Part shown: positions 1 to 64,000 of the stretch, piece after piece
Numbering within the stretch: position 1 is the first letter of the stretch
Layout: the number at the start of each line of letters is the position of its first letter
Assembly (NCBI GenBank): GCA_015061945.1
Contig: SUVP01000001.1
Location: 248,001 to 312,000 of the forward strand
From: Opitutales bacterium
GTDB taxonomy: Bacteria; Verrucomicrobiota; Verrucomicrobiia; Opitutales; Intestinicryptomonadaceae
Direction: 5' to 3'
Length of the DNA: 64,000 bases
The notes under the pieces: model-generated
The model's database searches: none
The model's input: the letters and a program-made list of their open reading frames with translations, nothing else
Told to the model about the DNA's origin: nothing
Made by a program: the position numbers and the translations under genes

Positions 1-1
1 C

Positions 2-2080
2 GATCGCCAACAACGCTGGCAAAAGCGTGATCGCAACAATAAATTCGACAAACGCGACAGACAAAATAATAACAATCGCAACCAAAATCAGCAACGCCAA
101 CAAGGGCAAAATAATCGTCAAGATTTTCGCAACAAAAATAATCGTAATCAGAATCAGCAACAGAACAATCGCAACCAAAATAATCAGCGTCAACAGCAAC
201 AACAAAAGCAACAACAACGCCAAAATCAGCAGAAGAAATCGCGTTGGAACCAAAATCAAAATTCTGAAGAAGAATTTATAAATCCAGCCGATTTGCCTGA
301 ATGGAATTCGTTTAAAAATGAAGTTGCGTTGAACGAACGTCTCGCTCAAATTTTCTTCGGCAAAACGCCATCATGGGAACTCGAAACATTTGAATCGGCA
401 ACGCCTATCGCATTAGACGGCACGCCTATCGAACAATCGACAGATTCCTCGCAAGAACAAGCTCAACTGTCGGAACAAAAAGACGAAGAAAATATCGAGC
501 AACCGACACAAGAAAATGTTGAAGTTGCCGAAGAACAAGAAACGCAAACAACAGAAGAAAATCCTGACCTTGAAATTCCACAAAAAGCCGTTTCCGATAT
601 GAATTATTGGGAACTTATGGCTAATGCAAATGATTCGGCTGTAAAAAAATTAGGTCTCGAAAAAGGTTTAATCGAAAAAGAGAAAGTCGAAGAATCTGCT
701 CAAGAACAAAGCTCGCAACCCGAACAAAACAAAGTTCAACCTGAAGAAAAATCAGACTTCCAAGAGCCAACGTCCCTCATTGTTAGCGATTGTGGCGAAG
801 TTGAATCGCTCGACGGATTTGACGATATTTACAAACTTTCTGCTCGTGAAATTCAACAAAAGTACGATGAACTTGGAATTGAGTACAAACGTGGAATTGC
901 AAAGTCTGACCTCGTTTTAGAATATTTTAAATATGCACTTTCACAAAAGAAGCTTGTCAAAGTTTCGGGTGTACTCGACGTGTTCCAAGACAATCTCGGC
1001 GGAGCAATCACGTTTGAATGCGACAATTACAGATTGAAAAAATGTTCTGTTTATGTTCCACAACTTTTTATAGATAAATATGCACTCAAACGTGGGCACA
1101 CTGTATCGGCATTTGCGATGCCCCCACGCGAGTATGGTCGTGAAAATTGCCCATTTGCAGTAGCAATAACATCGGTTATGAACGGCTCGGCAGACGACGC
1201 AAAGAACATCACGCCATTTACAGACCTCGTGCCATACTACCCGACTCGCAGAATTATTCTCGAATCGCCATCAGCGTCGCGTACAGATAGTTTGCCGATG
1301 CGTGCAGTTGATTTGCTTACGCCAATCGGTTTTGGTCAGCGTGCGTTGATAGTCGCACCGCCTCGCACTGGTAAGACTGTTCTTATGCAAGGTATGGCAA
1401 AGTCTATCCGTACGAACGCCCCAGACGCCCATTTGATGATTTTGCTTGTCGACGAACGTCCAGAAGAAGTGACCGACTTTAAGCGAAATGTCGACGCCGA
1501 AGTTATAGCGTCAACCTTTGACGAAGAAGCTGGCAACCACGTCCACGCCGCAGAAATGGTAATCAGCCGAGCAAGACGTATGGTCGAAGCTGGCAAAGAT
1601 GTGATAATTTTGCTCGACTCAATTACACGCCTCGCCCGAGCATACAACGCACTTATGCCAAATGGCGGACGCACGATGTCGGGTGGTGTGGAAGCTAACG
1701 CACTACAAAAACCAAAGAAGTTCTTTGGTTCGGCAAGAAATATTGAAGACGGTGGGTCGCTCACAATTATCGGCACTGCACTCATCGAAACTGGTAGCAA
1801 AATGGACGAAGTAATTTTTGAAGAATTTAAAGGTACGGGCAACCTCGAACTTCACCTCGACCGAGCTTTGTCCGACAAGAGAATCTTCCCTGCTATCAAT
1901 ATCGAAAAGAGTGGTACACGCAAAGAAGAATTGCTCTATCACCCAGACGAAATGGCAAAAATTTACGCATTGCGTCGGGCTATGAAAGGCGTACCAACAA
2001 CCGATGCAATGGAAATGCTCGTTCAACGTCTAAAGAAGACACGCTCAAATATCGAATTCTTACTGGCGATGAATTATTGA
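2..2080 (+). CDS. rho: Transcription termination factor Rho (5'-truncated)
   Basis: This is the hexameric RNA-dependent ATPase of factor-dependent transcription termination. The reading frame is open from base 2, so the true start lies outside the window; the TTG near 293 is internal. The visible part, about 692 residues, begins with a low-complexity stretch rich in Gln, Asn, Arg and Lys (bases 2-280). A long Glu/Gln/Pro-rich acidic region follows (about 400-780). The canonical Rho comes next: the N-terminal helical domain ([13 protein letters not shown], from about 838), the cold-shock-like RNA-binding domain (about 960-1200), and the RecA-type ATPase with P-loop APPRTGKT (1355-1378) and [10 protein letters not shown] just downstream. 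The C-terminus stops at the usual place. A strong hairpin terminator follows. Identity is certain; the length of the N-terminal extension is unknown. Confidence 0.97.
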
Positions 2081-2094
2081 TTCTTTCTAAAACA

Positions 2095-2130
2095 AAAAAC
2101 TGCCATCGTTAACACGTTGGCAGTTTTTTT
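2095..2130 (+). terminator. Rho-independent terminator after rho
   Basis: An 11-bp stem (AAAAACTGCCA pairing with TGGCAGTTTTT) encloses a small CGT/ACG inner stem and is followed by a T-run. It sits 15 bases after the rho stop. It is symmetrical enough to act on the convergent acyltransferase gene too. Confidence 0.8.
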
Positions 2131-2150
2131 ATTTCAAAATTTATTCGATA

Positions 2151-3206
2151 TTATGCACCAAGCCAAATTTTTGATTTCGGCAAGAATTTTAAAAGTTTCA
2201 CAAGTATGTAGCTACATATAAATGTCGATACTGCGAGTGTCGGTACAACGATAAATACGTTTGTTGTGAACTTTGTAATCAATGTAAAAAACGGAATCAT
2301 CAACATAATATGCGATAAATACATTGCATAACTGACGACAGAAATATCGGTCAAAAGTTTGCCGATTTTTGATTGTCCGAAGTTCAATTTTAGTCGGCTA
2401 ACAATAGTGAAAATACCTAATGTGAGCATCGCAACATTTATAGAACCATATCGCCAAGACAACTCTAAATCAGCGATTGTCGGGGCAAAAGAAATTCTGC
2501 TTTGAAAAACTCGAGCTGTTATAAAATAACCTAATGCGACAAACACAATACCTAACAACATCGACGGAGGTCCATATCGACGCAGATAATGCCCTAACAC
2601 AAACAAACCTGCAAAGCCCGTAAAATAGTAGAAAGTCGGGATATTATTCCAATAAGATTCGCCCCAAATTTCTGGTTGAATCTTGTGGATGTATGTTAGC
2701 AATGTAGTAATTACCCACAAACAAAGATACATTTGAAGTTCACGTTTTGAACATTTTTGAAGCCACGGCGATACCACTGGAGCGAGCAAATAAAGCCCCA
2801 ATAACATATAGACAAACCAAAGATGTCCGACTTCTGTCCCATAATTAACTGGGATTTTTGCAATATTCAAAAGTGCTGTCGGCACGCTATCGTTGCGTGC
2901 AAAAATATTGTAGATTGCATACGCGATGCACCAAAATATAAACGGATACAAAACTCGTGATGCCCTCTTGCGTAAAAATTGCGATGTCGGCTCTTGCACA
3001 GGAAGCAAAAAATATCCCGATATCAAAACGAACATCGGCACTGCTGAAGTGGAAAATGAATTTAGCCAAGCAATCGCATACACGTTAGCGTTGCGAATGA
3101 CACTACCACCTTCGCCGATATAAAAAAACTCGCTCGCATGTTGCCACATAACAAGCAGACACGCCAACACTCGCAAGACATCAACATTAAAATTTCTTGT
3201 CTGCAT
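2151..3206 (-). CDS. Acyltransferase family 3 membrane protein
   Basis: This 351-residue polytopic protein starts NVDVLRVLACLLVMWQHAS, the typical acyltransferase-3 opening: an Arg in the first helix and a following His, thought to lie near the acyl-transfer site. About ten hydrophobic helices follow. Such enzymes O-acetylate or otherwise acylate surface polysaccharides, peptidoglycan or secreted glycans at the inner membrane; the substrate cannot be read from sequence. The start codon lies 3 bases from the stop of the upstream secreted hydrolase gene, so the two are probably co-transcribed. The pairing suggests a shared role in glycan processing, which is inference. Confidence 0.85.
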   Translation of the reverse strand: MQTRNFNVDVLRVLACLLVMWQHASEFFYIGEGGSVIRNANVYAIAWLNSFSTSAVPMFVLISGYFLLPVQEPTSQFLRKRASRVLYPFIFWCIAYAIYNIFARNDSVPTALLNIAKIPVNYGTEVGHLWFVYMLLGLYLLAPVVSPWLQKCSKRELQMYLCLWVITTLLTYIHKIQPEIWGESYWNNIPTFYYFTGFAGLFVLGHYLRRYGPPSMLLGIVFVALGYFITARVFQSRISFAPTIADLELSWRYGSINVAMLTLGIFTIVSRLKLNFGQSKIGKLLTDISVVSYAMYLSHIMLMIPFFTLITKFTTNVFIVVPTLAVSTFICSYILVKLLKFLPKSKIWLGA

Positions 3207-3209
3207 TTT

Positions 3210-4946
3210 TTATTTTCCTTTATAGAGCAAATAATTTTTTGGAAGCACAACTTTACCCTTATAAAGATATGCAGTGTTGTTGTAATTGCATATTATTTCT
3301 TCGCCATTTTCGTATTTGGTAATTGTTATGCCTTTTGCAAGTTCGCCATGAGAGTGAATCAACTCTTTTTGCAAATGTCGGACAGGCTTGAATATTTCGT
3401 AAAGTCCAGCTATTGCAGGGATTTTCTCGAACTTATTTGTGTAGATAATTGGGCGACCTCCAAATTCCATAAGCTTTAAGATTTTTCGCCAATCAGCAGT
3501 AATATCCTGTTGAGTATATCTGTCGGGATTACTCAAAACTATGCCATGGTAAACGATTTCCCACAAAGGCTTAATATCTTCAATGAGTCGCTTTTTTCCG
3601 ACAAGCTTCATATAATTTGCGACATAATTGCAGTAGTCGAGCTTGCCGATAATGTGGTCGTATCCACCTTCCGAAGAAAAGCCTCCGAAAAGTTCGATAC
3701 ACTTATCGGCAATTTCTAACTGAATTTCGCCAGCTTGCTTTTTATTGATTTTGTGTTTCGGATGAAAACAATCGTATGGAGCAATACACGAAAATACGTC
3801 CACATAATGCGAACCACTGAAGCCGAGTTTTGCGATGTCTTCAAGTTGCTTTGGCAAGAATCTATCCCACGCATATTTTAAGCATAAGTTGTATGCTCTG
3901 CCTCCACACCAAATTCCATTTTTTGCAAGAGTACCATCGTGCTTTATGCAGACCATATCTTTATCCCACAAACGTGAACAAGAGTAGCAGTCGGTACTAT
4001 TTGTATGGGCAGAAATTTGGTATCCCATATCTTTTACTTCTTGGATAAACTTTTTTAAGCCGTCCTCGCCACCGATTTCTTTATCGATTGGGAAAATATC
4101 AGGGAAACGTCCGTCATATCCACCACTTTGCCATCCAGCCGAGCAAAACGCCACTTTATCGACACCAGCATCTTTGATTGCCTTCACAAATTTGATAGAA
4201 TCTGCAAAGCTCAAATAGACTTTCATCGGTGGTTCGTCTTCTGGAGTATAATGTTCTTTTTTGCCAGCAGTTGGTTTTTGTTTTGCGGCGTGATATTGAA
4301 TGCGAACCTGCAAAGCGTCGCACAAATAATCAAGCTCTGGACGTGTCTTTATTCTTTCTTTTAGCGTTTTACACTTACCATTTTCGAGCTGATATTTACG
4401 ATATAATCTGCCCATTGCAGAATAATTAGCATCGTCGCCTTCGAGTTTGTAGAAGTCTATAACAATGTCTTCGTAAGCTTTTCTATCGGGAATTTTATTT
4501 ATCGTAAAGCAAGGAAAAATTGAATATTTGCCATTGCGTACACTCACACGCATAGTGATTTCGTGTCGCAACCCTTTTATGATTCCCACATACGTTCCAC
4601 GGGGCGTTTTTATTCCCATAAGTGGAATGTGAATATTTGACAGTGAGAATATATCGTTATCTTGCGAGAACGTTCCATACGCACCACGTCCAAAAATCCA
4701 AAAACCTTCCTCGCCTTTTTTAGCGGTAAAAAACTCGTGGACAACATCGATGTGTTGTGTGTTTTCGGGAATTTCAGATACAGCAATTTTCAAACGCATA
4801 GCACCGTCTTCCATTTTAGAAAGCGTGATATTGCGTGGTTCTGTCGACTTATCAGTTTTCAAGATTCGCAAATGTACAGTATCGGCAAACGCAAGACTGG
4901 TCAAAAAACAAGATAACAAAATTGCAACGTGTTTGAGTGTTTTCAT
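3210..4946 (-). CDS. Secreted TIM-barrel glycosidase-like protein (DUF5696-like)
   Basis: A predicted exported protein of 578 residues. I chose the ATG at 4946 because it begins a clean signal peptide (MKTLKHVAILLSCFLTSLAFA); the frame extends upstream to 5057 but that extension lacks signal-peptide logic. An N-terminal beta-sandwich-like part of about 200 residues precedes a barrel-like region with SFADSIKFVKAIKDAGVDKV, GWQSGGYDGRFPD, SAHTNSTDCY and HYVDVFS. These resemble alpha-galactosidase/GH101-type and DUF5696 barrels, with Asp residues that could be catalytic. Hydrolysis of a glycan is an inference, and no substrate can be named. It directly precedes the acyltransferase gene. Confidence 0.6.
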   Translation of the reverse strand: MKTLKHVAILLSCFLTSLAFADTVHLRILKTDKSTEPRNITLSKMEDGAMRLKIAVSEIPENTQHIDVVHEFFTAKKGEEGFWIFGRGAYGTFSQDNDIFSLSNIHIPLMGIKTPRGTYVGIIKGLRHEITMRVSVRNGKYSIFPCFTINKIPDRKAYEDIVIDFYKLEGDDANYSAMGRLYRKYQLENGKCKTLKERIKTRPELDYLCDALQVRIQYHAAKQKPTAGKKEHYTPEDEPPMKVYLSFADSIKFVKAIKDAGVDKVAFCSAGWQSGGYDGRFPDIFPIDKEIGGEDGLKKFIQEVKDMGYQISAHTNSTDCYSCSRLWDKDMVCIKHDGTLAKNGIWCGGRAYNLCLKYAWDRFLPKQLEDIAKLGFSGSHYVDVFSCIAPYDCFHPKHKINKKQAGEIQLEIADKCIELFGGFSSEGGYDHIIGKLDYCNYVANYMKLVGKKRLIEDIKPLWEIVYHGIVLSNPDRYTQQDITADWRKILKLMEFGGRPIIYTNKFEKIPAIAGLYEIFKPVRHLQKELIHSHGELAKGITITKYENGEEIICNYNNTAYLYKGKVVLPKNYLLYKGK

Positions 4947-5078
4947 AGCAAAATGTTCTAATACAAAGATGCTCAAAACTTCAACCGAAAAAAATCGAGC
5001 AAACGTCAAAATATCGCCAAAGCAATAAATGGGAAATAATCGAGAATTAAAAAGCAAAAAAAGGTTGAAATTTTATAT

Positions 5079-5104
5079 TAGAAAGAGTAGCTTTTAACTT
5101 TCTA
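5079..5104. promoter_or_regulatory. Inverted repeat upstream of the pilus motor operon
   Basis: TAGAAAG and CTTTCTA form a perfect 7-bp dyad with a 12-base spacer, ending 35 bases before the first ATPase start. It may be an operator or a leader hairpin. No convincing promoter hexamers were identified beside it. Confidence 0.25.
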
Positions 5105-5138
5105 CTAAAAAACCTTATTTGATTTAACGGAGATATTG

Positions 5139-6851
5139 ATGACATCCGCTGACGATTTTGTATTACAACTAATGGAAGAGAAAGCACTCGTTCCGTCAGA
5201 AGCTATCGCTGAAGAACGCGAAAGGCTTATGGCAGAAGGTGCTACGCTCGCCGATATCGACTCGCTCCTTATCGACGCACTCGTCGAGAAGAAATACTGC
5301 AAGTATGACGATATTTCGTTTATGCTCGCAAACGAGTTTAACGTACCTTTCATTTCGCTCCAAAACTTGAGTGTAGATGATGAAGTAAAAAATCTTCTCA
5401 CACAAGATGACGCACGCAAATACCAAGTGTTCCCCGTGGCAATCACATCAGGACAACTTGAGCTTGCTGTGATTGACCCAATGGATATGGACGTTATCGA
5501 TAACCTCGGCCATATCCTAAAGATGCCGATTGATATTCGCATCGCAACCCCATCCGATATTAAAAATGCGATTGACGAACATTACGGCGTGAACGCATAC
5601 GGCGATATTTTGGGCAACGAAGGCGTTGGCGAAGATAAAATCGAAGGTCTCGATACTGGCAATGAACAAGGTGTATCCGAAGAAGAAGCACCAATTATTC
5701 GCTACGTTCATAAGCTCATTACCGAAGCTGTCAAACGCAGAGCATCAGATATTCACCTTGAGCCACTCGAAAAACGATTTCGCATTCGCTATCGTATCGA
5801 CGGTGTGCTTATTGAAGTAGAAAACCCACCAAAACGCTTGCAACCGTCAATCATCTCACGTTTGAAACTTATGGCGAACATTTCAATCGCCGAAAAACGT
5901 GTACCACAAGACGGACGTATTCAAATTGTCTATAACAAAAAAGAAATCGACTTGCGTGTATCGAGCTTGCCGACAGTGTATGGCGAAAGTATCGTTATGC
6001 GTATTCTCGATAAGGAAGGCTTGCGTTTGGGTCTGCCTGAATTGGGCTTCTTCTCTGACGACCAAGCAGTGTTTGAAAGAATCGTTGGAATGGCTGACGG
6101 TATCTTCTTGGTTACAGGTCCAACAGGTTCTGGTAAATCTACAACACTTTATTCTGCCCTCAACTACTTGAATCACCCAGACCGCAAAATTATTACGGTT
6201 GAAGACCCTGTTGAATATCAGATGACTGGTATCAACCAAGTTCAAGTTAGAAGAGAAGTTGGTATGACTTTTGCGGCGGCATTGCGTTCAATGCTCCGTC
6301 AAGCTCCGAATATCATTATGATCGGGGAAATTCGTGACCTTGAAACAGCAGAAATTGCGATTAACGCATCGCTGACAGGTCATATGGTTTTCAGTACACT
6401 CCACACAAACGATGCCCCCAGTGCTGTTACACGTCTTGTTGATATTGGTGTAAAGCCGTTCCTTGTAAGTGCGTCGTTGCGTGCGGCACTCGCACAACGA
6501 CTTGTTCGCAAAACTTGCGTACATTGTAAGACACCATATTCGCCAGATCCACACGTCTTGCAAGCAATCGGCATCAACGAAATTGCCGCTGCTGGTATGA
6601 CATTCTACCATGGCGAAGGTTGCCCGAAGTGCAATGGTATTGGTTGTCGTGGTCGTATGGGTATCTTTGAAATCTTCATCGTTAATGAAGAATTGCAACA
6701 GATGATTTACGAAGGCAGAACCCTTGTGGAACTGCGAACAAAAGCCAGAGAACTCGGTATGCGTACAATGCGAGAAGACGGCGTAAGAAAAGTCTCGAGC
6801 GGATTGACCACCGCCGACGAAGTTCTCAAAGTTACAATGAATGAATCATAG
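5139..6851 (+). CDS. Type IV pilus / type II secretion assembly ATPase (PilB/GspE), copy 1
   Basis: A 570-residue cytoplasmic ATPase that powers pseudopilus or pilus assembly. The ATG at 5139 is preferred over the in-frame TTG just before it because a GGAG ribosome site lies 6 bases upstream. An N-terminal GspE/MshE-type domain (residues 1-150) precedes the ATPase core with Walker [10 protein letters not shown] (about 327-335), the Asp-box/Walker B region ([14 protein letters not shown]) and the His box ([11 protein letters not shown]). A four-Cys zinc element (CVHC ... CPKC) lies near the C-terminus. It is the first gene of a three-gene operon, 11 bases ahead of a second ATPase of the same family. 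Confidence 0.93.
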
Positions 6852-6862
6852 GATTTACGGCA

Positions 6863-8545
6863 ATGTTTGAAGACCACAATAACACAATTTACGATGTCGT
6901 TTTGACATCAGGACTGCTCTCAAAAGAACAGCTCGACGAACTTAACGAAACACATATCAGCACAGGTAAATCACTCGCTGATTCTATTGTAGACTCTGGG
7001 CTTATCGAGAAACAACAACTTCTCGAAGCTATCGCAAAAGATCTCGATTATGAGTTCGAGCCAATCCCACCAGCAAGTATCAGAGAAGATATTTACCGCC
7101 AGTTGCGTGCGAACCTCGCAAGAACTTATGGCGTTGTGCCGATTAAAGTTGAAGACACGTCTATCACACTTTTAGCGAAAGACCCATTCAACAACGCTGT
7201 TATCGACGACTTAACTTTTACCCTCAATAAAGACGTAAAAATTGTCGTTACAGACCCAAATGCAGTCGACACTCTTATCGTTCAATGCTACGGAGAAGAA
7301 AATTCAAGTATTGATGACTTGCTTTCTGAAATCTCGCAAGTGGACTTTGGCGAAGAAAATGCCGATAACGATATCGCCAATATGGCGAACGAAACACCAA
7401 TTATCCGTTTCGTAAACTTGATTTTGCAACAAGCTATTCGAGACAAGGCATCTGACATTCACTTTGAACCTTTTGAAGATCAATTCAGAATCCGTTATCG
7501 TATCGACGGTGCTCTTTATGAAATGGCTCCGCCACCAAAAAGCTTGGCACTGCCAGTTATCTCTCGTGTAAAAGTTTTGGCAAATTTGAACATCGCTGAA
7601 ACACGTATCCCACAAGACGGACGTATCAAGATGACAATTTCGGGTCGTCCAGTAGACTTGCGTGTATCAACGCTCCCAACACAATTTGGCGAAAGCGTGG
7701 TGCTCCGTGTTCTCGACAAAGGCGTGGTAAACCTCGACCTCGAAAAACTCAGTATGACCGACGAAATTATGAGCAACATCCGTAGGCTCGTAAAAATGCC
7801 AAATGGTATCTTTATCGTTACAGGTCCGACAGGTTCAGGTAAAACAACTACACTTTACTCTGCACTTCGAGAAGTTAATACGGTTGACGTAAAAATTCTC
7901 ACATCGGAAGACCCAGTCGAATACGAAATCGACGGAATTATGCAGGTGCAAATTAACCACCAAGTTGGGCTTGACTTTGCTCGATGCCTCCGTGCATTCT
8001 TGCGTCAAGACCCTGACAAAATAATGGTCGGGGAAATTCGTGACCTTGAAACTGCACAGATTGCAGTTCAAGCATCGCTAACAGGTCACGTTGTTTTGGC
8101 AACACTGCACACTAACGACTCGCCTGGGGCAGTTACACGTCTTATGGATATGGGGCTTGAGCCGTACCTTATCGCTGCATCGCTCGAAGGTGTACTCGGT
8201 CAACGTCTCGTAAGAAAAATTTGCCCGACATGTCGCACTGCATACGAACCAGACCAAGACCTTATCGATCGTCTCGGAGTTGACGCAATCGAAATTGCCG
8301 ACAAACAATTCTATTTCGGTAAAGGTTGTACAGATTGCGGTGGCACAGGCTACCGTGGTCGTCAAGGTTTGTTTGAACTCTTGCTCGTAAACGACGCACT
8401 CCGTGATTTGATTACAAACCGTGCTCCAACTATGGTCTTAAAACAAAAGGCTATCGAGCTTGGTATGCGTACCTTGCGAGACGACGGCTTGCGTGCTATC
8501 TTCGATGGTGCAACAACTGTTGACGAAGTTTTGAAATACACTTAA
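6863..8545 (+). CDS. Type IV pilus / type II secretion assembly ATPase (PilB/GspE), copy 2
   Basis: A 560-residue paralogue of the preceding gene with the same architecture: an N-terminal MshEN-like domain ([19 protein letters not shown]), Walker [10 protein letters not shown] (about residue 321), [18 protein letters not shown], the His box [11 protein letters not shown], and a Cys4 zinc element (CPTC ... CTDC). Conserved residues look intact, so both copies should hydrolyse ATP. It is not a PilT retraction ATPase, because it keeps the long N-terminal domain and the Cys4 insert. Eleven bases separate it from copy 1, and pilC follows 31 bases later. Confidence 0.93.
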
Positions 8546-8576
8546 TAATTAACCCCACACATAAAAAGGCTATTAT

Positions 8577-9821
8577 ATGGCAAAATTTAAATACTCAGCA
8601 TTAGATAAAGAAGGTCGCGAAATGACCGGCGTTATCGAGTCGACAAGCGAAAGTCGTGCTCGCAAAGAGTTGACAGCTCAAGGCTTGACGGTATCACGCT
8701 TGACAGAAGTTGCAGTCAGTGCAGAAAAGAAATCTGCAGGTGCTAAAAAACAACGCAAACCATTAGTTGGCACAGGTGTCACAAGCGAAAACGTAACAAT
8801 CTTCTCACGCCAGTTGGCAACTCTGCTCAAGGCTGGCTTGCCGTTGCTCCGTTCGCTCGAAGTTATTGGTCGCCAAGAAAAAAATCCATACTTTAAGGAT
8901 ATTGTTGATAGCCTCGCAGACGCAGTTCGCACAGGTAATAAATTCTCTGACGGTCTCCAACAACACTCAAAAGTGTTCGACAAGCTCTATATCAATATGG
9001 CTCGTGCCGGTGAAGCTGGTGGCGTGCTCGATGTAGTTCTCGATCGTCTCGCAACTTTCCAAGAAAAAGCGATGAAAACAACTAACAAAGTTAAGAGTGC
9101 GATGGTCTACCCTGTCGTTATCTTGAGCGTTGCAGTTGCAATCGTTGTTATTCTTATGATTTTCGTTGTTCCGCAATTCCAAAAAATCTTCCAAGATATG
9201 CTCAACGGAGCTCCGATGCCTGCCCTCACCCAAATGATTATCGATATATCCGACTTTATGAAAGTCAATTATATCGCAACATTGGGTATTGTCGCTGGTG
9301 CAATCTTGGTAATCCGCCTTTTCTTCAAGACAAAAGTCGGTATGCGTGTTTGGGATATCGCAGCACTTAAACTCCCAAAATTTGGCGACCTTGTGATGAA
9401 ATCAACTGTCGCACGTTTCACTCGTACATTCGGTACACTGCTCGCTTCAGGTGTTCCGATTCTCGAAGCTCTTACAATCACAAAAGGTACTATTAAAAAT
9501 AGCTTGATTGTTGACGCACTCACTCGCGTGCACGATCGCGTTCGCGATGGTGAACCACTCGCAACACCACTCGACCAACAAAAGATTTTTCCAACTATGG
9601 TAACAAGTATGGTTGAAGTTGGCGAAGAAACTGGTCAGCTCTCTGAAATGCTTAACCGCATTGCAGATAACTATGACGAAGAAGTTGATAACGCTGTCGG
9701 TGGTATAACATCTGTTATCGAACCTATTATGATTGTCTTCCTCGCAGTAGTCGTAGGTACAATCGTTATTGCCCTCTTCCTCCCAATTATCCAAATCATC
9801 CAAAAACTCACAGGTGGTTAA
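8577..9821 (+). CDS. pilC: Type IV pilus / type II secretion platform protein PilC/GspF
   Basis: An inner-membrane platform protein of 414 residues that couples the assembly ATPase to pilin extraction. The N-terminus (KFKYSALDKEGREMTGVIE) is typical of the family. Two GspF cytoplasmic domains follow, each containing the FSRQLATLLKAGLPLLRSLE / FTRTFGTLLASGVPILEAL type motif. Three transmembrane segments are visible: about residues 178-200, 220-245 and the C-terminal IEPIMIVFLAVVVGTIVIALFLPI. It closes the motor operon. Its prepilin partners are probably those at 39.7-43.5 kb. A double-hairpin element starts 5 bases after the stop. Confidence 0.94.
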   Translation: MAKFKYSALDKEGREMTGVIESTSESRARKELTAQGLTVSRLTEVAVSAEKKSAGAKKQRKPLVGTGVTSENVTIFSRQLATLLKAGLPLLRSLEVIGRQEKNPYFKDIVDSLADAVRTGNKFSDGLQQHSKVFDKLYINMARAGEAGGVLDVVLDRLATFQEKAMKTTNKVKSAMVYPVVILSVAVAIVVILMIFVVPQFQKIFQDMLNGAPMPALTQMIIDISDFMKVNYIATLGIVAGAILVIRLFFKTKVGMRVWDIAALKLPKFGDLVMKSTVARFTRTFGTLLASGVPILEALTITKGTIKNSLIVDALTRVHDRVRDGEPLATPLDQQKIFPTMVTSMVEVGEETGQLSEMLNRIADNYDEEVDNAVGGITSVIEPIMIVFLAVVVGTIVIALFLPIIQIIQKLTGG

Positions 9822-9826
9822 TTTTC

Positions 9827-9924
9827 GACACCAACGGGCGATTGCCACATGGCAATATCGCCCTTTGAAACAACTTTTCTAAATAATGAGAGATAACCTC
9901 AAGACATCGAGGTTATCTTTTTTT
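9827..9924 (+). repeat. Double-hairpin 3'-end element, copy 1
   Basis: It begins 5 bases after the pilC stop. The first hairpin is GGGCGATTGCC / GGCAATATCGCCC (9836-9863). A terminator-like hairpin with GATAACCTC / GAGGTTATC arms and a T-run follows (9891-9924). Copy 2 (11529-11630, opposite orientation) matches it over about 95 bases, including the linker. Copy 3 lies at 59788-59890. Confidence 0.75.
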
Positions 9925-9933
9925 ATGATACCA

Positions 9934-10050
9934 ATGGATTATCTCTTCTATTTAAGTATTCTTAAAAATTGCTATTTGAAAATTCAGCTAGTTATAACTG
10001 GTTATATCGAAGATGAACAATCGGATTTCAGAGATGATATCGAGTATTAG
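9934..10050 (+). other. Possible 38-codon ORF or gene remnant
   Basis: An ATG-initiated frame encodes a 38-residue peptide ending ITGYIEDEQSDFRDDIEY. Its composition looks protein-like, but there is no clear ribosome site and I recognise no family. It lies between the double-hairpin element and the Sel1 gene promoter. It could be a remnant of a displaced gene or a chance ORF. Confidence 0.2.
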
Positions 10051-10066
10051 ATAAAATCATTATTAC

Positions 10067-10095
10067 TTGACAGAAAAATTACATGAGCATTTAAT
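10067..10095 (+). promoter_or_regulatory. Predicted sigma-70-type promoter of the Sel1 gene
   Basis: A perfect TTGACA -35 box (10067-10072), a 17-base spacer and TTTAAT as the -10 box (10090-10095), ending 26 bases before the ATG at 10122. Confidence 0.55.
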
Positions 10096-10121
10096 GGCTA
10101 ACGCACTTAATTTTATCGCTT

Positions 10122-11303
10122 ATGAAAAAACTTATCTTAACTTTATTTATTACACTATTTTCAATATTAGCATCTTTGGGGCAAAACATCGCCGAATTGA
10201 AACAAAAAGCCGAACAAGGCGATGCTAACGCACAATACATTTTTGGGTGTTGTTATGCATGTGGCGATGGTGTAGAAAAAGATCCACGAGAAGCTGTTAA
10301 ATGGTACAGAAAAGCTGCTGAACAAGGCGAAGCACTTGCACAATGCAATCTTGGCTTGTGTTATGTTAGTGGCTATGGCGTAGAAAAAGATCCACGAGAA
10401 GCTGTTAAATGGTACCGTAAAGCTGCTGAACAAGGCGAAGCACTTGCACAATGCAATCTTGGCTTGTGTTATGTTAATGGCTATGGCGTAGAAAAAGATC
10501 CACGAGAAGCTGTTAAATGGTTCCGTAAATCTGCTGAACAAGGTCTAAAAGGAGCACAATACTATCTTGGCGTGCGTTATTACAATGGCGATGGCGTAGA
10601 AAAAGATCTTCGAGAAGCTGTTAAATGGTACAGAAAAGCTGCTGAACAAGGCGATGCTCAAGCACAATGCTATCTTGGGTGTTGTTATGCATATGGCGAA
10701 TGTGTAGAAAAAGATCCACGAGAAGCTGTTAAATGGTACAGAAAAGCTGCTGAACAAGGTCATGCTTATGCTCAATTCGCTCTTGGTGTGTGTTATGAAA
10801 AAGGCAAAGGTGTAGAAAAAGACACTCGAGAAGCTGTTAAATGGTACCGTAAATCTGCTGAACAGGGTGATGCTATAGCACAATGCAATCTTGGGTATTG
10901 TTATGCATATGGCGAAGGTGTAGAAAAAGATCCACGAGAAGCTGTTAAATGGTACCGTAAAGCTGCTGAACAAGGTCTAAAAGGAGCACAATACAGTCTT
11001 GGGTATCGTTATGCAAATGGCGATGGTGTAGAAAAAGATCTTCGAGAAGCTGTTAAATGGTACAGAAAAGCTGCTGAACAAGGCGATGCTAAAGCACAAT
11101 ACAATCTTGCCTTGTGTTATGCTAAAGGCGATGGTGTAATTCAAAACAATGTAAAAGCATATGCGTGGTTTGCATTAGCATCGGCAAATGGGAATGAAGA
11201 AGCAAAAAAAAATATGGATATTCTTAAAAAAGGAATGACTCCCAACCAAATTGTAGAAGCTCAAAAGTTGGCAGAAAAATACTACAACGGAAAATTTGAT
11301 TAA
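10122..11303 (+). CDS. Secreted Sel1-like (TPR-type) repeat protein
   Basis: A 393-residue protein with a signal peptide (MKKLILTLFITLFSILASLG) followed by nine 36-residue Sel1 repeats of the form AEQGxAxAQxxLGxxYxxGxGVEKDPREAVKWYRKA. The C-terminal cap is non-repetitive. Sel1 proteins are helical scaffolds for protein-protein contacts, often in the periplasm or in host interaction; no partner is visible here. The 108-bp DNA units are nearly identical, and repeats 4 and 8 share an LKGAQY variant exactly 432 bp (four units) apart, pointing to recent tandem amplification. It sits alone between two convergent double-hairpin elements. Confidence 0.9.
   Translation: MKKLILTLFITLFSILASLGQNIAELKQKAEQGDANAQYIFGCCYACGDGVEKDPREAVKWYRKAAEQGEALAQCNLGLCYVSGYGVEKDPREAVKWYRKAAEQGEALAQCNLGLCYVNGYGVEKDPREAVKWFRKSAEQGLKGAQYYLGVRYYNGDGVEKDLREAVKWYRKAAEQGDAQAQCYLGCCYAYGECVEKDPREAVKWYRKAAEQGHAYAQFALGVCYEKGKGVEKDTREAVKWYRKSAEQGDAIAQCNLGYCYAYGEGVEKDPREAVKWYRKAAEQGLKGAQYSLGYRYANGDGVEKDLREAVKWYRKAAEQGDAKAQYNLALCYAKGDGVIQNNVKAYAWFALASANGNEEAKKNMDILKKGMTPNQIVEAQKLAEKYYNGKFD
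10190..11150 (+). repeat. Tandem 108-bp repeat array coding Sel1 units
   Basis: About nine in-frame units of 108 bp, with a core such as GAAGCTGTTAAATGGTA repeated nearly unchanged. The segment starting at 10541 recurs at 10973, so there is also a 432-bp higher-order period. Copy number is likely to vary between strains. Confidence 0.85.
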
Positions 11304-11380
11304 ATTTAACCAAGCCCAAAGGTTGTCAGGTAGATTTTCGATATAGTTGCGTCTGCCTTTTTTGGTCTTTGAAGCAGGAG

Positions 11381-11527
11381 TTAAGATTCCTTTCGCTTGT
11401 TTTGGATATTATATAACATCAAATCAGGAATATCTTTTCTATCGTAGAAGTAAATACGCCTATCTTTTATATTATAAGATGCATTAAATTTTTTTGAGTA
11501 GTTTCTTGTCTGCTCAAATCCTCTAAA
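11381..11527 (-). pseudogene. Possible truncated gene tail
   Basis: On the minus strand a frame directly after a TAG runs 48 codons with plausible protein composition (for example NASYNIKDRRIYFYDRKDIPD) to a TAA at 11381. It has no start codon, and its upstream end abuts double-hairpin copy 2. I do not recognise a family. It may be the stump of a gene cut off when this segment was rearranged. Confidence 0.25.
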
Positions 11528-11528
11528 C

Positions 11529-11630
11529 TAAAAGAGATAACCTCAAATGTTGAGGTTATCTCTCACTATTTCGGCAACCTGTTTTAAAGGGCGATATTAC
11601 CTTGTGGCAATCGCCCGCAAGTGTCCGACA
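11529..11630 (-). repeat. Double-hairpin 3'-end element, copy 2
   Basis: On the minus strand it begins about 10 bases after the potD stop. It carries the same GC-rich hairpin (GGGCGATTGCC / GGTAATATCGCCC) and a second hairpin with a perfect 14-bp stem (AGAGATAACCTCAA / TTGAGGTTATCTCT, 11533-11563). The second hairpin is near a T-run in both directions, so it may also terminate the Sel1 gene. Confidence 0.75.
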
Positions 11631-11639
11631 TATAAAAGA

Positions 11640-12683
11640 CTAATTAGATTTTATAGCGTCCCAAATTTTGTTGAATTTTACGTTATCTTTGCCGAGATCA
11701 CGGATAAGTTCAGCACGCTTGTAGAGTTCGTCGGCGATAAACATCCCCGGGTGATTTTTATTTTCTTCGGATACGAATTTGCGAGCTTCTGGAATTGGCG
11801 AGCAGTAGCAAGTAAATTCCATATTTTTTGCTGCAATTTTAGGATCGCAAAGGAAGTTAATAAATTTGTATGCAAGGTCTTTGTTTTGAGCTGTTGCTGG
11901 GATTACCCAGTCGTCGCAACTCATCGAAATACCTTCTTTGGGGCACATATATGACAAGTGTGGCGATTCAGCTAAAACTTGGAAAAGGTCACCACTATAA
12001 CCTTGAACGATAAGGAATTCGCCCGATTGAATACCAACTTTGTAAAGTTCGTTATCAAATTTTGCCAAATTTTTCTTCCATTTAAGAAGTTGATTTTTAG
12101 CTTTTTCCAACGCGACATCGTCAGTAGTATTCATACTTTTACCAGTGAAGAAAAGAGCCGAACCGATTGTTTCGCGGTGGTCGTTAAGCATAGTCATTTT
12201 GCCAGCGTATTTTTCGTTCGAGAAAACGTCCCAAGTTTCAGGGATAGTACCGAGCTTTTCTTTATTGTAAGCTACGCATGTGAAACCGAGCATATATGGA
12301 ACGCTATATTGCATCGTTTTATCGAGTGCGATACTGTTCAAATATACCTTATTAATAAATTGGCAGTTAGGCAACTTTGAATGGTCGAGTTTTTCGAGCA
12401 TATTTTGGTCGAACATAACTTTTGCCATATAAGTTGTCGGGAGGATAACGTCGTATCCAGTACCGCCAGCTTTTAGCTTTGAGTACATAAACTCGTTAGA
12501 GTCGAAAATATCTATAACAACTTTGCAGTTGTTTTGTCGCTCGAACTCTTGAACGAGATCTAAGTCTATATAGTCTGACCACATATAGACGTTAAGGGTG
12601 GGTTTTGATGGACCACACGCAGTTAAAATTACGCAAGCGAGCGCCGACAATGCGAGCACAAACGTATTTATGTATTTCTTCAT
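11640..12683 (-). CDS. potD: Spermidine/putrescine ABC transporter substrate-binding lipoprotein PotD
   Basis: The polyamine-binding component, 347 residues. The start at 12683 gives a lipoprotein signal (MKKYINTFVLALSALACVILTAC), with GGAAG as ribosome site; the longer frame to 12812 overlaps potC and lacks this logic. The mature protein opens LNVYMWSDYIDLDLVQEFE, typical of PotD/PotF. Further family features are GYDVILPTTYMAKVMF, VAYNKEKLG and ETIGSALFFTGKSMN. It is the last gene of potA-potB-potC-potD, 22 bases after potC. Binding of spermidine versus putrescine cannot be settled by eye. Confidence 0.93.
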   Translation of the reverse strand: MKKYINTFVLALSALACVILTACGPSKPTLNVYMWSDYIDLDLVQEFERQNNCKVVIDIFDSNEFMYSKLKAGGTGYDVILPTTYMAKVMFDQNMLEKLDHSKLPNCQFINKVYLNSIALDKTMQYSVPYMLGFTCVAYNKEKLGTIPETWDVFSNEKYAGKMTMLNDHRETIGSALFFTGKSMNTTDDVALEKAKNQLLKWKKNLAKFDNELYKVGIQSGEFLIVQGYSGDLFQVLAESPHLSYMCPKEGISMSCDDWVIPATAQNKDLAYKFINFLCDPKIAAKNMEFTCYCSPIPEARKFVSEENKNHPGMFIADELYKRAELIRDLGKDNVKFNKIWDAIKSN

Positions 12684-12705
12684 TTCTTCCTTTAGTTTGA
12701 TTGAG

Positions 12706-13485
12706 TTATTGGTTTGAGTTTCTTTTCTGAAAACACTGTCCGAGAATTGCCACAGTAAATGTAAGCCCCATAAATACAACCGACAATGCGTTGATAATCG
12801 ACGGAGCACCATGTTTCATCATACTATATACTTTAACTGGCAATGTCGTACTCCCCGGACCACCGACGAAAAACGTTACAACAAAGTCGTCCATTGAAAG
12901 CGTGAATGCCATCATTGCACCAGCTGCGATTCCGGGTCCGAGCAATGGCAACAAAATCTTTACAAAAATTCTGCCCGACCCTGCCCCTAAATCTTGAGCA
13001 GCTTGAATGATATTAAAATCGAAGTCTTGCAATCGGGCAAGAACTGTAAAAGTTACATAACTTACACAGAATGTAATATGTGCTAAAATCACAGTGAGCA
13101 TACCAAGTTGGATATGCATACTTACGAACATCAGCAACAAGCTAATCCCCATAAGGACATCTGGCACGATTAACGGAGCATAAACAAGCCCGTAGTGTGT
13201 TGTTTGGAATTTTGAATTTTTATATTTATTCAAAACCCACGCTGCACAAGTGCCGATTGCTGTCGCAAAAAATGTTGAAATACAAGCGATAATCAAAGTA
13301 TTTATCGTTGCATTGATAACTGCTGAATCTCTAAACAACGCCTCGTACCATTTCAGCGAAAACCCGAGCCACTTGCCACCATATCTCGACGCATTGAACG
13401 ATTGCACAATGAGTGTGAGAATCGGCAAATACATAAAAGTCATCACAATAAGAGTGATTAAAAGCGATGTGTATCGAGTTCTCAT
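12706..13485 (-). CDS. potC: Spermidine/putrescine ABC transporter permease PotC
   Basis: An inner-membrane permease of 259 residues with about six transmembrane helices and the binding-protein-dependent transport EAA-type loop (AAQDLGAGSGRIFVKILLPLLGPG) that docks on the ATPase. The N-terminus (MRTRYTSLLITLIVMTFMYLPI) matches PotC. It overlaps potB by 4 bases (ATGA), indicating translational coupling. Confidence 0.93.
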   Translation of the reverse strand: MRTRYTSLLITLIVMTFMYLPILTLIVQSFNASRYGGKWLGFSLKWYEALFRDSAVINATINTLIIACISTFFATAIGTCAAWVLNKYKNSKFQTTHYGLVYAPLIVPDVLMGISLLLMFVSMHIQLGMLTVILAHITFCVSYVTFTVLARLQDFDFNIIQAAQDLGAGSGRIFVKILLPLLGPGIAAGAMMAFTLSMDDFVVTFFVGGPGSTTLPVKVYSMMKHGAPSIINALSVVFMGLTFTVAILGQCFQKRNSNQ

Positions 13486-14408
13486 TTTGTAGAATCTCCT
13501 TCAGCTCTACGCGTGCTTATCATTGCTTTAATCAGACGCTTTTGTTTTACCAAGAATCCCAAAACAGGAATTGTGATGATAATCGAAAGGAATGCCGCCA
13601 ACGCTGCCGCTTCGGGCAAGTTTCTATATGCCGACGCCTTGATTGCAATCTTGTTGCCGAGCATTTCGCCATCGACACCACCGACCAAATCAGGAATTGC
13701 GTACGAACCTAACGCTGGAATTAGCACGACGAGAATTGCGGTAAAAATCCCACGTTTAATACCAGGGATAAAAATTTGTCTGAAAGCTTGGAAACGTGTT
13801 GCACCTAAATCGCGTGCAGCTTCGAGAAGTGAGAAGTTGAATTTTTCGGCAGCAGCGTAAATCGGGAGAATCGCAAAAGGCAAGCAAGTGTAAACTGTTA
13901 CGATTATCACAGCACCGACATTATTTAATAAGAAAAGATCTTCTGGAATAATCCCGAGCCAAATCAAACCTTGACGCAAAAATCCTTCAGGATGCAAAAG
14001 TACACGCCACGCAAAAATACGGATAAGGAAGTTTGTCCAAAGTGGAATAATTACAATCAGCAAGAACCAGTAGCGATATTTTGGTTTTTGTTGTGCAATC
14101 CAATATCCGACAGGAACACCAAGGAATAAGCAAATAATAGTTACAACACAGCTCACCCACACTGTACGCCAAAGCACGTTCAAATAATTTCCTTTTAGGA
14201 CATTTTCGATAGTTTGCAAAGTCCAGCCATCGTCAATTCCGCCAGATGGGTCGGCAGTGCGGAAAGCTATTGCAAAAACGAGCAAAGACGGGATAACAAA
14301 AAATACCGCAAGCCAAATAAAAGACGGTGCACTCACCAACAACTCCGACAGTTTAGAACCGCCGTGCATTCGCCTCGAGGCAATCTGCGATGATTTTCCG
14401 TTATTCAT
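13482..14408 (-). CDS. potB: Spermidine/putrescine ABC transporter permease PotB
   Basis: A permease of 308 residues, the partner of PotC. A cytoplasmic N-terminus of about 30 residues precedes the first helix (FIWLAVFFVIPSLLVFAIAF). The EAA loop reads AARDLGATRFQAFRQIFIPGIKRG. The Gly-Gly-Ile-Asp-Asp-Gly-Trp-containing periplasmic region and the following helices fit PotB. It lies 10 bases after potA and overlaps potC by 4 bases. Confidence 0.93.
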   Translation of the reverse strand: MNNGKSSQIASRRMHGGSKLSELLVSAPSFIWLAVFFVIPSLLVFAIAFRTADPSGGIDDGWTLQTIENVLKGNYLNVLWRTVWVSCVVTIICLFLGVPVGYWIAQQKPKYRYWFLLIVIIPLWTNFLIRIFAWRVLLHPEGFLRQGLIWLGIIPEDLFLLNNVGAVIIVTVYTCLPFAILPIYAAAEKFNFSLLEAARDLGATRFQAFRQIFIPGIKRGIFTAILVVLIPALGSYAIPDLVGGVDGEMLGNKIAIKASAYRNLPEAAALAAFLSIIITIPVLGFLVKQKRLIKAMISTRRAEGDSTK

Positions 14409-14418
14409 TTTTTTGACT

Positions 14419-15522
14419 CTAATGAGGAGATTCCGACGGGAGTGTCGTTACATCATCTGGGTGCCATGCGACCCAAACTTTATCGCCCCAAGTTGGTTGT
14501 TTATAGTCGAGATAACAACGGTTATGTTGTGTCAAAATATTTATGCGTTGGTCGCCCGCACGCACCCAGTAGCGAGTTTGAGCACCTTGATATACAATAT
14601 CTATAACTTCGGCTTCAAAAACGTTCAAATTTTCGGCTTCGCTACGTTGATTGAAAATTCTGAATTTTTCTGGACGGATAGAAACTGTCGCACGCGAGCC
14701 AATCGGCAACTTATATTCATTGAAAGACGGGAATTGTCCCAAACCTTCCATATCTATTTTGCAATTTTCGCTATCGAGTTGTTCTATGATACGTCCGTCA
14801 AAAAAGTTAGTATCGCCGATAAACGATGCGACAAATTTTGTGCGTGGATTTTCGTATATTTCGGCTGGTGTACCAATTTGTTCAATCACGCCATTATTCA
14901 TAACAGCGATACGATCGCTGAGGCTCATCGCTTCACCTTGGTCGTGAGTGACGTAAATAAAAGTTGTGCCAACTTCGTCGTGGATTCGGTCGAGCTCAAG
15001 GAGCATATATTGACGAAGTTTAAGGTCGAGTGCGGCGAGTGGTTCGTCGAGCAAAAGGAGTTTTGGGCTATTGATAAGAGCTCTTGCGATTGCAACACGT
15101 TGTTTCTGCCCGCCACTAATGGTATCGGGCTTGCGAGAGCCATGCCCTTCAAGGCGGATAATCTCGAGCATTTTTGCGACTTTTTGCGACACTTCCGACT
15201 CTGGCATTCCTGCAGTTCTTGGACCAAATGCGATATTATCCCAAATAGTCATATGCGGGAACAAAGCATAGTTTTGGAATACCGTATTGATTTTGCGTTT
15301 ATTTGGAGCAAGGTCTGTAATATTTGTACCGTCGAGATACACTTGTCCACTTTCAGGATCTTCAAAACCGCCAGCGATTCTCAACATAGTAGTTTTGCCA
15401 CAACCGCTTGGTCCGAGAAGTGAGAATACTTCTCCACAACGAACCCCGAAGCTCACGTTTTTAACAACGTGCGTGTCTCCGTAATATTTCTCAATATTTT
15501 TGAACTCGAAAAATTCGCCCAT
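14419..15522 (-). CDS. potA: Spermidine/putrescine ABC transporter ATPase PotA
   Basis: The ATP-binding subunit of the polyamine importer, 367 residues. It shows Walker A GPSGCGKTT, Q-loop VFQNYALFPHMT, signature SGGQKQR, Walker B LLLLDEPLA and H-loop VTHDQGEA. A C-terminal TOBE-like domain (STVSIRPEKFRIF region) follows. It is the first gene of the potABCD operon on the minus strand. The 219-base gap to the divergent PEP-CTERM gene must contain its promoter, which I could not place confidently. Confidence 0.95.
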   Translation of the reverse strand: MGEFFEFKNIEKYYGDTHVVKNVSFGVRCGEVFSLLGPSGCGKTTMLRIAGGFEDPESGQVYLDGTNITDLAPNKRKINTVFQNYALFPHMTIWDNIAFGPRTAGMPESEVSQKVAKMLEIIRLEGHGSRKPDTISGGQKQRVAIARALINSPKLLLLDEPLAALDLKLRQYMLLELDRIHDEVGTTFIYVTHDQGEAMSLSDRIAVMNNGVIEQIGTPAEIYENPRTKFVASFIGDTNFFDGRIIEQLDSENCKIDMEGLGQFPSFNEYKLPIGSRATVSIRPEKFRIFNQRSEAENLNVFEAEVIDIVYQGAQTRYWVRAGDQRINILTQHNRCYLDYKQPTWGDKVWVAWHPDDVTTLPSESPH

Positions 15523-15674
15523 TTCCGTTTCAGAAAATCAAAAAGCAAATACTATATTTTCAATTTTTAAAAGCTTTTTTTTTATTTTTTTTCACCCCTA
15601 TTTTCAACATCGTGAAATGTGTAAAAAAATATCATCTCAACTCGCAAAAAAAATTAAAAAAATCACATAAAAAC

Positions 15675-15703
15675 TTGACAAGTTATCAGCATCAATTTAT
15701 TCA
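15675..15703 (+). promoter_or_regulatory. Predicted promoter of PEP-CTERM gene 1
   Basis: TTGACA (15675-15680), a 17-base spacer and TATTCA (15698-15703), 38 bases before the ATG. A GTTTA/TAAAC dyad (GTTTAACGTAAAC) lies just downstream of the -10 box and could be an operator. Confidence 0.5.
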
Positions 15704-15741
15704 GTGTTTATTGTTTAACGTAAACGTAATACATTTATATT

Positions 15742-17526
15742 ATGAAAAAAGTCTTACCCCTAATTATTCTTGCAACGTGTGCTTCGGGCTATGCACTCGA
15801 ACAACTGACAGTTGAAATGCCTGGCTATTACCACACAGGCACGTCTTCAACAAGAACATATATCAACACCTATTTCACCCAAAATAGTATTGATCAGTCA
15901 GAATTTGAAATTAACTTAATTGGCAATTCTAAACAAGTTGAAGCCGATAAACTCGGCTACATGTATGGTGCTAACGACGTAAAAATTCGCTCGTTCGTCG
16001 CAGTTGATGAAACAGCTGAAAACGGCAAAGGTGGCGTTAATCTCGCAAACGCAACGGGACACGGCAATGGCGTAACAGGTTTGACTATCGACATCAATTC
16101 AGCAACAGAAGCAACTGCAATAGACGTAGCATGGTGGAAACAAAACTATGTTAAAACAATAGTTAAAAATTCTCAAATTACAACAGCAACAAAAGACTCC
16201 CCTATTACCAATCTGAACTTTGGCGAGTATTTTACTACTTGGGGTAGTGGAACACAAACATCGCAATTTATTTTTGAAAAAATCAATGCAAATGTAACGG
16301 CTGGAATATACAGAATTGCTACTGAAGGTACAGGTTTGCATACGCTCCAAGTTAAAGATACAGCAAGAGTAGTTTTAAATGGCGCAATTGAAGTAGGAAA
16401 AGCAGAAGGCTACAAAGGGTATCTCGATATTGACGGCACTTTGATAACAAACGACAAAACAAACGTCTATAAAAATTCAACAGTTGACGTTTCTGGAACT
16501 TGGGAAAACAATGGTGCTGTCGTACTAAAAAATGGTTCTTCGATGAATGTTTCAGGGACAATGACCCTTAAAAACCAAATAACTTTGCAAACTGGTTCTA
16601 CCGCTACTGTTTCAGGAACAATTACGACAACAAATAAGGCTATTGATATCAATTCTGGTGCAACATTAAATATCAGTGGTAATTTGGATACTGGTGGTGG
16701 CAATTATGTGATGATTCAAGGCACACTCAATATTACAAATACAAACCCAACAGAACGCGTTGACTTCTACTCAATTAATTCTTCGACAAAAGTCGGCGGA
16801 ACATTCACACAATCGCTCGCCGATGCTTCAGTTAAAGCAGGATATAGAGGTGTAAAAATCAGACGTTCTGCTTATTTGAATGATGCAACTTGGTCTCTCG
16901 ATGAGGTTATCGAATTGTGTGGCGATATCGTAACTGGTGCAGATGCAGACATTACATCGGCAAAATTGTATGTTGATGGAACTTCAAAAATCACACTTCA
17001 CGAACGCACAGGTGCAAATGCACGTTTGATCATGTACAATATGTCGAAAGCATATTTGAACACTGCAAATTGCATAAAAGACCAAAATGGTAATGATGTA
17101 GATCTTATCGTTGCAAAAAATGATGATAACAGAAATGTCTACACAGCAGAATTGCATATGACAGCTGACCAATCTTTCGCATATATCAACTTGGCAAACG
17201 ATTTTAAAATCTTCCTCGATGATGATTCTTCAACACTCAAACTTACAAGAACAGGTGCAAGTGCAATATCATTTGGCGACGCATCAATGCGTGTATATGT
17301 ATATGGTTTTGAAGATAACCGCATTTACGTTGGCGAACATCAAAACACATACAATATTCTCGATAGAATCATTGCATACGGCGACAAAGAAGGTAAAGAA
17401 ACAATCGGTGCTTTGACAATCAACAATGGTTGGTTGGTAAGTGCAGCAGTGCCAGAACCAGCAGAATGGGCGATGATTTTAGGTAGTCTCGCTCTCGGGT
17501 TGGCAATCTACCGCAAAAGAAAATAA
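15742..17526 (+). CDS. PEP-CTERM-tagged secreted beta-repeat surface protein 1
   Basis: A 594-residue exported protein. A signal peptide (MKKVLPLIILATCASGYA) is followed by a long Thr/Asn/Ser/Gly-rich body with repeating beta-strand turns (STVDVSGTWENNG, SSMNVSGTMTLKN, STATVSGTITTTN), like autotransporter or beta-helix passenger regions. The C-terminus has the PEP-CTERM sorting tag VPEPAEWAMILG, a hydrophobic helix and the basic tail IYRKRK. Such tags are processed by an exosortase, which is not in this window, and commonly deliver proteins to the surface or an extracellular polysaccharide matrix. Two relatives follow at 19787 and 21697. Specific ligand unknown. Confidence 0.85.
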   Translation: MKKVLPLIILATCASGYALEQLTVEMPGYYHTGTSSTRTYINTYFTQNSIDQSEFEINLIGNSKQVEADKLGYMYGANDVKIRSFVAVDETAENGKGGVNLANATGHGNGVTGLTIDINSATEATAIDVAWWKQNYVKTIVKNSQITTATKDSPITNLNFGEYFTTWGSGTQTSQFIFEKINANVTAGIYRIATEGTGLHTLQVKDTARVVLNGAIEVGKAEGYKGYLDIDGTLITNDKTNVYKNSTVDVSGTWENNGAVVLKNGSSMNVSGTMTLKNQITLQTGSTATVSGTITTTNKAIDINSGATLNISGNLDTGGGNYVMIQGTLNITNTNPTERVDFYSINSSTKVGGTFTQSLADASVKAGYRGVKIRRSAYLNDATWSLDEVIELCGDIVTGADADITSAKLYVDGTSKITLHERTGANARLIMYNMSKAYLNTANCIKDQNGNDVDLIVAKNDDNRNVYTAELHMTADQSFAYINLANDFKIFLDDDSSTLKLTRTGASAISFGDASMRVYVYGFEDNRIYVGEHQNTYNILDRIIAYGDKEGKETIGALTINNGWLVSAAVPEPAEWAMILGSLALGLAIYRKRK

Positions 17527-17546
17527 ATAAAATATAATTTTTTTAG

Positions 17547-17577
17547 AAAGACGTTCCATATCGGAACGTCTTTTTTT
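17547..17577 (+). terminator. Terminator after PEP-CTERM gene 1
   Basis: The stem AAAGACGTTCC / GGAACGTCTTT is followed by a T-run. The CGTTCC/GGAACG core recurs after the other two PEP-CTERM genes. Confidence 0.85.
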
Positions 17578-17712
17578 GTGTAAACAGATAGATTTTATCT
17601 TTGTAGTATGAAAAAAACGAGCTATTGCAAAGTAAAGGGTTTGACAAAAAGCAGAAAAAATATTTGAGTATTTTTTAGGATTTTTTGGAAAAATTTATAA
17701 ATTATATAGATT

Positions 17713-19662
17713 ATGAAAAAGCTAATTATTCCCGCTATATTGTTGGCAACACTATTACAAGGTTGCTGTAATAACACAATCAAGACAAGCGATACAATCG
17801 CCGACAAAATGCAAGCACCGCAACCAGCCGATGTGAAAATCAAAGGTCGAATCGGCAAGAAGATAGATACATTTATCCAAGAGCGTGTATTATCAAATTT
17901 TGCGAAAGAAGAAATCTTCCCTGAATCAGAAAAGGCGTTTGCAAACCCAATCGACGACGAATACGAAACAATCGGCGAATGGCGTGGCGAGTTTTGGGGT
18001 AAGCTGGCAATCAGCGCATCGCGAGTACAAAATTATACGCAAGATGCCAAGTTAAAGAAATACCTCAAACAAACAGCGTACAACGTGATGTCGTACCAGC
18101 ACGACGACGGATATATCGGAAGCTACAAGAACAAGCTTTTCTTGAAAGTTGATGACCCCATTGCGAACCGTGCAAAATTCGGCTGGGCTTGCCCATGGTG
18201 CTGGAATTTGTGGTGCAGAAAATATACCCTTTGGGGACTTTTATCAATCTACGAAACAAATAACGACCCCATGATTTTGGAATCGGCAAGACGTTCCGCA
18301 GACCAATATATCGATATGCTCCACGACAACAAAATCAAGATATGCGATACCGGTACATTTGTGGGGATGCCAAGTATGTCGATTCTCAAACCGATGCTCA
18401 TTTTATATCGCTATACGGGCGACAAAAAGTTTTTAGATTTCTCAAAAGAAATTGTCTCATACTGGGATAGAGACGGCAACCCTGCCCCAAATTTCTTCCG
18501 AAACATCAAAACAGACAAGGCAATCCACGAGTGGTATCCAGCACCTGAAAAATGGGCAAAGGCGTATGAGATGATGTCGTGCTTGCAAGGTTTGCTTGAA
18601 TATTATCGTGTTACAGGCGACAAAAAATGCCTCGACACAGTCAAAGAAATGCACGCACGCCTTTGGAAGCACGAACGCAATGCAATCGATGGTGTTGGCT
18701 ACAACGACCAATTTGCAAACGGAGCAAACGAAATCAATGGCGTAACCGAAACTTGCGACTCAATCCATTGGATGCGTCTTTCATACGAGCTTTTCCTAAT
18801 CACTGGCGATGCAAAGTATATGGATATTTTTGAAACAACTGCCCTCAACGCATTTCTCGCTGGAATCTATCGCGACGGCAAATGGGCGGCTCGTGGGGTC
18901 AGAAGCCACACTCGCCATATGACTTCACCTGGGCAAAAATCAAAATTCAGCCACTGTTGCGTAAATAATGTCCCTCGTGGATTTATGGATATGGCACAAT
19001 CGCTCGCAATGTCCGACAAGTGTGGCAATGTTTATGTAAACTTGTACATTCCAGCGACTGTAAAACTCGGTTGCACAAATGTTGAAATTCTCGACGGTTA
19101 TTTGCAAAACGGCGAAACGTATATCACAATTTCAACAAAATCGCCAAAAACTGTAAAATTCAGAATTCCATCTTGGAGCAAAAAATTGCTTGTCGACGGA
19201 AAGTCGTACACAGGCGATTGGGCTGAAGTTAAAGTTGACGGCAAAAAAACATTCTTCTTGAAGTTCGACTTCACTCCAAGAATTATCCATAGCAAATTGA
19301 AAGCAACTGATTACCCAGAAAAAAGCAACACAAATTGGAGATGGATTGCAAGCCAACAACAACAACCGACCTACGATTTACTCCGCAAAACACCAGGGGC
19401 AACAATCCGTGTTGGACCACTTCTCTTGGCACGAAGCAAGAAAATCGGCAATACGGAAAAAGAAATGTTCGAGTCGAAATCTATCAACAACACAAACTGC
19501 GAAGTAAAATTAATTCCAGATATTTCGCAATACTCAATGTGCTGTTGGATTGCAATAATTAAAACTCCAAACGGAGTAATCAGAACAAGAGTTTGCGATT
19601 TATCGACAGCAAATGACGAAATCTCTGACGACGATCACTTGGTACACTCTATTTTCTTCTAA
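17713..19662 (+). CDS. Lipoprotein glycoside hydrolase, GH127/DUF1680-like (beta-L-arabinofuranosidase family)
   Basis: A 649-residue lipoprotein: MKKLIIPAILLATLLQGC carries an LQGC lipobox. The body is an (alpha/alpha)6-barrel-like protein with DDGYIGSY, GVGYNDQFANGAN, VTETCDSIHW and FSHCCVNNVPRG. In characterised GH127 enzymes a Glu/Cys pair and a Cys-Cys pair bind zinc, one Cys acting as nucleophile. Here E346, C348, C415 and C416 occupy those positions, so it should be active. The C-terminal beta-sandwich (VKFRIPSWSKKLLVDGK) is family-typical. The likely substrate is an arabinofuranoside or similar plant or host glycan, but specificity is inferred. It lies between two PEP-CTERM genes on the same strand. 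Confidence 0.8.
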   Translation: MKKLIIPAILLATLLQGCCNNTIKTSDTIADKMQAPQPADVKIKGRIGKKIDTFIQERVLSNFAKEEIFPESEKAFANPIDDEYETIGEWRGEFWGKLAISASRVQNYTQDAKLKKYLKQTAYNVMSYQHDDGYIGSYKNKLFLKVDDPIANRAKFGWACPWCWNLWCRKYTLWGLLSIYETNNDPMILESARRSADQYIDMLHDNKIKICDTGTFVGMPSMSILKPMLILYRYTGDKKFLDFSKEIVSYWDRDGNPAPNFFRNIKTDKAIHEWYPAPEKWAKAYEMMSCLQGLLEYYRVTGDKKCLDTVKEMHARLWKHERNAIDGVGYNDQFANGANEINGVTETCDSIHWMRLSYELFLITGDAKYMDIFETTALNAFLAGIYRDGKWAARGVRSHTRHMTSPGQKSKFSHCCVNNVPRGFMDMAQSLAMSDKCGNVYVNLYIPATVKLGCTNVEILDGYLQNGETYITISTKSPKTVKFRIPSWSKKLLVDGKSYTGDWAEVKVDGKKTFFLKFDFTPRIIHSKLKATDYPEKSNTNWRWIASQQQQPTYDLLRKTPGATIRVGPLLLARSKKIGNTEKEMFESKSINNTNCEVKLIPDISQYSMCCWIAIIKTPNGVIRTRVCDLSTANDEISDDDHLVHSIFF

Positions 19663-19703
19663 TTTGCGATAAAGCAAACATCACAAAAACATACCTAAAA
19701 CGG

Positions 19704-19768
19704 AAATTATACCCAAAATTACCACTTGCAAATTTACAAAAAAAGGTGGATAATTTTGGTATAAATTT
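19704..19768. promoter_or_regulatory. Long imperfect inverted repeat upstream of PEP-CTERM gene 2
   Basis: AAATTATACCCAAAATTACCAC (in two parts: AAATTATACC and CAAAATTACCAC, 19704-19725) pairs imperfectly with the segment 19746-19768, which reads GTGGATAATTTTGG then TATAAATTT. It brackets the -35 region. It could be an operator for a large dimer or a 3'-end hairpin for the GH127 gene. Confidence 0.4.
19726..19754 (+). promoter_or_regulatory. Predicted promoter of PEP-CTERM gene 2
   Basis: TTGCAA (19726-19731), a 17-base spacer and GATAAT (19749-19754), 32 bases before the ATG. It overlaps the loop and right arm of the long inverted repeat. Confidence 0.4.
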
Positions 19769-19786
19769 TCTTAAGAAAGTACTTGT

Positions 19787-21529
19787 ATGAATAAACTATT
19801 ATTTATTTTTGCATCAGGCTTGTTTGCTACATCTGCAGTGTACGCAGTTAAAGGCTCTGCCGACGCCACAGCCCCAACAGCGATGTCGTCTTGGGGCGAT
19901 ATCACAGGAACAGAAGTTGTTTACCATGGCATAGGTGTATCGACCAATGTAATGACAGATGTATATGTTTCGGTCGATAAAGATGTGTCAATGAAGAAAT
20001 TTAAAGTGTCGGGTTCAGGCGGACATCACACAAATTTGAATCTCATATTCGACGGAACAGAACTCACAGAAACAGACTCTACCCCGTTTGATTATAATAA
20101 CACCCCTAAAGACCTCAATGGCGATGGAATCAACGATGCGACAACAAGCTACTCGACAGGTTTCTATTACAAAGCCAAAGAGACAACAGTTGACGGCAAT
20201 ACAACTTATTCAACCGGTACTGTGAATTTTACAAATTCTAATGTAAAAATCGAGTTGTATACATTAGACTCAAATTCAAATGCAGTTCAACAAGGTGATT
20301 ACGGCAGAACTATTTATTTCGGTAAAGGCATCACAGCCAATTTCACGACAAACGTACAAATTTCAGGACGCAACCCAGACTTGAAAGTTTCAGACTCCCT
20401 CTTCTCTGTTGCCGGACAAATGACTGTCGGCGGAATACTCTCACTTACCAACACAAATTTTGATGTTTCGGGAACACTCTCAACAGATAGAATCCGTCTC
20501 TATGACGGTGCAAACATCAACTACGATGGTTTAATTCAACAAGAAAAAGATGATATCCGTGCAGATATCGAAGCAGTTAGCGGTGTTTCAACAATCACTG
20601 TTGGTGCAAATAGCAAAGCGTTTGAATCTACAAGAATCAGAGTAGCAGAAGGTGCTACTTTGAACATAGATATAACAGCATATGGAAAAAAAATGCGTTT
20701 GTGCAATGCCACAACGACAATCAATGGCACATTGAATATTACATCAAACCAAGGCAATCACAGCGTATCAACATACATCAGAAACCCAACAATCGTTGAT
20801 GGTGGCACACTCACAGAAACAGGTAATAAAACAGCATTTATGTTGTCGGCTTATGGCGCACTATTGACTGTAAAAAATTCAGGCACACTAAGAACAACTA
20901 ATGGATATTTGTCAGTTGCAAGTGATGGCATAATTAAAGTCGAAGACGCTGGCTCAAAAATCGATTCAGAAAAACTCGTATTCTATGCCCTTGATTCCCA
21001 AGAGAAAACTGGCGAAATCTACTTGGCATCATCAACAAACCTTGTTCAAAAATCTGACTTGTATGTAAAGAATGCTGGATATTCATTTGAGTTAGAAGGT
21101 AAACTCTACTTGACAAAATGCGATGGCGTTTATGAATTTGGCGATGTAGAATTGCTCCGTTTGTCGAGCTTAAGAATCGACTTGAATGGTGCAAGTATGT
21201 CGATGGGTAAGCTCATGGTTCTCAACGGCAACCATACTGGAGGTGTAACAGGTTCACTCATTTTTGAAGACTTTGCAAATGGTTTGGTAAAAGTCGGTAT
21301 AGACGAAAGCATTTTGAATGCGGACGGCACACTCACATCATCACAAGATAATGTGTCCCTTTCAATTAAAGGATACGACTCAAACGGCAATTTGTTAACT
21401 GGTGATTGGAGCATCAACAACGGCTACTTGTGGAATAGTGCATTAGTAGCAGTTCCAGAACCAGCAGAATGGGCGATGATTCTCGGAGCGTTGGCACTCG
21501 GCTTTGCAATCTATCGCAAAAGAAAATAA
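19787..21529 (+). CDS. PEP-CTERM-tagged secreted beta-repeat surface protein 2
   Basis: A 580-residue exported protein with signal peptide MNKLLFIFASGLFATSAVYA. The body is low-complexity, with beta-helix-like segments (TVGGILSLTNTNFDVSGTLST, in part; GATLNIDITAYG; TTTINGTLNITSN). The C-terminal tag is VPEPAEWAMILG plus a hydrophobic helix and IYRKRK. It resembles proteins 1 and 3 in tag and overall style, while the middle regions differ, so these look like diversified adhesin or matrix proteins. It has its own predicted promoter and terminator. Confidence 0.85.
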   Translation: MNKLLFIFASGLFATSAVYAVKGSADATAPTAMSSWGDITGTEVVYHGIGVSTNVMTDVYVSVDKDVSMKKFKVSGSGGHHTNLNLIFDGTELTETDSTPFDYNNTPKDLNGDGINDATTSYSTGFYYKAKETTVDGNTTYSTGTVNFTNSNVKIELYTLDSNSNAVQQGDYGRTIYFGKGITANFTTNVQISGRNPDLKVSDSLFSVAGQMTVGGILSLTNTNFDVSGTLSTDRIRLYDGANINYDGLIQQEKDDIRADIEAVSGVSTITVGANSKAFESTRIRVAEGATLNIDITAYGKKMRLCNATTTINGTLNITSNQGNHSVSTYIRNPTIVDGGTLTETGNKTAFMLSAYGALLTVKNSGTLRTTNGYLSVASDGIIKVEDAGSKIDSEKLVFYALDSQEKTGEIYLASSTNLVQKSDLYVKNAGYSFELEGKLYLTKCDGVYEFGDVELLRLSSLRIDLNGASMSMGKLMVLNGNHTGGVTGSLIFEDFANGLVKVGIDESILNADGTLTSSQDNVSLSIKGYDSNGNLLTGDWSINNGYLWNSALVAVPEPAEWAMILGALALGFAIYRKRK

Positions 21530-21551
21530 TTAAAAACACAATTTTTCCAAG

Positions 21552-21582
21552 AGGCGTTCCAAATTTGGAACGCCTTTTTTTT
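21552..21582 (+). terminator. Terminator after PEP-CTERM gene 2
   Basis: The stem AGGCGTTCCAAA / TTTGGAACGCCT is followed by a T-run. Its core matches the terminators of the other two PEP-CTERM genes. Confidence 0.85.
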
Positions 21583-21639
21583 GCGTAAATAAAAAAGTCG
21601 CTCATATATCCCCACTGACTTGTCTGGGATAAAAAATAT

Positions 21640-21669
21640 TTGACTTTATGTAAACATTCTACATATCTA
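21640..21669 (+). promoter_or_regulatory. Predicted promoter of PEP-CTERM gene 3 with internal dyad
   Basis: TTGACT (21640-21645), an 18-base spacer and TATCTA (21664-21669). The spacer contains a TATGTA/TACATA dyad (21647-21665), a plausible repressor or activator site. Confidence 0.4.
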
Positions 21670-21696
21670 TATATTTATAAATAAAAAATAGATATT

Positions 21697-23532
21697 ATGA
21701 AAACAAAAATAGTTTCAGTAGCACTTTCGACTCTCGCATTTTCAGCCACAAGTATGGCGTTGGATTATACAGTGGATAATATCCCTGATTTCGTTGAAAT
21801 ACCATCGAAACCAACCAACAACATGTACACAATAAATTTGTCGGCTGGTGAAGGAGTTGATCTCGCAAAATTTGACGCTGCAGAAAATGCAAATATTTTC
21901 TATTTGTTCACAAAAGAAGGTGCGCCTAACCCAGATGCAAGTTATTTGATTGCGTACGGAGCAAATATCATTCGCACAGATGCAAACGACGCAATAGTAG
22001 GATTGCGCACACCATCAAGCGAAGGTGGTAGAGATGCGACAATGACTTTTGCAAACGGTACATATAACCTTGGCACAAAAACAACAAGTGATGCCAGTGC
22101 AACACCATCACTTAGCTCAAATGGGTTGGCTCTTTCAGTTTGGGGAGCTAATGGCGAAAGCGCATCAACAGATAAAAGAGCAATTGTTATAGATAGCGAT
22201 GCAACTTTAAATGTTTATTCAACAAAGTTAAATTTGAAGTCGCACACAAATACATCTATCATTTTAAAAGGTACAGTAAATGTATTTAATCAGGCAATAG
22301 CATCGTTGAATCAATACACAACTGAAACTCCAGAAAACCCAACATACGGAAGAGTTGTTGTTATTGGCTCTACATCTGGAATCGATGGAAAAGGAACTAT
22401 AGTTGTAGATGGTGGAACACTTAATGCTTCTGAAATATATCAAGCAGAAGACGGATCAAAGATGAAAGTTATCAACGCTGGTAAAGTAAATCTCTACGGC
22501 GACGCTGTTAGCTTGAATGTTAAAGATTTCACTCTTGGCGACAATGTTACATCAACACAAGAAACAGTGAAAACAGCAGGTACATTGACGATTGAAGGTA
22601 CAAATTTTACATCGCTTGCCGATTCGAAAATCGAAGCAAGTAGCCTTACAATTAAAGCAACAAACGCCAACCTTGCTGGTACAATTTCGGCAACAGAAGG
22701 CACTCTTTTAGTTAATGGGGAAAACATTAACCTTGCTGGTACAATTTCAGTAGCTGGACGTTTCTCAAACGGCTACGCTATTAATTATAATTCGTCAGCT
22801 TCAATCACAGCTGATAGTTTCTGGACAGGTGAAAACAGCAACGTATTGTTAAATGGTTCAACTAAAATTACATCAACAGCAAGTAGTGATGCATTTGTAG
22901 TTATCAAGGGTTCTACTTTGACATTTGACGAAAACGCAAGTCTCGATCTAAACGGCAATGCAAGAATCGAAGTAAAAACAAATTCAACATTGATTGCAAA
23001 ATCAGCTGAAAAATCAATCCAAACAAGACACCTTATGTTGAGTGATGGAGCAAGAATTGAATTGCACACAAAAGAAGTTTTTGCAGACAACAATGGTGGC
23101 GACACAACTGTATTGCTTACAACCTACAAAACATCAAGCACTGTATATGTAAAGGAAACAAATAGTTTTGGTCAGACGGCTATCGCAAATAATATTAAAT
23201 TGTATTTAGAGCTCGACTTTGCAAGTTCAGATTCATACATAGACCTTGGTGAAATATACGCAACAGGAACTGGGAATAACCTCAATCTTTATGTGAAGAA
23301 TTTTGAAAATAATCGAATCAAAGCAGATTCTTTTAGATCAAACATGGGCAGTACATATCTCTACTTGTTCGACGAAGCATCACAAAAATATGTTCTCAAC
23401 GAAAATGCTCAATGGCTTGGCGACGCAACAAACGGCTATTGGTTGACAGTAGCAGTTCCAGAACCAGCAGAATGGGCGATGATTCTCGGAGCGTTGGCAC
23501 TCGGCTTTGCAATCTATCGCAAAAGAAAATAG
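21697..23532 (+). CDS. PEP-CTERM-tagged secreted beta-repeat surface protein 3
   Basis: A 611-residue exported protein. The signal peptide is MKTKIVSVALSTLAFSATSMA. The body is rich in Thr/Ser/Asn/Gly with beta-helix-like repeats; NLAGTISATEGTLLVNG is followed by INLAGTISVAG, a short internal duplication. It ends VPEPAEWAMILG, a hydrophobic helix, then IYRKRK. The last 24 residues, from VPEPAEW to the stop, match protein 2 exactly, including DNA-level similarity, so the tail was duplicated recently. Ligand and location are unknown beyond the sorting-tag inference. Confidence 0.85.
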   Translation: MKTKIVSVALSTLAFSATSMALDYTVDNIPDFVEIPSKPTNNMYTINLSAGEGVDLAKFDAAENANIFYLFTKEGAPNPDASYLIAYGANIIRTDANDAIVGLRTPSSEGGRDATMTFANGTYNLGTKTTSDASATPSLSSNGLALSVWGANGESASTDKRAIVIDSDATLNVYSTKLNLKSHTNTSIILKGTVNVFNQAIASLNQYTTETPENPTYGRVVVIGSTSGIDGKGTIVVDGGTLNASEIYQAEDGSKMKVINAGKVNLYGDAVSLNVKDFTLGDNVTSTQETVKTAGTLTIEGTNFTSLADSKIEASSLTIKATNANLAGTISATEGTLLVNGENINLAGTISVAGRFSNGYAINYNSSASITADSFWTGENSNVLLNGSTKITSTASSDAFVVIKGSTLTFDENASLDLNGNARIEVKTNSTLIAKSAEKSIQTRHLMLSDGARIELHTKEVFADNNGGDTTVLLTTYKTSSTVYVKETNSFGQTAIANNIKLYLELDFASSDSYIDLGEIYATGTGNNLNLYVKNFENNRIKADSFRSNMGSTYLYLFDEASQKYVLNENAQWLGDATNGYWLTVAVPEPAEWAMILGALALGFAIYRKRK

Positions 23533-23550
23533 AACACTTTTCATACGACA

Positions 23551-23582
23551 AAAATGCGTTCCAATTTGGGACGCATTTTTTT
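23551..23582 (+). terminator. Terminator after PEP-CTERM gene 3
   Basis: The stem AAAATGCGTTCC / GGGACGCATTTT, with one G-T wobble, is followed by a T-run. It is the third version of the GTTCC-core terminator. Confidence 0.8.
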
Positions 23583-23642
23583 GTAAAGCGATAAAAAGTC
23601 TCGACAGTTGGCAAAATATAAATAGGTTTTTAGATGTAAAAA

Positions 23643-24134
23643 ATGAAAGAGACAAAACGCAATAAAGTAATATTTGTCTGCTCTGGGAACATCTGCCGTT
23701 CTCCGATGGGCGAGGCACTCTTAAAACACGCAATAAAATCTACCCCGCAAGACGACGCAGTACGCAAGCTTGAAATTTGCTCGGCTGGGACATCAACTGT
23801 CGACGGACTCCCCCCAAGTGCACACTCGACAACGGCAATGCAAAAAGTCGGAATAGATATTTCGGAATATCGCTCGACAGCACTCACGCAAAAGTTAATC
23901 GACCAAGCGTTCGCAATTTTCGCAATGGACCAAACGCATATCGACACTATGCGTTATTACTTCAAAAATCTTCCAGAAAGAACTTTTAGAGTACTGGATA
24001 TGTCCGATTTGGAACGCAAGATTGTATTCGACCCATACGGCGGAGACCTCGATGAATATTTGGAATGTCGCGACGATATCGTTACGGCAATAGATGGAAT
24101 CTTAAAATATCTACAAAATGAAACAAAAATTTAG
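23643..24134 (+). CDS. Low-molecular-weight protein tyrosine phosphatase
   Basis: A 163-residue cytoplasmic phosphatase. The active-site loop is CSGNICRS with nucleophile C13 and R19. The C-terminal general-acid motif is DPYGGDLDEY. In many bacteria such enzymes reverse tyrosine-kinase control of exopolysaccharide export or dephosphorylate arginine in proteins; no kinase or EPS genes are adjacent. The end overlaps the rpiB start by 17 bases, so the two are probably translationally coupled. Confidence 0.93.
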   Translation: MKETKRNKVIFVCSGNICRSPMGEALLKHAIKSTPQDDAVRKLEICSAGTSTVDGLPPSAHSTTAMQKVGIDISEYRSTALTQKLIDQAFAIFAMDQTHIDTMRYYFKNLPERTFRVLDMSDLERKIVFDPYGGDLDEYLECRDDIVTAIDGILKYLQNETKI

Positions 24135-24561
24135 CATAGGTTGCGATCATGGAGCTATCGATTTAAAGAACGCTCTCGTGGAAAAGCTTAAAAACGATTT
24201 TGAAATTTCCGACAAAGGAACTTTCGATAACACAAGCGTGGATTATCCCGATTTTGCGAAGGCAGTGTGTGCCGATGTAGTGTCGAAAAATGCCGATTTT
24301 GGCGTGCTTTTGTGTACGACAGGAATAGGGATGTCGATGTCGGCAAACAAGGTGAAGACAATCCGTGCGGCTCTTTGCCACAACGAAGATTGCGCAAAGT
24401 TCACACGCTTGCATAATAACGCGAATGTACTCTGTATGGGCGCAAAATACGTCCCAGCTGAACTCGCCGAAAAAATCGTAAGGATTTTTGCCGAGACCGA
24501 GTTTGAAGGAGGTCGCCACGAACGTCGTGTAAACAAAATCACAGAAATAGAAAATTCTTGA
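24118..24561 (+). CDS. rpiB: Ribose-5-phosphate isomerase B
   Basis: A 147-residue enzyme of the RpiB/LacAB family that interconverts ribose 5-phosphate and ribulose 5-phosphate in the pentose phosphate pathway. Motifs are GCDHGAIDLK, DYPDFAKAV, GVLLCTTGIGMSMSANK (the usual catalytic Cys position) and NNANVLCMGAKY. Length is normal. It overlaps the phosphatase gene by 17 bases, and glyA follows 91 bases later. Confidence 0.94.
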   Translation: MKQKFSIGCDHGAIDLKNALVEKLKNDFEISDKGTFDNTSVDYPDFAKAVCADVVSKNADFGVLLCTTGIGMSMSANKVKTIRAALCHNEDCAKFTRLHNNANVLCMGAKYVPAELAEKIVRIFAETEFEGGRHERRVNKITEIENS

Positions 24562-24652
24562 GAATTTTGTTGCAAAAAAAGCGAAGTAATTAAGACTGAA
24601 AATAGAGCCGTTATCGCGGATAAAATCAAAATTTTTAAACACAATAAACTTT

Positions 24653-25912
24653 ATGAATACTGCTATCAACGCAACTCCACTCAAAGAACTCGACAGTGCT
24701 GTTTTCGACGCAATCCAAGCCGAAACAAACCGCCAACAAACCCATATCGAACTTATCGCTTCTGAAAATTTCGTTATGCCAGCAATTATCGAAGCAATGG
24801 GCTCAACCCTCACAAATAAATACGCTGAAGGGTACCCTGCAAAAAGATATTACGGCGGTTGCGAATGCGTTGACGTTGTCGAACAACTCGCTATCGACAG
24901 AGCTAAAAAACTCTTCGGAATGGACCACGCAAACGTTCAGCCACACTCTGGCTCGCAAGCAAATACTGCAGTATATTTGGCAGTTCTTCAACCAGGCGAT
25001 ACAATCTTGGCAATGTCGCTCGAACAAGGTGGACACCTTTCACACGGACACCCAAAAAATGTTTCTGGTTTGACTTATAACATCGTAAATTATGGTGTTG
25101 ACGAAAAGACTGGTAAGATTGATTACGACGTTGTCGAAAAACTCGCACTCGAATGCAAACCAAAGCTCATTCTCTTCGGAGCATCTGCATATCCACGCGA
25201 AATTGATTTCAAACGTGCAAAAGAAATTGCCGATAAGGTTGGTGCAATGCTTATGGCAGACATCGCACACATCGCTGGTTTGGTAGCAGCAGGCGTACAT
25301 CCATCGCCAGCACCATATTGCGACTTTGTTACAACAACAACACACAAGACACTCAGAGGTCCTCGCGGTGGTATGATTATGTGCAAAGAGCAATACGCAA
25401 AAGCGATTGACTCTGCAATATTCCCAGGAACACAAGGTGGACCACTTATGCACGTCATCGCAGCAAAGGCTGTTTGCTTTGGCGAAGCACTCAAGGATTC
25501 TTTCAAAGAATATCAAAAACAAGTAGCAAAGAACGCATCAGCATTGGCAGACGCTCTCGTAAAGCGTGGGTTGTCGGTTGTTTCAGGTGGAACAGATAAT
25601 CACCTTATTCTTATCGACCTTCGCCCAAGCCACCCTGAATTGACAGGTAAAGACGCTCAAAATGCGTTGGACAAGGCAAATGTAACAACAAATAAAAATA
25701 CAGTCCCAGGTGAAACTCGCTCGCCATTTAAGGCAAGTGGAATCCGTTTGGGAACTCCAGCGATAACAAGTCGTGGATTTGTTGAAGCAGATATGGAAAA
25801 GATTGCCGACATCATCAAAATGGTGCTTGACGCTCCTGAAAACGAAGCGGAAATCGCAAAAGCAAAAGCAATCGCAGAAGAGCTTTGCAAAAAATATCCG
25901 CTCCCTTACTAA
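24653..25912 (+). CDS. glyA: Serine hydroxymethyltransferase
   Basis: A 419-residue PLP enzyme converting serine and tetrahydrofolate to glycine and methylene-THF. It shows [20 protein letters not shown], the PLP lysine K232 in [14 protein letters not shown], and [10 protein letters not shown]. Full length with no anomalies. Two hairpins follow the gene. Confidence 0.97.
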
Positions 25913-25920
25913 TAAATTTG

Positions 25921-25947
25921 TGTCGGTAGTGTACCTGCCGACATTTT
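25921..25947 (+). terminator. Hairpin after glyA
   Basis: TGTCGG ... CCGACA with an AG/CT inner pair, then ATTTT. A weak terminator candidate 9 bases after the glyA stop. Confidence 0.5.
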
Positions 25948-25976
25948 AACTTGTACACACACTGTACGATAAATAC

Positions 25977-26013
25977 GGGGCGTTCTTTCTTGATAAAGTC
26001 GCCCCATTTTTTA
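25977..26013 (+). terminator. GC-rich terminator before the phosphohexomutase gene
   Basis: GGGGCG / CGCCCC with a 17-base loop, then ATTTTTT, 17 bases before the next start codon. It may act as an attenuator as well as ending glyA transcripts. Confidence 0.55.
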
Positions 26014-26029
26014 ATTAGAATTTTACACT

Positions 26030-27976
26030 ATGAATAAAATTGAAGAATTGAAAAAACTTGTTTCGACCGCAAAAGCAGAAGGGAAAATTCTCGATAGTGC
26101 AGTTGAAAATATCGAAAATTGGCTCTCGAAAAACTTTTTACCCGACTGGGCTATCGATGCACTCTTCGAGCTTTTTGAAAATCAAGCATACGAAGAATTG
26201 AACGACAGATTTTTTAAGCCATTGGCATTCGGTACAGGCGGTATGCGTGGACGCACAATCGGCAAAGTATCGGCAAAAGCAGAGCTCGGCACACTTTCCG
26301 ACAAGGGAACACCCGAACACGCAGCAGTTGGTGCAAATAATATGAACGATTTTAATGTGGCTCGTGCAACAAAAGGTCTGTTTAATTATTGCAAGAAATA
26401 TTGCGATGCAAACGGCAGTGGAGTTCCCAAATTAGTCGTTGCTTGCGATGTTCGCCACTTTTCAACACACTTTTGCGAGCTGACCGCATCAGTCTGGAAA
26501 AAACTCGGTGGCGAAGTTAGTATCTTCGATTCTCCACGTTCAACCCCACAACTATCTTTCACAGTTCGCTATTTGAAAGCAACTGCGGGTATAGTTATAA
26601 CTGCAAGCCACAATCCATCGCACGACAACGGATACAAAGTTTATTTTAGCGACGGCGCACAAGTAATTTCTCCACACGCTGAAGGAATAGTCGCTGAAGT
26701 AAATAATGTCGAGTGGGAATCGGTTGGCGAACTTTTGGATATTGACCTCAATGGTGTTAAATATGTCGAAAAATCGGCTGAAGACGCATATGTAAAGTCT
26801 ATCGAAGATTGCGTAATCGACAAAGATGTTATGGCTGTCAACAAGCCAAAGCTCGTCTTTACGGCAGTACACGGCACAGGTGCATCACTCTGCCCTTCTG
26901 TGATGAGACACTTCGGTCTTGAGCCTGTTCTCGTCGAAGAACAAATGCAAATGGACCCCCGCTTCCCGACAGTAAAACAACCCAACCCAGAATACGCTGA
27001 AACGCTTTCAATGGGCATCGCAAAAATGAACGAAAGCGGAGCCGATTGCCTTATGGCGACCGACCCTGACGCCGATAGAATGGGCGTTGCAATTCGCACA
27101 AGAGACGGAGAAATCCGTATTCTCACAGGCAATATGATTGGTTCGCTTTTGGCAGAATATCGTGCTACACAAATGAAAGAAAAAGGTATTATTGTCGATT
27201 CTTCAAAATGTGCGTTTATCAAAACTTTTGTTACAACTCCACTTCAAGATAAAATCGCTGAAGTCCACGGTATCAAGTGCGTAAACACTCTCACTGGTTT
27301 TAAGTGGATTGGTGGTCGCCTCACAAAATACGAAGAAGAGCTTGTCAAAAATTATGGCAACGACGCATCTGATATGAATTATGCCGACAAAGCTCGCCTT
27401 ATGCAAAAATATAGCACTTTCTTTGTTTTCGGTGGCGAAGAAAGCTACGGCTACTTGGGTACAGATTCTGTCCGCGACAAAGACGCAAACTCGGCAGTTA
27501 TTATGTTCTCTGAAATGCTCGCATACTTGAAATCGAAGGGGATGACAGTCGATGAATATCTCGATTCGATTTATGTAAAGTGCGGATATTATCTTGAAGA
27601 CTTGCGTAGTATTTATCGAGAAGGAGCACTTGGCTCGGCTCAAATTCAAGGCTTCTTGACTATGCTCGACGAAAATCCACTTACTGAAGTTGCAGGAGTG
27701 AAAGTCGCAAAGTCGATTAACTTTAACCGCGACGAAATTTTTGATGCCGACGGTATAAAAATTCCACGCGAAAAGTTCTTCTTCTACACACTCGAAAACG
27801 GATATAGCTTTGCTGTGCGTGGTAGCGGAACAGAACCAAAAATTAAGTTCTACGCATTCGCAACAGAAAAAGTATCGGACAAAGAACAACTCGCCGACGC
27901 AAAACTTCAAGCACGCAAAAACCTCGATAGTTTGCTCGACGGTCTCGCAGAGAAATTTGAGCAAAGCACAAAATAA
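26030..27976 (+). CDS. Phosphoglucomutase/phosphomannomutase (alpha-D-phosphohexomutase)
   Basis: A 648-residue cytoplasmic mutase moving phosphate between C1 and C6 of hexoses, feeding glycogen, nucleotide-sugar or glycolytic routes. All four family motifs are present: phosphoserine loop TASHNPSHDNGYKVY, metal loop DPDADRMGV, sugar loop GGEESYGYLG and phosphate-binding RGSGTEPKIKFY. The length exceeds classic PMM/PGM (about 450-550) and resembles PgcA/Pgm2-type enzymes. Preference for glucose or mannose phosphate is not decidable here. A strong terminator follows. Confidence 0.93.
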   Translation: MNKIEELKKLVSTAKAEGKILDSAVENIENWLSKNFLPDWAIDALFELFENQAYEELNDRFFKPLAFGTGGMRGRTIGKVSAKAELGTLSDKGTPEHAAVGANNMNDFNVARATKGLFNYCKKYCDANGSGVPKLVVACDVRHFSTHFCELTASVWKKLGGEVSIFDSPRSTPQLSFTVRYLKATAGIVITASHNPSHDNGYKVYFSDGAQVISPHAEGIVAEVNNVEWESVGELLDIDLNGVKYVEKSAEDAYVKSIEDCVIDKDVMAVNKPKLVFTAVHGTGASLCPSVMRHFGLEPVLVEEQMQMDPRFPTVKQPNPEYAETLSMGIAKMNESGADCLMATDPDADRMGVAIRTRDGEIRILTGNMIGSLLAEYRATQMKEKGIIVDSSKCAFIKTFVTTPLQDKIAEVHGIKCVNTLTGFKWIGGRLTKYEEELVKNYGNDASDMNYADKARLMQKYSTFFVFGGEESYGYLGTDSVRDKDANSAVIMFSEMLAYLKSKGMTVDEYLDSIYVKCGYYLEDLRSIYREGALGSAQIQGFLTMLDENPLTEVAGVKVAKSINFNRDEIFDADGIKIPREKFFFYTLENGYSFAVRGSGTEPKIKFYAFATEKVSDKEQLADAKLQARKNLDSLLDGLAEKFEQSTK

Positions 27977-28001
27977 ATTTGCAAGATAACGCAATTTCTA
28001 C

Positions 28002-28034
28002 AAACTGTTCTGCTATGAGTAGAACAGTTTTTTT
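28002..28034 (+). terminator. Terminator after the phosphohexomutase gene
   Basis: AAACTGTTCT / AGAACAGTTT stem followed by a run of T. Confidence 0.85.
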
Positions 28035-28153
28035 GTGTCTAACATATTTTATTACACAATTTTTCGTCCAACATTTTATCGTTAAAATACACGTTAAAAA
28101 ATAATTCTTATCAAAACATAAACGACCCAAATTTCTAAAAAAAAATAAAGTAT

Positions 28154-29260
28154 ATGAAAACATCACTATTATTGGCAATCACAACATTTGTAGCGTCGGC
28201 GACATTTGCGTCGATAAACGTTTGCAACCCACCAAGCATAAAACTCAAGGAACCACCAAGACTCGAGAACCCCGACTCGTTCTCGATGATTCTTTTTGGC
28301 GACACGCAAACGTACAACAAATTTACTTTCAATCAACCTATCTTTGAATTGATGACTGCGTGGACAGCATCGCACAAAGATATTCTGAAAATCAAAGCTA
28401 CTCTCTCAACTGGCGATATTGTCGATAGAAACGACGCCCTTATTTTATCTACAACAAAACTGCCAAGAATAAACGGCAACACTCCAAGTATGGATATGTG
28501 GCAAACTGCGGCACGCTCGTACGCACGTCTCGACGGTGTTCTCCCTTATATTTTGGCGACAGGCAACCATGATTATGGCTACAACTCGGCAGAAAATCGC
28601 AATACATATTTCAATAAATATTTCCCGATTCTAAAAAATAAATGTTGGCAAGATTGCCTTGTATCAACTGCTCCAAATGCACAAGGCGTGATGAGTTTAG
28701 AAAACGCTGCGTACGAGTTTGACGACAAGAACTGGGGGAAAATCCTCGTCGTTTCGCTCGAGTTTGCTCCACGCGATTGCATTCTCGAGTGGGCGAAAAA
28801 GCTCACTAAAAGCGATAAGTATAAAAATCATAAAGTGATTATCCTAACGCACTCGATTTTGAATACAAAAGTAAACGGAGTTAAAATTATCGAAAAAGAA
28901 AAATACAAGTTGCCAGAACCAAATTGGGGCAAAGCCGTTTTGGAAAAACTTGTTTCAGATTCCGATAATATTAAACTTGTCTTGTGTGGACACTCTGGCG
29001 ACAAAACAAGATTTTGCTCGAATCTTGAATACAAAAATAAAGCTGAACGCACTGTGCATATCGTTATGTTTAACCCGCAATTTATAATGGGTAGCGACGG
29101 CAATGGTGGCGACGGCTGGCTTCGCATTATGGAATTTATGCCCGACGGCAAAACAATTTCTATGCGTACATACTCACCTCTTTTCGCTGTGTCGGCAATC
29201 ACCCAACACCTCGCATGGAAAAAAGATAGCGAAGGTCAATTTAAAATCGAAATACAATAA
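28154..29260 (+). CDS. Secreted calcineurin-like metallophosphatase, copy 1
   Basis: A 368-residue exported phosphoesterase. The signal peptide is MKTSLLLAITTFVASATFAS. Metal-binding motifs appear in order: ILFGDTQTY, LSTGDIVD, ATGNHDYG, ILTHSIL and LCGHSGD, so the bimetal site looks complete. Substrate unknown; extracellular phosphoesters of nucleotides, phytate or phospholipids are possible. A close paralogue starts 5 bases after the stop, and a transglutaminase-like gene follows, forming a tight three-gene operon. Confidence 0.85.
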   Translation: MKTSLLLAITTFVASATFASINVCNPPSIKLKEPPRLENPDSFSMILFGDTQTYNKFTFNQPIFELMTAWTASHKDILKIKATLSTGDIVDRNDALILSTTKLPRINGNTPSMDMWQTAARSYARLDGVLPYILATGNHDYGYNSAENRNTYFNKYFPILKNKCWQDCLVSTAPNAQGVMSLENAAYEFDDKNWGKILVVSLEFAPRDCILEWAKKLTKSDKYKNHKVIILTHSILNTKVNGVKIIEKEKYKLPEPNWGKAVLEKLVSDSDNIKLVLCGHSGDKTRFCSNLEYKNKAERTVHIVMFNPQFIMGSDGNGGDGWLRIMEFMPDGKTISMRTYSPLFAVSAITQHLAWKKDSEGQFKIEIQ

Positions 29261-29265
29261 TAAAT

Positions 29266-30372
29266 ATGAAAATTAAAATTCTTTTTTCAATTTCGACAAT
29301 TTTCGCAACTGCACTATTTGCGTCGACAAGCGTTTGCAATCCACCAAATATCAAGCTAAAAGAACCACCACGCTTGGAAAATCCCGACTCGTTCTCGATG
29401 ATTCTTTTTGGCGACACGCAAACGTACACAAAGTTTACATTCAACCAACCTATCTTTGAATTGATGACAGCTTGGACTGCCGCACACAAAGATGTCTTGA
29501 ATATCAAAGCAACCCTCTGCACTGGCGACCTTGTTGATAAGAATGATTACTTTTTGCCCTCGTGCCCAAAATACAAACAAGTAAACGGCAACACGCCCAG
29601 TATGGATATGTGGCAAAGTGTTGCGCGCTCATTCTCAAGGCTCGATGGCGTTATGCCTTATATTATTGCAACTGGCAACCACGACTATGGTATTATATCG
29701 GCAGAAAATCGCAACAGCCATTTCAACAAATATTTCCCAATCCTAAAAAATAAATGCTGGAAAGATTGCCTTGTTTCAACAACTCCAAACGGACAAGGCT
29801 ATATGAGTTTGGAAAATGCTGCTTACGAATTTGACGACAAAAATTGGGGAAAGCTCCTTGTTATTGCTCTCGAATTTGCTCCACGCGATTGTGTCTTAAC
29901 ATGGGCAAAAGCTCTCACAAAATCGGACAAATACAAGGCACATAAGGTTATTGTTATCACACACTCGATTCTTGAAACAAATAAAAACGTTGTCAAAATT
30001 TGTGAGAAAGAAGGATACAAATTGCCTGATCCTAACTGGGGCAAAGATGTTTTGGAAAAGCTCGTTTCAGACTCTGAAAATATCAAGCTTGTATTATGTG
30101 GACACTCGGGCGACATAACACGCTTCCAATCAAAGCTCGACTACAAAACAAAAGCAAACCGAGTTGTGCCTATTGTAATGTTCAACCCACAAAGTTGTGG
30201 TGGTTGGGACGCTAACGGTGGCGATGGTTGGCTTCGCATTATGGAATTTATGCCCGATGGCAAAACAATTTCTATGCGTACATACTCTCCACTTTTTGCG
30301 GTGTCAGCTACAACACAAGATTTTGCTTGGAAGAAAGACAAAGAAGCTCAATTTAAAATCGAAATAGAATAA
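29266..30372 (+). CDS. Secreted calcineurin-like metallophosphatase, copy 2
   Basis: A same-length (368) paralogue of the preceding protein, identical over long stretches (SFSMILFGDTQTY, FNQPIFELMTAWTA) and diverged in the 90-110 region and C-terminal half. The signal peptide differs (MKIKILFSISTIFATALFAS). Motifs GDTQTY, CTGDLVD, ATGNHDYG, ITHSIL and CGHSGD are all kept, so both copies appear functional. Its TAA overlaps the next gene's ATG by one base. Confidence 0.85.
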   Translation: MKIKILFSISTIFATALFASTSVCNPPNIKLKEPPRLENPDSFSMILFGDTQTYTKFTFNQPIFELMTAWTAAHKDVLNIKATLCTGDLVDKNDYFLPSCPKYKQVNGNTPSMDMWQSVARSFSRLDGVMPYIIATGNHDYGIISAENRNSHFNKYFPILKNKCWKDCLVSTTPNGQGYMSLENAAYEFDDKNWGKLLVIALEFAPRDCVLTWAKALTKSDKYKAHKVIVITHSILETNKNVVKICEKEGYKLPDPNWGKDVLEKLVSDSENIKLVLCGHSGDITRFQSKLDYKTKANRVVPIVMFNPQSCGGWDANGGDGWLRIMEFMPDGKTISMRTYSPLFAVSATTQDFAWKKDKEAQFKIEIE

Positions 30373-32051
30373 TGAAAAAAATAATCGCTCTACTCGTTGG
30401 TATCTTGCCAATTCAAATTTGCCTTGCACAAGATTGTATCGCCGACTTCGATGCATCGACTGCAAAAACATTTTTTGATAACAAGCCAAACCTCACCGAA
30501 AAAATAAACGATTATATAAAATCGGCTCGGGCAGATTATGCAAAAAATGATTTTGAAAACGCATCAAAAAAAATGCACATCGCAAATTTTTTTGATGCAC
30601 TAACAAAGGCGGAATCGTCGGCGTCGGAAAATATCAAAGTTGAAATTCTGTCTAATGCCGATTTTCTGAAAAACCTAATTGGCGAAATATCGCCAAAAGA
30701 CGACATCAAAAAAGTTTTTGAAATACTCTCGAACATACAAAAATCTTCGCCTGAAAAATTTTCAAAATATCGCAATCTCGCAGGTGCAATCGCCATTGTT
30801 TTCGATGCTCCTCCACCTGAAAATTGGCCACACGCACAAGTATCAAAAGACTTGTTGCCACGCACATTACCCGAGCCAATCGACGCATTCAAAAAAATTG
30901 TCGACACTCGTGAACGTGGAAAATTCTTGTTGCCCACTGAAAAACTATCTATCGAAGAATTGAAATATTTAGTGGCATCGCCCGCAAACGACGAAGACAA
31001 ACAATGGGCTCAACAAAGTATTTCTGTAAACTTGGCAAACATCGCAAAACTTTATCCGTCTATTAAGTACGATTTCCAACGCTTAAACGCAAAAAAATTT
31101 GACTGGGAAGGCTCTGATTATCGCCTCAAAACAATTAAATCGGAAGGCGGTATTTGCACCGATCAATCGTATTTTACATCGGAAGTCGCAAAGGCAAAAG
31201 GCGTGCCAGCCTTTGTTTTTTCGGGTGCTGGCAGTGATGGCTTTCATGCATGGGTTGCATATATGCAAAAATCGGGTTCGTGGAATTTCAACGTTGGCAG
31301 ATACGAAAATGCTCGCTTTGTTACAGGCACAACTATCGATCCTCAAACGTGGGAAACCGCAACCGACCACCAATTAAACGCAATGCGTGAAGGTTTCAGA
31401 AATGGTACTAAATATGCCCTCTCAGAAATTCACTCTATGTTCGCAAAATATTTTTACGACAACAAAGAATTTAAACGTGCAGAAGACTCGGCTAAGAAAT
31501 CTATTGTCGCCGACCAACGCAATACATCGGCGTGGGATATTCTAATTGCTTCGCTCGAAAAACAAGAACGCCCAAGCCAAGAAATAATCAAAATGTATGA
31601 ATCGGCAATCAAGGCGTTTTCCAAATATCCAGATATCGACGCACAGTTCCGACGCAAATGTATTAAATTGCTTATCGCCGACGGAAAGAACGATATCGCA
31701 CGCCGAATGTCGACTTCAATAATCGTAAAAACAAAAGCAAACCGACCAGATATAGCTATGGAATTTGCACGTCGAGAGCTTCAACTTGAAATTAAAAACG
31801 GCACACAAGATAAAATTGTATCTTCGTATAAACGTTTGATTGCACCGTTTAAATCAGACCCAGCAATGATGATAAACGGTCTCGTTATCCCGATTATAAA
31901 CTCCTTGCTCAATACCGACAAATATGCGTACGCAAACGATATTATCAAGGCGACAAAGCAAACGGTGAAATCAAAAGATGCAACAATCAAATCAAGTCTT
32001 GATAATATTGAAGCACAAGTTCAGAAAATTATATCTAAAAAGAACAAATAA
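30372..32051 (+). CDS. Secreted transglutaminase-like protein with C-terminal helical repeats
   Basis: A 559-residue exported protein; the signal peptide is MKKIIALLVGILPIQICLAQ. The central region reads GGICTDQSYFTSEVAKAKGVPA then DGFHAWVAY, the transglutaminase-like Cys/His core with C262 and H292. The third catalytic residue is not obvious: the usual WxxVDP appears as WNFNVGRY, and D323 is an alternative. The C-terminal 200 residues look TPR-like (YDNKEFKRAEDSAKKSIVAD). The role could be a protease, transglutaminase or scaffold. The one-base overlap with copy 2 of the metallophosphatase makes this a translationally coupled unit. Confidence 0.65.
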   Translation: MKKIIALLVGILPIQICLAQDCIADFDASTAKTFFDNKPNLTEKINDYIKSARADYAKNDFENASKKMHIANFFDALTKAESSASENIKVEILSNADFLKNLIGEISPKDDIKKVFEILSNIQKSSPEKFSKYRNLAGAIAIVFDAPPPENWPHAQVSKDLLPRTLPEPIDAFKKIVDTRERGKFLLPTEKLSIEELKYLVASPANDEDKQWAQQSISVNLANIAKLYPSIKYDFQRLNAKKFDWEGSDYRLKTIKSEGGICTDQSYFTSEVAKAKGVPAFVFSGAGSDGFHAWVAYMQKSGSWNFNVGRYENARFVTGTTIDPQTWETATDHQLNAMREGFRNGTKYALSEIHSMFAKYFYDNKEFKRAEDSAKKSIVADQRNTSAWDILIASLEKQERPSQEIIKMYESAIKAFSKYPDIDAQFRRKCIKLLIADGKNDIARRMSTSIIVKTKANRPDIAMEFARRELQLEIKNGTQDKIVSSYKRLIAPFKSDPAMMINGLVIPIINSLLNTDKYAYANDIIKATKQTVKSKDATIKSSLDNIEAQVQKIISKKNK

Positions 32052-32124
32052 TTAGAAACACTTCTGCATAACTATTATTATTTATTATATCATTTATATT
32101 AAATAATTATTTTTTCATTGATTA

Positions 32125-32145
32125 TTATCACAAAGTGTGTGATAA
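32125..32145. promoter_or_regulatory. Operator-like dyad before the small RHH-like gene
   Basis: Perfect 8-bp arms TTATCACA and TGTGATAA are separated by 5 bases and end 7 bases before the ATG at 32153. Small ribbon-helix-helix proteins often repress themselves at such sites; the link is inferred. Confidence 0.45.
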
Positions 32146-32152
32146 AAAACTA

Positions 32153-32353
32153 ATGAAAAAGGCTAATAATTATGTAAGACGGACAATTTCGTTATCACCA
32201 AAAATCAACGACCTTCTCACAGAAGGTGCAAAAAACGAGTTTGGTGGGAATCTTAGTGCATTCTTGGCTCATATAACTCTTGATTATTTAAGATGCAAAA
32301 ATTGCGAGAAAAAGAATGAACAAAAGAGCAAATGCAAATGTGAAAAAGCGTAA
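32153..32353 (+). CDS. Small ribbon-helix-helix-like protein with Cys-rich tail
   Basis: A 66-residue protein. I chose the ATG at 32153 over the GTG at 32135, since the latter falls inside the dyad. Residues 7-45 (YVRRTISLSPKINDLLTEG ... NLSAFLAHITLDYL) fit a beta-strand plus two helices, as in ribbon-helix-helix DNA-binding domains. The tail CKNCEKKNEQKSKCKCEKA has CxxC and CxC pairs that could bind zinc or another metal. No toxin gene is adjacent; dprA follows after a terminator. A metal- or redox-responsive repressor is a guess. Confidence 0.55.
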   Translation: MKKANNYVRRTISLSPKINDLLTEGAKNEFGGNLSAFLAHITLDYLRCKNCEKKNEQKSKCKCEKA

Positions 32354-32390
32354 TTGCTCGTAAATATCATCAGATATAAGTATTTTTTTT

Positions 32391-32427
32391 AGCGTTGCTG
32401 TTTTTGCTTTTAAATCGCAACGCTTTT
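32391..32427 (+). terminator. Terminator between the small regulator and dprA
   Basis: AGCGTTGC / GCAACGCT stem with a long T-rich loop and a TTTT tail. Confidence 0.7.
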
Positions 32428-32441
32428 GTCATTCTAAAGGA

Positions 32442-33578
32442 ATGTTTAACGACGACTACAAAGATTATATTAGACTTTGCTCCATTCAAGATGTCGGGCA
32501 TATCACAGCAATGCGATTGATTAACTTTTTCGGCTCGCCCACTGAAGTTTTCAACGCATCAAAAGCCGACCTTATGCAAGTTGAAAAAGTCGGTGCACGC
32601 ACCGCAAATTCGATAATCGAAAATAAAGATAAAATTGATGTCGAAAAAATTTGTCAAAGAATGTCGGCACTGGGTGCGAGATATATTCATATTGGGATGT
32701 CGTCGTACCCTACTCTTCTACGCAAAATTCCCGATCCGCCGATTGGCTTTTATGTTATCGGAGATTATGATTTCTCGATGCCATGCATATCGATAATCGG
32801 CTCACGCAACTGTTCTGTGTACGGACAAATTACAGCCCGTAAATTTGCGTCGGCATTGTCTCGAGCAGGCTTTGCCATTGTCAGCGGAATGGCACGCGGA
32901 ATAGATAGTTGTGCACACTTTGGAGCTCTCGAAGCTGGCGGAAAAACTGTTGCAGTTCTCGGATGCGGTGCCGATGTAATTTATCCACCAGAAAATGGTG
33001 AGTTGTATAATCGCATAATTTCGGACGGTGCGATAGTTTCAGAATTCCCGCTTGGCTCACGTGCCGACAAACAAAATTTTCCGATAAGAAATAGAATTGT
33101 TGCAGGCTTAAGTTTGGCGACGCTCGTTGTTGAGTCGGACACAAAAGGTGGCAGTATGATTACCGCACGGATTGCGGGCGAACAAGGTAGAGATGTTTTT
33201 GCTATCCCTGGTAGAATCGACCAAGCTTCGAGCCGTGGTTGCAACGCACTCATTCGTGATGGTGTGCGACTCGCAACTTGCCCCGAAGATATTATCGACG
33301 AACTGAAATTTTCTGGACAACTTGAAATTTCTTTCGACACGCAAGACAAAAAATCTTCGACAGAAAAGAAAGTCGACACACCCAAACCGACAATAAATTT
33401 GGTCGGCGACCAAGCTGTGATTTACAAATGTTTTGAAACATTAGACACTGCAGATGTAGATACAATCTCCGAAAAATCGCAACTTCCGCCACACAAATGC
33501 TTGCCGATTTTAACTATGCTCGAACTAAAAAAAATCTTGATTAAAGACGCTGGTGGCAAATGGCGAAAGCGTCTATAA
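32442..33578 (+). CDS. dprA: DNA processing protein DprA
   Basis: A 378-residue protein that loads RecA on incoming single-stranded DNA during natural transformation. N-terminal HhH/SAM-like domain (IRLCSIQDVGHITAMRLI), central Rossmann fold with SIIGSRNCSVYG, VSGMARGIDSCAHFGAL, VLGCGADVIYPPEN, FPIRNRIVAG and KGGSMITAR, and a C-terminal winged-helix-like segment. An AAAGG ribosome site is very close to the ATG. DprA with a type IV pilus-like system elsewhere in the window makes competence conceivable, but comEC and comEA are not seen here. Confidence 0.95.
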   Translation: MFNDDYKDYIRLCSIQDVGHITAMRLINFFGSPTEVFNASKADLMQVEKVGARTANSIIENKDKIDVEKICQRMSALGARYIHIGMSSYPTLLRKIPDPPIGFYVIGDYDFSMPCISIIGSRNCSVYGQITARKFASALSRAGFAIVSGMARGIDSCAHFGALEAGGKTVAVLGCGADVIYPPENGELYNRIISDGAIVSEFPLGSRADKQNFPIRNRIVAGLSLATLVVESDTKGGSMITARIAGEQGRDVFAIPGRIDQASSRGCNALIRDGVRLATCPEDIIDELKFSGQLEISFDTQDKKSSTEKKVDTPKPTINLVGDQAVIYKCFETLDTADVDTISEKSQLPPHKCLPILTMLELKKILIKDAGGKWRKRL

Positions 33579-34253
33579 TTAGGAATGCGACAGCCAATCG
33601 AGCAACAATTCGTCTTTTTCGGATTCCGACAATTTCCAAGAATCGTCGCGCTTTCGCATCCTTTGCGAAAGATTTTGCAAACACAACGCAGAGAACACTG
33701 AAAGATTAAAACTTTGTGCAAAGCCCAACATTTGCATCGAGAAAAGATAATCGGCTCGTGCGTGTGCGACATCGCTCAACCCTGTAAGTTCCGTCCCCAA
33801 CATCAATGCGATTGGTTTATCAACTGGCACGTCGTCAATAGTCCCAACACCTTCTCGCAAAGTCGACGCAACAAGTGCATATCCACGTGATTTCAAATCG
33901 TCGAGAGCTTTAATTGTATTTTCATTTGCGAGTGCCGAAACTGGCTGTGAATGTGGCATACCATTTTTTGAGACAACCGCTTCTGGCGAAACAAACCGGC
34001 GTATTGTCATCCACTTTCCCGCCCCCATATCAACATCTCGACTGATTTTTTGAATGTATCTATTCTCTATAAAAACTGCCTCTTGTATGCCGAATGCATC
34101 GCAATTTCGTAGCACCGCCGACGCATTGTGTGCTTGAAAAATATCTTCTAAAACTATCGTAATTTTTCGAGTGCGATTCTCGAGCACCTTACGCATTTTT
34201 GCAAAACGTGCAGGAGTTATCTCTTTCGACAATCTCTCTATTTCCGACTTCAT
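33579..34253 (-). CDS. tRNA (guanosine-2'-O)-methyltransferase, SpoU/TrmH family
   Basis: A 224-residue SPOUT methyltransferase. I prefer the ATG at 34253, which overlaps the upstream dus stop as ATGA. Motifs: ITIVLEDIFQAHNASAVLRNCDAFG (motif 1, NxxAxxR), MLGTELTGLSD (motif 2) and FAQSFNLSVFSALCL (motif 3 with the SAM knot). Most similar in style to TrmH, which methylates G18 in the D-loop. It converges on dprA with adjacent stop codons. Confidence 0.88.
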   Translation of the reverse strand: MKSEIERLSKEITPARFAKMRKVLENRTRKITIVLEDIFQAHNASAVLRNCDAFGIQEAVFIENRYIQKISRDVDMGAGKWMTIRRFVSPEAVVSKNGMPHSQPVSALANENTIKALDDLKSRGYALVASTLREGVGTIDDVPVDKPIALMLGTELTGLSDVAHARADYLFSMQMLGFAQSFNLSVFSALCLQNLSQRMRKRDDSWKLSESEKDELLLDWLSHS

Positions 34254-35278
34254 AATTCGCAGTTGGGACGCGAACAAACTCCCTCGTATGGTTCTTGTCG
34301 AAATGGTTTTTCGGCATTTGAATTTTCGAGCATAAATTCATCGCAAACTTTTAAGAGTTCATCGATTCCTTTTGCTCGACGCATTTTGAAAAGGAAATCT
34401 CCATTAGGGTCTATTGACGCCCCTACAAAATTCAAAAACTTTTTCAATCGAGAATCGGGAAAACGCAAATTTTGCGACTGAATATTTGCAAGTAAATCGT
34501 CCACATATTTACGAACATCAGAATGTGTTGGCACAAAAACATCACGTCCCGAAAATTTGTCGGCAATTTGTCTGAAAATCCATGGATTACGGACAGCGTG
34601 TCTGCCGACCATAACGCCAGCACAGCCTGTCTTACGCACAACTTCATCTGCACGCAAAGCACTAACAATATCGCCATTGGCAATCACTGGGACATTCGAC
34701 AAACTCACTGCTTCGGCGATTTTATCGTAGTTTGGCGTTCCTTTGTAAAGTTGTTTTACAGTTCGAGCATGCAATGAAATGAAGTCGGGCGAGCCGTCGA
34801 GAACAACTTTAAAAGTCTCGGCAAAATTTGTGTCGCTATCAAAACCTGTTCGCATTTTGACACTAAAACAACCTTCCCATTTCGACCTCATAACTCGCAT
34901 TATTGATGCGATTTTTTTGTGGTCTCGGAGAAGTCCACCGCCGACATTTTTCTTATACACTTTTGGTGCGGGGCAACCCAAATTCAAGTCGAGCATTTTT
35001 ATTTGTGGATATTTTTTTAGCTCGTCTATCGCACGCGATATAAATGTTTCGTCCTCGCCGATAAACTGCGCACACACTCTGTCGGGCGACCACAAAACTG
35101 AATCCAAAACGTGAGAATCTAACTCAAAAAATTCGTGAATCCTAAAATACTCTGCTATGAAAAAATCGGGCGACCCACGCTTATCGACAATCTGCATAAA
35201 GCCAGAATCGGTTATATCTTGCATCGGAGCAAGGAACGACACTGGGCGAGTAAAATCTAAAAACGGGGCGTTGCTCAT
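34250..35278 (-). CDS. tRNA-dihydrouridine synthase
   Basis: A 342-residue flavoenzyme reducing uridines in the tRNA D-loop. Features: N-terminal FLAPMQDITDSGF (FMN-binding), catalytic Cys in LDLNLGCPAPKVYKKNVGGG, SVKMRTGF, SLHARTVKQLYKG and VIANGDIVSA, GVMVGRHAVRNPW. DusB-like by layout. It is translationally coupled to the trmH-like gene by the ATGA overlap, and 4 bases separate it from the gene upstream. Confidence 0.93.
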   Translation of the reverse strand: MSNAPFLDFTRPVSFLAPMQDITDSGFMQIVDKRGSPDFFIAEYFRIHEFFELDSHVLDSVLWSPDRVCAQFIGEDETFISRAIDELKKYPQIKMLDLNLGCPAPKVYKKNVGGGLLRDHKKIASIMRVMRSKWEGCFSVKMRTGFDSDTNFAETFKVVLDGSPDFISLHARTVKQLYKGTPNYDKIAEAVSLSNVPVIANGDIVSALRADEVVRKTGCAGVMVGRHAVRNPWIFRQIADKFSGRDVFVPTHSDVRKYVDDLLANIQSQNLRFPDSRLKKFLNFVGASIDPNGDFLFKMRRAKGIDELLKVCDEFMLENSNAEKPFRQEPYEGVCSRPNCEL

Positions 35279-35282
35279 AACG

Positions 35283-35717
35283 CTATTCGCCCTTTATTTT
35301 TGCGTATGCTTGACTAACGTCTGGGAGTTTTTCGAGCACATCTGAACGGATGTAAATTGGTGCATTTGCTTTCAACGCAACTGCGAGCGTATCGCTGGGG
35401 CGACCATCTATTTCGGCAATTTTTGAACCGAGCTCATTATTCATCGAGACTCGCATAAAGGTAAAAAATATCCCATTGTCTTCTCGATAAATTACCACGC
35501 TATCCACACCACAATCGAGTGCATCGAGCGTCTGCCAAACAAATTCGTATGATAACGGACGTTCAGTTTTTTCTTGTTCAAACGCACTTTGCATAGCACA
35601 CCCCCTTGCTCTGTCAACGTAAATGACAAAGATTTTATCGAGTGCCTTCAAAAATATCGCACAACCATATGGCGATTGGCAGATATCTAAAACTGACGTT
35701 GGAACAAGTGAAGCCAT
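35283..35717 (-). CDS. Bifunctional nuclease-family protein (DUF151)
   Basis: A 144-residue protein of the BFN/DUF151 family (GCAIFLKA, DVSQAYAKIKG, and the characteristic EIDGRPSDTLAVALKANAPIYI). Plant relatives have been reported as nucleases; the bacterial role is poorly defined. It is the leading gene of a probable bfn-dus-trmH transcript. A second start a few codons in is possible. Confidence 0.8.
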   Translation of the reverse strand: MASLVPTSVLDICQSPYGCAIFLKALDKIFVIYVDRARGCAMQSAFEQEKTERPLSYEFVWQTLDALDCGVDSVVIYREDNGIFFTFMRVSMNNELGSKIAEIDGRPSDTLAVALKANAPIYIRSDVLEKLPDVSQAYAKIKGE

Positions 35718-35763
35718 AATAGTAATTAAGTATCGTCAAAAAAATAGAGATCTTAAAAACAAA

Positions 35764-35798
35764 AACTTTCGACCCCGACTATTTTGCGAGACCGAAAG
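35764..35798 (-). terminator. Terminator after rpsT
   Basis: On the minus strand, ACTTTCG / CGAAAGT with a 21-base loop is followed by a T-rich tail. Confidence 0.65.
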
Positions 35799-35827
35799 TG
35801 ATGTAAAAAATTTCCGCAAAAGGAAAC

Positions 35828-36085
35828 TTATTTAGCGAGCTTTGCAGCTGCTTTTGCCAAACGGCTCTTTGCACGAGCAACCTTATTAGGATGTACAATA
35901 CCGCTCTTTGCTGCCTTATCCATAGCTGATGCGAGAGCTGCGCCGTTCTTCTTGAGTGATTCAGCATCTGTGCTTGCGACCGCATTTTTTGTGAGAGTCT
36001 TAATGCGACTTGTGATTGCACGATTGCGAAGCGTGCGAGTTGCTGTTCTGCGAATATCTTTCTTTGATGATTTATTGTTTGCCAT
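35828..36085 (-). CDS. rpsT: Ribosomal protein S20
   Basis: An 85-residue small basic helical protein of the 30S subunit (MANNKSSKKDIRRTATRTLR; SGIVHPNKVARAKSRLAK). Normal length. Monocistronic by its terminator. The 135-base upstream gap is very AT-rich and presumably holds the promoter. Confidence 0.96.
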   Translation of the reverse strand: MANNKSSKKDIRRTATRTLRNRAITSRIKTLTKNAVASTDAESLKKNGAALASAMDKAAKSGIVHPNKVARAKSRLAKAAAKLAK

Positions 36086-36220
36086 GATGTATTGTTTAAA
36101 ATTCTGAAAAATCTATTTTTAAGCTGAAAATGAAACTATTTTTTTAATAAGAACGCAAGTAAATTTATCAAATATATTGATTTTTTTTTACTTTTTTACA
36201 AAAAACCGATCTTTTCACGC

Positions 36221-37123
36221 CTATTTTTCAAACGTCTTTTGAAATAATCGAGCTGGTTTTGTGTCGATTTTGATTTTTAAGAGCTGTTGTTTTTCTGTTT
36301 CTGTTACAAGCAACCCACCTTCTTTTAGGAAAGCACAGTTGCTTGCGTTATTCCCGTCAAGTTCGAGAACCTTGATAATCTCGCCTGCTGGCGATACAAC
36401 CTTCACTGCTTTTCCGCCATAAATTGCAACGTATAAATTGCCGTCATCGCCAAATGCCATACCGTCGGGACCAATCGTACCACCTACTTCTACCCATGGC
36501 GACGCATTCGTCCATTCGAGCGTTTCAGCATTCCAATCACCTTTCCACAAACGATGTTGGTACGTCTCTGCGAGAACAAGAGTTTTGCCGTCGGGCGACA
36601 CTGCCAAGCCATTCGGAAAAAATTTTTCTGTAATGATTTTTTTTACGCCCTCTTTATTCACTGCACAAACATATCCTGTCGGTTCTTTGCGAGAATTTCC
36701 AGGGCAAGTGAAAATCACATTTCCGCGAGAGTCAAACGCCAAGTCGTTCGGATTATTGAGGCGTTCGCCGTCGACACTATTGCAGATTGTTTTCAACTCG
36801 CCAGTTTTAGAATCGAGAACAGAAATGCAATCGTTACCAGAATCGCAAAACCAAATATTATCTTGGTCATCGATAGCGATGCCATTGGGCTTTCCGTTTT
36901 CGATTGCATAACGTTTTAAATTTCCGTCAGGCGAAAGCACGCAAACGTTTCCACCATGCAACTCGACAAACCAAATGTTTCCCTTTGAGTCAATCGCTGG
37001 ACCTTCTGGAAATGCGAGATTTTCTAATAGAACTTGTATCATTGTTTTTTCTGAACTAATTTTTGATGTTTTGCACGACGCACAAAAAATTAACACACCA
37101 CAGAGCAATAATATTATTCTCAT
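36221..37123 (-). CDS. SMP-30/gluconolactonase-like lipoprotein
   Basis: A 300-residue beta-propeller lactonase-like protein. The N-terminus (MRIILLLCGVLIFCASC) is a lipoprotein signal. Propeller motifs: FPEGPAIDSKGNIWF, NGIAIDDQDNIWF, NNPNDLAFDSRGNVIFT and GPDGMAFGDDGNLYVA; the Glu, Asn and Asp residues of the metal site are placed as in SMP-30 proteins. Probably hydrolyses an aldonolactone in the periplasm. Its ATG overlaps the TAA of the uxuA-like gene by one base, consistent with a uronate/aldonate catabolic operon. Confidence 0.85.
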   Translation of the reverse strand: MRIILLLCGVLIFCASCKTSKISSEKTMIQVLLENLAFPEGPAIDSKGNIWFVELHGGNVCVLSPDGNLKRYAIENGKPNGIAIDDQDNIWFCDSGNDCISVLDSKTGELKTICNSVDGERLNNPNDLAFDSRGNVIFTCPGNSRKEPTGYVCAVNKEGVKKIITEKFFPNGLAVSPDGKTLVLAETYQHRLWKGDWNAETLEWTNASPWVEVGGTIGPDGMAFGDDGNLYVAIYGGKAVKVVSPAGEIIKVLELDGNNASNCAFLKEGGLLVTETEKQQLLKIKIDTKPARLFQKTFEK

Positions 37124-38118
37124 TATTCGAGTGGAATTTTAAGAGAGTCGCAACAACCTTTGATATATCCGTACGAGAACAAGTGTCCAAGCATTTGATA
37201 GCCGACAGATATTCCACCTCCAAAAGTTTTTTGCGTTTCGCCATACATTGCTGGAGCGTGGTCTGAACGAATGATACCATCAAACCCACAATCACGATAA
37301 TGTGCGAGCATATCGGCGACAAACCCTTTGTCTTCGTCGATAAAAGTTTCGGTAAATTTGCGAGCATCGCCTTCTGTATCTCTGATGTGGATGAAGAAAA
37401 TCTTTTTGCGTGCAATCCAATCGGCTGAAATTTTCTTAAGGTCTTCGCCCATCAATTTGAATGTAGCCTGACAGAACGTAACACCGAGATTTTCCGAATT
37501 ATAACGCGACAAAACTTTTTCGTAATTTTCTGCCGATGTCAAAATTCTACCAACTCCACAAAGTGGCGAAAGCGGTGGATCGTCTGGATGCAAGCCCATC
37601 TTCACGCCCGCTTCTTCTGCAACTGGCAACACTGCGTCGAGAAAATAATAGAGATTTTCGCGAACCTTATCTTCTGAAATCATAAGCGACGGATCGTCGA
37701 GCTGTGCTGGGGTTTGCGAGTAATCGAAAGATGTTGTCATTGCACCGCCACGTGTTGGTGTTTCAACGCTCGAACGGAACCAACCGACTGATACCATCCA
37801 ATTCAAACACAACAAATTTACACCAAGCTTACCCATATTGCGAAGCATCTGCTGATATTTTTCAATCCACTCATCGCGATTTGGCAAGCCGAGTTTTATC
37901 GGCGACATATCAAATTGGTCGCCCTCCAAGCCAGCCAATTTAAAGCCCGCTTTTTCAAAATCTTCTTTTATCGACTTAAAAACTTCAAAGTCGTATGGCG
38001 GAGCTTTCCCTGTGAGTTCTGGAGCGAGCTTTGAGATAGCGTGCTTGATTCCCATTTGCGATGCCAACGCAAGTTTTGCATCGGCGTTTGACGGCGGTAT
38101 TAACATTGAAAGTATCAT
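37123..38118 (-). CDS. uxuA: Mannonate dehydratase-like protein
   Basis: A 331-residue cytoplasmic enzyme with UxuA motifs: MGLHPDDPPLSPLCGVGRI (metal-binding HPDDPP), NLGVTFCQATFKLMGED, FFIHIRDTEGD, and a late SDHAPA. UxuA dehydrates D-mannonate to 2-keto-3-deoxygluconate in glucuronate degradation, using Mn or Fe. Shorter than the E. coli enzyme but similar to other bacterial forms. Coupled to the SMP-30 gene. A general xylose-isomerase-like TIM barrel is the alternative reading. Confidence 0.83.
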   Translation of the reverse strand: MILSMLIPPSNADAKLALASQMGIKHAISKLAPELTGKAPPYDFEVFKSIKEDFEKAGFKLAGLEGDQFDMSPIKLGLPNRDEWIEKYQQMLRNMGKLGVNLLCLNWMVSVGWFRSSVETPTRGGAMTTSFDYSQTPAQLDDPSLMISEDKVRENLYYFLDAVLPVAEEAGVKMGLHPDDPPLSPLCGVGRILTSAENYEKVLSRYNSENLGVTFCQATFKLMGEDLKKISADWIARKKIFFIHIRDTEGDARKFTETFIDEDKGFVADMLAHYRDCGFDGIIRSDHAPAMYGETQKTFGGGISVGYQMLGHLFSYGYIKGCCDSLKIPLE

Positions 38119-38234
38119 TCCTTTAAGCTACATATTTTAAAAATTTTTCGCAAGTCTGATTTTATTTGTTTTTAGTAAACCGTTGACTTTATTCGGCTTG
38201 ACAATGTTTATTTTGCACAAATAAAATTCGATTT

Positions 38235-39128
38235 ATGAAAACATTTTTAATCGCAATAATGTTGTTAGTTTCATCTTTATCTTATGCACAAAAAGATGAA
38301 TACATTGAACACAAAAATATATCATATACTCAAAGTTCTGACGCATACGCGAAAGAACGTTGCAAACTCGACATCAAAATCCCTAAAGGTGCCAAGAATT
38401 TTGTGACACTTGTATATTTTCATGGTGGTGGCATCAGTGCTGGCAATAAGCACTACCCATTCTCAATCTATGCAAACACATCAAAGCCACCAACCTATGC
38501 TGTTGTAACAGTTGCTTATAGACTCTCGCCAAAAATCAAAGCACATCAAGCTCTCGAAGATGCCTCTGAAGCAGTTGCGTGGGTGTTCAACAACATCGAA
38601 AAATATGGTGGCGATAAAACTAAAATCTTCATATCTGGACACTCTGCTGGTGGATACTTAAGTGGTATGGTCGCCTTTGCTCCAAAATATTTGGCAAAGC
38701 ATGGAATCAAGAATACTGACTTGGCAGGTTCTATCCTCTTGAGTGGACAAGTTACAAAGCACTTCAGAGTTCGCAAAGACTTGGGCGATACAGATCCTCA
38801 ATATCTGCCAAAAATAGACGAGCTTTCTATTCTCGGCAATGCCTCAAACAAAGTATCGCCCGTCTGTTTAATTCTTGGGGATAGACGCATTGAGTTTCCC
38901 GAACGTGTTGAAGAAAATGAGCTTCTCTATTCTGTTGTAAGAAAATTGAATTCTGGTTATATCGAATTTTTTGAATTACAAGGGCTGACGCATGGATCAG
39001 TTGCATACGCATTTGCTCCGATAACGGAGGCGTTTATTGATAGAGTTCTTGCAAAAGATTTCTCTTTCCCTGACATAAAAAAGAAAGTGAAAAAAGTTAA
39101 GGTAAAAAAAGAGAACACAACTAAATAA
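38235..39128 (+). CDS. Secreted alpha/beta-hydrolase esterase
   Basis: A 297-residue exported hydrolase. The signal peptide is MKTFLIAIMLLVSSLSYAQ. It has the oxyanion motif YFHGGGISAG and the nucleophile elbow ISGHSAGGYLSG, typical of HSL/acetyl-xylan-esterase-like enzymes; a late ELQGLTHGSVAYAF contains the probable catalytic His. The Lys-rich C-terminus (KKVKKVKVKKENTTK) is unusual. It may deacylate plant or host glycans. It is followed by a perfect bidirectional terminator. Confidence 0.83.
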   Translation: MKTFLIAIMLLVSSLSYAQKDEYIEHKNISYTQSSDAYAKERCKLDIKIPKGAKNFVTLVYFHGGGISAGNKHYPFSIYANTSKPPTYAVVTVAYRLSPKIKAHQALEDASEAVAWVFNNIEKYGGDKTKIFISGHSAGGYLSGMVAFAPKYLAKHGIKNTDLAGSILLSGQVTKHFRVRKDLGDTDPQYLPKIDELSILGNASNKVSPVCLILGDRRIEFPERVEENELLYSVVRKLNSGYIEFFELQGLTHGSVAYAFAPITEAFIDRVLAKDFSFPDIKKKVKKVKVKKENTTK

Positions 39129-39133
39129 ACAAT

Positions 39134-39165
39134 AAAAAAGCAGACTAAATTTAGTCTGCTTTTTT
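39134..39165. terminator. Bidirectional terminator
   Basis: A near-perfect palindrome, AAAAAAGCAGACTAAA / TTTAGTCTGCTTTTTT, between the convergent esterase gene and the prepilin operon, serving both strands. Confidence 0.9.
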
Positions 39166-39170
39166 ATTGT

Positions 39171-39728
39171 TTAGTACATTCCCTGTTGACTTAACAATGC
39201 TTGCAACTGACGTTGGAATTCTATGATTTCCTCTTGCGGAGGATTCATACTTGGATTGCTTGGCACAATCCCCAACTGTCCCATTCTATCTATACGCCAC
39301 TCTGCACTTGAGCCATCCGAGAAAACGACATCGCCCGATACGATACAATCTGGACGCTGAATTGGGCTTACCGAAACTTTTACATTTGGTGCAGTTTGCG
39401 TCTGCTCCTCTTGCGGATAATCAGCTTGAGGATATTCTTCTTGCGGTGCGTCAGCTGGCGATTCGCTCGGGTATGCATCATCATAATTTGGCATAGCGTT
39501 ATCGTCTACAACAGGCGATTGCTCTGCTGGAATATCGGTAGGCAATTCTTCTGGGGCGTCTGGTGCAGACACAAGTTCTGCGTCTAAGTCATCAATGAGA
39601 AAGCGTGTATCCATATACGTCATAACGATAGAATATTCGTCTTTCAGACGCTTTTGAACATCGCTAATGCTTGCACCGTCAGCGACCCATTTTTTAACTG
39701 AATTTATTTGTTCTTCGGATAAAATCAT
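39171..39728 (-). CDS. Uncharacterised acidic Pro/Glu-rich protein of the prepilin operon
   Basis: A 185-residue protein I do not recognise. Residues 1-50 (SEEQINSVKKWVADGASISDVQKRL) look helical, like a short HTH-style or coiled segment. Residues 55-115 are a Pro/Glu/Gln/Asp-rich linker. The last third (CIVSGDVVFSDGSSAEWRIDRMGQLGI) is a compact beta-like domain, then a Gln-rich helix. No signal peptide, so probably cytoplasmic. Its start overlaps the GspJ/PilW-like gene by 4 bases (ATGA), so it is likely a component or regulator of the same secretion/pilus machine. Confidence 0.6.
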   Translation of the reverse strand: MILSEEQINSVKKWVADGASISDVQKRLKDEYSIVMTYMDTRFLIDDLDAELVSAPDAPEELPTDIPAEQSPVVDDNAMPNYDDAYPSESPADAPQEEYPQADYPQEEQTQTAPNVKVSVSPIQRPDCIVSGDVVFSDGSSAEWRIDRMGQLGIVPSNPSMNPPQEEIIEFQRQLQALLSQQGMY

Positions 39729-40828
39729 TGTAGTGGTTCTGCCATAAATTGTACTCGACGTGTAACAGTGTTGCCATGCATTAGTACAAGTCTTTTAAAC
39801 GCTTCAACAGTCAAATTGCCACTTTTCATCAACGCACGCATTTCTTTTGCTCCAGCGTCAGAAATGAGAGTCATTGAAAAATCAGCAAAGCCCAAGAATC
39901 CGTTTTCGATAAGGTCTGGCGAAACTGGGTATCTTCCACCGCCAGAAGAATAGCCAAATGCGTTGTTTGCCAAAATTCTCGGACCAACTGTTACTGGTGT
40001 ACCGGGTGGAATATACGCAACCTTATACAATGGTTCATTTAATCCACCACTTGGATTTTTATAAAATACGCCCAAGGTAATTTTAAAATCTACAACATTC
40101 ATCGCCAAGAGATTTTCAGGGTCGAGTGTCCAGCCCTTCAAGTCTTGCCCAGGTTGTTCTACGCCTTGTTCGTCGATAATCGTACAAGCTTTTGTCCAAA
40201 GATTATTCGACAATGCGTATCTAAAGCCGTCGGAAGAATCGTCTTTTTCATATCCTTGAACGACATCGCCCATCGCTTCGAGAACTGTCGAACGCGAATC
40301 AATCACTGCACGATAGAGTCCAAAAAATGCGTTATATTGACCTTCGTTGACTGACGGGTCTGAGCCAGATTTCATAAATGGACTTTTAATCGCAAGCTGA
40401 TATTTTACAGCACAGATATTACCAGGAATCGGGATTGGTGGGTATGAATCATTGCTCGCTCTTGCCGACGACAAATTTTCGCGAGTATATCGTGGGCGGA
40501 CAAGTGTAGAAGAATAGAACATAATTTCCGGCGGTTTAAGCGGTGTGTTATCAAGATAATTACTTCCTGTTAGAACACCGACCGATTCCGGATAATCTAT
40601 TTGAAACCAAGCTCTGCCGTCTTTTTTTACGACTGCACTTTCAAAGTCTTCTTGCAAAATATTGCAGATAACAGAGCCATCAAATTTATTTTTCAATTCT
40701 CCGCTCGCTGAATTCCACGTCTTTAAAATATTTGTTGTTACATTTAAAACAGCGAGGACGATAATCGTCATTATGGCACTGGCTGCCATAATTTCGACGA
40801 GTGTAAAAGCTTTTCTATTTATTTTCAT
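39725..40828 (-). CDS. Prepilin-type protein, GspJ/PilW-like
   Basis: A 367-residue pseudopilin. The N-terminus MKINRKAFTLVEIMAASAIM has a prepilin peptidase site (A7/F8) and the conserved Glu at mature position 5, followed by one transmembrane helix. The globular part is large, as in GspJ or PilW minor pilins. It is the fifth of five prepilin genes and precedes the uncharacterised gene by overlap. Confidence 0.82.
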   Translation of the reverse strand: MKINRKAFTLVEIMAASAIMTIIVLAVLNVTTNILKTWNSASGELKNKFDGSVICNILQEDFESAVVKKDGRAWFQIDYPESVGVLTGSNYLDNTPLKPPEIMFYSSTLVRPRYTRENLSSARASNDSYPPIPIPGNICAVKYQLAIKSPFMKSGSDPSVNEGQYNAFFGLYRAVIDSRSTVLEAMGDVVQGYEKDDSSDGFRYALSNNLWTKACTIIDEQGVEQPGQDLKGWTLDPENLLAMNVVDFKITLGVFYKNPSGGLNEPLYKVAYIPPGTPVTVGPRILANNAFGYSSGGGRYPVSPDLIENGFLGFADFSMTLISDAGAKEMRALMKSGNLTVEAFKRLVLMHGNTVTRRVQFMAEPLQ

Positions 40829-40831
40829 TTC

Positions 40832-41458
40832 TTATCGCATTTTCATTATTATGCCTTGAAATACTCGGCGTTCATCGTTTACGCGAGTGTCGCCCTGCCC
40901 TAAAGTGATGTCTTCGCGAGGTTCTGCGAACAATTCCATATTTATTGGTAAGTATGAAAGTGCGTATGTTGTTTCGTCTCCACCGAGAGCACCACCACCG
41001 TATTGACCTTCGCCACCAACTGCGACTCTTTCTCCCTTCAAACCACTTTGATAAAGCGATAACAATGCACGATAAACACCGCCTTCGGAATTTTCCAACG
41101 CTTCTTTTGTCGGAGGCATATTTGGGACACGTCCTTCGTCTTCAGATGTTACCAACATCAAGCTCGAGTTGTCGGGATCATCTGGATTTTGGTATTCAGT
41201 CCAAAAGTACACTACGTATGGTTCTGCTGGGTTCGACACCCATCTGTACACTTCAGAAAAGCGTTTTGTGCGAAGTGTTGTTTCCATTTGTGCTACGCAA
41301 TCTGCCGCTCTTTGTTGATGTCTAATTTGAGTGATGTTTGCAGTGATTGCACCCAATAAGCCAATCATCGACGCAATCGAAACTGCAATCACGCCGACAG
41401 CAAGCATCACTTCGACAAGCGTAAAACCTTTTTTATTTTTGAGAAAAGTTTTTTTCAT
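40832..41458 (-). CDS. Prepilin-type protein, GspI/PilV-like
   Basis: A 208-residue pseudopilin with MKKTFLKNKKGFTLVEVMLAV: cleavage after G11, methylation Phe and the Glu at mature +5. A following segment (ASMIGLLGAITANITQIRHQQRAADCVAQ) is the long N-terminal helix. It is separated from its neighbours by 3 and 9 bases, so it is within one transcript. Confidence 0.82.
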   Translation of the reverse strand: MKKTFLKNKKGFTLVEVMLAVGVIAVSIASMIGLLGAITANITQIRHQQRAADCVAQMETTLRTKRFSEVYRWVSNPAEPYVVYFWTEYQNPDDPDNSSLMLVTSEDEGRVPNMPPTKEALENSEGGVYRALLSLYQSGLKGERVAVGGEGQYGGGALGGDETTYALSYLPINMELFAEPREDITLGQGDTRVNDERRVFQGIIMKMR

Positions 41459-41467
41459 AAGAAGAAA

Positions 41468-42172
41468 TTATTTAATTGTTTCCTCCATTTCGTCATATCC
41501 AGAGAATGGAATTGTATGTCCGATTCGGCGGATAACAAAGCCGACCTGTGCAAATGGGTTATCAATAACGTATGTCCCTTTTGAGTCCATTCTGCCCATT
41601 GCGAGCATAACGTATGCACCAGGGTTTTGAGACAATCCGTCTGATGTGAACATATAAGAATACCAATCTCCGCTACCGTCGGTCAACGCTTCGGGTTGAC
41701 GGCTCGGGAATGTTTGGAGATCTACAACTTCATAAGCACCTGTGTAGCCATTGTTGAATGTACTCTTGTACACTTCTGAATTTTCGATACCTTTGCCGAG
41801 CTTTACATATTTATCAAAATCGTTTTCAGGTGGAACAAAGAAAACGTTTTGTGGCATAATAAAACCGTCGTTCAAAGCGATCCAGCCCAAGTCCATATCG
41901 TCTCTACCTTTTGCACGATATACTACACCAACCTGACGGAGTCGGCGAGTGATATCTTTCCCACGATAGATAATCACACGGACATCTGTTTGCTTTTGCA
42001 TTGCTGCAACGCGTGCTTCGTAAAAAGCCGTTATTAGCGACTGTTGGGCTGAGTATGCCGAGTGTGAAGAATCTTTCATATTCAGCATCGATATGCCCAT
42101 CGACAATACCGAAATAATCGCGATTACCACGAGCATTTCGATTAGCGTAAAGCCTTTTTTATACTGACGCAT
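41468..42172 (-). CDS. Prepilin-type protein, GspH/FimT-like
   Basis: A 234-residue pseudopilin. MRQYKKGFTLIEMLVVIAII shows a prepilin site after G7 and the conserved Glu. The segment SAQQSLITAFYEARVAAMQKQTDVRVII resembles the GspH/FimT post-helix region. Third gene in the prepilin run. Confidence 0.82.
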   Translation of the reverse strand: MRQYKKGFTLIEMLVVIAIISVLSMGISMLNMKDSSHSAYSAQQSLITAFYEARVAAMQKQTDVRVIIYRGKDITRRLRQVGVVYRAKGRDDMDLGWIALNDGFIMPQNVFFVPPENDFDKYVKLGKGIENSEVYKSTFNNGYTGAYEVVDLQTFPSRQPEALTDGSGDWYSYMFTSDGLSQNPGAYVMLAMGRMDSKGTYVIDNPFAQVGFVIRRIGHTIPFSGYDEMEETIK

Positions 42173-42193
42173 TTTTATTAAAATAAATTAGTA

Positions 42194-42820
42194 TTAGTAC
42201 CAAGTGAAAACGTTTTCAGATGTGTAATCTGCTGTTGCACGGAAAGAGTCTTTTCTAAGTGTGAACAAAACTGCCTTTGATCTGATTCCTGAATTTTGGT
42301 TTGGGACAATTTCACGTACCTCTTGGATTGAGAATCCATCGGAAATATTTGGCAAACCTGATTTGATAAAGCCGTCGTTATCGGCATCAACACAAACGTA
42401 GATATTTGGATTTTCAAAACTATCAACAAGCATATTTTTGCCGTTCTTCTTTACGATGTTCGATACGGCAATGTCGATAAAATTGCGAGCTTTTCTGTTG
42501 TACTCTTTGCGATCACTTTGCGAAAGACGTGCACCGTCAGCTGTCTTGCCTGTGAGTGCTTTTATCATACCTTCAGAGAAATTTTCATCAGCCAAATTCA
42601 CTCTGTCGCGTGATGCGAGGAAGTCGGGGAAATATCCGTATTCAGCTTGGTAACGTTCAAGTGCACTTGCTATATTAATAAGGAATGTTTTTGATGTTGA
42701 TGCAACTGCTCTTTTTTGAGCACTCGATATCATTGGTGTCAACATACCAACGAGGATACCGATAATCGCGATAACGATAAGAAGTTCAACAAGTGTAAAA
42801 GCTTTTTTTGTATTTTTCAT
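42194..42820 (-). CDS. Prepilin-type protein, GspG-like
   Basis: A 208-residue prepilin with MKNTKKAFTLVELLIVIAIIG: cleavage after A7. The stretch ALERYQAEYGYFPD is the classic major-pseudopilin feature after the helix, and calcium-site-like acidic residues (VDADNDGFIKSGLP) follow. It could be a major pseudopilin of a type II secretion system. 21 bases from the next gene. Confidence 0.85.
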   Translation of the reverse strand: MKNTKKAFTLVELLIVIAIIGILVGMLTPMISSAQKRAVASTSKTFLINIASALERYQAEYGYFPDFLASRDRVNLADENFSEGMIKALTGKTADGARLSQSDRKEYNRKARNFIDIAVSNIVKKNGKNMLVDSFENPNIYVCVDADNDGFIKSGLPNISDGFSIQEVREIVPNQNSGIRSKAVLFTLRKDSFRATADYTSENVFTWY

Positions 42821-42862
42821 ATTTTGTCCTGTCTGTTTTTTTAAATTTGTTTTCGTTAAAAA

Positions 42863-43510
42863 TTAGTCATCTCTGCCGTAAAGGATATTGTCGATATTTT
42901 GTTCTGGAAGGCGATATTCATCGTCATCTGGGACGATACCTGTTGTGTACATACTCTTGACATCTTCAGCTTTCATATCTGCTCCTTTCGACATCAAGAT
43001 AAAGCTTGGCGAACGCCAGCTTGTATTTTCTTCGTTTGTTACATACGAAGTTGTATCGAAGAAATAGAGATATGGTTCGTTCCATGGGTCGCTAAAGTAT
43101 ACGCCATTTTTTTCAGGGTCTACATTTTGCAAATATTGGTCATCAGGGTCGCAAATTGTGAGCTTTGAAACATCGACCAACGGCTTACGATTTGTACCGA
43201 CATCACTCATTATAATTTGACCATCGTCAACACGAAGCACCATTTTTCCAGCCAAACATTTGTATACATCTGCACCAGCTTTCTTTTCGTCGCCATTTGA
43301 GTTTACACGTGGATAACCACCATACTTACTTGCGAACGACTCGAGTGCGGACGCTATCAAAGCCAAGTCTGTGCGAGCTTTTGCTCTGCCTTGATTTGCC
43401 GAAACCGTACTCAACATCTGGGTTGTTAAGCCCATAAGCAATGCGAGAATTCCGACAACGATGAGAATTTCGATTAGTGTAAATGCCTTGCGTGTAGATT
43501 TTGTTTTCAT
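42863..43510 (-). CDS. Prepilin-type protein, GspG-like, first gene of the run
   Basis: A 215-residue prepilin with MKTKSTRKAFTLIEILIVVG: cleavage after A9. It contains ALESFASKYGGYPRVNS, the GspG-type region, and DPWNEPYLYFFD, a motif common near the C-terminus of major pseudopilins. Together with the next gene it gives two GspG-like proteins. It starts 71 bases after the obgE stop; whether it shares that promoter is unclear. Confidence 0.85.
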   Translation of the reverse strand: MKTKSTRKAFTLIEILIVVGILALLMGLTTQMLSTVSANQGRAKARTDLALIASALESFASKYGGYPRVNSNGDEKKAGADVYKCLAGKMVLRVDDGQIIMSDVGTNRKPLVDVSKLTICDPDDQYLQNVDPEKNGVYFSDPWNEPYLYFFDTTSYVTNEENTSWRSPSFILMSKGADMKAEDVKSMYTTGIVPDDDEYRLPEQNIDNILYGRDD

Positions 43511-43581
43511 AGGGGTAAATGTATATATACTCGTACAAATAGAAAAGGTAGTTTATTCCTTTAGATATGTCAAATTTTTAC

Positions 43582-44604
<1,023 letters not shown>

Positions 44605-44736
44605 TTATACGACTAAAGTCAAATATAATAATCACCTCTCAAAACAGAAAAAGAAAGCTTGATAAAAATAAAATTTAGAAAGAAGATAAACATAGCTTAT
44701 CGACTTTATTTTAAAGAGTCTATTGATAAAAACAAA

Positions 44737-45165
44737 ATGAAAAACTTAATAAAAATCGCAATTATATTGCCGTTAATTTTACTCGCATCATGCACGAGTA
44801 TTTCAACGACTTCACCACAAGAAAGCCCGAAGATATTAGGAATGGACGGACAAACAAAACAGATTATGATTACAAATTATGGTTATTATCTGTTTAATTG
44901 CATACCACTTGCAAGCGGAAGTAATGCCGATGGGTCATTCGAGTTTTTCTCTGATAAAGTGAATCTAAAAGACGCAATGAAATCGCTCAACGATGAATGT
45001 CAAAAACTCGGCACAACACAAGTTTCAAACGTACAAACAGAAAAGACATCTACTTGTTTCTTTGATTGGTCGCCATTGTTCTCATCGACTTTTGGAATCT
45101 ATTGGTTCAAAGAAATTCAGCTTTCGGCATCAATAAACTTTGAAAAAAATTCGCAATCTAAATAA
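44737..45165 (+). CDS. Small lipoprotein 1 (NYGYYLF family, uncharacterised)
   Basis: A 142-residue lipoprotein. I chose the ATG at 44737 because MKNLIKIAIILPLILLASC is a clear lipobox signal; the longer frame begins upstream at 44659. The conserved patch ITNYGYYLFNCIPLASG recurs in the next gene ([17 protein letters not shown]), so the two are paralogues sharing a motif and size. No recognised function. 5 bases separate the genes. Confidence 0.7.
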   Translation: MKNLIKIAIILPLILLASCTSISTTSPQESPKILGMDGQTKQIMITNYGYYLFNCIPLASGSNADGSFEFFSDKVNLKDAMKSLNDECQKLGTTQVSNVQTEKTSTCFFDWSPLFSSTFGIYWFKEIQLSASINFEKNSQSK

Positions 45166-45170
45166 CGAAA

Positions 45171-45572
45171 ATGAAAAATTTTAAAATTATCCTCTTGTGC
45201 CTCTTGCCGATTTTAACTGGTTGTGCAACAACTGAAGTTTCGACAGAATTCAACAGCAATTTGACCTCTGAAGGCAAAAAACCAGTAGCTGCAATCTCTG
45301 CCGAAAACTACGGCTATTACCTCTTTGGTTACCTACCAATCTGTGCGGGAGACCCTACCCAACCAAATAAAAATACGATGTCCTTTTTCGAGGACACCGT
45401 AACGATTGAAAATAACAACAAGATGATAAATCTTGAAGCTGAAAAACTCGGAACCGAATTTTTGGGAGATATTCGCCATAGCACAAACTGGACTGGCGGA
45501 TTCTCACTTTGGATTATTTGGAAACAAGTTTTGTCGTCAAATGCTTTTGCGACAAAATCGGTTAGCCAATAA
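45171..45572 (+). CDS. Small lipoprotein 2 (paralogue of the preceding gene)
   Basis: A 133-residue lipoprotein with signal [18 protein letters not shown]. Shared features with the preceding protein: [11 protein letters not shown], a following acidic F-x-D segment ([12 protein letters not shown]), then [11 protein letters not shown]. It overlaps the convergent argH by 11 bases. Function unknown. Confidence 0.7.
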
Positions 45573-46974
45573 TTTCTTTCCAAGCTTTGATTTGCGACTT
45601 TATCTGATTTGCCCCTGGCATACCGATTTTTTCACGCATTGCAAACGCACGCTTTAAATCGAAAACTTTACGCCAATTCTTATCAGCCTTATCGCAAATT
45701 GCAAAAATATCTTTATCGGCGAGTTCGTTAATTGGCGTTTTTGTCTTTTCTGCAAGAGCTACTATTTCGCCGACACAATGGTGTGCTTTGCGGAATGGAA
45801 CACCTTGCATAACGAAATAATCTGCGAGATCTGTCGCCAACAACAATGGGTCCGACACTGCAATATCGCACTTTTCTTTCACGAACTTCATCTTCTTTGC
45901 ACATTGTGTAAGTACATCTAAACAGATTGATACTTGTGCAAAAGAATCAAAAATTGGTGGTTTGTCTTCTTGCAAGTCACGATTATACGTCAAAGGCAAG
46001 CCCTTAACGAGTGCAAACAAGTTGCTTAAGTTGCCGATAAGGCGAGCCGATTTGCCTCGCATAAGCTCAAAAGCATCGGGATTTTTCTTTTGTGGCATAA
46101 GCGACGAACCTGTCGTAAATGCGTCTGGAAGTGCGACGAACGCAAATTCCGATGTATTCCAAATAATCACATCTTCAGAAACACGAGAAAGGTGGATTCC
46201 AACAGTTGCACAAGCAAATGCAAACTCGAGGAAAAGGTCGCGATCTGCAACAGCGTCCATACTATTGCCCGTTACGATTGGTTCGCCTGTTTGTTCATCT
46301 ACAAACCCCATCAACGTCGCTGTTTCGAGTCTGTCGATTGGGAGAGTCGACCCCGCAATAGCACCGCTACCAAGTGGCGATACATTAGATGCGTCGTACG
46401 CAAATTTGAAACGTTCGATATCGCGAGCAAACATTTCAACCCACGCTAAAATGTGGTGTGCAACACTAACTGGTTGAGCACGTTGCAAGTGAGTATACCC
46501 TGGGATAAAAATATCTTTATTTTGGTCGGCAAGCTCAACTAATGTAACCAACAATTTTTCGAGTTTTGCTACAACTTCAGAACACGCATATTTAAAGAAT
46601 AGACGCATATCTGTTGCAACTTGGTCGTTGCGACTGCGTGCAGTATGGAGCTTTGCTGCAGCTGGGACATCTTTTGTCAACGCCTGTTCGATATTCATAT
46701 GGACGTCTTCGAGAGACTCGCTCCATTGAAAATCACCTGCTTCAATTTTTTTCAAAATATTTGCCAAACCTTTTACGATTTGTGAACACTCCGACTTTGT
46801 AATAATGCCGACCTTTGCAAGCATCTTTGCATGAGCTGTCGACCCTTGAATATCGAAGCGTGCCAAGAGTTTGTCGAACGATACTGATTCGCTAAAACGC
46901 AACATCAAATCACTTGGGGCTTCTGAGAATCTACCACCCCAACTCGCTTGAGATTTCTTTTCCGATTTTTTCAT
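45562..46974 (-). CDS. argH: Argininosuccinate lyase
   Basis: A 470-residue enzyme splitting argininosuccinate to arginine and fumarate, last step of arginine synthesis. The start at 46974 ([18 protein letters not shown]) is preferred over a longer frame to 46995. Fumarase-superfamily signature [27 protein letters not shown] and [12 protein letters not shown] are present. No other arg genes are nearby. Confidence 0.95.
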
Positions 46975-47322
46975 AATCCAAAACAATTTACACACGATAT
47001 AAATTTTTACAAGTTTTTTAAAAAATGAAATAGCTACAAAAAACCAAATATTTCATATAAAATATTCTTATTACTCTTGACTTAATTTTTATATTCTCAA
47101 AAATACGGGATGAAAGCGGAATGTTTCTCTGTTTATAACGTTGCTTTTGTAATGATTATAAACTTCTTTCTCCGCTTTTTTTCCGATATATAAAATTATT
47201 GGGAAGACTCTACGGCGCATCCGCACCGTAAAAACCGTAAACATTGTTTGCGGATAGTCTGTGTTTGCAGACAATCACAGCGGATTTTCAAACAGAAATA
47301 AAACGAAAGAAATATAAACACT
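46975..47322 (+). other. Intergenic region between argH and ppdK
   Basis: 348 bases without a gene. It must hold the divergent argH and ppdK promoters. A TTGACT box lies at 47077, but no good -10 follows at the right distance. The distinctive content is a nested inverted repeat at 47113-47182 and smaller hairpins (for example TACGG/CCGTA and GTCTG/CAGAC between 47210 and 47280), suggesting a structured ppdK leader. Confidence 0.5.
47113..47182 (+). ncRNA. Nested hairpin with T-tail in the ppdK leader (candidate attenuator or small RNA)
   Basis: Outer arms AAAGCGGA (47113-47120) and TCCGCTTT (47171-47178) enclose perfect inner arms GTTTATAA (47131-47138) and TTATAAAC (47156-47163); a T-run follows. 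This looks like a terminator or attenuator built on a longer structured RNA. No RNA family recognised. Confidence 0.35.
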
Positions 47323-50073
47323 ATGGCAAAAAAAGTTGCTACAAAAACAAAGAAGTGCTCGGCAAAAAAACCGTGTGCAAAGAAAAACGAAAAATATACA
47401 TACCTGTTCGGTAAGACAACTGACGGCGACGCTAAGATGAGAAATCTCCTTGGCGGTAAAGGTGCAAACCTCGCTGAAATGGCTCGAATAGGTTTGCCTG
47501 TCCCCCCAGGATTCACAATCACAACTGAAGTTTGCACATACTTCTACGATAATGGTAAGAAATACCCTGCATCGCTCGAAAAGCAAGTTAAGCTCGGCGT
47601 TGAATCGGTTGAAAAACAAATGGGCAAAAAATTCGGCGACGAAAAAGATCCATTGTTGTTCTCGGTTCGTTCAGGTGCAAGAGAATCTATGCCAGGTATG
47701 ATGGATACAATCCTCAACCTCGGTCTTAACGACAAAACAGTTGAAGGTCTTTCAGCAAAAACACAAAATCCACGTTTCGCATGGGACTGCTACCGTCGCT
47801 TCATCCAAATGTATGGCGACGTTGTTATGGGCGTACAAGCTCGCAACGAAGCAGAACCCGAACCATTCCATCATGTAATGGAAGGTTTGAAAGCTGAAAT
47901 CGGCAAGAAGTTCGATACAGAACTTACAGTAGAAGACCTCAAAGAACTTGTAAAACGCTACAAGGCTCTCATCAAGTCGAGAATCGGCAAGACATTCCCA
48001 CAAGATGTGTACGATCAACTTTGGGGTGCAATCGGTGCAGTATTCGGTTCATGGATGAACGAACGTGCAATCATTTATCGCCAAAAGTACGGCATCCCTG
48101 CATCATGGGGTACAGCTGTTAACGTTCAAACGATGGTATTCGGCAATAAGGGCGAAACATCGGCAACTGGCGTTGCATTCACACGCGACCCAGCTAACGG
48201 CGAAAATGAATTCTATGGCGAATATCTCATCAATGCACAAGGCGAAGACGTTGTTGCTGGTGTACGCACACCACACAAAATCAGCCAACTGCAAAATGAA
48301 ATGCCAAAAGCATATAAAGAACTCTTGGCTATCCGCAAGAAGCTCGAAAATCACTTCAAGGATATGCAAGACTTCGAGTTCACTATCGAAGAAAACAAGC
48401 TCTATATGCTCCAAACTCGCAATGGTAAACGCACAGGTATGGCTGCGGTTCGCATTGCAGTTGAAATGAATAAGCAAAAGTTTATGGACGAAAAGACTGC
48501 TGTCTTGAAAATTCCAGCAGATTCAATCTCAAGTTTGCTCGTTCCAGTATTTGATACAAACGCAGTAAAGCGTGCAAAAGTATTGGCAAAAGGTTTGCCA
48601 GCAGGTCCTGGTGCAGCATCGGGCGAAGTTGTGTTCACAGCAGCACAAGCAGAACTCGTTGCATCACGTGGACGCAAGTCTATCCTCTGCCGTGAAGAAA
48701 CATCACCAGAAGATTTGCGTGGTATGATTGCAGCAGAAGGTATCCTCACATCTCGTGGTGGCGTAAGCTCGCACGCAGCGTTGGTTGCACGCCAAATGGG
48801 TAAAGTTTGCATCTGTGGTGCTTCTGAAATCTCGATGGATTACAACAAGCGTTTGATGTCGGTTGGCGATATCGTAATCAAAGAAGGCGATTACATTTCA
48901 ATCGACGGCACAACAGGCGAAATTTATCTCGGCGAAATTGAAACAGCACCAAGTGAAGTTATCCGTGTACTCTCTGGCAAGATGAAGGCTGAAAAGAGCT
49001 ATACTTTCCAACTCTTCCAAACAGTAATGAAGTGGGCTGACAAGTATCGCAAGCTCGGTATCCGCACAAACGCAGATACTCCAGAACAAGCAAAGCGTGC
49101 AGTACAATTTGGTGCAGAAGGTATCGGTCTTTGCCGTACAGAACATATGTTCTTTGAAGGCGACAGAATCGACGCAGTTCGCGAAATGATTTTGGCAACA
49201 GATCTCCAAGAACGTCAAAAGGCACTCAAGAAACTCTTGCCATATCAACGCAAAGACTTTGAAGGAATCTTCAAGGCAATGGAAGGCTTGCCAGTAACAA
49301 TCCGCTTGCTCGACCCACCATTGCACGAATTCCTCCCACACGAAAGTGCAGCACGCAACGCACTCGCAGAAAAGATGAACATCTCTCCAGAAGTTCTCAC
49401 AGAACGTTGCAAGGCACTCGAAGAACAAAACCCAATGTTAGGGCACCGTGGTTGCCGTCTTGGCAATAGCTACCCTGAAATCACAGAAATGCAGTCGAGA
49501 GCAATCTTTGAAGCAGCAGCATCTCTCATCAAGAAGGGTAAGAAGGTCAAGGTTGAAATTATGGTTCCACTCGTTGGCTTCGTACAAGAATTGAAATTCC
49601 AAGCTGAAGTAATCAATAAGACAGCCGAAGCTGTAATGGCTGAAAAGAAAGTCAAGATTGACTATATGCTCGGTACAATGATTGAAGTTCCACGTGGTGC
49701 ATTGACAGCTGATGAAATCGCAGAAGTCGCACAATTCTTCTCATTCGGAACAAACGACCTCACACAAACAGGTCTCGGAATGAGCCGTGATGACGCTGGT
49801 AGCTTCCTCGGCAGATATAAGGAACTCGATATTCTCCCGAAGAATCCATTTGCATCAATCGACAAGGGTGGCGTAGGTCAGCTCGTAAGAATCGGTGCAG
49901 AAAAGGGACGTTCGGCACGTCCGAATATCAAGCTTGGTATCTGTGGCGAACACGGTGGCGATCCAGATTCAATCGACTTCTTCAACGATGTTGGTTTGAA
50001 CTATGTATCATGCTCACCGCCTCGCGTACCAGTTGCACGCTTGGCAGCAGCACAAGCACAGTTGAAAAAATAA
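47323..50073 (+). CDS. ppdK: Pyruvate, phosphate dikinase
   Basis: A 916-residue enzyme interconverting PEP, AMP and PPi with pyruvate, ATP and Pi, common in anaerobes as a glycolytic or gluconeogenic step. After a Lys/Cys-rich 20-residue N-terminal extension ([21 protein letters not shown]) it has the ATP-grasp domain ([40 protein letters not shown]), the phosphohistidine domain with H484 in [16 protein letters not shown], and the PEP-binding barrel ([40 protein letters not shown]). Full length. A terminator follows. Confidence 0.97.
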
Positions 50074-50088
50074 TAACAACTGAAAACC

Positions 50089-50122
50089 AAAAATGGCGGA
50101 GTTTTTACTTCGCCATTTTTTT
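50089..50122 (+). terminator. Terminator after ppdK
   Basis: AAAATGGCG / CGCCATTTT stem with a 12-base loop and a T-run. Confidence 0.8.
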
Positions 50123-50145
50123 GTGTCTAAAAAAATTTAGAAAAA

Positions 50146-51030
50146 TTATTTCAAGCGTCTTTCGAAGTCGGATTCGGTGATTCCTGTAATTTTTTCAAAT
50201 ACTTCAAAATCGAAGTTGGGGAGTTGCAAGGTGCGTTGCAGTTCGTCTTTTGTTGCACTCTCAAATGATGATTTTAGGTCGGGTTTATTCAACCATTTTG
50301 GAAGGATTATATCGGCAAATCGCATATTCTCGACTGGCTTGCCGAACATCATAAGCGGAGCTTCGCCGATATTAAAATATCCGCAATTATAGTTGCCTAT
50401 ATTCCACTTACCTGTATTGCGATTGCCTACGTTAAAACTGCCTGTATTTGAGTTCCCCTTGTTATTGCTTCCTGAATTATAACTGCCGATATTCTCGTCG
50501 CCAGTATTTGAATGACCCTTGTTCCGACTACCGACATTCGCACTGCCGATATTACAATCGCCGACATTATCAATACCCGTGTTGCCGTCGCCAGTATTAA
50601 AATTTCCGCTATTGAGTTTCCCTGTGTTGCGATTACCAGTGTTGCGTTCGCCAGTATTGTGCGAACCTAAATTTCTCTCGCCAGTATTGAATTTTCCGAT
50701 ATTAAAATTTTCATCAGACAATGTTGCGACAAGCTCGTCGGTCATATCTTTAAGCAGACGTATTTGTCCACAACAAATTTGGTCTTCGACTGCAAACTTT
50801 GGCGATTCCGACGGATAACGAAAATCCACTTCGTAAATCCTCGCACCTTTCGAGTACCACATATTCCAATATTTCGAGATGTAATACCCCTCCTCTGCAA
50901 GCTTTGCATTATCGATAAGCGGGAGCCAATCGCCAACTATATCGCCATTTGGCAGGTATGGCGTGTAATCGAAACGTGTGCAAGGCGACAATGATTCGGC
51001 ACTCAAAACTTTGTAATACTTTTCGTTCAT
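50146..51030 (-). CDS. NxG-type pentapeptide-repeat protein
   Basis: A 294-residue protein with about 23 tandem pentapeptides of the xNxGx type (FNTGERNLGSHNTGERNTG), between about residues 110 and 225. Such repeats form a right-handed beta-helix related to the Pentapeptide_2 family rather than the classic A(D/N)Lxx quinolone-resistance type. An N-terminal region (EEGYYISKYWNMWYSKGARIYEV) and a C-terminal helical part (LNKPDLKSSFESATKDELQRTL) flank it. No signal peptide or membrane segment. Function unknown. The repeats are DNA-level degenerate, so this is older than the Sel1 array. Confidence 0.75.
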   Translation of the reverse strand: MNEKYYKVLSAESLSPCTRFDYTPYLPNGDIVGDWLPLIDNAKLAEEGYYISKYWNMWYSKGARIYEVDFRYPSESPKFAVEDQICCGQIRLLKDMTDELVATLSDENFNIGKFNTGERNLGSHNTGERNTGNRNTGKLNSGNFNTGDGNTGIDNVGDCNIGSANVGSRNKGHSNTGDENIGSYNSGSNNKGNSNTGSFNVGNRNTGKWNIGNYNCGYFNIGEAPLMMFGKPVENMRFADIILPKWLNKPDLKSSFESATKDELQRTLQLPNFDFEVFEKITGITESDFERRLK

Positions 51031-51101
51031 AAAAAAAAATTTTAGTTTAGTTTAAAAAAAGCTTTCTAAAGTTGAAAGAAAAATCCATTATAGATTTTAT
51101 T

Positions 51102-52520
51102 ATGATACCAAACATTTTAGCTGAAAGATACGCATCGCAAGCACTCAAAGATATTTGGAGTGCAGAAGGAAAAATTTTGCTCGAACGCAATCTTTGGATT
51201 GCCGTTATGAAAGCACAAAAAGAACTCGGCTTGGACATCCCCCAAGAAGCAATAGACGCTTACGAAAAAGTTAAGCACAATATCAGAGTTGACGAAATCA
51301 ATAAGCGTGAAAAAATCACACGCCACGACGTCAAAGCACGCATCGAAGAATTTTGCGAACTCGCAGGTTTTGAGCATATCCACAAGGGTATGACAAGTAG
51401 AGACCTCACTGAATGTGTCGAACAGTTGCAAGTTTACGAGTCGTTAAAAGTTATCAGAATGAAAACAGTTGCGTCGCTCTCAATTCTTTCGAGAATTGCA
51501 CGCGAACACAAGTCGACAATTCTTTCGGCTCGCACACACAACGTTATCGCACAGCTCACAACATTCGGCAAACGTTTGGCTGAATTTGGCGAAGACACAC
51601 TTCGTGCAATCGAAGGTTTGGATAACCTTATCGAGACTTATCCAGTGCGTGGTCTCAAAGGTGCAGTCGGCACACAGCTCGACCAACTCACACTTTTTAA
51701 TGGCGACGCAACAAAGGCAATCGCCCTCGACGAAAAAGTAAGAAAGCATTTGGGAATAAACCGTTGCATTGGTGCGACAGGTCAAGTGTACCCTCGCACA
51801 TTCGATTATGAGTGCGTGTCGAGACTCTATCAAGTTGGTGCAGGTGCATCATCTTTTGCAAAAACACTTCGCATTATGGCTGGTGCAGAACTCGCAAGCG
51901 AAGGTTTCGCAAAAGGTCAGACAGGTTCGTCGGCAATGCCACACAAGATGAATTCGAGAAGTTGCGAACGCATCAATGGTTTCCACGTCATCTTGCGTGG
52001 ATATTTGGAAATGGCTGCATCGCTCGGTGGCGACCAGTGGAACGAAGGCGACGTATCTTGCTCGGTTGTTCGTCGTGTAGTTCTGCCCGATTCTTTCTTT
52101 GCTATCGATGGTCTCCTCGAAACTTTCATTACTATCCTTAACCAAATGGTAGTAAACACTGCTGTTATAGACGCAGAGTGTCGCAAATATATGCCATTCC
52201 TTTTGACGACAACAATTATGATGAATGCTGTCAAAAAAGGTCTCGGACGTGAAGACGCTCACGAAATCATCAAGGAACACGCAGTCGCAACTGCAAACGA
52301 TTTGCGTGCTGGAAAGATTATCGCAAACGATTTGCTCAAACGTCTCGCAGATGATTCTCGTATGCCTCTCGACGAAGCAGAACTTGCAGAAATCGAGAAA
52401 ATCGGCAGTGTAGAAACAGGTATGGCAACTGCACAAACAGAAGACTTCTGCAACCGTGCCGACGCTCTTGTCGACCGTTTCCCAGAAGCAAAGTCATACG
52501 TTCCTGCACCTATACTCTAA
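51102..52520 (+). CDS. purB: Adenylosuccinate lyase
   Basis: A 472-residue purine-synthesis enzyme acting on SAICAR and adenylosuccinate. The start at 51102 (MIPNILAERYASQALKDIW) is typical; a TTG 30 bases upstream gives an implausible extension. Signature GSSAMPHKMNSRSCERI, plus GMTSRDLTECVEQLQ. Its TAA overlaps the tgt start (TAATG). Confidence 0.95.
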   Translation: MIPNILAERYASQALKDIWSAEGKILLERNLWIAVMKAQKELGLDIPQEAIDAYEKVKHNIRVDEINKREKITRHDVKARIEEFCELAGFEHIHKGMTSRDLTECVEQLQVYESLKVIRMKTVASLSILSRIAREHKSTILSARTHNVIAQLTTFGKRLAEFGEDTLRAIEGLDNLIETYPVRGLKGAVGTQLDQLTLFNGDATKAIALDEKVRKHLGINRCIGATGQVYPRTFDYECVSRLYQVGAGASSFAKTLRIMAGAELASEGFAKGQTGSSAMPHKMNSRSCERINGFHVILRGYLEMAASLGGDQWNEGDVSCSVVRRVVLPDSFFAIDGLLETFITILNQMVVNTAVIDAECRKYMPFLLTTTIMMNAVKKGLGREDAHEIIKEHAVATANDLRAGKIIANDLLKRLADDSRMPLDEAELAEIEKIGSVETGMATAQTEDFCNRADALVDRFPEAKSYVPAPIL

Positions 52521-53644
52521 TGTTTAAAGTTCTAAAGAAATCAGAAAAATCGCGTGCACGTCGTTCAACATTAACGACTGCACATGGCGATATTCAAACG
52601 CCAGTTTTTATGGCAGTAGGCACGCAAGCGACAGTAAAATCGCTCACGCCAAAACAAGTCGAAGAAACGGGTGCTCAAATTATTTTGGGCAACACTTACC
52701 ATTTGAATATCCGCCCGACTTCAGAACTTATCTCACGCTTTGGCGGACTCCATGAGTTTATGAAATGGCGAAAACCAATCCTCACCGATAGCGGTGGTTT
52801 CCAAGCGTTCAGCCTTTCAAAATTAAGAAAAATCACAGAAGAAGGAATCGAGTTCCGTTCACATCTCGACGGCAGAAAATTATTTCTTTCGCCAGAGTCG
52901 TGCATACAAATTCAACGCAACCTCAATTCAGATATTTGTATGGTGCTTGACGAGTGTATCCCCTACCCTTGCGAAAAAGCACCTTGCATAAAATCGGTCG
53001 AACGCACAATCCGTTGGGCAAAGCGTTGTCTTGATGAATACAAGCGTTTGGAAATGCACAAAAGAGGAATCCACACTTTTGCAATTACGCAAGGTGGTTG
53101 CTATCTTGATGTCCGTGCAGATTGCTCAAAACGCCTTACAGACTTAGATTTCCCTGGGTATGCAATCGGCGGAGTTTCTGTCGGTGAACCTGAAGAACAA
53201 ATGCTTGAACAGGTTGATATTTGTACGCAACATTTGCCCGAAGAAAAGCCTCGCTACGTTATGGGTGTTGGCACACCTCCACAAATTCTGAAAATGATTG
53301 CACTGGGTGCCGATATGTTCGATTGCGTTATGCCGACTCGCTTGGCACGCCACGCTTGTGCATTCACACTCGATGGCGAAATAAACCTCAAAAATGCACG
53401 CTTCGCTGAAGACCATTCACCACTCGATAGCAATATCGACAGCTACGCATCAGAATTTTCACGTGCATATATTAGACATCTTGTAAAAGCAAATGAGATG
53501 CTCGCTTGCACGCTAATTTCAATTCACAATATTAGATTTTTCCAAATTTTAACCCAACAAGCCCGTGAGCATATCGAGGCTGGAGATTTTGAAGAATGGA
53601 GCTTAGCTTGGATTGCAAGATACGAGAAAGGAAATGTAAAATGA
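52520..53644 (+). CDS. tgt: Queuine tRNA-ribosyltransferase, zinc-ligand-deficient
   Basis: A 374-residue TIM-barrel enzyme exchanging G34 for preQ1 in tRNAs with GUN anticodons. Conserved: AVGTQATVKSLTPKQVE, ILTDSGGFQAFSLS, VGEPEEQM, and FDCVMPTRLARHACAFT around the catalytic Asp. Unusual: the C-terminal CxCxxC zinc ligands are absent. The corresponding stretch is NIDSYASEFSRAYIRHL, with I306, S308 and S311 at the Cys positions, while the downstream His of ISIHNIRF remains. Translationally coupled to purB and, by ATGA, to the ligase fusion gene. Confidence 0.92.
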   Translation: MFKVLKKSEKSRARRSTLTTAHGDIQTPVFMAVGTQATVKSLTPKQVEETGAQIILGNTYHLNIRPTSELISRFGGLHEFMKWRKPILTDSGGFQAFSLSKLRKITEEGIEFRSHLDGRKLFLSPESCIQIQRNLNSDICMVLDECIPYPCEKAPCIKSVERTIRWAKRCLDEYKRLEMHKRGIHTFAITQGGCYLDVRADCSKRLTDLDFPGYAIGGVSVGEPEEQMLEQVDICTQHLPEEKPRYVMGVGTPPQILKMIALGADMFDCVMPTRLARHACAFTLDGEINLKNARFAEDHSPLDSNIDSYASEFSRAYIRHLVKANEMLACTLISIHNIRFFQILTQQAREHIEAGDFEEWSLAWIARYEKGNVK

Positions 53645-56154
53645 ATATCACATTAATGGAAAACTCCGACGCACTCGCAATGGTGGGGTTAGACTTTGAA
53701 ATCACATACGCTCAAGCTTTCGCAAAAATCAAAAAGGCACAAGAAGCTCTCTTGAAAAACGGAGAAGCTGGTAAGATTGCAATCTTTGCAGAAAACTCTC
53801 CAAACTGGACTTTTGCACTCTACGGGGCATGGCTGAATAATTCGACAGTTACACCTATCGACGCAAAGTGTACAGACGAAGAAGTCGCTTTCATTTTATC
53901 CGACGCCGAACCAAACTCGCTTTGCGTTGGTCGTGAAAGCTTGGAAGTCGCAAAAAAAGCAGTTGAGATTAGTGGACACAAGCCACAAATTATAGTTCTC
54001 GAAGATTTGTTTGAAGGTGAAATTCCAGAAATCACTGATAAAAATTGGAAAGTGGAACGCCCAGAAGACGACCTCGCACTTATCGTGTACACATCGGGGA
54101 CGACAGGCAATCCGAAAGGCGTTATGCTCACCTTTGCAAACCTCTACGCAAATATCAAAAGCGTGTGCGATGCCGGATATTTCTTTAAAGGCGTACGTGT
54201 GCTGACAATGTTGCCATTTCACCATATTCTCCCACTTATGGGGACACTCATTGCTCCACTCAGCGTGAACGGCAGACTCACTTTCCCACGCTCGATTGCA
54301 CCGACAGATATTTCCGAAGCTCTACAAAAATATCCAGTAGATATGGTCGTTAGCGTGCCTCGATTCTACGAAGTTGTGCAGACAAATATTATGGCGAAAA
54401 TTGGGCAATCGAAAATTGCATCGGCACTTTTCGGCTTGGCAAAACTCGTCAATAACAAGACTTTCTCGAGAAAACTCTTCGGTGCCATTCACAAGAAATT
54501 TGGTGGCGAAGTTAAGTACTGGATTTCTGGCGGTGCCGCACTCGACCGCAAAGCGTGGCGAGATTTAGAAACACTTGGGTTCACAGTCTGCGAAGGTTAT
54601 GGTATGACCGAATGTGCCCCAATTATCACTTTCCCCAGAATTGGAAAAGTTAAGATTGGCTCACCAGGACAACCACTCAGCGGTATCGAGATTAAAATCG
54701 ATAACGAAGAAATTGCAGTTCGTGGTGCAAATGTTACACAAGGGTACTACAAACGTCCTGAAGAAAATGCCGAAACAATCCGCGATGGATGGCTCTACAC
54801 TGGCGACTTGGGCTACGTTGATAGCGAACAATACTTGCACATTACTGGTCGACGCAAAGAGCTTATCGTTTTGCCAAATGGTAAAAAGATAAACCCTATC
54901 GACATAGAAACTTTGCTCAAACGCCAAAGCGATGAAATACTCGAAACAGGCGTTTTGAATCTCGACGGCACAATGCAAGCAGTAATCAGAGTATCGCCTG
55001 AGTTCGTCGAAAAATACGGGGCTGAAGGTGCAGAAGAATTTGTCCGCAACAATTTCATTCTTCCATTTAATCGTGGAACAGTTCCGTATAAACGTATCAT
55101 TAAATTTGTTCTTACAACACAAGAATTGCCTCGAACAAGAGTCGGCAAGCTCAAACGCCACCTCTTGCCCGATATGATGAAGTCGGCAAGAAATATGGAG
55201 CTTGAAAAAGCCGAACCAGAACCGACAACTGACACATACGTCGAGCTTAAATCTGTCTTGGAGTCGCAAATCTCTATGCCTGTACGCCCCGACGCTCATA
55301 TGGAAATGGACTTGGGGTTAGACTCTCTCGGCAAGATTTCTATGCAATGTTATGTTCAAGAAAATCTCGGTGTGAACATTGTCGAACGCGACTTTGAAAA
55401 ATATTCGTCGCTCAGAGAATTTGCAAAGTTTGTAGAAGAAAATCGCAACAGCGATGTTGAAAATAAAAATATGAATATCTCTTGGGCAGAAATTATCGGA
55501 CGCCTTCCACAACCAAAACTCTACAAGCCAAATTGCTTGCACTTCCTCTCGATTTTCATCTTCAAGACATTCGGCAAACTATTCTATAAAACAGAATATA
55601 TCGGGCTTGAAAATCTCAAGACCGACAAGCCTGTGATTATTGCACCTAACCACCAAAGTTATCTCGACGGTCTCTTTGTGGTTATGCCATTTTCAAAGAC
55701 ACAACTTTACAAAACTTATTTCTTTGCAAAGCTCCGCAATATCCTCAAAGGTGGGCTCCTCAAAAAATATGCCGACAGAAGTAATGTCATTATTATGGAT
55801 ATTAACGACAATGTCAGCGAAGCTTTGAGAAAACTTGCAACTGCTTTGCGTGAAGGTAATCGCATTGTTATCTTCCCAGAAGGAACTCGTACAAAAGACG
55901 GGCTTATTGCCGACTTCAAACAAAGCTTTGCAATTCTCGCAAAAGAGATGAATATCGAAGTTATCCCAGTTGCAATTAGTGGTGCTTACGAAGCTGTGAA
56001 AGCAAATGCGACACTCCCAACTTTTGGGGCAAAAGCTATTGTTGAATACCTGCCTGCGATGTCGGTCAAAGAAAATGAGTCTTACGCCGACTTTGCAACA
56101 AGAGTCAAAGAAGCAATCGAAAAAGCTTGGGACAAAAATACAAAACGCGATTAA
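53641..56154 (+). CDS. Acyl ligase / acyl carrier / 1-acylglycerol-phosphate acyltransferase fusion
   Basis: An 837-residue three-part protein. Start at 53641, overlapping the tgt stop (ATGA). Part 1 is an AMP-forming acyl-CoA/ACP synthetase with YTSGTTGNPKG (from residue 150) and the YGMTECAP and TGDLGY motifs. Part 2, about residues 520-610, is an acyl carrier-like domain with LGLDSLGKIS, where S562 would carry phosphopantetheine. Part 3 is a PlsC-like acyltransferase with HQSYLD (H671, D676) and FPEGTRT. It could activate a free fatty acid, load it on its own carrier domain and transfer it to lysophospholipid, as in lipid recycling by Aas; this is inference from domain order. Confidence 0.85.
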   Translation: MNITLMENSDALAMVGLDFEITYAQAFAKIKKAQEALLKNGEAGKIAIFAENSPNWTFALYGAWLNNSTVTPIDAKCTDEEVAFILSDAEPNSLCVGRESLEVAKKAVEISGHKPQIIVLEDLFEGEIPEITDKNWKVERPEDDLALIVYTSGTTGNPKGVMLTFANLYANIKSVCDAGYFFKGVRVLTMLPFHHILPLMGTLIAPLSVNGRLTFPRSIAPTDISEALQKYPVDMVVSVPRFYEVVQTNIMAKIGQSKIASALFGLAKLVNNKTFSRKLFGAIHKKFGGEVKYWISGGAALDRKAWRDLETLGFTVCEGYGMTECAPIITFPRIGKVKIGSPGQPLSGIEIKIDNEEIAVRGANVTQGYYKRPEENAETIRDGWLYTGDLGYVDSEQYLHITGRRKELIVLPNGKKINPIDIETLLKRQSDEILETGVLNLDGTMQAVIRVSPEFVEKYGAEGAEEFVRNNFILPFNRGTVPYKRIIKFVLTTQELPRTRVGKLKRHLLPDMMKSARNMELEKAEPEPTTDTYVELKSVLESQISMPVRPDAHMEMDLGLDSLGKISMQCYVQENLGVNIVERDFEKYSSLREFAKFVEENRNSDVENKNMNISWAEIIGRLPQPKLYKPNCLHFLSIFIFKTFGKLFYKTEYIGLENLKTDKPVIIAPNHQSYLDGLFVVMPFSKTQLYKTYFFAKLRNILKGGLLKKYADRSNVIIMDINDNVSEALRKLATALREGNRIVIFPEGTRTKDGLIADFKQSFAILAKEMNIEVIPVAISGAYEAVKANATLPTFGAKAIVEYLPAMSVKENESYADFATRVKEAIEKAWDKNTKRD

Positions 56155-56168
56155 CACTCTTTTTTAAG

Positions 56169-56192
56169 AAAAGCCCTTCGGGGCTTTTTTTT
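56169..56192 (+). terminator. Terminator after the ligase fusion gene
   Basis: AAAAGCCC-TTCG-GGGCTTTT with a stable tetraloop and T-run. Confidence 0.9.
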
Positions 56193-56300
56193 GCACTACA
56201 TAAACAAAGTTTTATACTATTTTGACATCGAGAAAAAGAGTCTTGCCAAAGAATCTACACAATTCTATCCTTTAGAAAAATTTTAACAACAATACTATAT

Positions 56301-57665
56301 ATGAAAAAAATCAATAGACGCAAATTCCTTGAAAACTCAGCTTTGCTTGGTGGTGCAATGTTCTTGCCCGCTTGTGCAACTGCTCCTAAAAAATTGGGTG
56401 CTAATGAAAAAATGAACGTCGCGTTAATCGGCGTTGGTGGTATCGGGAAACTCTCTATCGCTAAACTTCGCAACGCAAAACGTGCACGCTTTGCGGCATT
56501 CTGCGATGTTGACGATGTCAGTGCTGCCCCAGGATATAACGAATTCCCAAAAGTTCCACGCTTTACCGACTTCCGCCGTATGCTCGATAAAATGGATAAA
56601 GAAATCGACGGTGTGGTAATCTCAACTCCCGACCATATGCACTACCCTATCTCCGCTTGGGCATTGAAAATGGGTAAGCACGTCTATTGCCAAAAACCAT
56701 TGACTCGCACAATTTGGGAAGCTCGTGAGCTCAATAAAATCGCAAACGAAACTGGTTTGATTACTCAAATGGGCAACCAAGGACATACCTTCGACGGCTG
56801 GCGTGTAATTAAAGAATGGTACGACGCTGGTATACTCGGGAAAATCGAAAACATTTACAGCTGGACAGATCGCCCAATCAATTTCTGGAAACAAGGTCTT
56901 CTCAGCCGTCCAAAAGCTGAACCAATCCCTGCAACGCTCGACTATAAATCATGGCTCGGTGTCGCTCCATACGCTCCATACTCAAGCGAAGTTATCCCAT
57001 TCAACTGGCGTGGATTCAGAGATTACGGGACAGGTGCTGGTGGCGATATGGCTTGCCACGTTCTCGACGTCTCATACTCGGCGTTCGAACTTGGGCTCCC
57101 ATCGAAAGTTTCAGGCAATTCAACTGAATATACAAAGTGGTCGTGGCCTCAAGAATGCACTGCTCATCTCGAGTTCGATAATCCTCGTGGTGTCGACGGG
57201 AAAATCCGTTTGCACTGGTACGATGGTGGTCGCAAACCAAAAGATGTAAAGCGTGTAGAACAAAGCTTTATCGACGATCCACGCTTGAAGAACGGTACAC
57301 TTATCGTCGGCACAAAAGAAACAGTGTTCACAAATGAATACGGAATGAAGCCGATGATTTTCCCACGCAAGAGAATGGTTGAGCTTAAGCGTTCGGGTGC
57401 ATTGCCACAACCAACCTTGCCTCGCTCAAAGTTCGACGGCAATCCACAAGAAGAATGGGTTGAAGCATGCTATACAAATACTCCTCCGCCAGCAAACTTC
57501 AACTACGCATCAACATTCACTGAAATGTCGTTGCTTATGCTCGTGCCGATTTTTGAAAAAGGCGTGCTTGAATACGATGCCAAGAATATGCGTTTCCTCA
57601 ACAACGCATCGGCAAATAAACATCTCTATTCATTGTACGATTACAACAAATCGTTTATCGCATAA
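56301..57665 (+). CDS. Gfo/Idh/MocA-family oxidoreductase, Tat-exported lipoprotein-like
   Basis: A 454-residue NAD(P)-type sugar oxidoreductase family member. The N-terminus has a twin-arginine signal (NRRKFLENSALLGGAMFLPAC) with a Cys that could be lipidated. Rossmann motif GVGGIGKLSI, then ISTPDHMHY and CQKPLTRTIWEA (the family EKP motif appears as QKP, common in this exported group), QMGNQGHTFDGW and the C-terminal barrel. The substrate is unknown; exported members often handle glycosides via bound NAD. A paralogue lies at 60165 on the opposite strand. Confidence 0.85.
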   Translation: MKKINRRKFLENSALLGGAMFLPACATAPKKLGANEKMNVALIGVGGIGKLSIAKLRNAKRARFAAFCDVDDVSAAPGYNEFPKVPRFTDFRRMLDKMDKEIDGVVISTPDHMHYPISAWALKMGKHVYCQKPLTRTIWEARELNKIANETGLITQMGNQGHTFDGWRVIKEWYDAGILGKIENIYSWTDRPINFWKQGLLSRPKAEPIPATLDYKSWLGVAPYAPYSSEVIPFNWRGFRDYGTGAGGDMACHVLDVSYSAFELGLPSKVSGNSTEYTKWSWPQECTAHLEFDNPRGVDGKIRLHWYDGGRKPKDVKRVEQSFIDDPRLKNGTLIVGTKETVFTNEYGMKPMIFPRKRMVELKRSGALPQPTLPRSKFDGNPQEEWVEACYTNTPPPANFNYASTFTEMSLLMLVPIFEKGVLEYDAKNMRFLNNASANKHLYSLYDYNKSFIA

Positions 57666-57679
57666 GATAAAATTTAATG

Positions 57680-57702
57680 AGGGGCGACAAGCCCCTTTTT
57701 TT
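57680..57702 (+). terminator. Terminator after the Gfo/Idh gene
   Basis: AGGGGC / GCCCCT stem with a 5-base loop, then T-run. Confidence 0.7.
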
Positions 57703-57718
57703 GCGTCTAAAGAAAACA

Positions 57719-57750
57719 AAAAAGCTCGCAAAAAAATCTGCGAGCTTTTT
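57719..57750. terminator. Second hairpin in the convergent region
   Basis: AAAAAGCTCGCA / TGCGAGCTTTTT, flanked by A and T runs and thus bidirectional. Confidence 0.75.
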
Positions 57751-57773
57751 ATTTTTGAACCATGCCGACAAAC

Positions 57774-57803
57774 AAAAAAGCCGTCCTTTTGGACGGCTTT
57801 TTT
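57774..57803 (-). terminator. Terminator of the GGGtGRT operon
   Basis: AAAAAAGCCGTCC / GGACGGCTTTTTT around TTTT, 20 bases beyond the stop at 57823. Symmetrical, so functional on both strands. Confidence 0.85.
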
Positions 57804-57822
57804 GATAGAATAATCTGTCCGA

Positions 57823-58824
57823 TTATTTCATAGCTTCTTCAACAGCTACTGCAACTGCAACAGTTGCACCAACCATTGGGTTGTTGCCCATACCGATAAG
57901 ACCCATCATTTCAACGTGTGCTGGAACTGATGATGAACCTGCGAATTGAGCGTCGCCGTGCATTCTGCCCATTGTGTCTGTCATACCGTACGAAGCTGGA
58001 CCAGCAGCCATATTGTCTGGGTGCAAAGTTCTGCCTGTACCACCGCCAGATGCAACTGAGAAGTATTTCTTGCCGTGTTCGATTGCCCACTTCTTGTATG
58101 TACCAGCTACTGGGTGTTGGAAGCGAGTTGGGTTTGTCGAGTTTCCTGTGATAGAAACGTCGACACCTTCCTTGATCATAATAGCAACACCTTCCGAAAC
58201 ATCATCAGCACCGTAGCAACGGACCTTAGCTCTGTCGCCAGATGAGAATGGAGTTTCCTTTGTGATTTTCAATTCACCTGTGCTGTAATCGTATTCAGTT
58301 TCGACGCTTGTGAAACCATTGATACGCGAGATGATGTAAGCAGCGTCTTTTCCGAGACCGTTGAGGATAACACGCAATGGTTCTTTACGAACTTTGTTAG
58401 CAGTCTTTGCGATACCGATAGCACCTTCAGCAGCAGCGAACGATTCGTGACCTGCGAGGAAGCAGAAGCACTTTGTTTCTTCGCGAAGGAGCATAGCACC
58501 GAGGTTACCGTGTCCAAGACCAACGTCGCGACTATCTGCGACAGAACCAGGGATGCAGAATGCTTGCAAGCCGATACCGATATTTTCGGCAGCTTCAGCA
58601 GCGTTCTTGCTTGCTTTTTTCAAAGCGATAGCAGCGCCCAAAGTGTAAGCCCAAACAGCGTTTTCAAAAGCGATAGGCTGAATATCCTTAACGATTTTTT
58701 CAACGTCGATACCTTTCGAGAGGCAGAAATCTCTTGCTTCTTCGATCGAGTTCAAACCGTATTCGGCACAGCACTTGTTAATCTTTTCGATTCTTCTTTC
58801 GTAGCCTTCAAATAATGTAGCCAT
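57823..58824 (-). CDS. GGGtGRT family protein (function unknown)
   Basis: A 333-residue cytoplasmic protein named for the motif SGGGTGRTLHPDNMAAGPASYG. It also contains RMHGDAQFAGSSSVPAHVEMMG and an Ala/Val-rich C-terminus. Members occur in many anaerobes, usually next to a NifU-like scaffold gene, as here (12 bases upstream). No enzymatic role is established. The Gly-rich and His-containing loops suggest nucleotide or cofactor binding, which is inference. Strong codon consistency suggests high expression. Confidence 0.88.
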   Translation of the reverse strand: MATLFEGYERRIEKINKCCAEYGLNSIEEARDFCLSKGIDVEKIVKDIQPIAFENAVWAYTLGAAIALKKASKNAAEAAENIGIGLQAFCIPGSVADSRDVGLGHGNLGAMLLREETKCFCFLAGHESFAAAEGAIGIAKTANKVRKEPLRVILNGLGKDAAYIISRINGFTSVETEYDYSTGELKITKETPFSSGDRAKVRCYGADDVSEGVAIMIKEGVDVSITGNSTNPTRFQHPVAGTYKKWAIEHGKKYFSVASGGGTGRTLHPDNMAAGPASYGMTDTMGRMHGDAQFAGSSSVPAHVEMMGLIGMGNNPMVGATVAVAVAVEEAMK

Positions 58825-58836
58825 AGTAAAAACTCC

Positions 58837-59544
58837 TTATTCTTTGCGTGGGTCGATAACTTTTACAGCGTCTTCGAAGCGACCTTTAGTTGAAACGTTC
58901 TTTTCGAAAGCTTCTTTAGGATCTTTTCCGTTGCGGATAGCTTCGAGCATTTTGCCGAGGTGAACAGTTTTGTAACCGATAACTTCGTTGTTAGCGTCGA
59001 GAGCTTCTTCGAGAACATAACCTTCAGCCATTTCGAGATAGCGAGGACCTTTAGCTTTAGTCGAGAACATAGTACCGACTTGTGAACGCAAGCCTTTACC
59101 GAGGTCTTCGAGACCAGCACCGATAGGCAAACCATTTTCCGAGAAAGCAGTTTGAGTTCTACCATAAACGATTTGCAAGAAGAGTTCACGCATAGCAACG
59201 TTGATAGCGTCGCAAACGAGGTCAGTATTGAGGGCTTCGAGGATAGTTTTACCTGGGAGGATTTCACTTGCCATAGCAGCCGAGTGAGTCATACCCGAGC
59301 AACCGAGAGTTTCTACGAGAGCTTCTTCGATAACGCCGTCTTTAACATTGAGCGTAAGTTTGCATGCACCTTGTTGAGGGGCGCACCAGCCGACGCCGTG
59401 AGTCAAACCGCTGATATCAGCAATTTGTTTGGCTCTAACCCATTTACCTTCTTCTGGAATTGGGGCAGGACCGTGATTTGCACCTTTCGCGACACAGCAC
59501 ATTTGCTGAACTTCGTGCGAACAGTTTTGATTTGGACAACTCAT
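58837..59544 (-). CDS. NifU/IscU-like iron-sulfur scaffold protein (GGGtGRT partner)
   Basis: A 235-residue protein. The N-terminus (MSCPNQNCSHEVQQMCC) is Cys-rich. The NifU_N-like core includes GACKLTLNVKDGVIEEAL and VETLGCSGMTHSAAMASEIL, placing a Cys in the scaffold loop. It differs from housekeeping IscU in lacking the standard C-terminal Cys context and in having a long C-terminal extension. It heads a two-gene operon with the GGGtGRT gene. Likely builds or holds an Fe-S or other metal centre for its partner. Confidence 0.82.
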   Translation of the reverse strand: MSCPNQNCSHEVQQMCCVAKGANHGPAPIPEEGKWVRAKQIADISGLTHGVGWCAPQQGACKLTLNVKDGVIEEALVETLGCSGMTHSAAMASEILPGKTILEALNTDLVCDAINVAMRELFLQIVYGRTQTAFSENGLPIGAGLEDLGKGLRSQVGTMFSTKAKGPRYLEMAEGYVLEEALDANNEVIGYKTVHLGKMLEAIRNGKDPKEAFEKNVSTKGRFEDAVKVIDPRKE

Positions 59545-59787
59545 ATTTGATTCCTGTTAATGATATTAATATTGATTTACTAAAAAAACTGCACCGAGTT
59601 TTTCACAATTCAAAGATATTGTCAATTTTTTGATTTATTTTTTTTACGATTTCCCAAAGATTTTTTCGCCTCACCGACACCGACAATCTGTTGCAGTGAA
59701 CAGTATCCCAAGCTATGTTTACGGAGCTAAATACGACGAGTTCAAGTTGCCACGTTTTTTATCAGAAAAATACACCATTTAAAAACT

Positions 59788-59890
59788 AAAACGAAAACTC
59801 TCCAACGCCTTGGAGAGTTTTCTGTAAAATCGGCAATCCGAAATCAGCGAGCGATATTGCCTACGGCAATCGCTCGCCGGTGCCCGTCAT
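59788..59890 (-). repeat. Double-hairpin 3'-end element, copy 3
   Basis: On the minus strand it begins about 10 bases after the stop of the PEP-CTERM remnant. GC-rich hairpin GCGAGCGATTGCC / GGCAATATCGCTCGC (59847-59877), then a spacer and a terminator hairpin with a 13-bp stem, GAAAACTCTCCAA / TTGGAGAGTTTTC (59793-59822). Same layout as copies 1 and 2, with diverged second-hairpin sequence. Confidence 0.65.
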
Positions 59891-59900
59891 GTAAAAAAAA

Positions 59901-60023
59901 TTATTTTCTTTTGCGATAGACTGCCAACCCGAGTGCCAACACACCGCTAACACGCAACATTTGCGAAGACTGCCTGAATTCTGCGTTCACAACGCCATCG
60001 CAATTTAACAAAGCTTTTTTTAT
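59901..60023 (-). pseudogene. PEP-CTERM-type C-terminal remnant
   Basis: A 40-codon minus-strand frame lying between a TAG and a TAA ends GVLALGLAVYRKRK, closely resembling the SLALGLAIYRKRK and ALALGFAIYRKRK ends of the intact PEP-CTERM proteins. The preceding residues (VNAEFRQSSQMLRVS) have lost the PEP motif, and no start codon or body exists. It reads as the stump of a deleted surface protein gene. Confidence 0.6.
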
Positions 60024-60032
60024 CTATAATTA

Positions 60033-60099
60033 GCAGGTGAGCCACCTGCACATCGTTGAAGGGGCGTTGCCCCTTATGGAGATTGCTTTGCAATGCTCC
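60033..60099. repeat. Three consecutive short perfect or near-perfect hairpins
   Basis: GCAGGTG/CACCTGC (60033-60049), AAGGGGC/GCCCCTT (60059-60075) and GGAG-TTGC/GCAA-CTCC with bulges (60078-60099), spaced about 10 bases apart. They follow the stop of the Gfo/Idh gene at 60165 on the minus strand. No T-runs, so not a standard terminator; REP-like sequence is possible. Confidence 0.55.
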
Positions 60100-60164
60100 T
60101 ATCCCTGTTTGGATTTTTATTTGATAATTGTTGCTATTTTGCCTACTTGTTTTAATAAAGTTTA

Positions 60165-61616
60165 TTATAAAATAAATTCCTTTCGGTATTCATACAAAGA
60201 GTGTAAATGCTTGTCGATTTCGACAGAGCCAAATGATTTTCTCTTTGTATCGAAGTGTAATTCTTCGCCAGAGAACAATGTTGAGAGCGAGCCAAGTTGG
60301 CAAATTTGAGCGAGTCTTGAAGCCGATGTAAATGGCGATGATGTCTTGCACTTGCCCAAGCACGCCCACGCAAATTCAAAATGCGGATTCGACGGAAATG
60401 CCGATCGCTCAATTTTCTGTGGTGGAAATGCTTTTGCTTTTTTCAACTCTATCATTTTTTGACGTGGGAAAATTTTCATCGCACTTCCATAGAGTCCCAC
60501 TTGCACCGCCCCTGTTTCGCCCTCGATAAGCAAGATATTTCGAGGTCGGCGGTCGGCAAAATTTCGGGCAATCAAAGTTTCCATATCGACATCTTTTATC
60601 GAGTCGGGCATACGTCCGCCGTCGTACCAACGCATTTTCATAATACCGTCTCGCGCGTACGGAGTTTCAAATTCAAAATCAATTTGGTTTGAGCTTGCCC
60701 AAGTGTAATCGTTGAGCGACGTCTTGTCGCAAGTCGCTTTCAATTTTCGTGGAAGTGGCAAGTCGATTGCGTTAAAAATTGGTTCGATAATATGGCAACC
60801 CATATCGCCAATCGCACCTGTGCCGTAATTGCGTAAACCACGCCAGTTGAACGGCACGACATTCGGCGAGTAAGGCATATCGGGCGCAACGCCAAGCCAC
60901 AACTTGTAGTCGAGCGAACTTGGGATTTTCGACGCATCGGGAATTGCAAGGTTACCTTGTGGCCATATCGGGCAAGGTGTCATACAATGCACTTGCGTTA
61001 TTTTTCCGATAATATTGGCGTCGAGCCATTCGCGGAGTCTTCGCCATGAATCGCTTGTTGCGCCTTGATTTCCCATTTGCGTGATAACTCCAGCTTTTTG
61101 AGCCAAACGCGTCATTTCATCGGCTTCCCAAAAAGTTCGCGACAATGGTTTCTCGCAAAAGACGTGCTTGCCTTCGAGAATCGCACGGGCGGTTATCGGA
61201 TAGTGCATATGGTCGGGAACTGCGACCACAACAGCATCAATTTTATCCGACATTTCGTCGAACATCTTGCGATAATCTTTATACTTTGGAATTTTTGGAA
61301 ACGCTCTAAATGATGCCGACGCAAAGTCCCAATCGACATCACAAAATGCGACGAGCTCACATGGTGGACAATTTGGCAATGGTTTAAAAATCGCATTGCC
61401 CAAAACTTTTCGATTAGCTTTTGAAAACTGTGCAAGCCCTACTCCGCCGAACGTTTCAACCGCAACTTCGCCACGTCCGCCTGGGCCAATTATTGCAATA
61501 CGCAAGCGTTCGCTCGGCTTACCTTTCGTCGATTTCGCCCACGACGGCAATATCAACATCGACGACGAAAGCGTTGTTAAAGTTTTACAAAAATTGCGTC
61601 TCGAAAAATTTTTCAT
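60165..61616 (-). CDS. Gfo/Idh/MocA-family oxidoreductase, Tat-exported
   Basis: A 483-residue exported oxidoreductase. The twin-arginine signal is SRRNFCKTLTTLSSSMLILPSWA. Rossmann motif GPGGRGEVAVE, VAVPDHMHYPITA, FCEKPLSRTFWEADEM (canonical EKP), QMGNQGATSDSW and GAIGDMGCHIIEP. Related to the protein at 56301 in architecture and key segments, sharing MHYPI, PLxRTxWEA and YGTGAxGDMxCHxxE. It lies 10 bases after the sugar-isomerase-like gene in the same direction, so they probably process the same carbohydrate. Confidence 0.87.
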   Translation of the reverse strand: MKNFSRRNFCKTLTTLSSSMLILPSWAKSTKGKPSERLRIAIIGPGGRGEVAVETFGGVGLAQFSKANRKVLGNAIFKPLPNCPPCELVAFCDVDWDFASASFRAFPKIPKYKDYRKMFDEMSDKIDAVVVAVPDHMHYPITARAILEGKHVFCEKPLSRTFWEADEMTRLAQKAGVITQMGNQGATSDSWRRLREWLDANIIGKITQVHCMTPCPIWPQGNLAIPDASKIPSSLDYKLWLGVAPDMPYSPNVVPFNWRGLRNYGTGAIGDMGCHIIEPIFNAIDLPLPRKLKATCDKTSLNDYTWASSNQIDFEFETPYARDGIMKMRWYDGGRMPDSIKDVDMETLIARNFADRRPRNILLIEGETGAVQVGLYGSAMKIFPRQKMIELKKAKAFPPQKIERSAFPSNPHFEFAWACLGKCKTSSPFTSASRLAQICQLGSLSTLFSGEELHFDTKRKSFGSVEIDKHLHSLYEYRKEFIL

Positions 61617-61626
61617 CTGGAAAAAA

Positions 61627-62472
61627 TTAATTTTCTTTCAACCACTTCACACACTTTTTTACGGTTGGCATAGGGTCTTCGTAAATCTGTTCATTTTCGA
61701 TAATAAAGTAGCCGTCAAAGCCCTGTGCGTCAAGCTCTGCAATGATTCCCTTCATATCGAGAACACCTTCGCCATAGGCTACGCCCTTGAAATTACTTAC
61801 ATCGCCAAACTTGTTGAGGTCTTTAAAATGTAAACAAAATTTGAATTTACCCTTGAGCATTTTTAAGCACTTGATTGGATCGAGCCCTGCACGAGCCCAG
61901 TGTCCAAGATCGGGAACAACCTGAATATCGAAACGATTTGCCAAATCGAGCAACGCTTCTGGACGATAGTACTGATTATTCGGAGCATCGATAGAATGGT
62001 GATGCACACCGATTGTAAGATTATATTTTTTTGCGTACTTTAACCACATCGGAATTTCACGATACTTTGCTTCGGTCTGCACTTGTTCGACTCCAATACG
62101 TTTTGCGAAACTGCAAACATCTACAACTTGCTTTTCAAATTCCTTGCGGTCTTTCGGGCTTCGCATAATGCAACCATAGCTCTTAATTTGAACGCCAGTC
62201 TTTTTCATCAAGTCTTGCAAAAAGGCGTGATGTTCATCAGTCATATTTGAATCGAGACGCACGTTCGGGAATTTTTTTGAAAGAAACTGTTGCGGATAAC
62301 ATTCTGCAAATTTGATTCCAGCCTCCTGCAACATATAGAAACTTTCCTCGACTGTTTGATTTCTAAACGTGTATGTCTGCAACGATATTTTGCGTTCAGA
62401 TGTTTTGGCAATCGCTTGAAATGACGAAAAAATCAGCGAAACAGTTAGTATGCACAAAAATATTTTTTTCAT
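61627..62472 (-). CDS. Secreted sugar phosphate isomerase/epimerase-like protein
   Basis: A 281-residue xylose-isomerase-like TIM barrel. I chose the start at 62472 because it begins a signal peptide (MKKIFLCILTVSLIFSSFQAIA) with a GGAAAA site upstream. Motifs: SLQTYTFRNQTVEESF, TIGVHHHSIDAPNNQYYRPE, VVPDLGHWARAGLDP, CLHFKDLNKFGD and YFIIENEQIYEDP, with His, Asp and Glu residues fitting a metal site. Function on a periplasmic sugar is inferred from the neighbouring oxidoreductase. Divergent from the IclR gene, which is the likely regulator. Confidence 0.82.
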   Translation of the reverse strand: MKKIFLCILTVSLIFSSFQAIAKTSERKISLQTYTFRNQTVEESFYMLQEAGIKFAECYPQQFLSKKFPNVRLDSNMTDEHHAFLQDLMKKTGVQIKSYGCIMRSPKDRKEFEKQVVDVCSFAKRIGVEQVQTEAKYREIPMWLKYAKKYNLTIGVHHHSIDAPNNQYYRPEALLDLANRFDIQVVPDLGHWARAGLDPIKCLKMLKGKFKFCLHFKDLNKFGDVSNFKGVAYGEGVLDMKGIIAELDAQGFDGYFIIENEQIYEDPMPTVKKCVKWLKEN

Positions 62473-62554
62473 AAAATTTTCCTTTCGTTTCTGAAAAATA
62501 TCCAAAAATCACAAAAGCATTATGTCAACGCTTTTGCCGGAAAATCGCCATTGT

Positions 62555-62572
62555 TTTTTCATATTTGAAAAA
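62555..62572. promoter_or_regulatory. Palindromic operator candidate 1 for IclR-type regulator
   Basis: TTTTTCA-TATT-TGAAAAA, perfect 7-bp arms. The TTTCA/TGAAA half-sites resemble known KdgR/IclR-type boxes. It sits in the divergent region between the isomerase gene and the IclR gene. Confidence 0.5.
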
Positions 62573-62615
62573 CTTATGCCTTATATTTCAGTTTTTGCTC
62601 GATTACACGCAAATA

Positions 62616-62632
62616 TTTTCCATATTTGAAAA
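62616..62632. promoter_or_regulatory. Palindromic operator candidate 2 for IclR-type regulator
   Basis: TTTTC-CATATTT-GAAAA, containing the same CATATTTGAAAAA string as site 1, 61 bases away and just 5 bases before the IclR start. It suggests autoregulation. Confidence 0.45.
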
Positions 62633-62636
62633 AAAT

Positions 62637-63428
62637 ATGAAACGTAAATTCGCAAGCAAATACGAAATACCAAACCTAAAAAATGCCTTTTTAATACTCG
62701 ATTATCTCAGGCGTACTGGTACGCAACATTCATTATCTGAAATCGCAAAAGGCGTGGCAATCCCTTGCACGACAACACTTCGCATACTTTCAACAATGTG
62801 CGATTGCAATGCCGTAGAAAAAATCGGGAAGAAATATAAAATCGGGAAATTCATTTTTGATATTGCCGATTCAATGCGTACACGAAATAACTTGGGCGAG
62901 AAAATATCGCCATTTCTCGTAAGGCTCACCGCACAAACAAAAGAGACATCGCACTTGTGTATTGCAAATCTCGATGGTGCGATTATTTTGCGTGAATGCT
63001 CAACGTGGCAATCGTTGCGTTCGATATCAACCGAAGGAAGTCAAATAAATCTCACTTGCTCAAGTGCTGGAAAAATTTTACTCGCCGACAAAATATCAAC
63101 CAACCCAAACTTTCTAAAAAATATAAAAATCACTACTCGTACGCCTAATAGTATAAAGACTAAAAGAAATCTACTAAGAGAATTAAATAAAGTTGTCGAA
63201 CAAGGTTGGGCTATTGATAACGAAGAATACGAACTTGGTGCGAAGTGCGTATCAGTACCAGTTAGAGACGACTCGAACATTCTAATTGGTGCGTTAGGAA
63301 TCACAGCTCCGAGCGTAAGAATGGGCGAATCGCAAATAAAAAAATTTGTACAAATTTTAAAAGAAACTGCCGACGATTTTTCAAAATCTAATAAGCGATT
63401 TTTAAACGCAATTTCAGCTCGCAAATAA
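62637..63428 (+). CDS. IclR-family transcriptional regulator
   Basis: A 263-residue regulator. The ATG at 62637 is preferred over the upstream 62565 start, which would overlap the operators. An N-terminal winged helix (NAFLILDYLRRTGTQHSLSEIAKGV then TTTLRILSTM) precedes the effector domain (HLCIANLDGAIILRECST; AGKILLAD; NEEYELGAKCVSVPVRD; ALGITAPSVRM). IclR proteins commonly sense hexuronate or aromatic catabolites. It probably controls the divergent isomerase-oxidoreductase operon. Confidence 0.9.
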   Translation: MKRKFASKYEIPNLKNAFLILDYLRRTGTQHSLSEIAKGVAIPCTTTLRILSTMCDCNAVEKIGKKYKIGKFIFDIADSMRTRNNLGEKISPFLVRLTAQTKETSHLCIANLDGAIILRECSTWQSLRSISTEGSQINLTCSSAGKILLADKISTNPNFLKNIKITTRTPNSIKTKRNLLRELNKVVEQGWAIDNEEYELGAKCVSVPVRDDSNILIGALGITAPSVRMGESQIKKFVQILKETADDFSKSNKRFLNAISARK

Positions 63429-63432
63429 TAAA

Positions 63433-64000
63433 CTACATCTCGCGCGAAGTGCGATTGATGTATTGCGTTGGTGTGATTTGCATCACTCTGAAAAATGCTT
63501 TGTCGAATGAATGCGACGATGCAAACCCGCACATTTTTGCGATTTCACCTATACTCTTTTTATTTTCGGCAAGCATAGTTCGCGCCTTGTCGAGCTTCAA
63601 CTTTGCGATATATTCAGCGCAGGTTGTTCCATATAATTTTTGGAATTCTGCATTTAAAATCGCCAATGAAATATCGAGTTCTTTTGCGACTAATTTTGCA
63701 GATTTAAAAATCAATTTCGATGTTGGTATCTCCAAAATCTGTTGCGACAAACTCTCTTTTTTCTTTCCCAATTTGCCTACTTCGGAATTCACGCAATAGA
63801 CAAGCAAGTCGGCTAAATGTTCAAGATGAGAATATGCTGGTGTTGGAGAGCTAATTTCTTCGAGATATTTTTGTGCCAAGAATGCCACTTCATCTGTGCG
63901 CGATGAATTTTCAACAGCATAGCGACAATCGCAAACTGACAATTTTGCTGGTAAATGAAAGAATACCATATTCCATTTTTTTGAGACGCTCAATATGTAT
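63433..64000 (-). CDS. AraC-family regulator (5'-truncated by window edge)
   Basis: The C-terminal half or more of an AraC/XylS-type regulator. The frame is open to the edge; the TTG at 63993 is not credible as a start. The visible part has an N-terminal segment (NMVFFHLPAKLSVCDCRYAV) and the double helix-turn-helix (SAKLVAKELDISLAILNAEFQKLYGTTCAEYIAKLKLD, in part; then SIGEIAKMCGFASSHSFDKAF and PTQYINRTSRE). It converges on the IclR gene, 4 bases apart. Target unknown. Confidence 0.85.
   Translation of the reverse strand, partial: YILSVSKKWNMVFFHLPAKLSVCDCRYAVENSSRTDEVAFLAQKYLEEISSPTPAYSHLEHLADLLVYCVNSEVGKLGKKKESLSQQILEIPTSKLIFKSAKLVAKELDISLAILNAEFQKLYGTTCAEYIAKLKLDKARTMLAENKKSIGEIAKMCGFASSHSFDKAFFRVMQITPTQYINRTSREM

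Follow-up and report, generated by a model that had tools for sequence, protein, structure and literature searches.

What the double-hairpin element in this stretch of DNA is, and why its copies stand directly behind stop codons, is the question raised by the 64,000-nt window, the whole stretch that was analysed. A preliminary description had seen three copies there and read them as a portable 3'-UTR module, a terminator combined with an RNA-stability or RNA-protein site. We found all three where it had placed them, the starts it gave lying 5, 9 and 10 nt 3' of the stop codons of pilC, potD and a PEP-CTERM remnant; the location thus stood, but the repeat reaches about 10 nt further 5', into a T-run, than had been described. 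The GTGTC/GTGCC lead attributed to the element is the reverse complement, and in gene direction the leads read GACACC, GGACACTT and GGGCACC. The features concerned are as follows, with unit bounds taken from the covariance model described below.

8577 to 9821, plus strand: pilC, type II secretion F domain (Pfam T2SSF), host gene 5' of copy 1
9819 to 9821, plus strand: pilC stop codon TAA, with copy 1 next to it
9818 to 9926, plus strand: unit copy 1; hairpin 1 at 9832-9867, putative terminator hairpin 2 at 9888-9921 with T-run
10122 to 11303, plus strand: Sel1-repeat protein gene (Pfam Sel1, 9 repeats, E 3e-117), between copies 1 and 2
11527 to 11639, minus strand: unit copy 2; hairpin 1 at 11571-11628, putative terminator hairpin 2 at 11532-11564
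11640 to 11642, minus strand: potD stop codon TAG, with copy 2 next to it
11640 to 12812, minus strand: potD-like solute-binding protein gene (Pfam SBP_bac_8), host gene 5' of copy 2
59786 to 59898, minus strand: unit copy 3, main subfamily; hairpin 1 core at 59845-59879, putative terminator hairpin 2 at 59793-59822
59901 to 59903, minus strand: stop codon TAA of the PEP-CTERM remnant, with copy 3 next to it
60032 to 60140, plus strand: fragment of a core of about 400 nt (G000:C14:308032-308140), 90% identical to element-query positions 204-313

Copies 1 and 2, described as alike over about 95 bases, share 82% identity across 97 nt and form a matched inverted pair (I2; 76 nt, 84%) flanking the Sel1-repeat gene. 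Folding z-scores against shuffled sequence are -8.0, -6.7 and -5.6 for copies 1, 2 and 3, and the hairpin-1 core has no chance matches in shuffled sequence; a terminator scan gives matches in all three copies, such matches being no rarer in shuffles. Near-identical PEP-CTERM coding ends recur in the window (17445-17580, 21448-21583, 23451-23586 and 59899-59946), and PEP-CTERM-like gene ends lie directly 5' of units elsewhere too (C4:223102 and C12:32714). A further stretch of the window, 28138-30385, holds long repeats spaced 1112 nt apart with 77-82% identity (D2, D3, D6).

The three copies turn out to be part of a family of 40-47 copies in the genome, which was searched as an assembly of 2.52 Mb in 15 contigs (97% complete, some contigs ending in the units' repeats), with hexamer-based gene calls on fetched stretches. 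The exact core occurs 12 times, the reversed control pattern not at all. A covariance model was built from 14 units, from which copies 1 and 2 were deliberately left out; genome-wide it detects 42 units at E<1e-5, or about 47 with weaker ones, and recovers both copy 1 (E 1.2e-8) and copy 2 (E 6.5e-12). Searching the fetched loci with the same model gives 40 strong units, including copy 1 (48 bits, E 8e-10) and copy 2 (61 bits, E 5e-13), again from outside the model, as well as copy 3, a model member, at 134 bits. All 23 TGAMGGGCACCG sites in the genome are units. The idea of an uptake sequence was rejected, as the lead motif is confined to units and has only 23 occurrences.

The basic unit of about 112 nt consists of a T-run, a hairpin 1 with bulges on its 3' side, a linker of about 25 nt and a hairpin 2 of intrinsic-terminator type, the consensus running T-run, (A)TATGACGGGCACC, hairpin 1, linker, hairpin 2, TTTTCGTTTTAG. 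Its 5' lead is (T)GACGGGCACC and its ends read TTTTTTATATGACGGGC. From the outside inwards, hairpin 1 comprises an outer helix GCACC/GGTTGC, a 3'-side bulge of about 7 nt and the main stem, followed by a 2-nt 3'-side bulge (UA) or a 1x2 internal loop, a short stem and a loop of 3-4 nt. Hairpin 2, a stable stem of about 13 bp followed by a T-run, has the build of an intrinsic terminator; a T-rich tail in 39 of 40 units agrees with the terminator-type character already ascribed to it, and its stem covaries. Rfam yields no match in the window at the gathering score, and sub-threshold matches only, in loci with full elements.

Since MAFFT misaligned the hairpin tips where haplotypes differed, the covariation counts were made within a single subfamily and repeated on a model-guided alignment. 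In the recent subfamily, whose alignment was not fitted to the model, 12 pairs show changes in both partners, in 50 cells, and one-sided changes are absent; the alignment of 40 units, which was fitted to the covariance model and leans towards it, shows 18 pairs changed on both sides (147 cells), compared with 4-7 pairs when the partners are slid. The lack of one-sided changes in the young subfamily could reflect either strict selection or arm-to-arm correction at the DNA level. Strong covariation in both hairpins, together with a 3'-side asymmetry of hairpin 1 that about 35 of 40 units retain although their stems have changed, would fit a cis-acting RNA module in which hairpin 1 is a putative binding or stability site and which spread by benefit to host transcripts rather than selfishly.

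Units were said to lie 3' of genes and in gene direction, and 43 of 47 indeed have a same-strand gene upstream. The unit start lies at most 15 nt from a same-strand stop codon in 27 of 47 cases, compared with 5% when intergenic positions of the window are drawn at random (p~1e-22 against this null), and between -60 and +40 of such a stop in 35 of 47, compared with 12%. The host genes, named from their sequences, are unrelated (guaA, queC, miaB, ybaB, glgP, ribF, yicC and others), and one unit lies 3' of tRNA-Leu. Such gene-direction placement behind unrelated genes and a tRNA is again in keeping with an RNA module, whereas the four units that do not follow a same-strand gene, and host genes that share no evident function, are not.

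Comparison with orthologues in congeners indicates native C-termini for pilC (which ends in QKLTGG, identically to its orthologues), ybaB, c12pfk, c12b and c8a, and orthologues of the potD-like protein end at the equivalent residue. In queC, miaB and c9a the last few residues differ from those of the congener orthologues because the element supplies the stop codon. The 3' regions of orthologous genes in congeners are unrelated. Between c12b and nusA, the element occupies the place of the congener's 3' region of about 75 nt, T-run included, which is absent; judged from this comparison, the native 3' region seems to have been replaced rather than interrupted, for which simple insertion fails to account. 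A test for repeated 3' flanks on the contig-14 sample of the genome gave 4 v 4, from paralogous genes, and no enrichment, as the family is sparse on contig 14.

Besides occurring singly, units form the ends of larger elements. Seven convergent unit pairs are the inverted ends of a non-coding element of about 620 nt, with a core of 391-405 nt that holds several hairpins and is nearly identical in all seven, at seven unrelated loci; no convincing gene or ORF was found in the seven cores. The remaining copies occur singly, in tandem or as convergent pairs at short distance, and at four sites or more a partial unit is joined directly to a full one. By its similarity, the core fragment at 60032 to 60140 of the window is probably what remains of a full element close to copy 3.

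The stem haplotypes are shuffled among units and even between the two ends of one element, and this, with the occurrence of tandem and nested units, would be explained if the copies were ordinary terminators homogenised by gene conversion without any mobility. Such an account leaves the unrelated 3' regions of congener orthologues, the near-identical core of about 400 nt at seven unrelated loci and the sharp 5' edges of the units unexplained, and we hold it to be very improbable. Dispersal and sharp edges suggest past mobility. Target-site duplications were not detected at the elements, direct repeats in the flanks averaging 4.1 nt compared with 4.8 nt in mismatched pairs, and neither an autonomous IS or transposase with matching ends nor a Y1/RAYT transposase (PF01797; control genomes positive) was found in the 97%-complete assembly, in which some contigs end in units.

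At one locus (L114 726-1721, G000:C11:42225-43220) the 3' end of a tyrosine recombinase gene abuts the core of an element without a left unit, and the core is partly duplicated there. As a mobiliser this recombinase was discarded, the adjacency being taken as coincidence, since integrase paralogues have no element nearby. The genome encodes several tyrosine recombinases, and an attC-like site, recombined by such an enzyme as a folded single strand, could be invoked for the one-sided extrahelical bases, the position right after stop codons and the inverted pair around the Sel1 gene. The units lack the RYYYAAC ... GTTRRRY core boxes of integron attC sites, however, and have outer arms GGGCACC and GGTTGC; moreover, the copies are dispersed rather than arrayed and the only adjacent integrase is the one whose paralogues lack an element, so that we give this explanation hardly any credence.

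Among the closest known systems are REP sequences and BIMEs, interspersed imperfect palindromes that occur solo or as inverted pairs in often species-specific families (PMC3733652, which also names the EFAR repeats of Enterococcus). REPs measure 20-40 bp and bear an unpaired tetranucleotide tag, GTAG or CGTC, the GTAG type being associated with RAYT transposases (PMC3733652, PMC12306157). Di Nocera and colleagues describe REPs between converging genes as mostly less than 20 bp from both 3' ends, and the termini of GTAG REPs often provide the stop codon (PMC3733652); reported translation-lowering effects of REPs are limited to a distance of 15 nt from the stop (PMC12306157). Our units share the location near gene 3' ends, also as inverted pairs (43 of 47; 27 of 47 at 15 nt or less), so that their positional habit is known in kind from REPs. 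They differ in being double hairpins of about 112 nt instead of a single palindrome of 20-40 bp; they have a T-run with a GACGGGC lead and incorporate a hairpin of intrinsic-terminator type, and the full elements possess a conserved core of about 400 nt. They also lack the GTAG/CGTC tag, GACG being the complement of CGTC and thus putting the tag on the wrong side, and their genome lacks a Y1/RAYT transposase. The differences from REPs lie in size, terminator, conserved core and the absence of tag and RAYT, as well as in the precision seen in the congeners G001 and G009 described below.

Bacterial MITEs such as Correia/NEMIS, RUP and RU-1 to RU-3 are short, non-coding and gene-adjacent, with foldable terminal inverted repeats (PMC2229807). 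The elements formed by our units answer to this description, the seven full ones having terminal inverted repeats around a non-coding core, yet their terminal repeats are double hairpins of about 112 nt, no target-site duplication or parent IS was found, and their location is linked to stop codons. The EFAR repeats, also palindromic, lie near the stops of converging genes, where they would terminate transcription in both directions. By description alone they resemble our family as repeated palindromic elements near stop codons, but here solo, tandem and full forms coexist, the full form with a conserved core.

The preliminary description had proposed a covariance-model search of the genome and its relatives, and had held that three copies only, without bias towards stop codons and without covariation, would speak against it; on all three counts the outcome was the opposite. 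Across the class, the model matches one of 286 genomes, namely this one with its 42-47 units, and none of the 285 others. The exact core is absent from 87 relatives, 13 congeners lack the family, and viral contigs, phages and plasmids gave no match. Weak model matches in congeners were judged one by one and dismissed as ordinary terminators or noise lacking hairpin 1. Two isolated matches to the exact core among 85,000 other species fall in unrelated bacteria and are taken as chance. The lack of sequence conservation even within the genus, as well as the inverted full elements with their conserved core, argues further against a cis-acting RNA module, which we consider unlikely.

Four congeners were sampled, each in part. 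In one of them, G001, a repeat scan of 800 kb (G001:C2:1-800000) revealed a different high-copy mosaic repeat, unrelated in sequence to the family described here. It is laid out as stop codon, hairpin 1 (TTTGGCGAATGCTTTTGG...CCAAAAGCATTGCGCCAAA, asymmetric by one base and with a palindrome inside), linker and ACGAACCTC..GAGGTTCGTTTTTTT, and occurs in 38 copies in G001, once in G008 (3' of pilC) and not at all in 17 other family genomes searched. Of 30 copies examined in G001, 19 start on the base right after an in-frame stop codon and three more at 1-3 nt; where a frame runs into the junction, it stops exactly there in 19 of 24 cases (p 5e-6 against 1/3). A local orthologue was available for 11 of the offset-0 cases, and in all 11 the protein terminates 0-3 residues from the native end. 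The G001 repeat often forms tandem arrays (L182-L221), for example at 61312 (plus) and 432566 (minus). The same contig carries, at about 703100-703790 (L060 1492-2162), a tandem array in which a 72-nt hairpin repeat, akin to part of the core of about 400 nt described above, occurs about nine times.

A third family was found in G009, reading TAA|AACGTGYG and continuing as a long palindrome that encloses a terminator, with the inverse CACGTTT at its end; its counterpart of the unit end reads AAACGTG. Six gene-proximal ends lie at 0 nt and three at 1-3 nt from an in-frame TAA, while distal ends are not at in-frame TAAs. The ends of the G009 element (loci L292-L311, for example G009:C5:25742) are inverted repeats. 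Repeated 3' flanks outnumber repeated 5' flanks by 33 v 4 in G001 and 12 v 1 in G009, the count in G004 being 0 v 0. The stop-codon position is common to the sister species and the sequence is not.

The reading that we consider probable is that the copies are lineage-specific, non-autonomous repeats, similar to REPs and MITEs, which bring their own terminator and were either inserted or kept at stop codons. The unit would exist alone, in tandem or as the inverted ends of a non-autonomous element of about 620 nt; inserted or retained at the 3' end of a host gene, it would become that gene's 3' UTR and terminator, sometimes also supplying the stop codon, and insertion would for this reason be nearly harmless to the host. 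The host transcript would run through hairpin 1 and end after hairpin 2, a terminator role that position and structure support well, and hairpin 1 may be kept structured by transposition, by an RNA function or by both. Related species would carry different families of similar plan, likewise locked to stop codons. The portable 3'-UTR module first proposed agrees with this in the dispersal, the location 3' of genes, the terminator-type hairpin and the covariation; it does not cover the inverted MITE-like element with its core, the four units without a same-strand gene, or the congeners, which share the position without the sequence.

A bolder and more doubtful proposal, to which we attach some possibility, is that structured mobile elements of this genus home on native stop codons and substitute a terminator of their own for the former 3' UTR, in independent families in at least three species. 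If so, this would imply a target choice or a mechanism of 3'-UTR replacement that has gone unrecognised, rather than chance insertion followed by selection. Clustering of REP-like sequences near stop codons is known. In three sister species there are three families, unrelated in sequence but similar in their plan of stop codon, hairpin and terminator, and as the position is conserved while the sequence is not, the questions of why such repeats cluster there and how families without a visible transposase spread become testable. If the units do terminate transcription, dozens of core genes, guaA, queC, miaB and pilC among them, would have had their 3' ends taken over by repeats of a mobile type.
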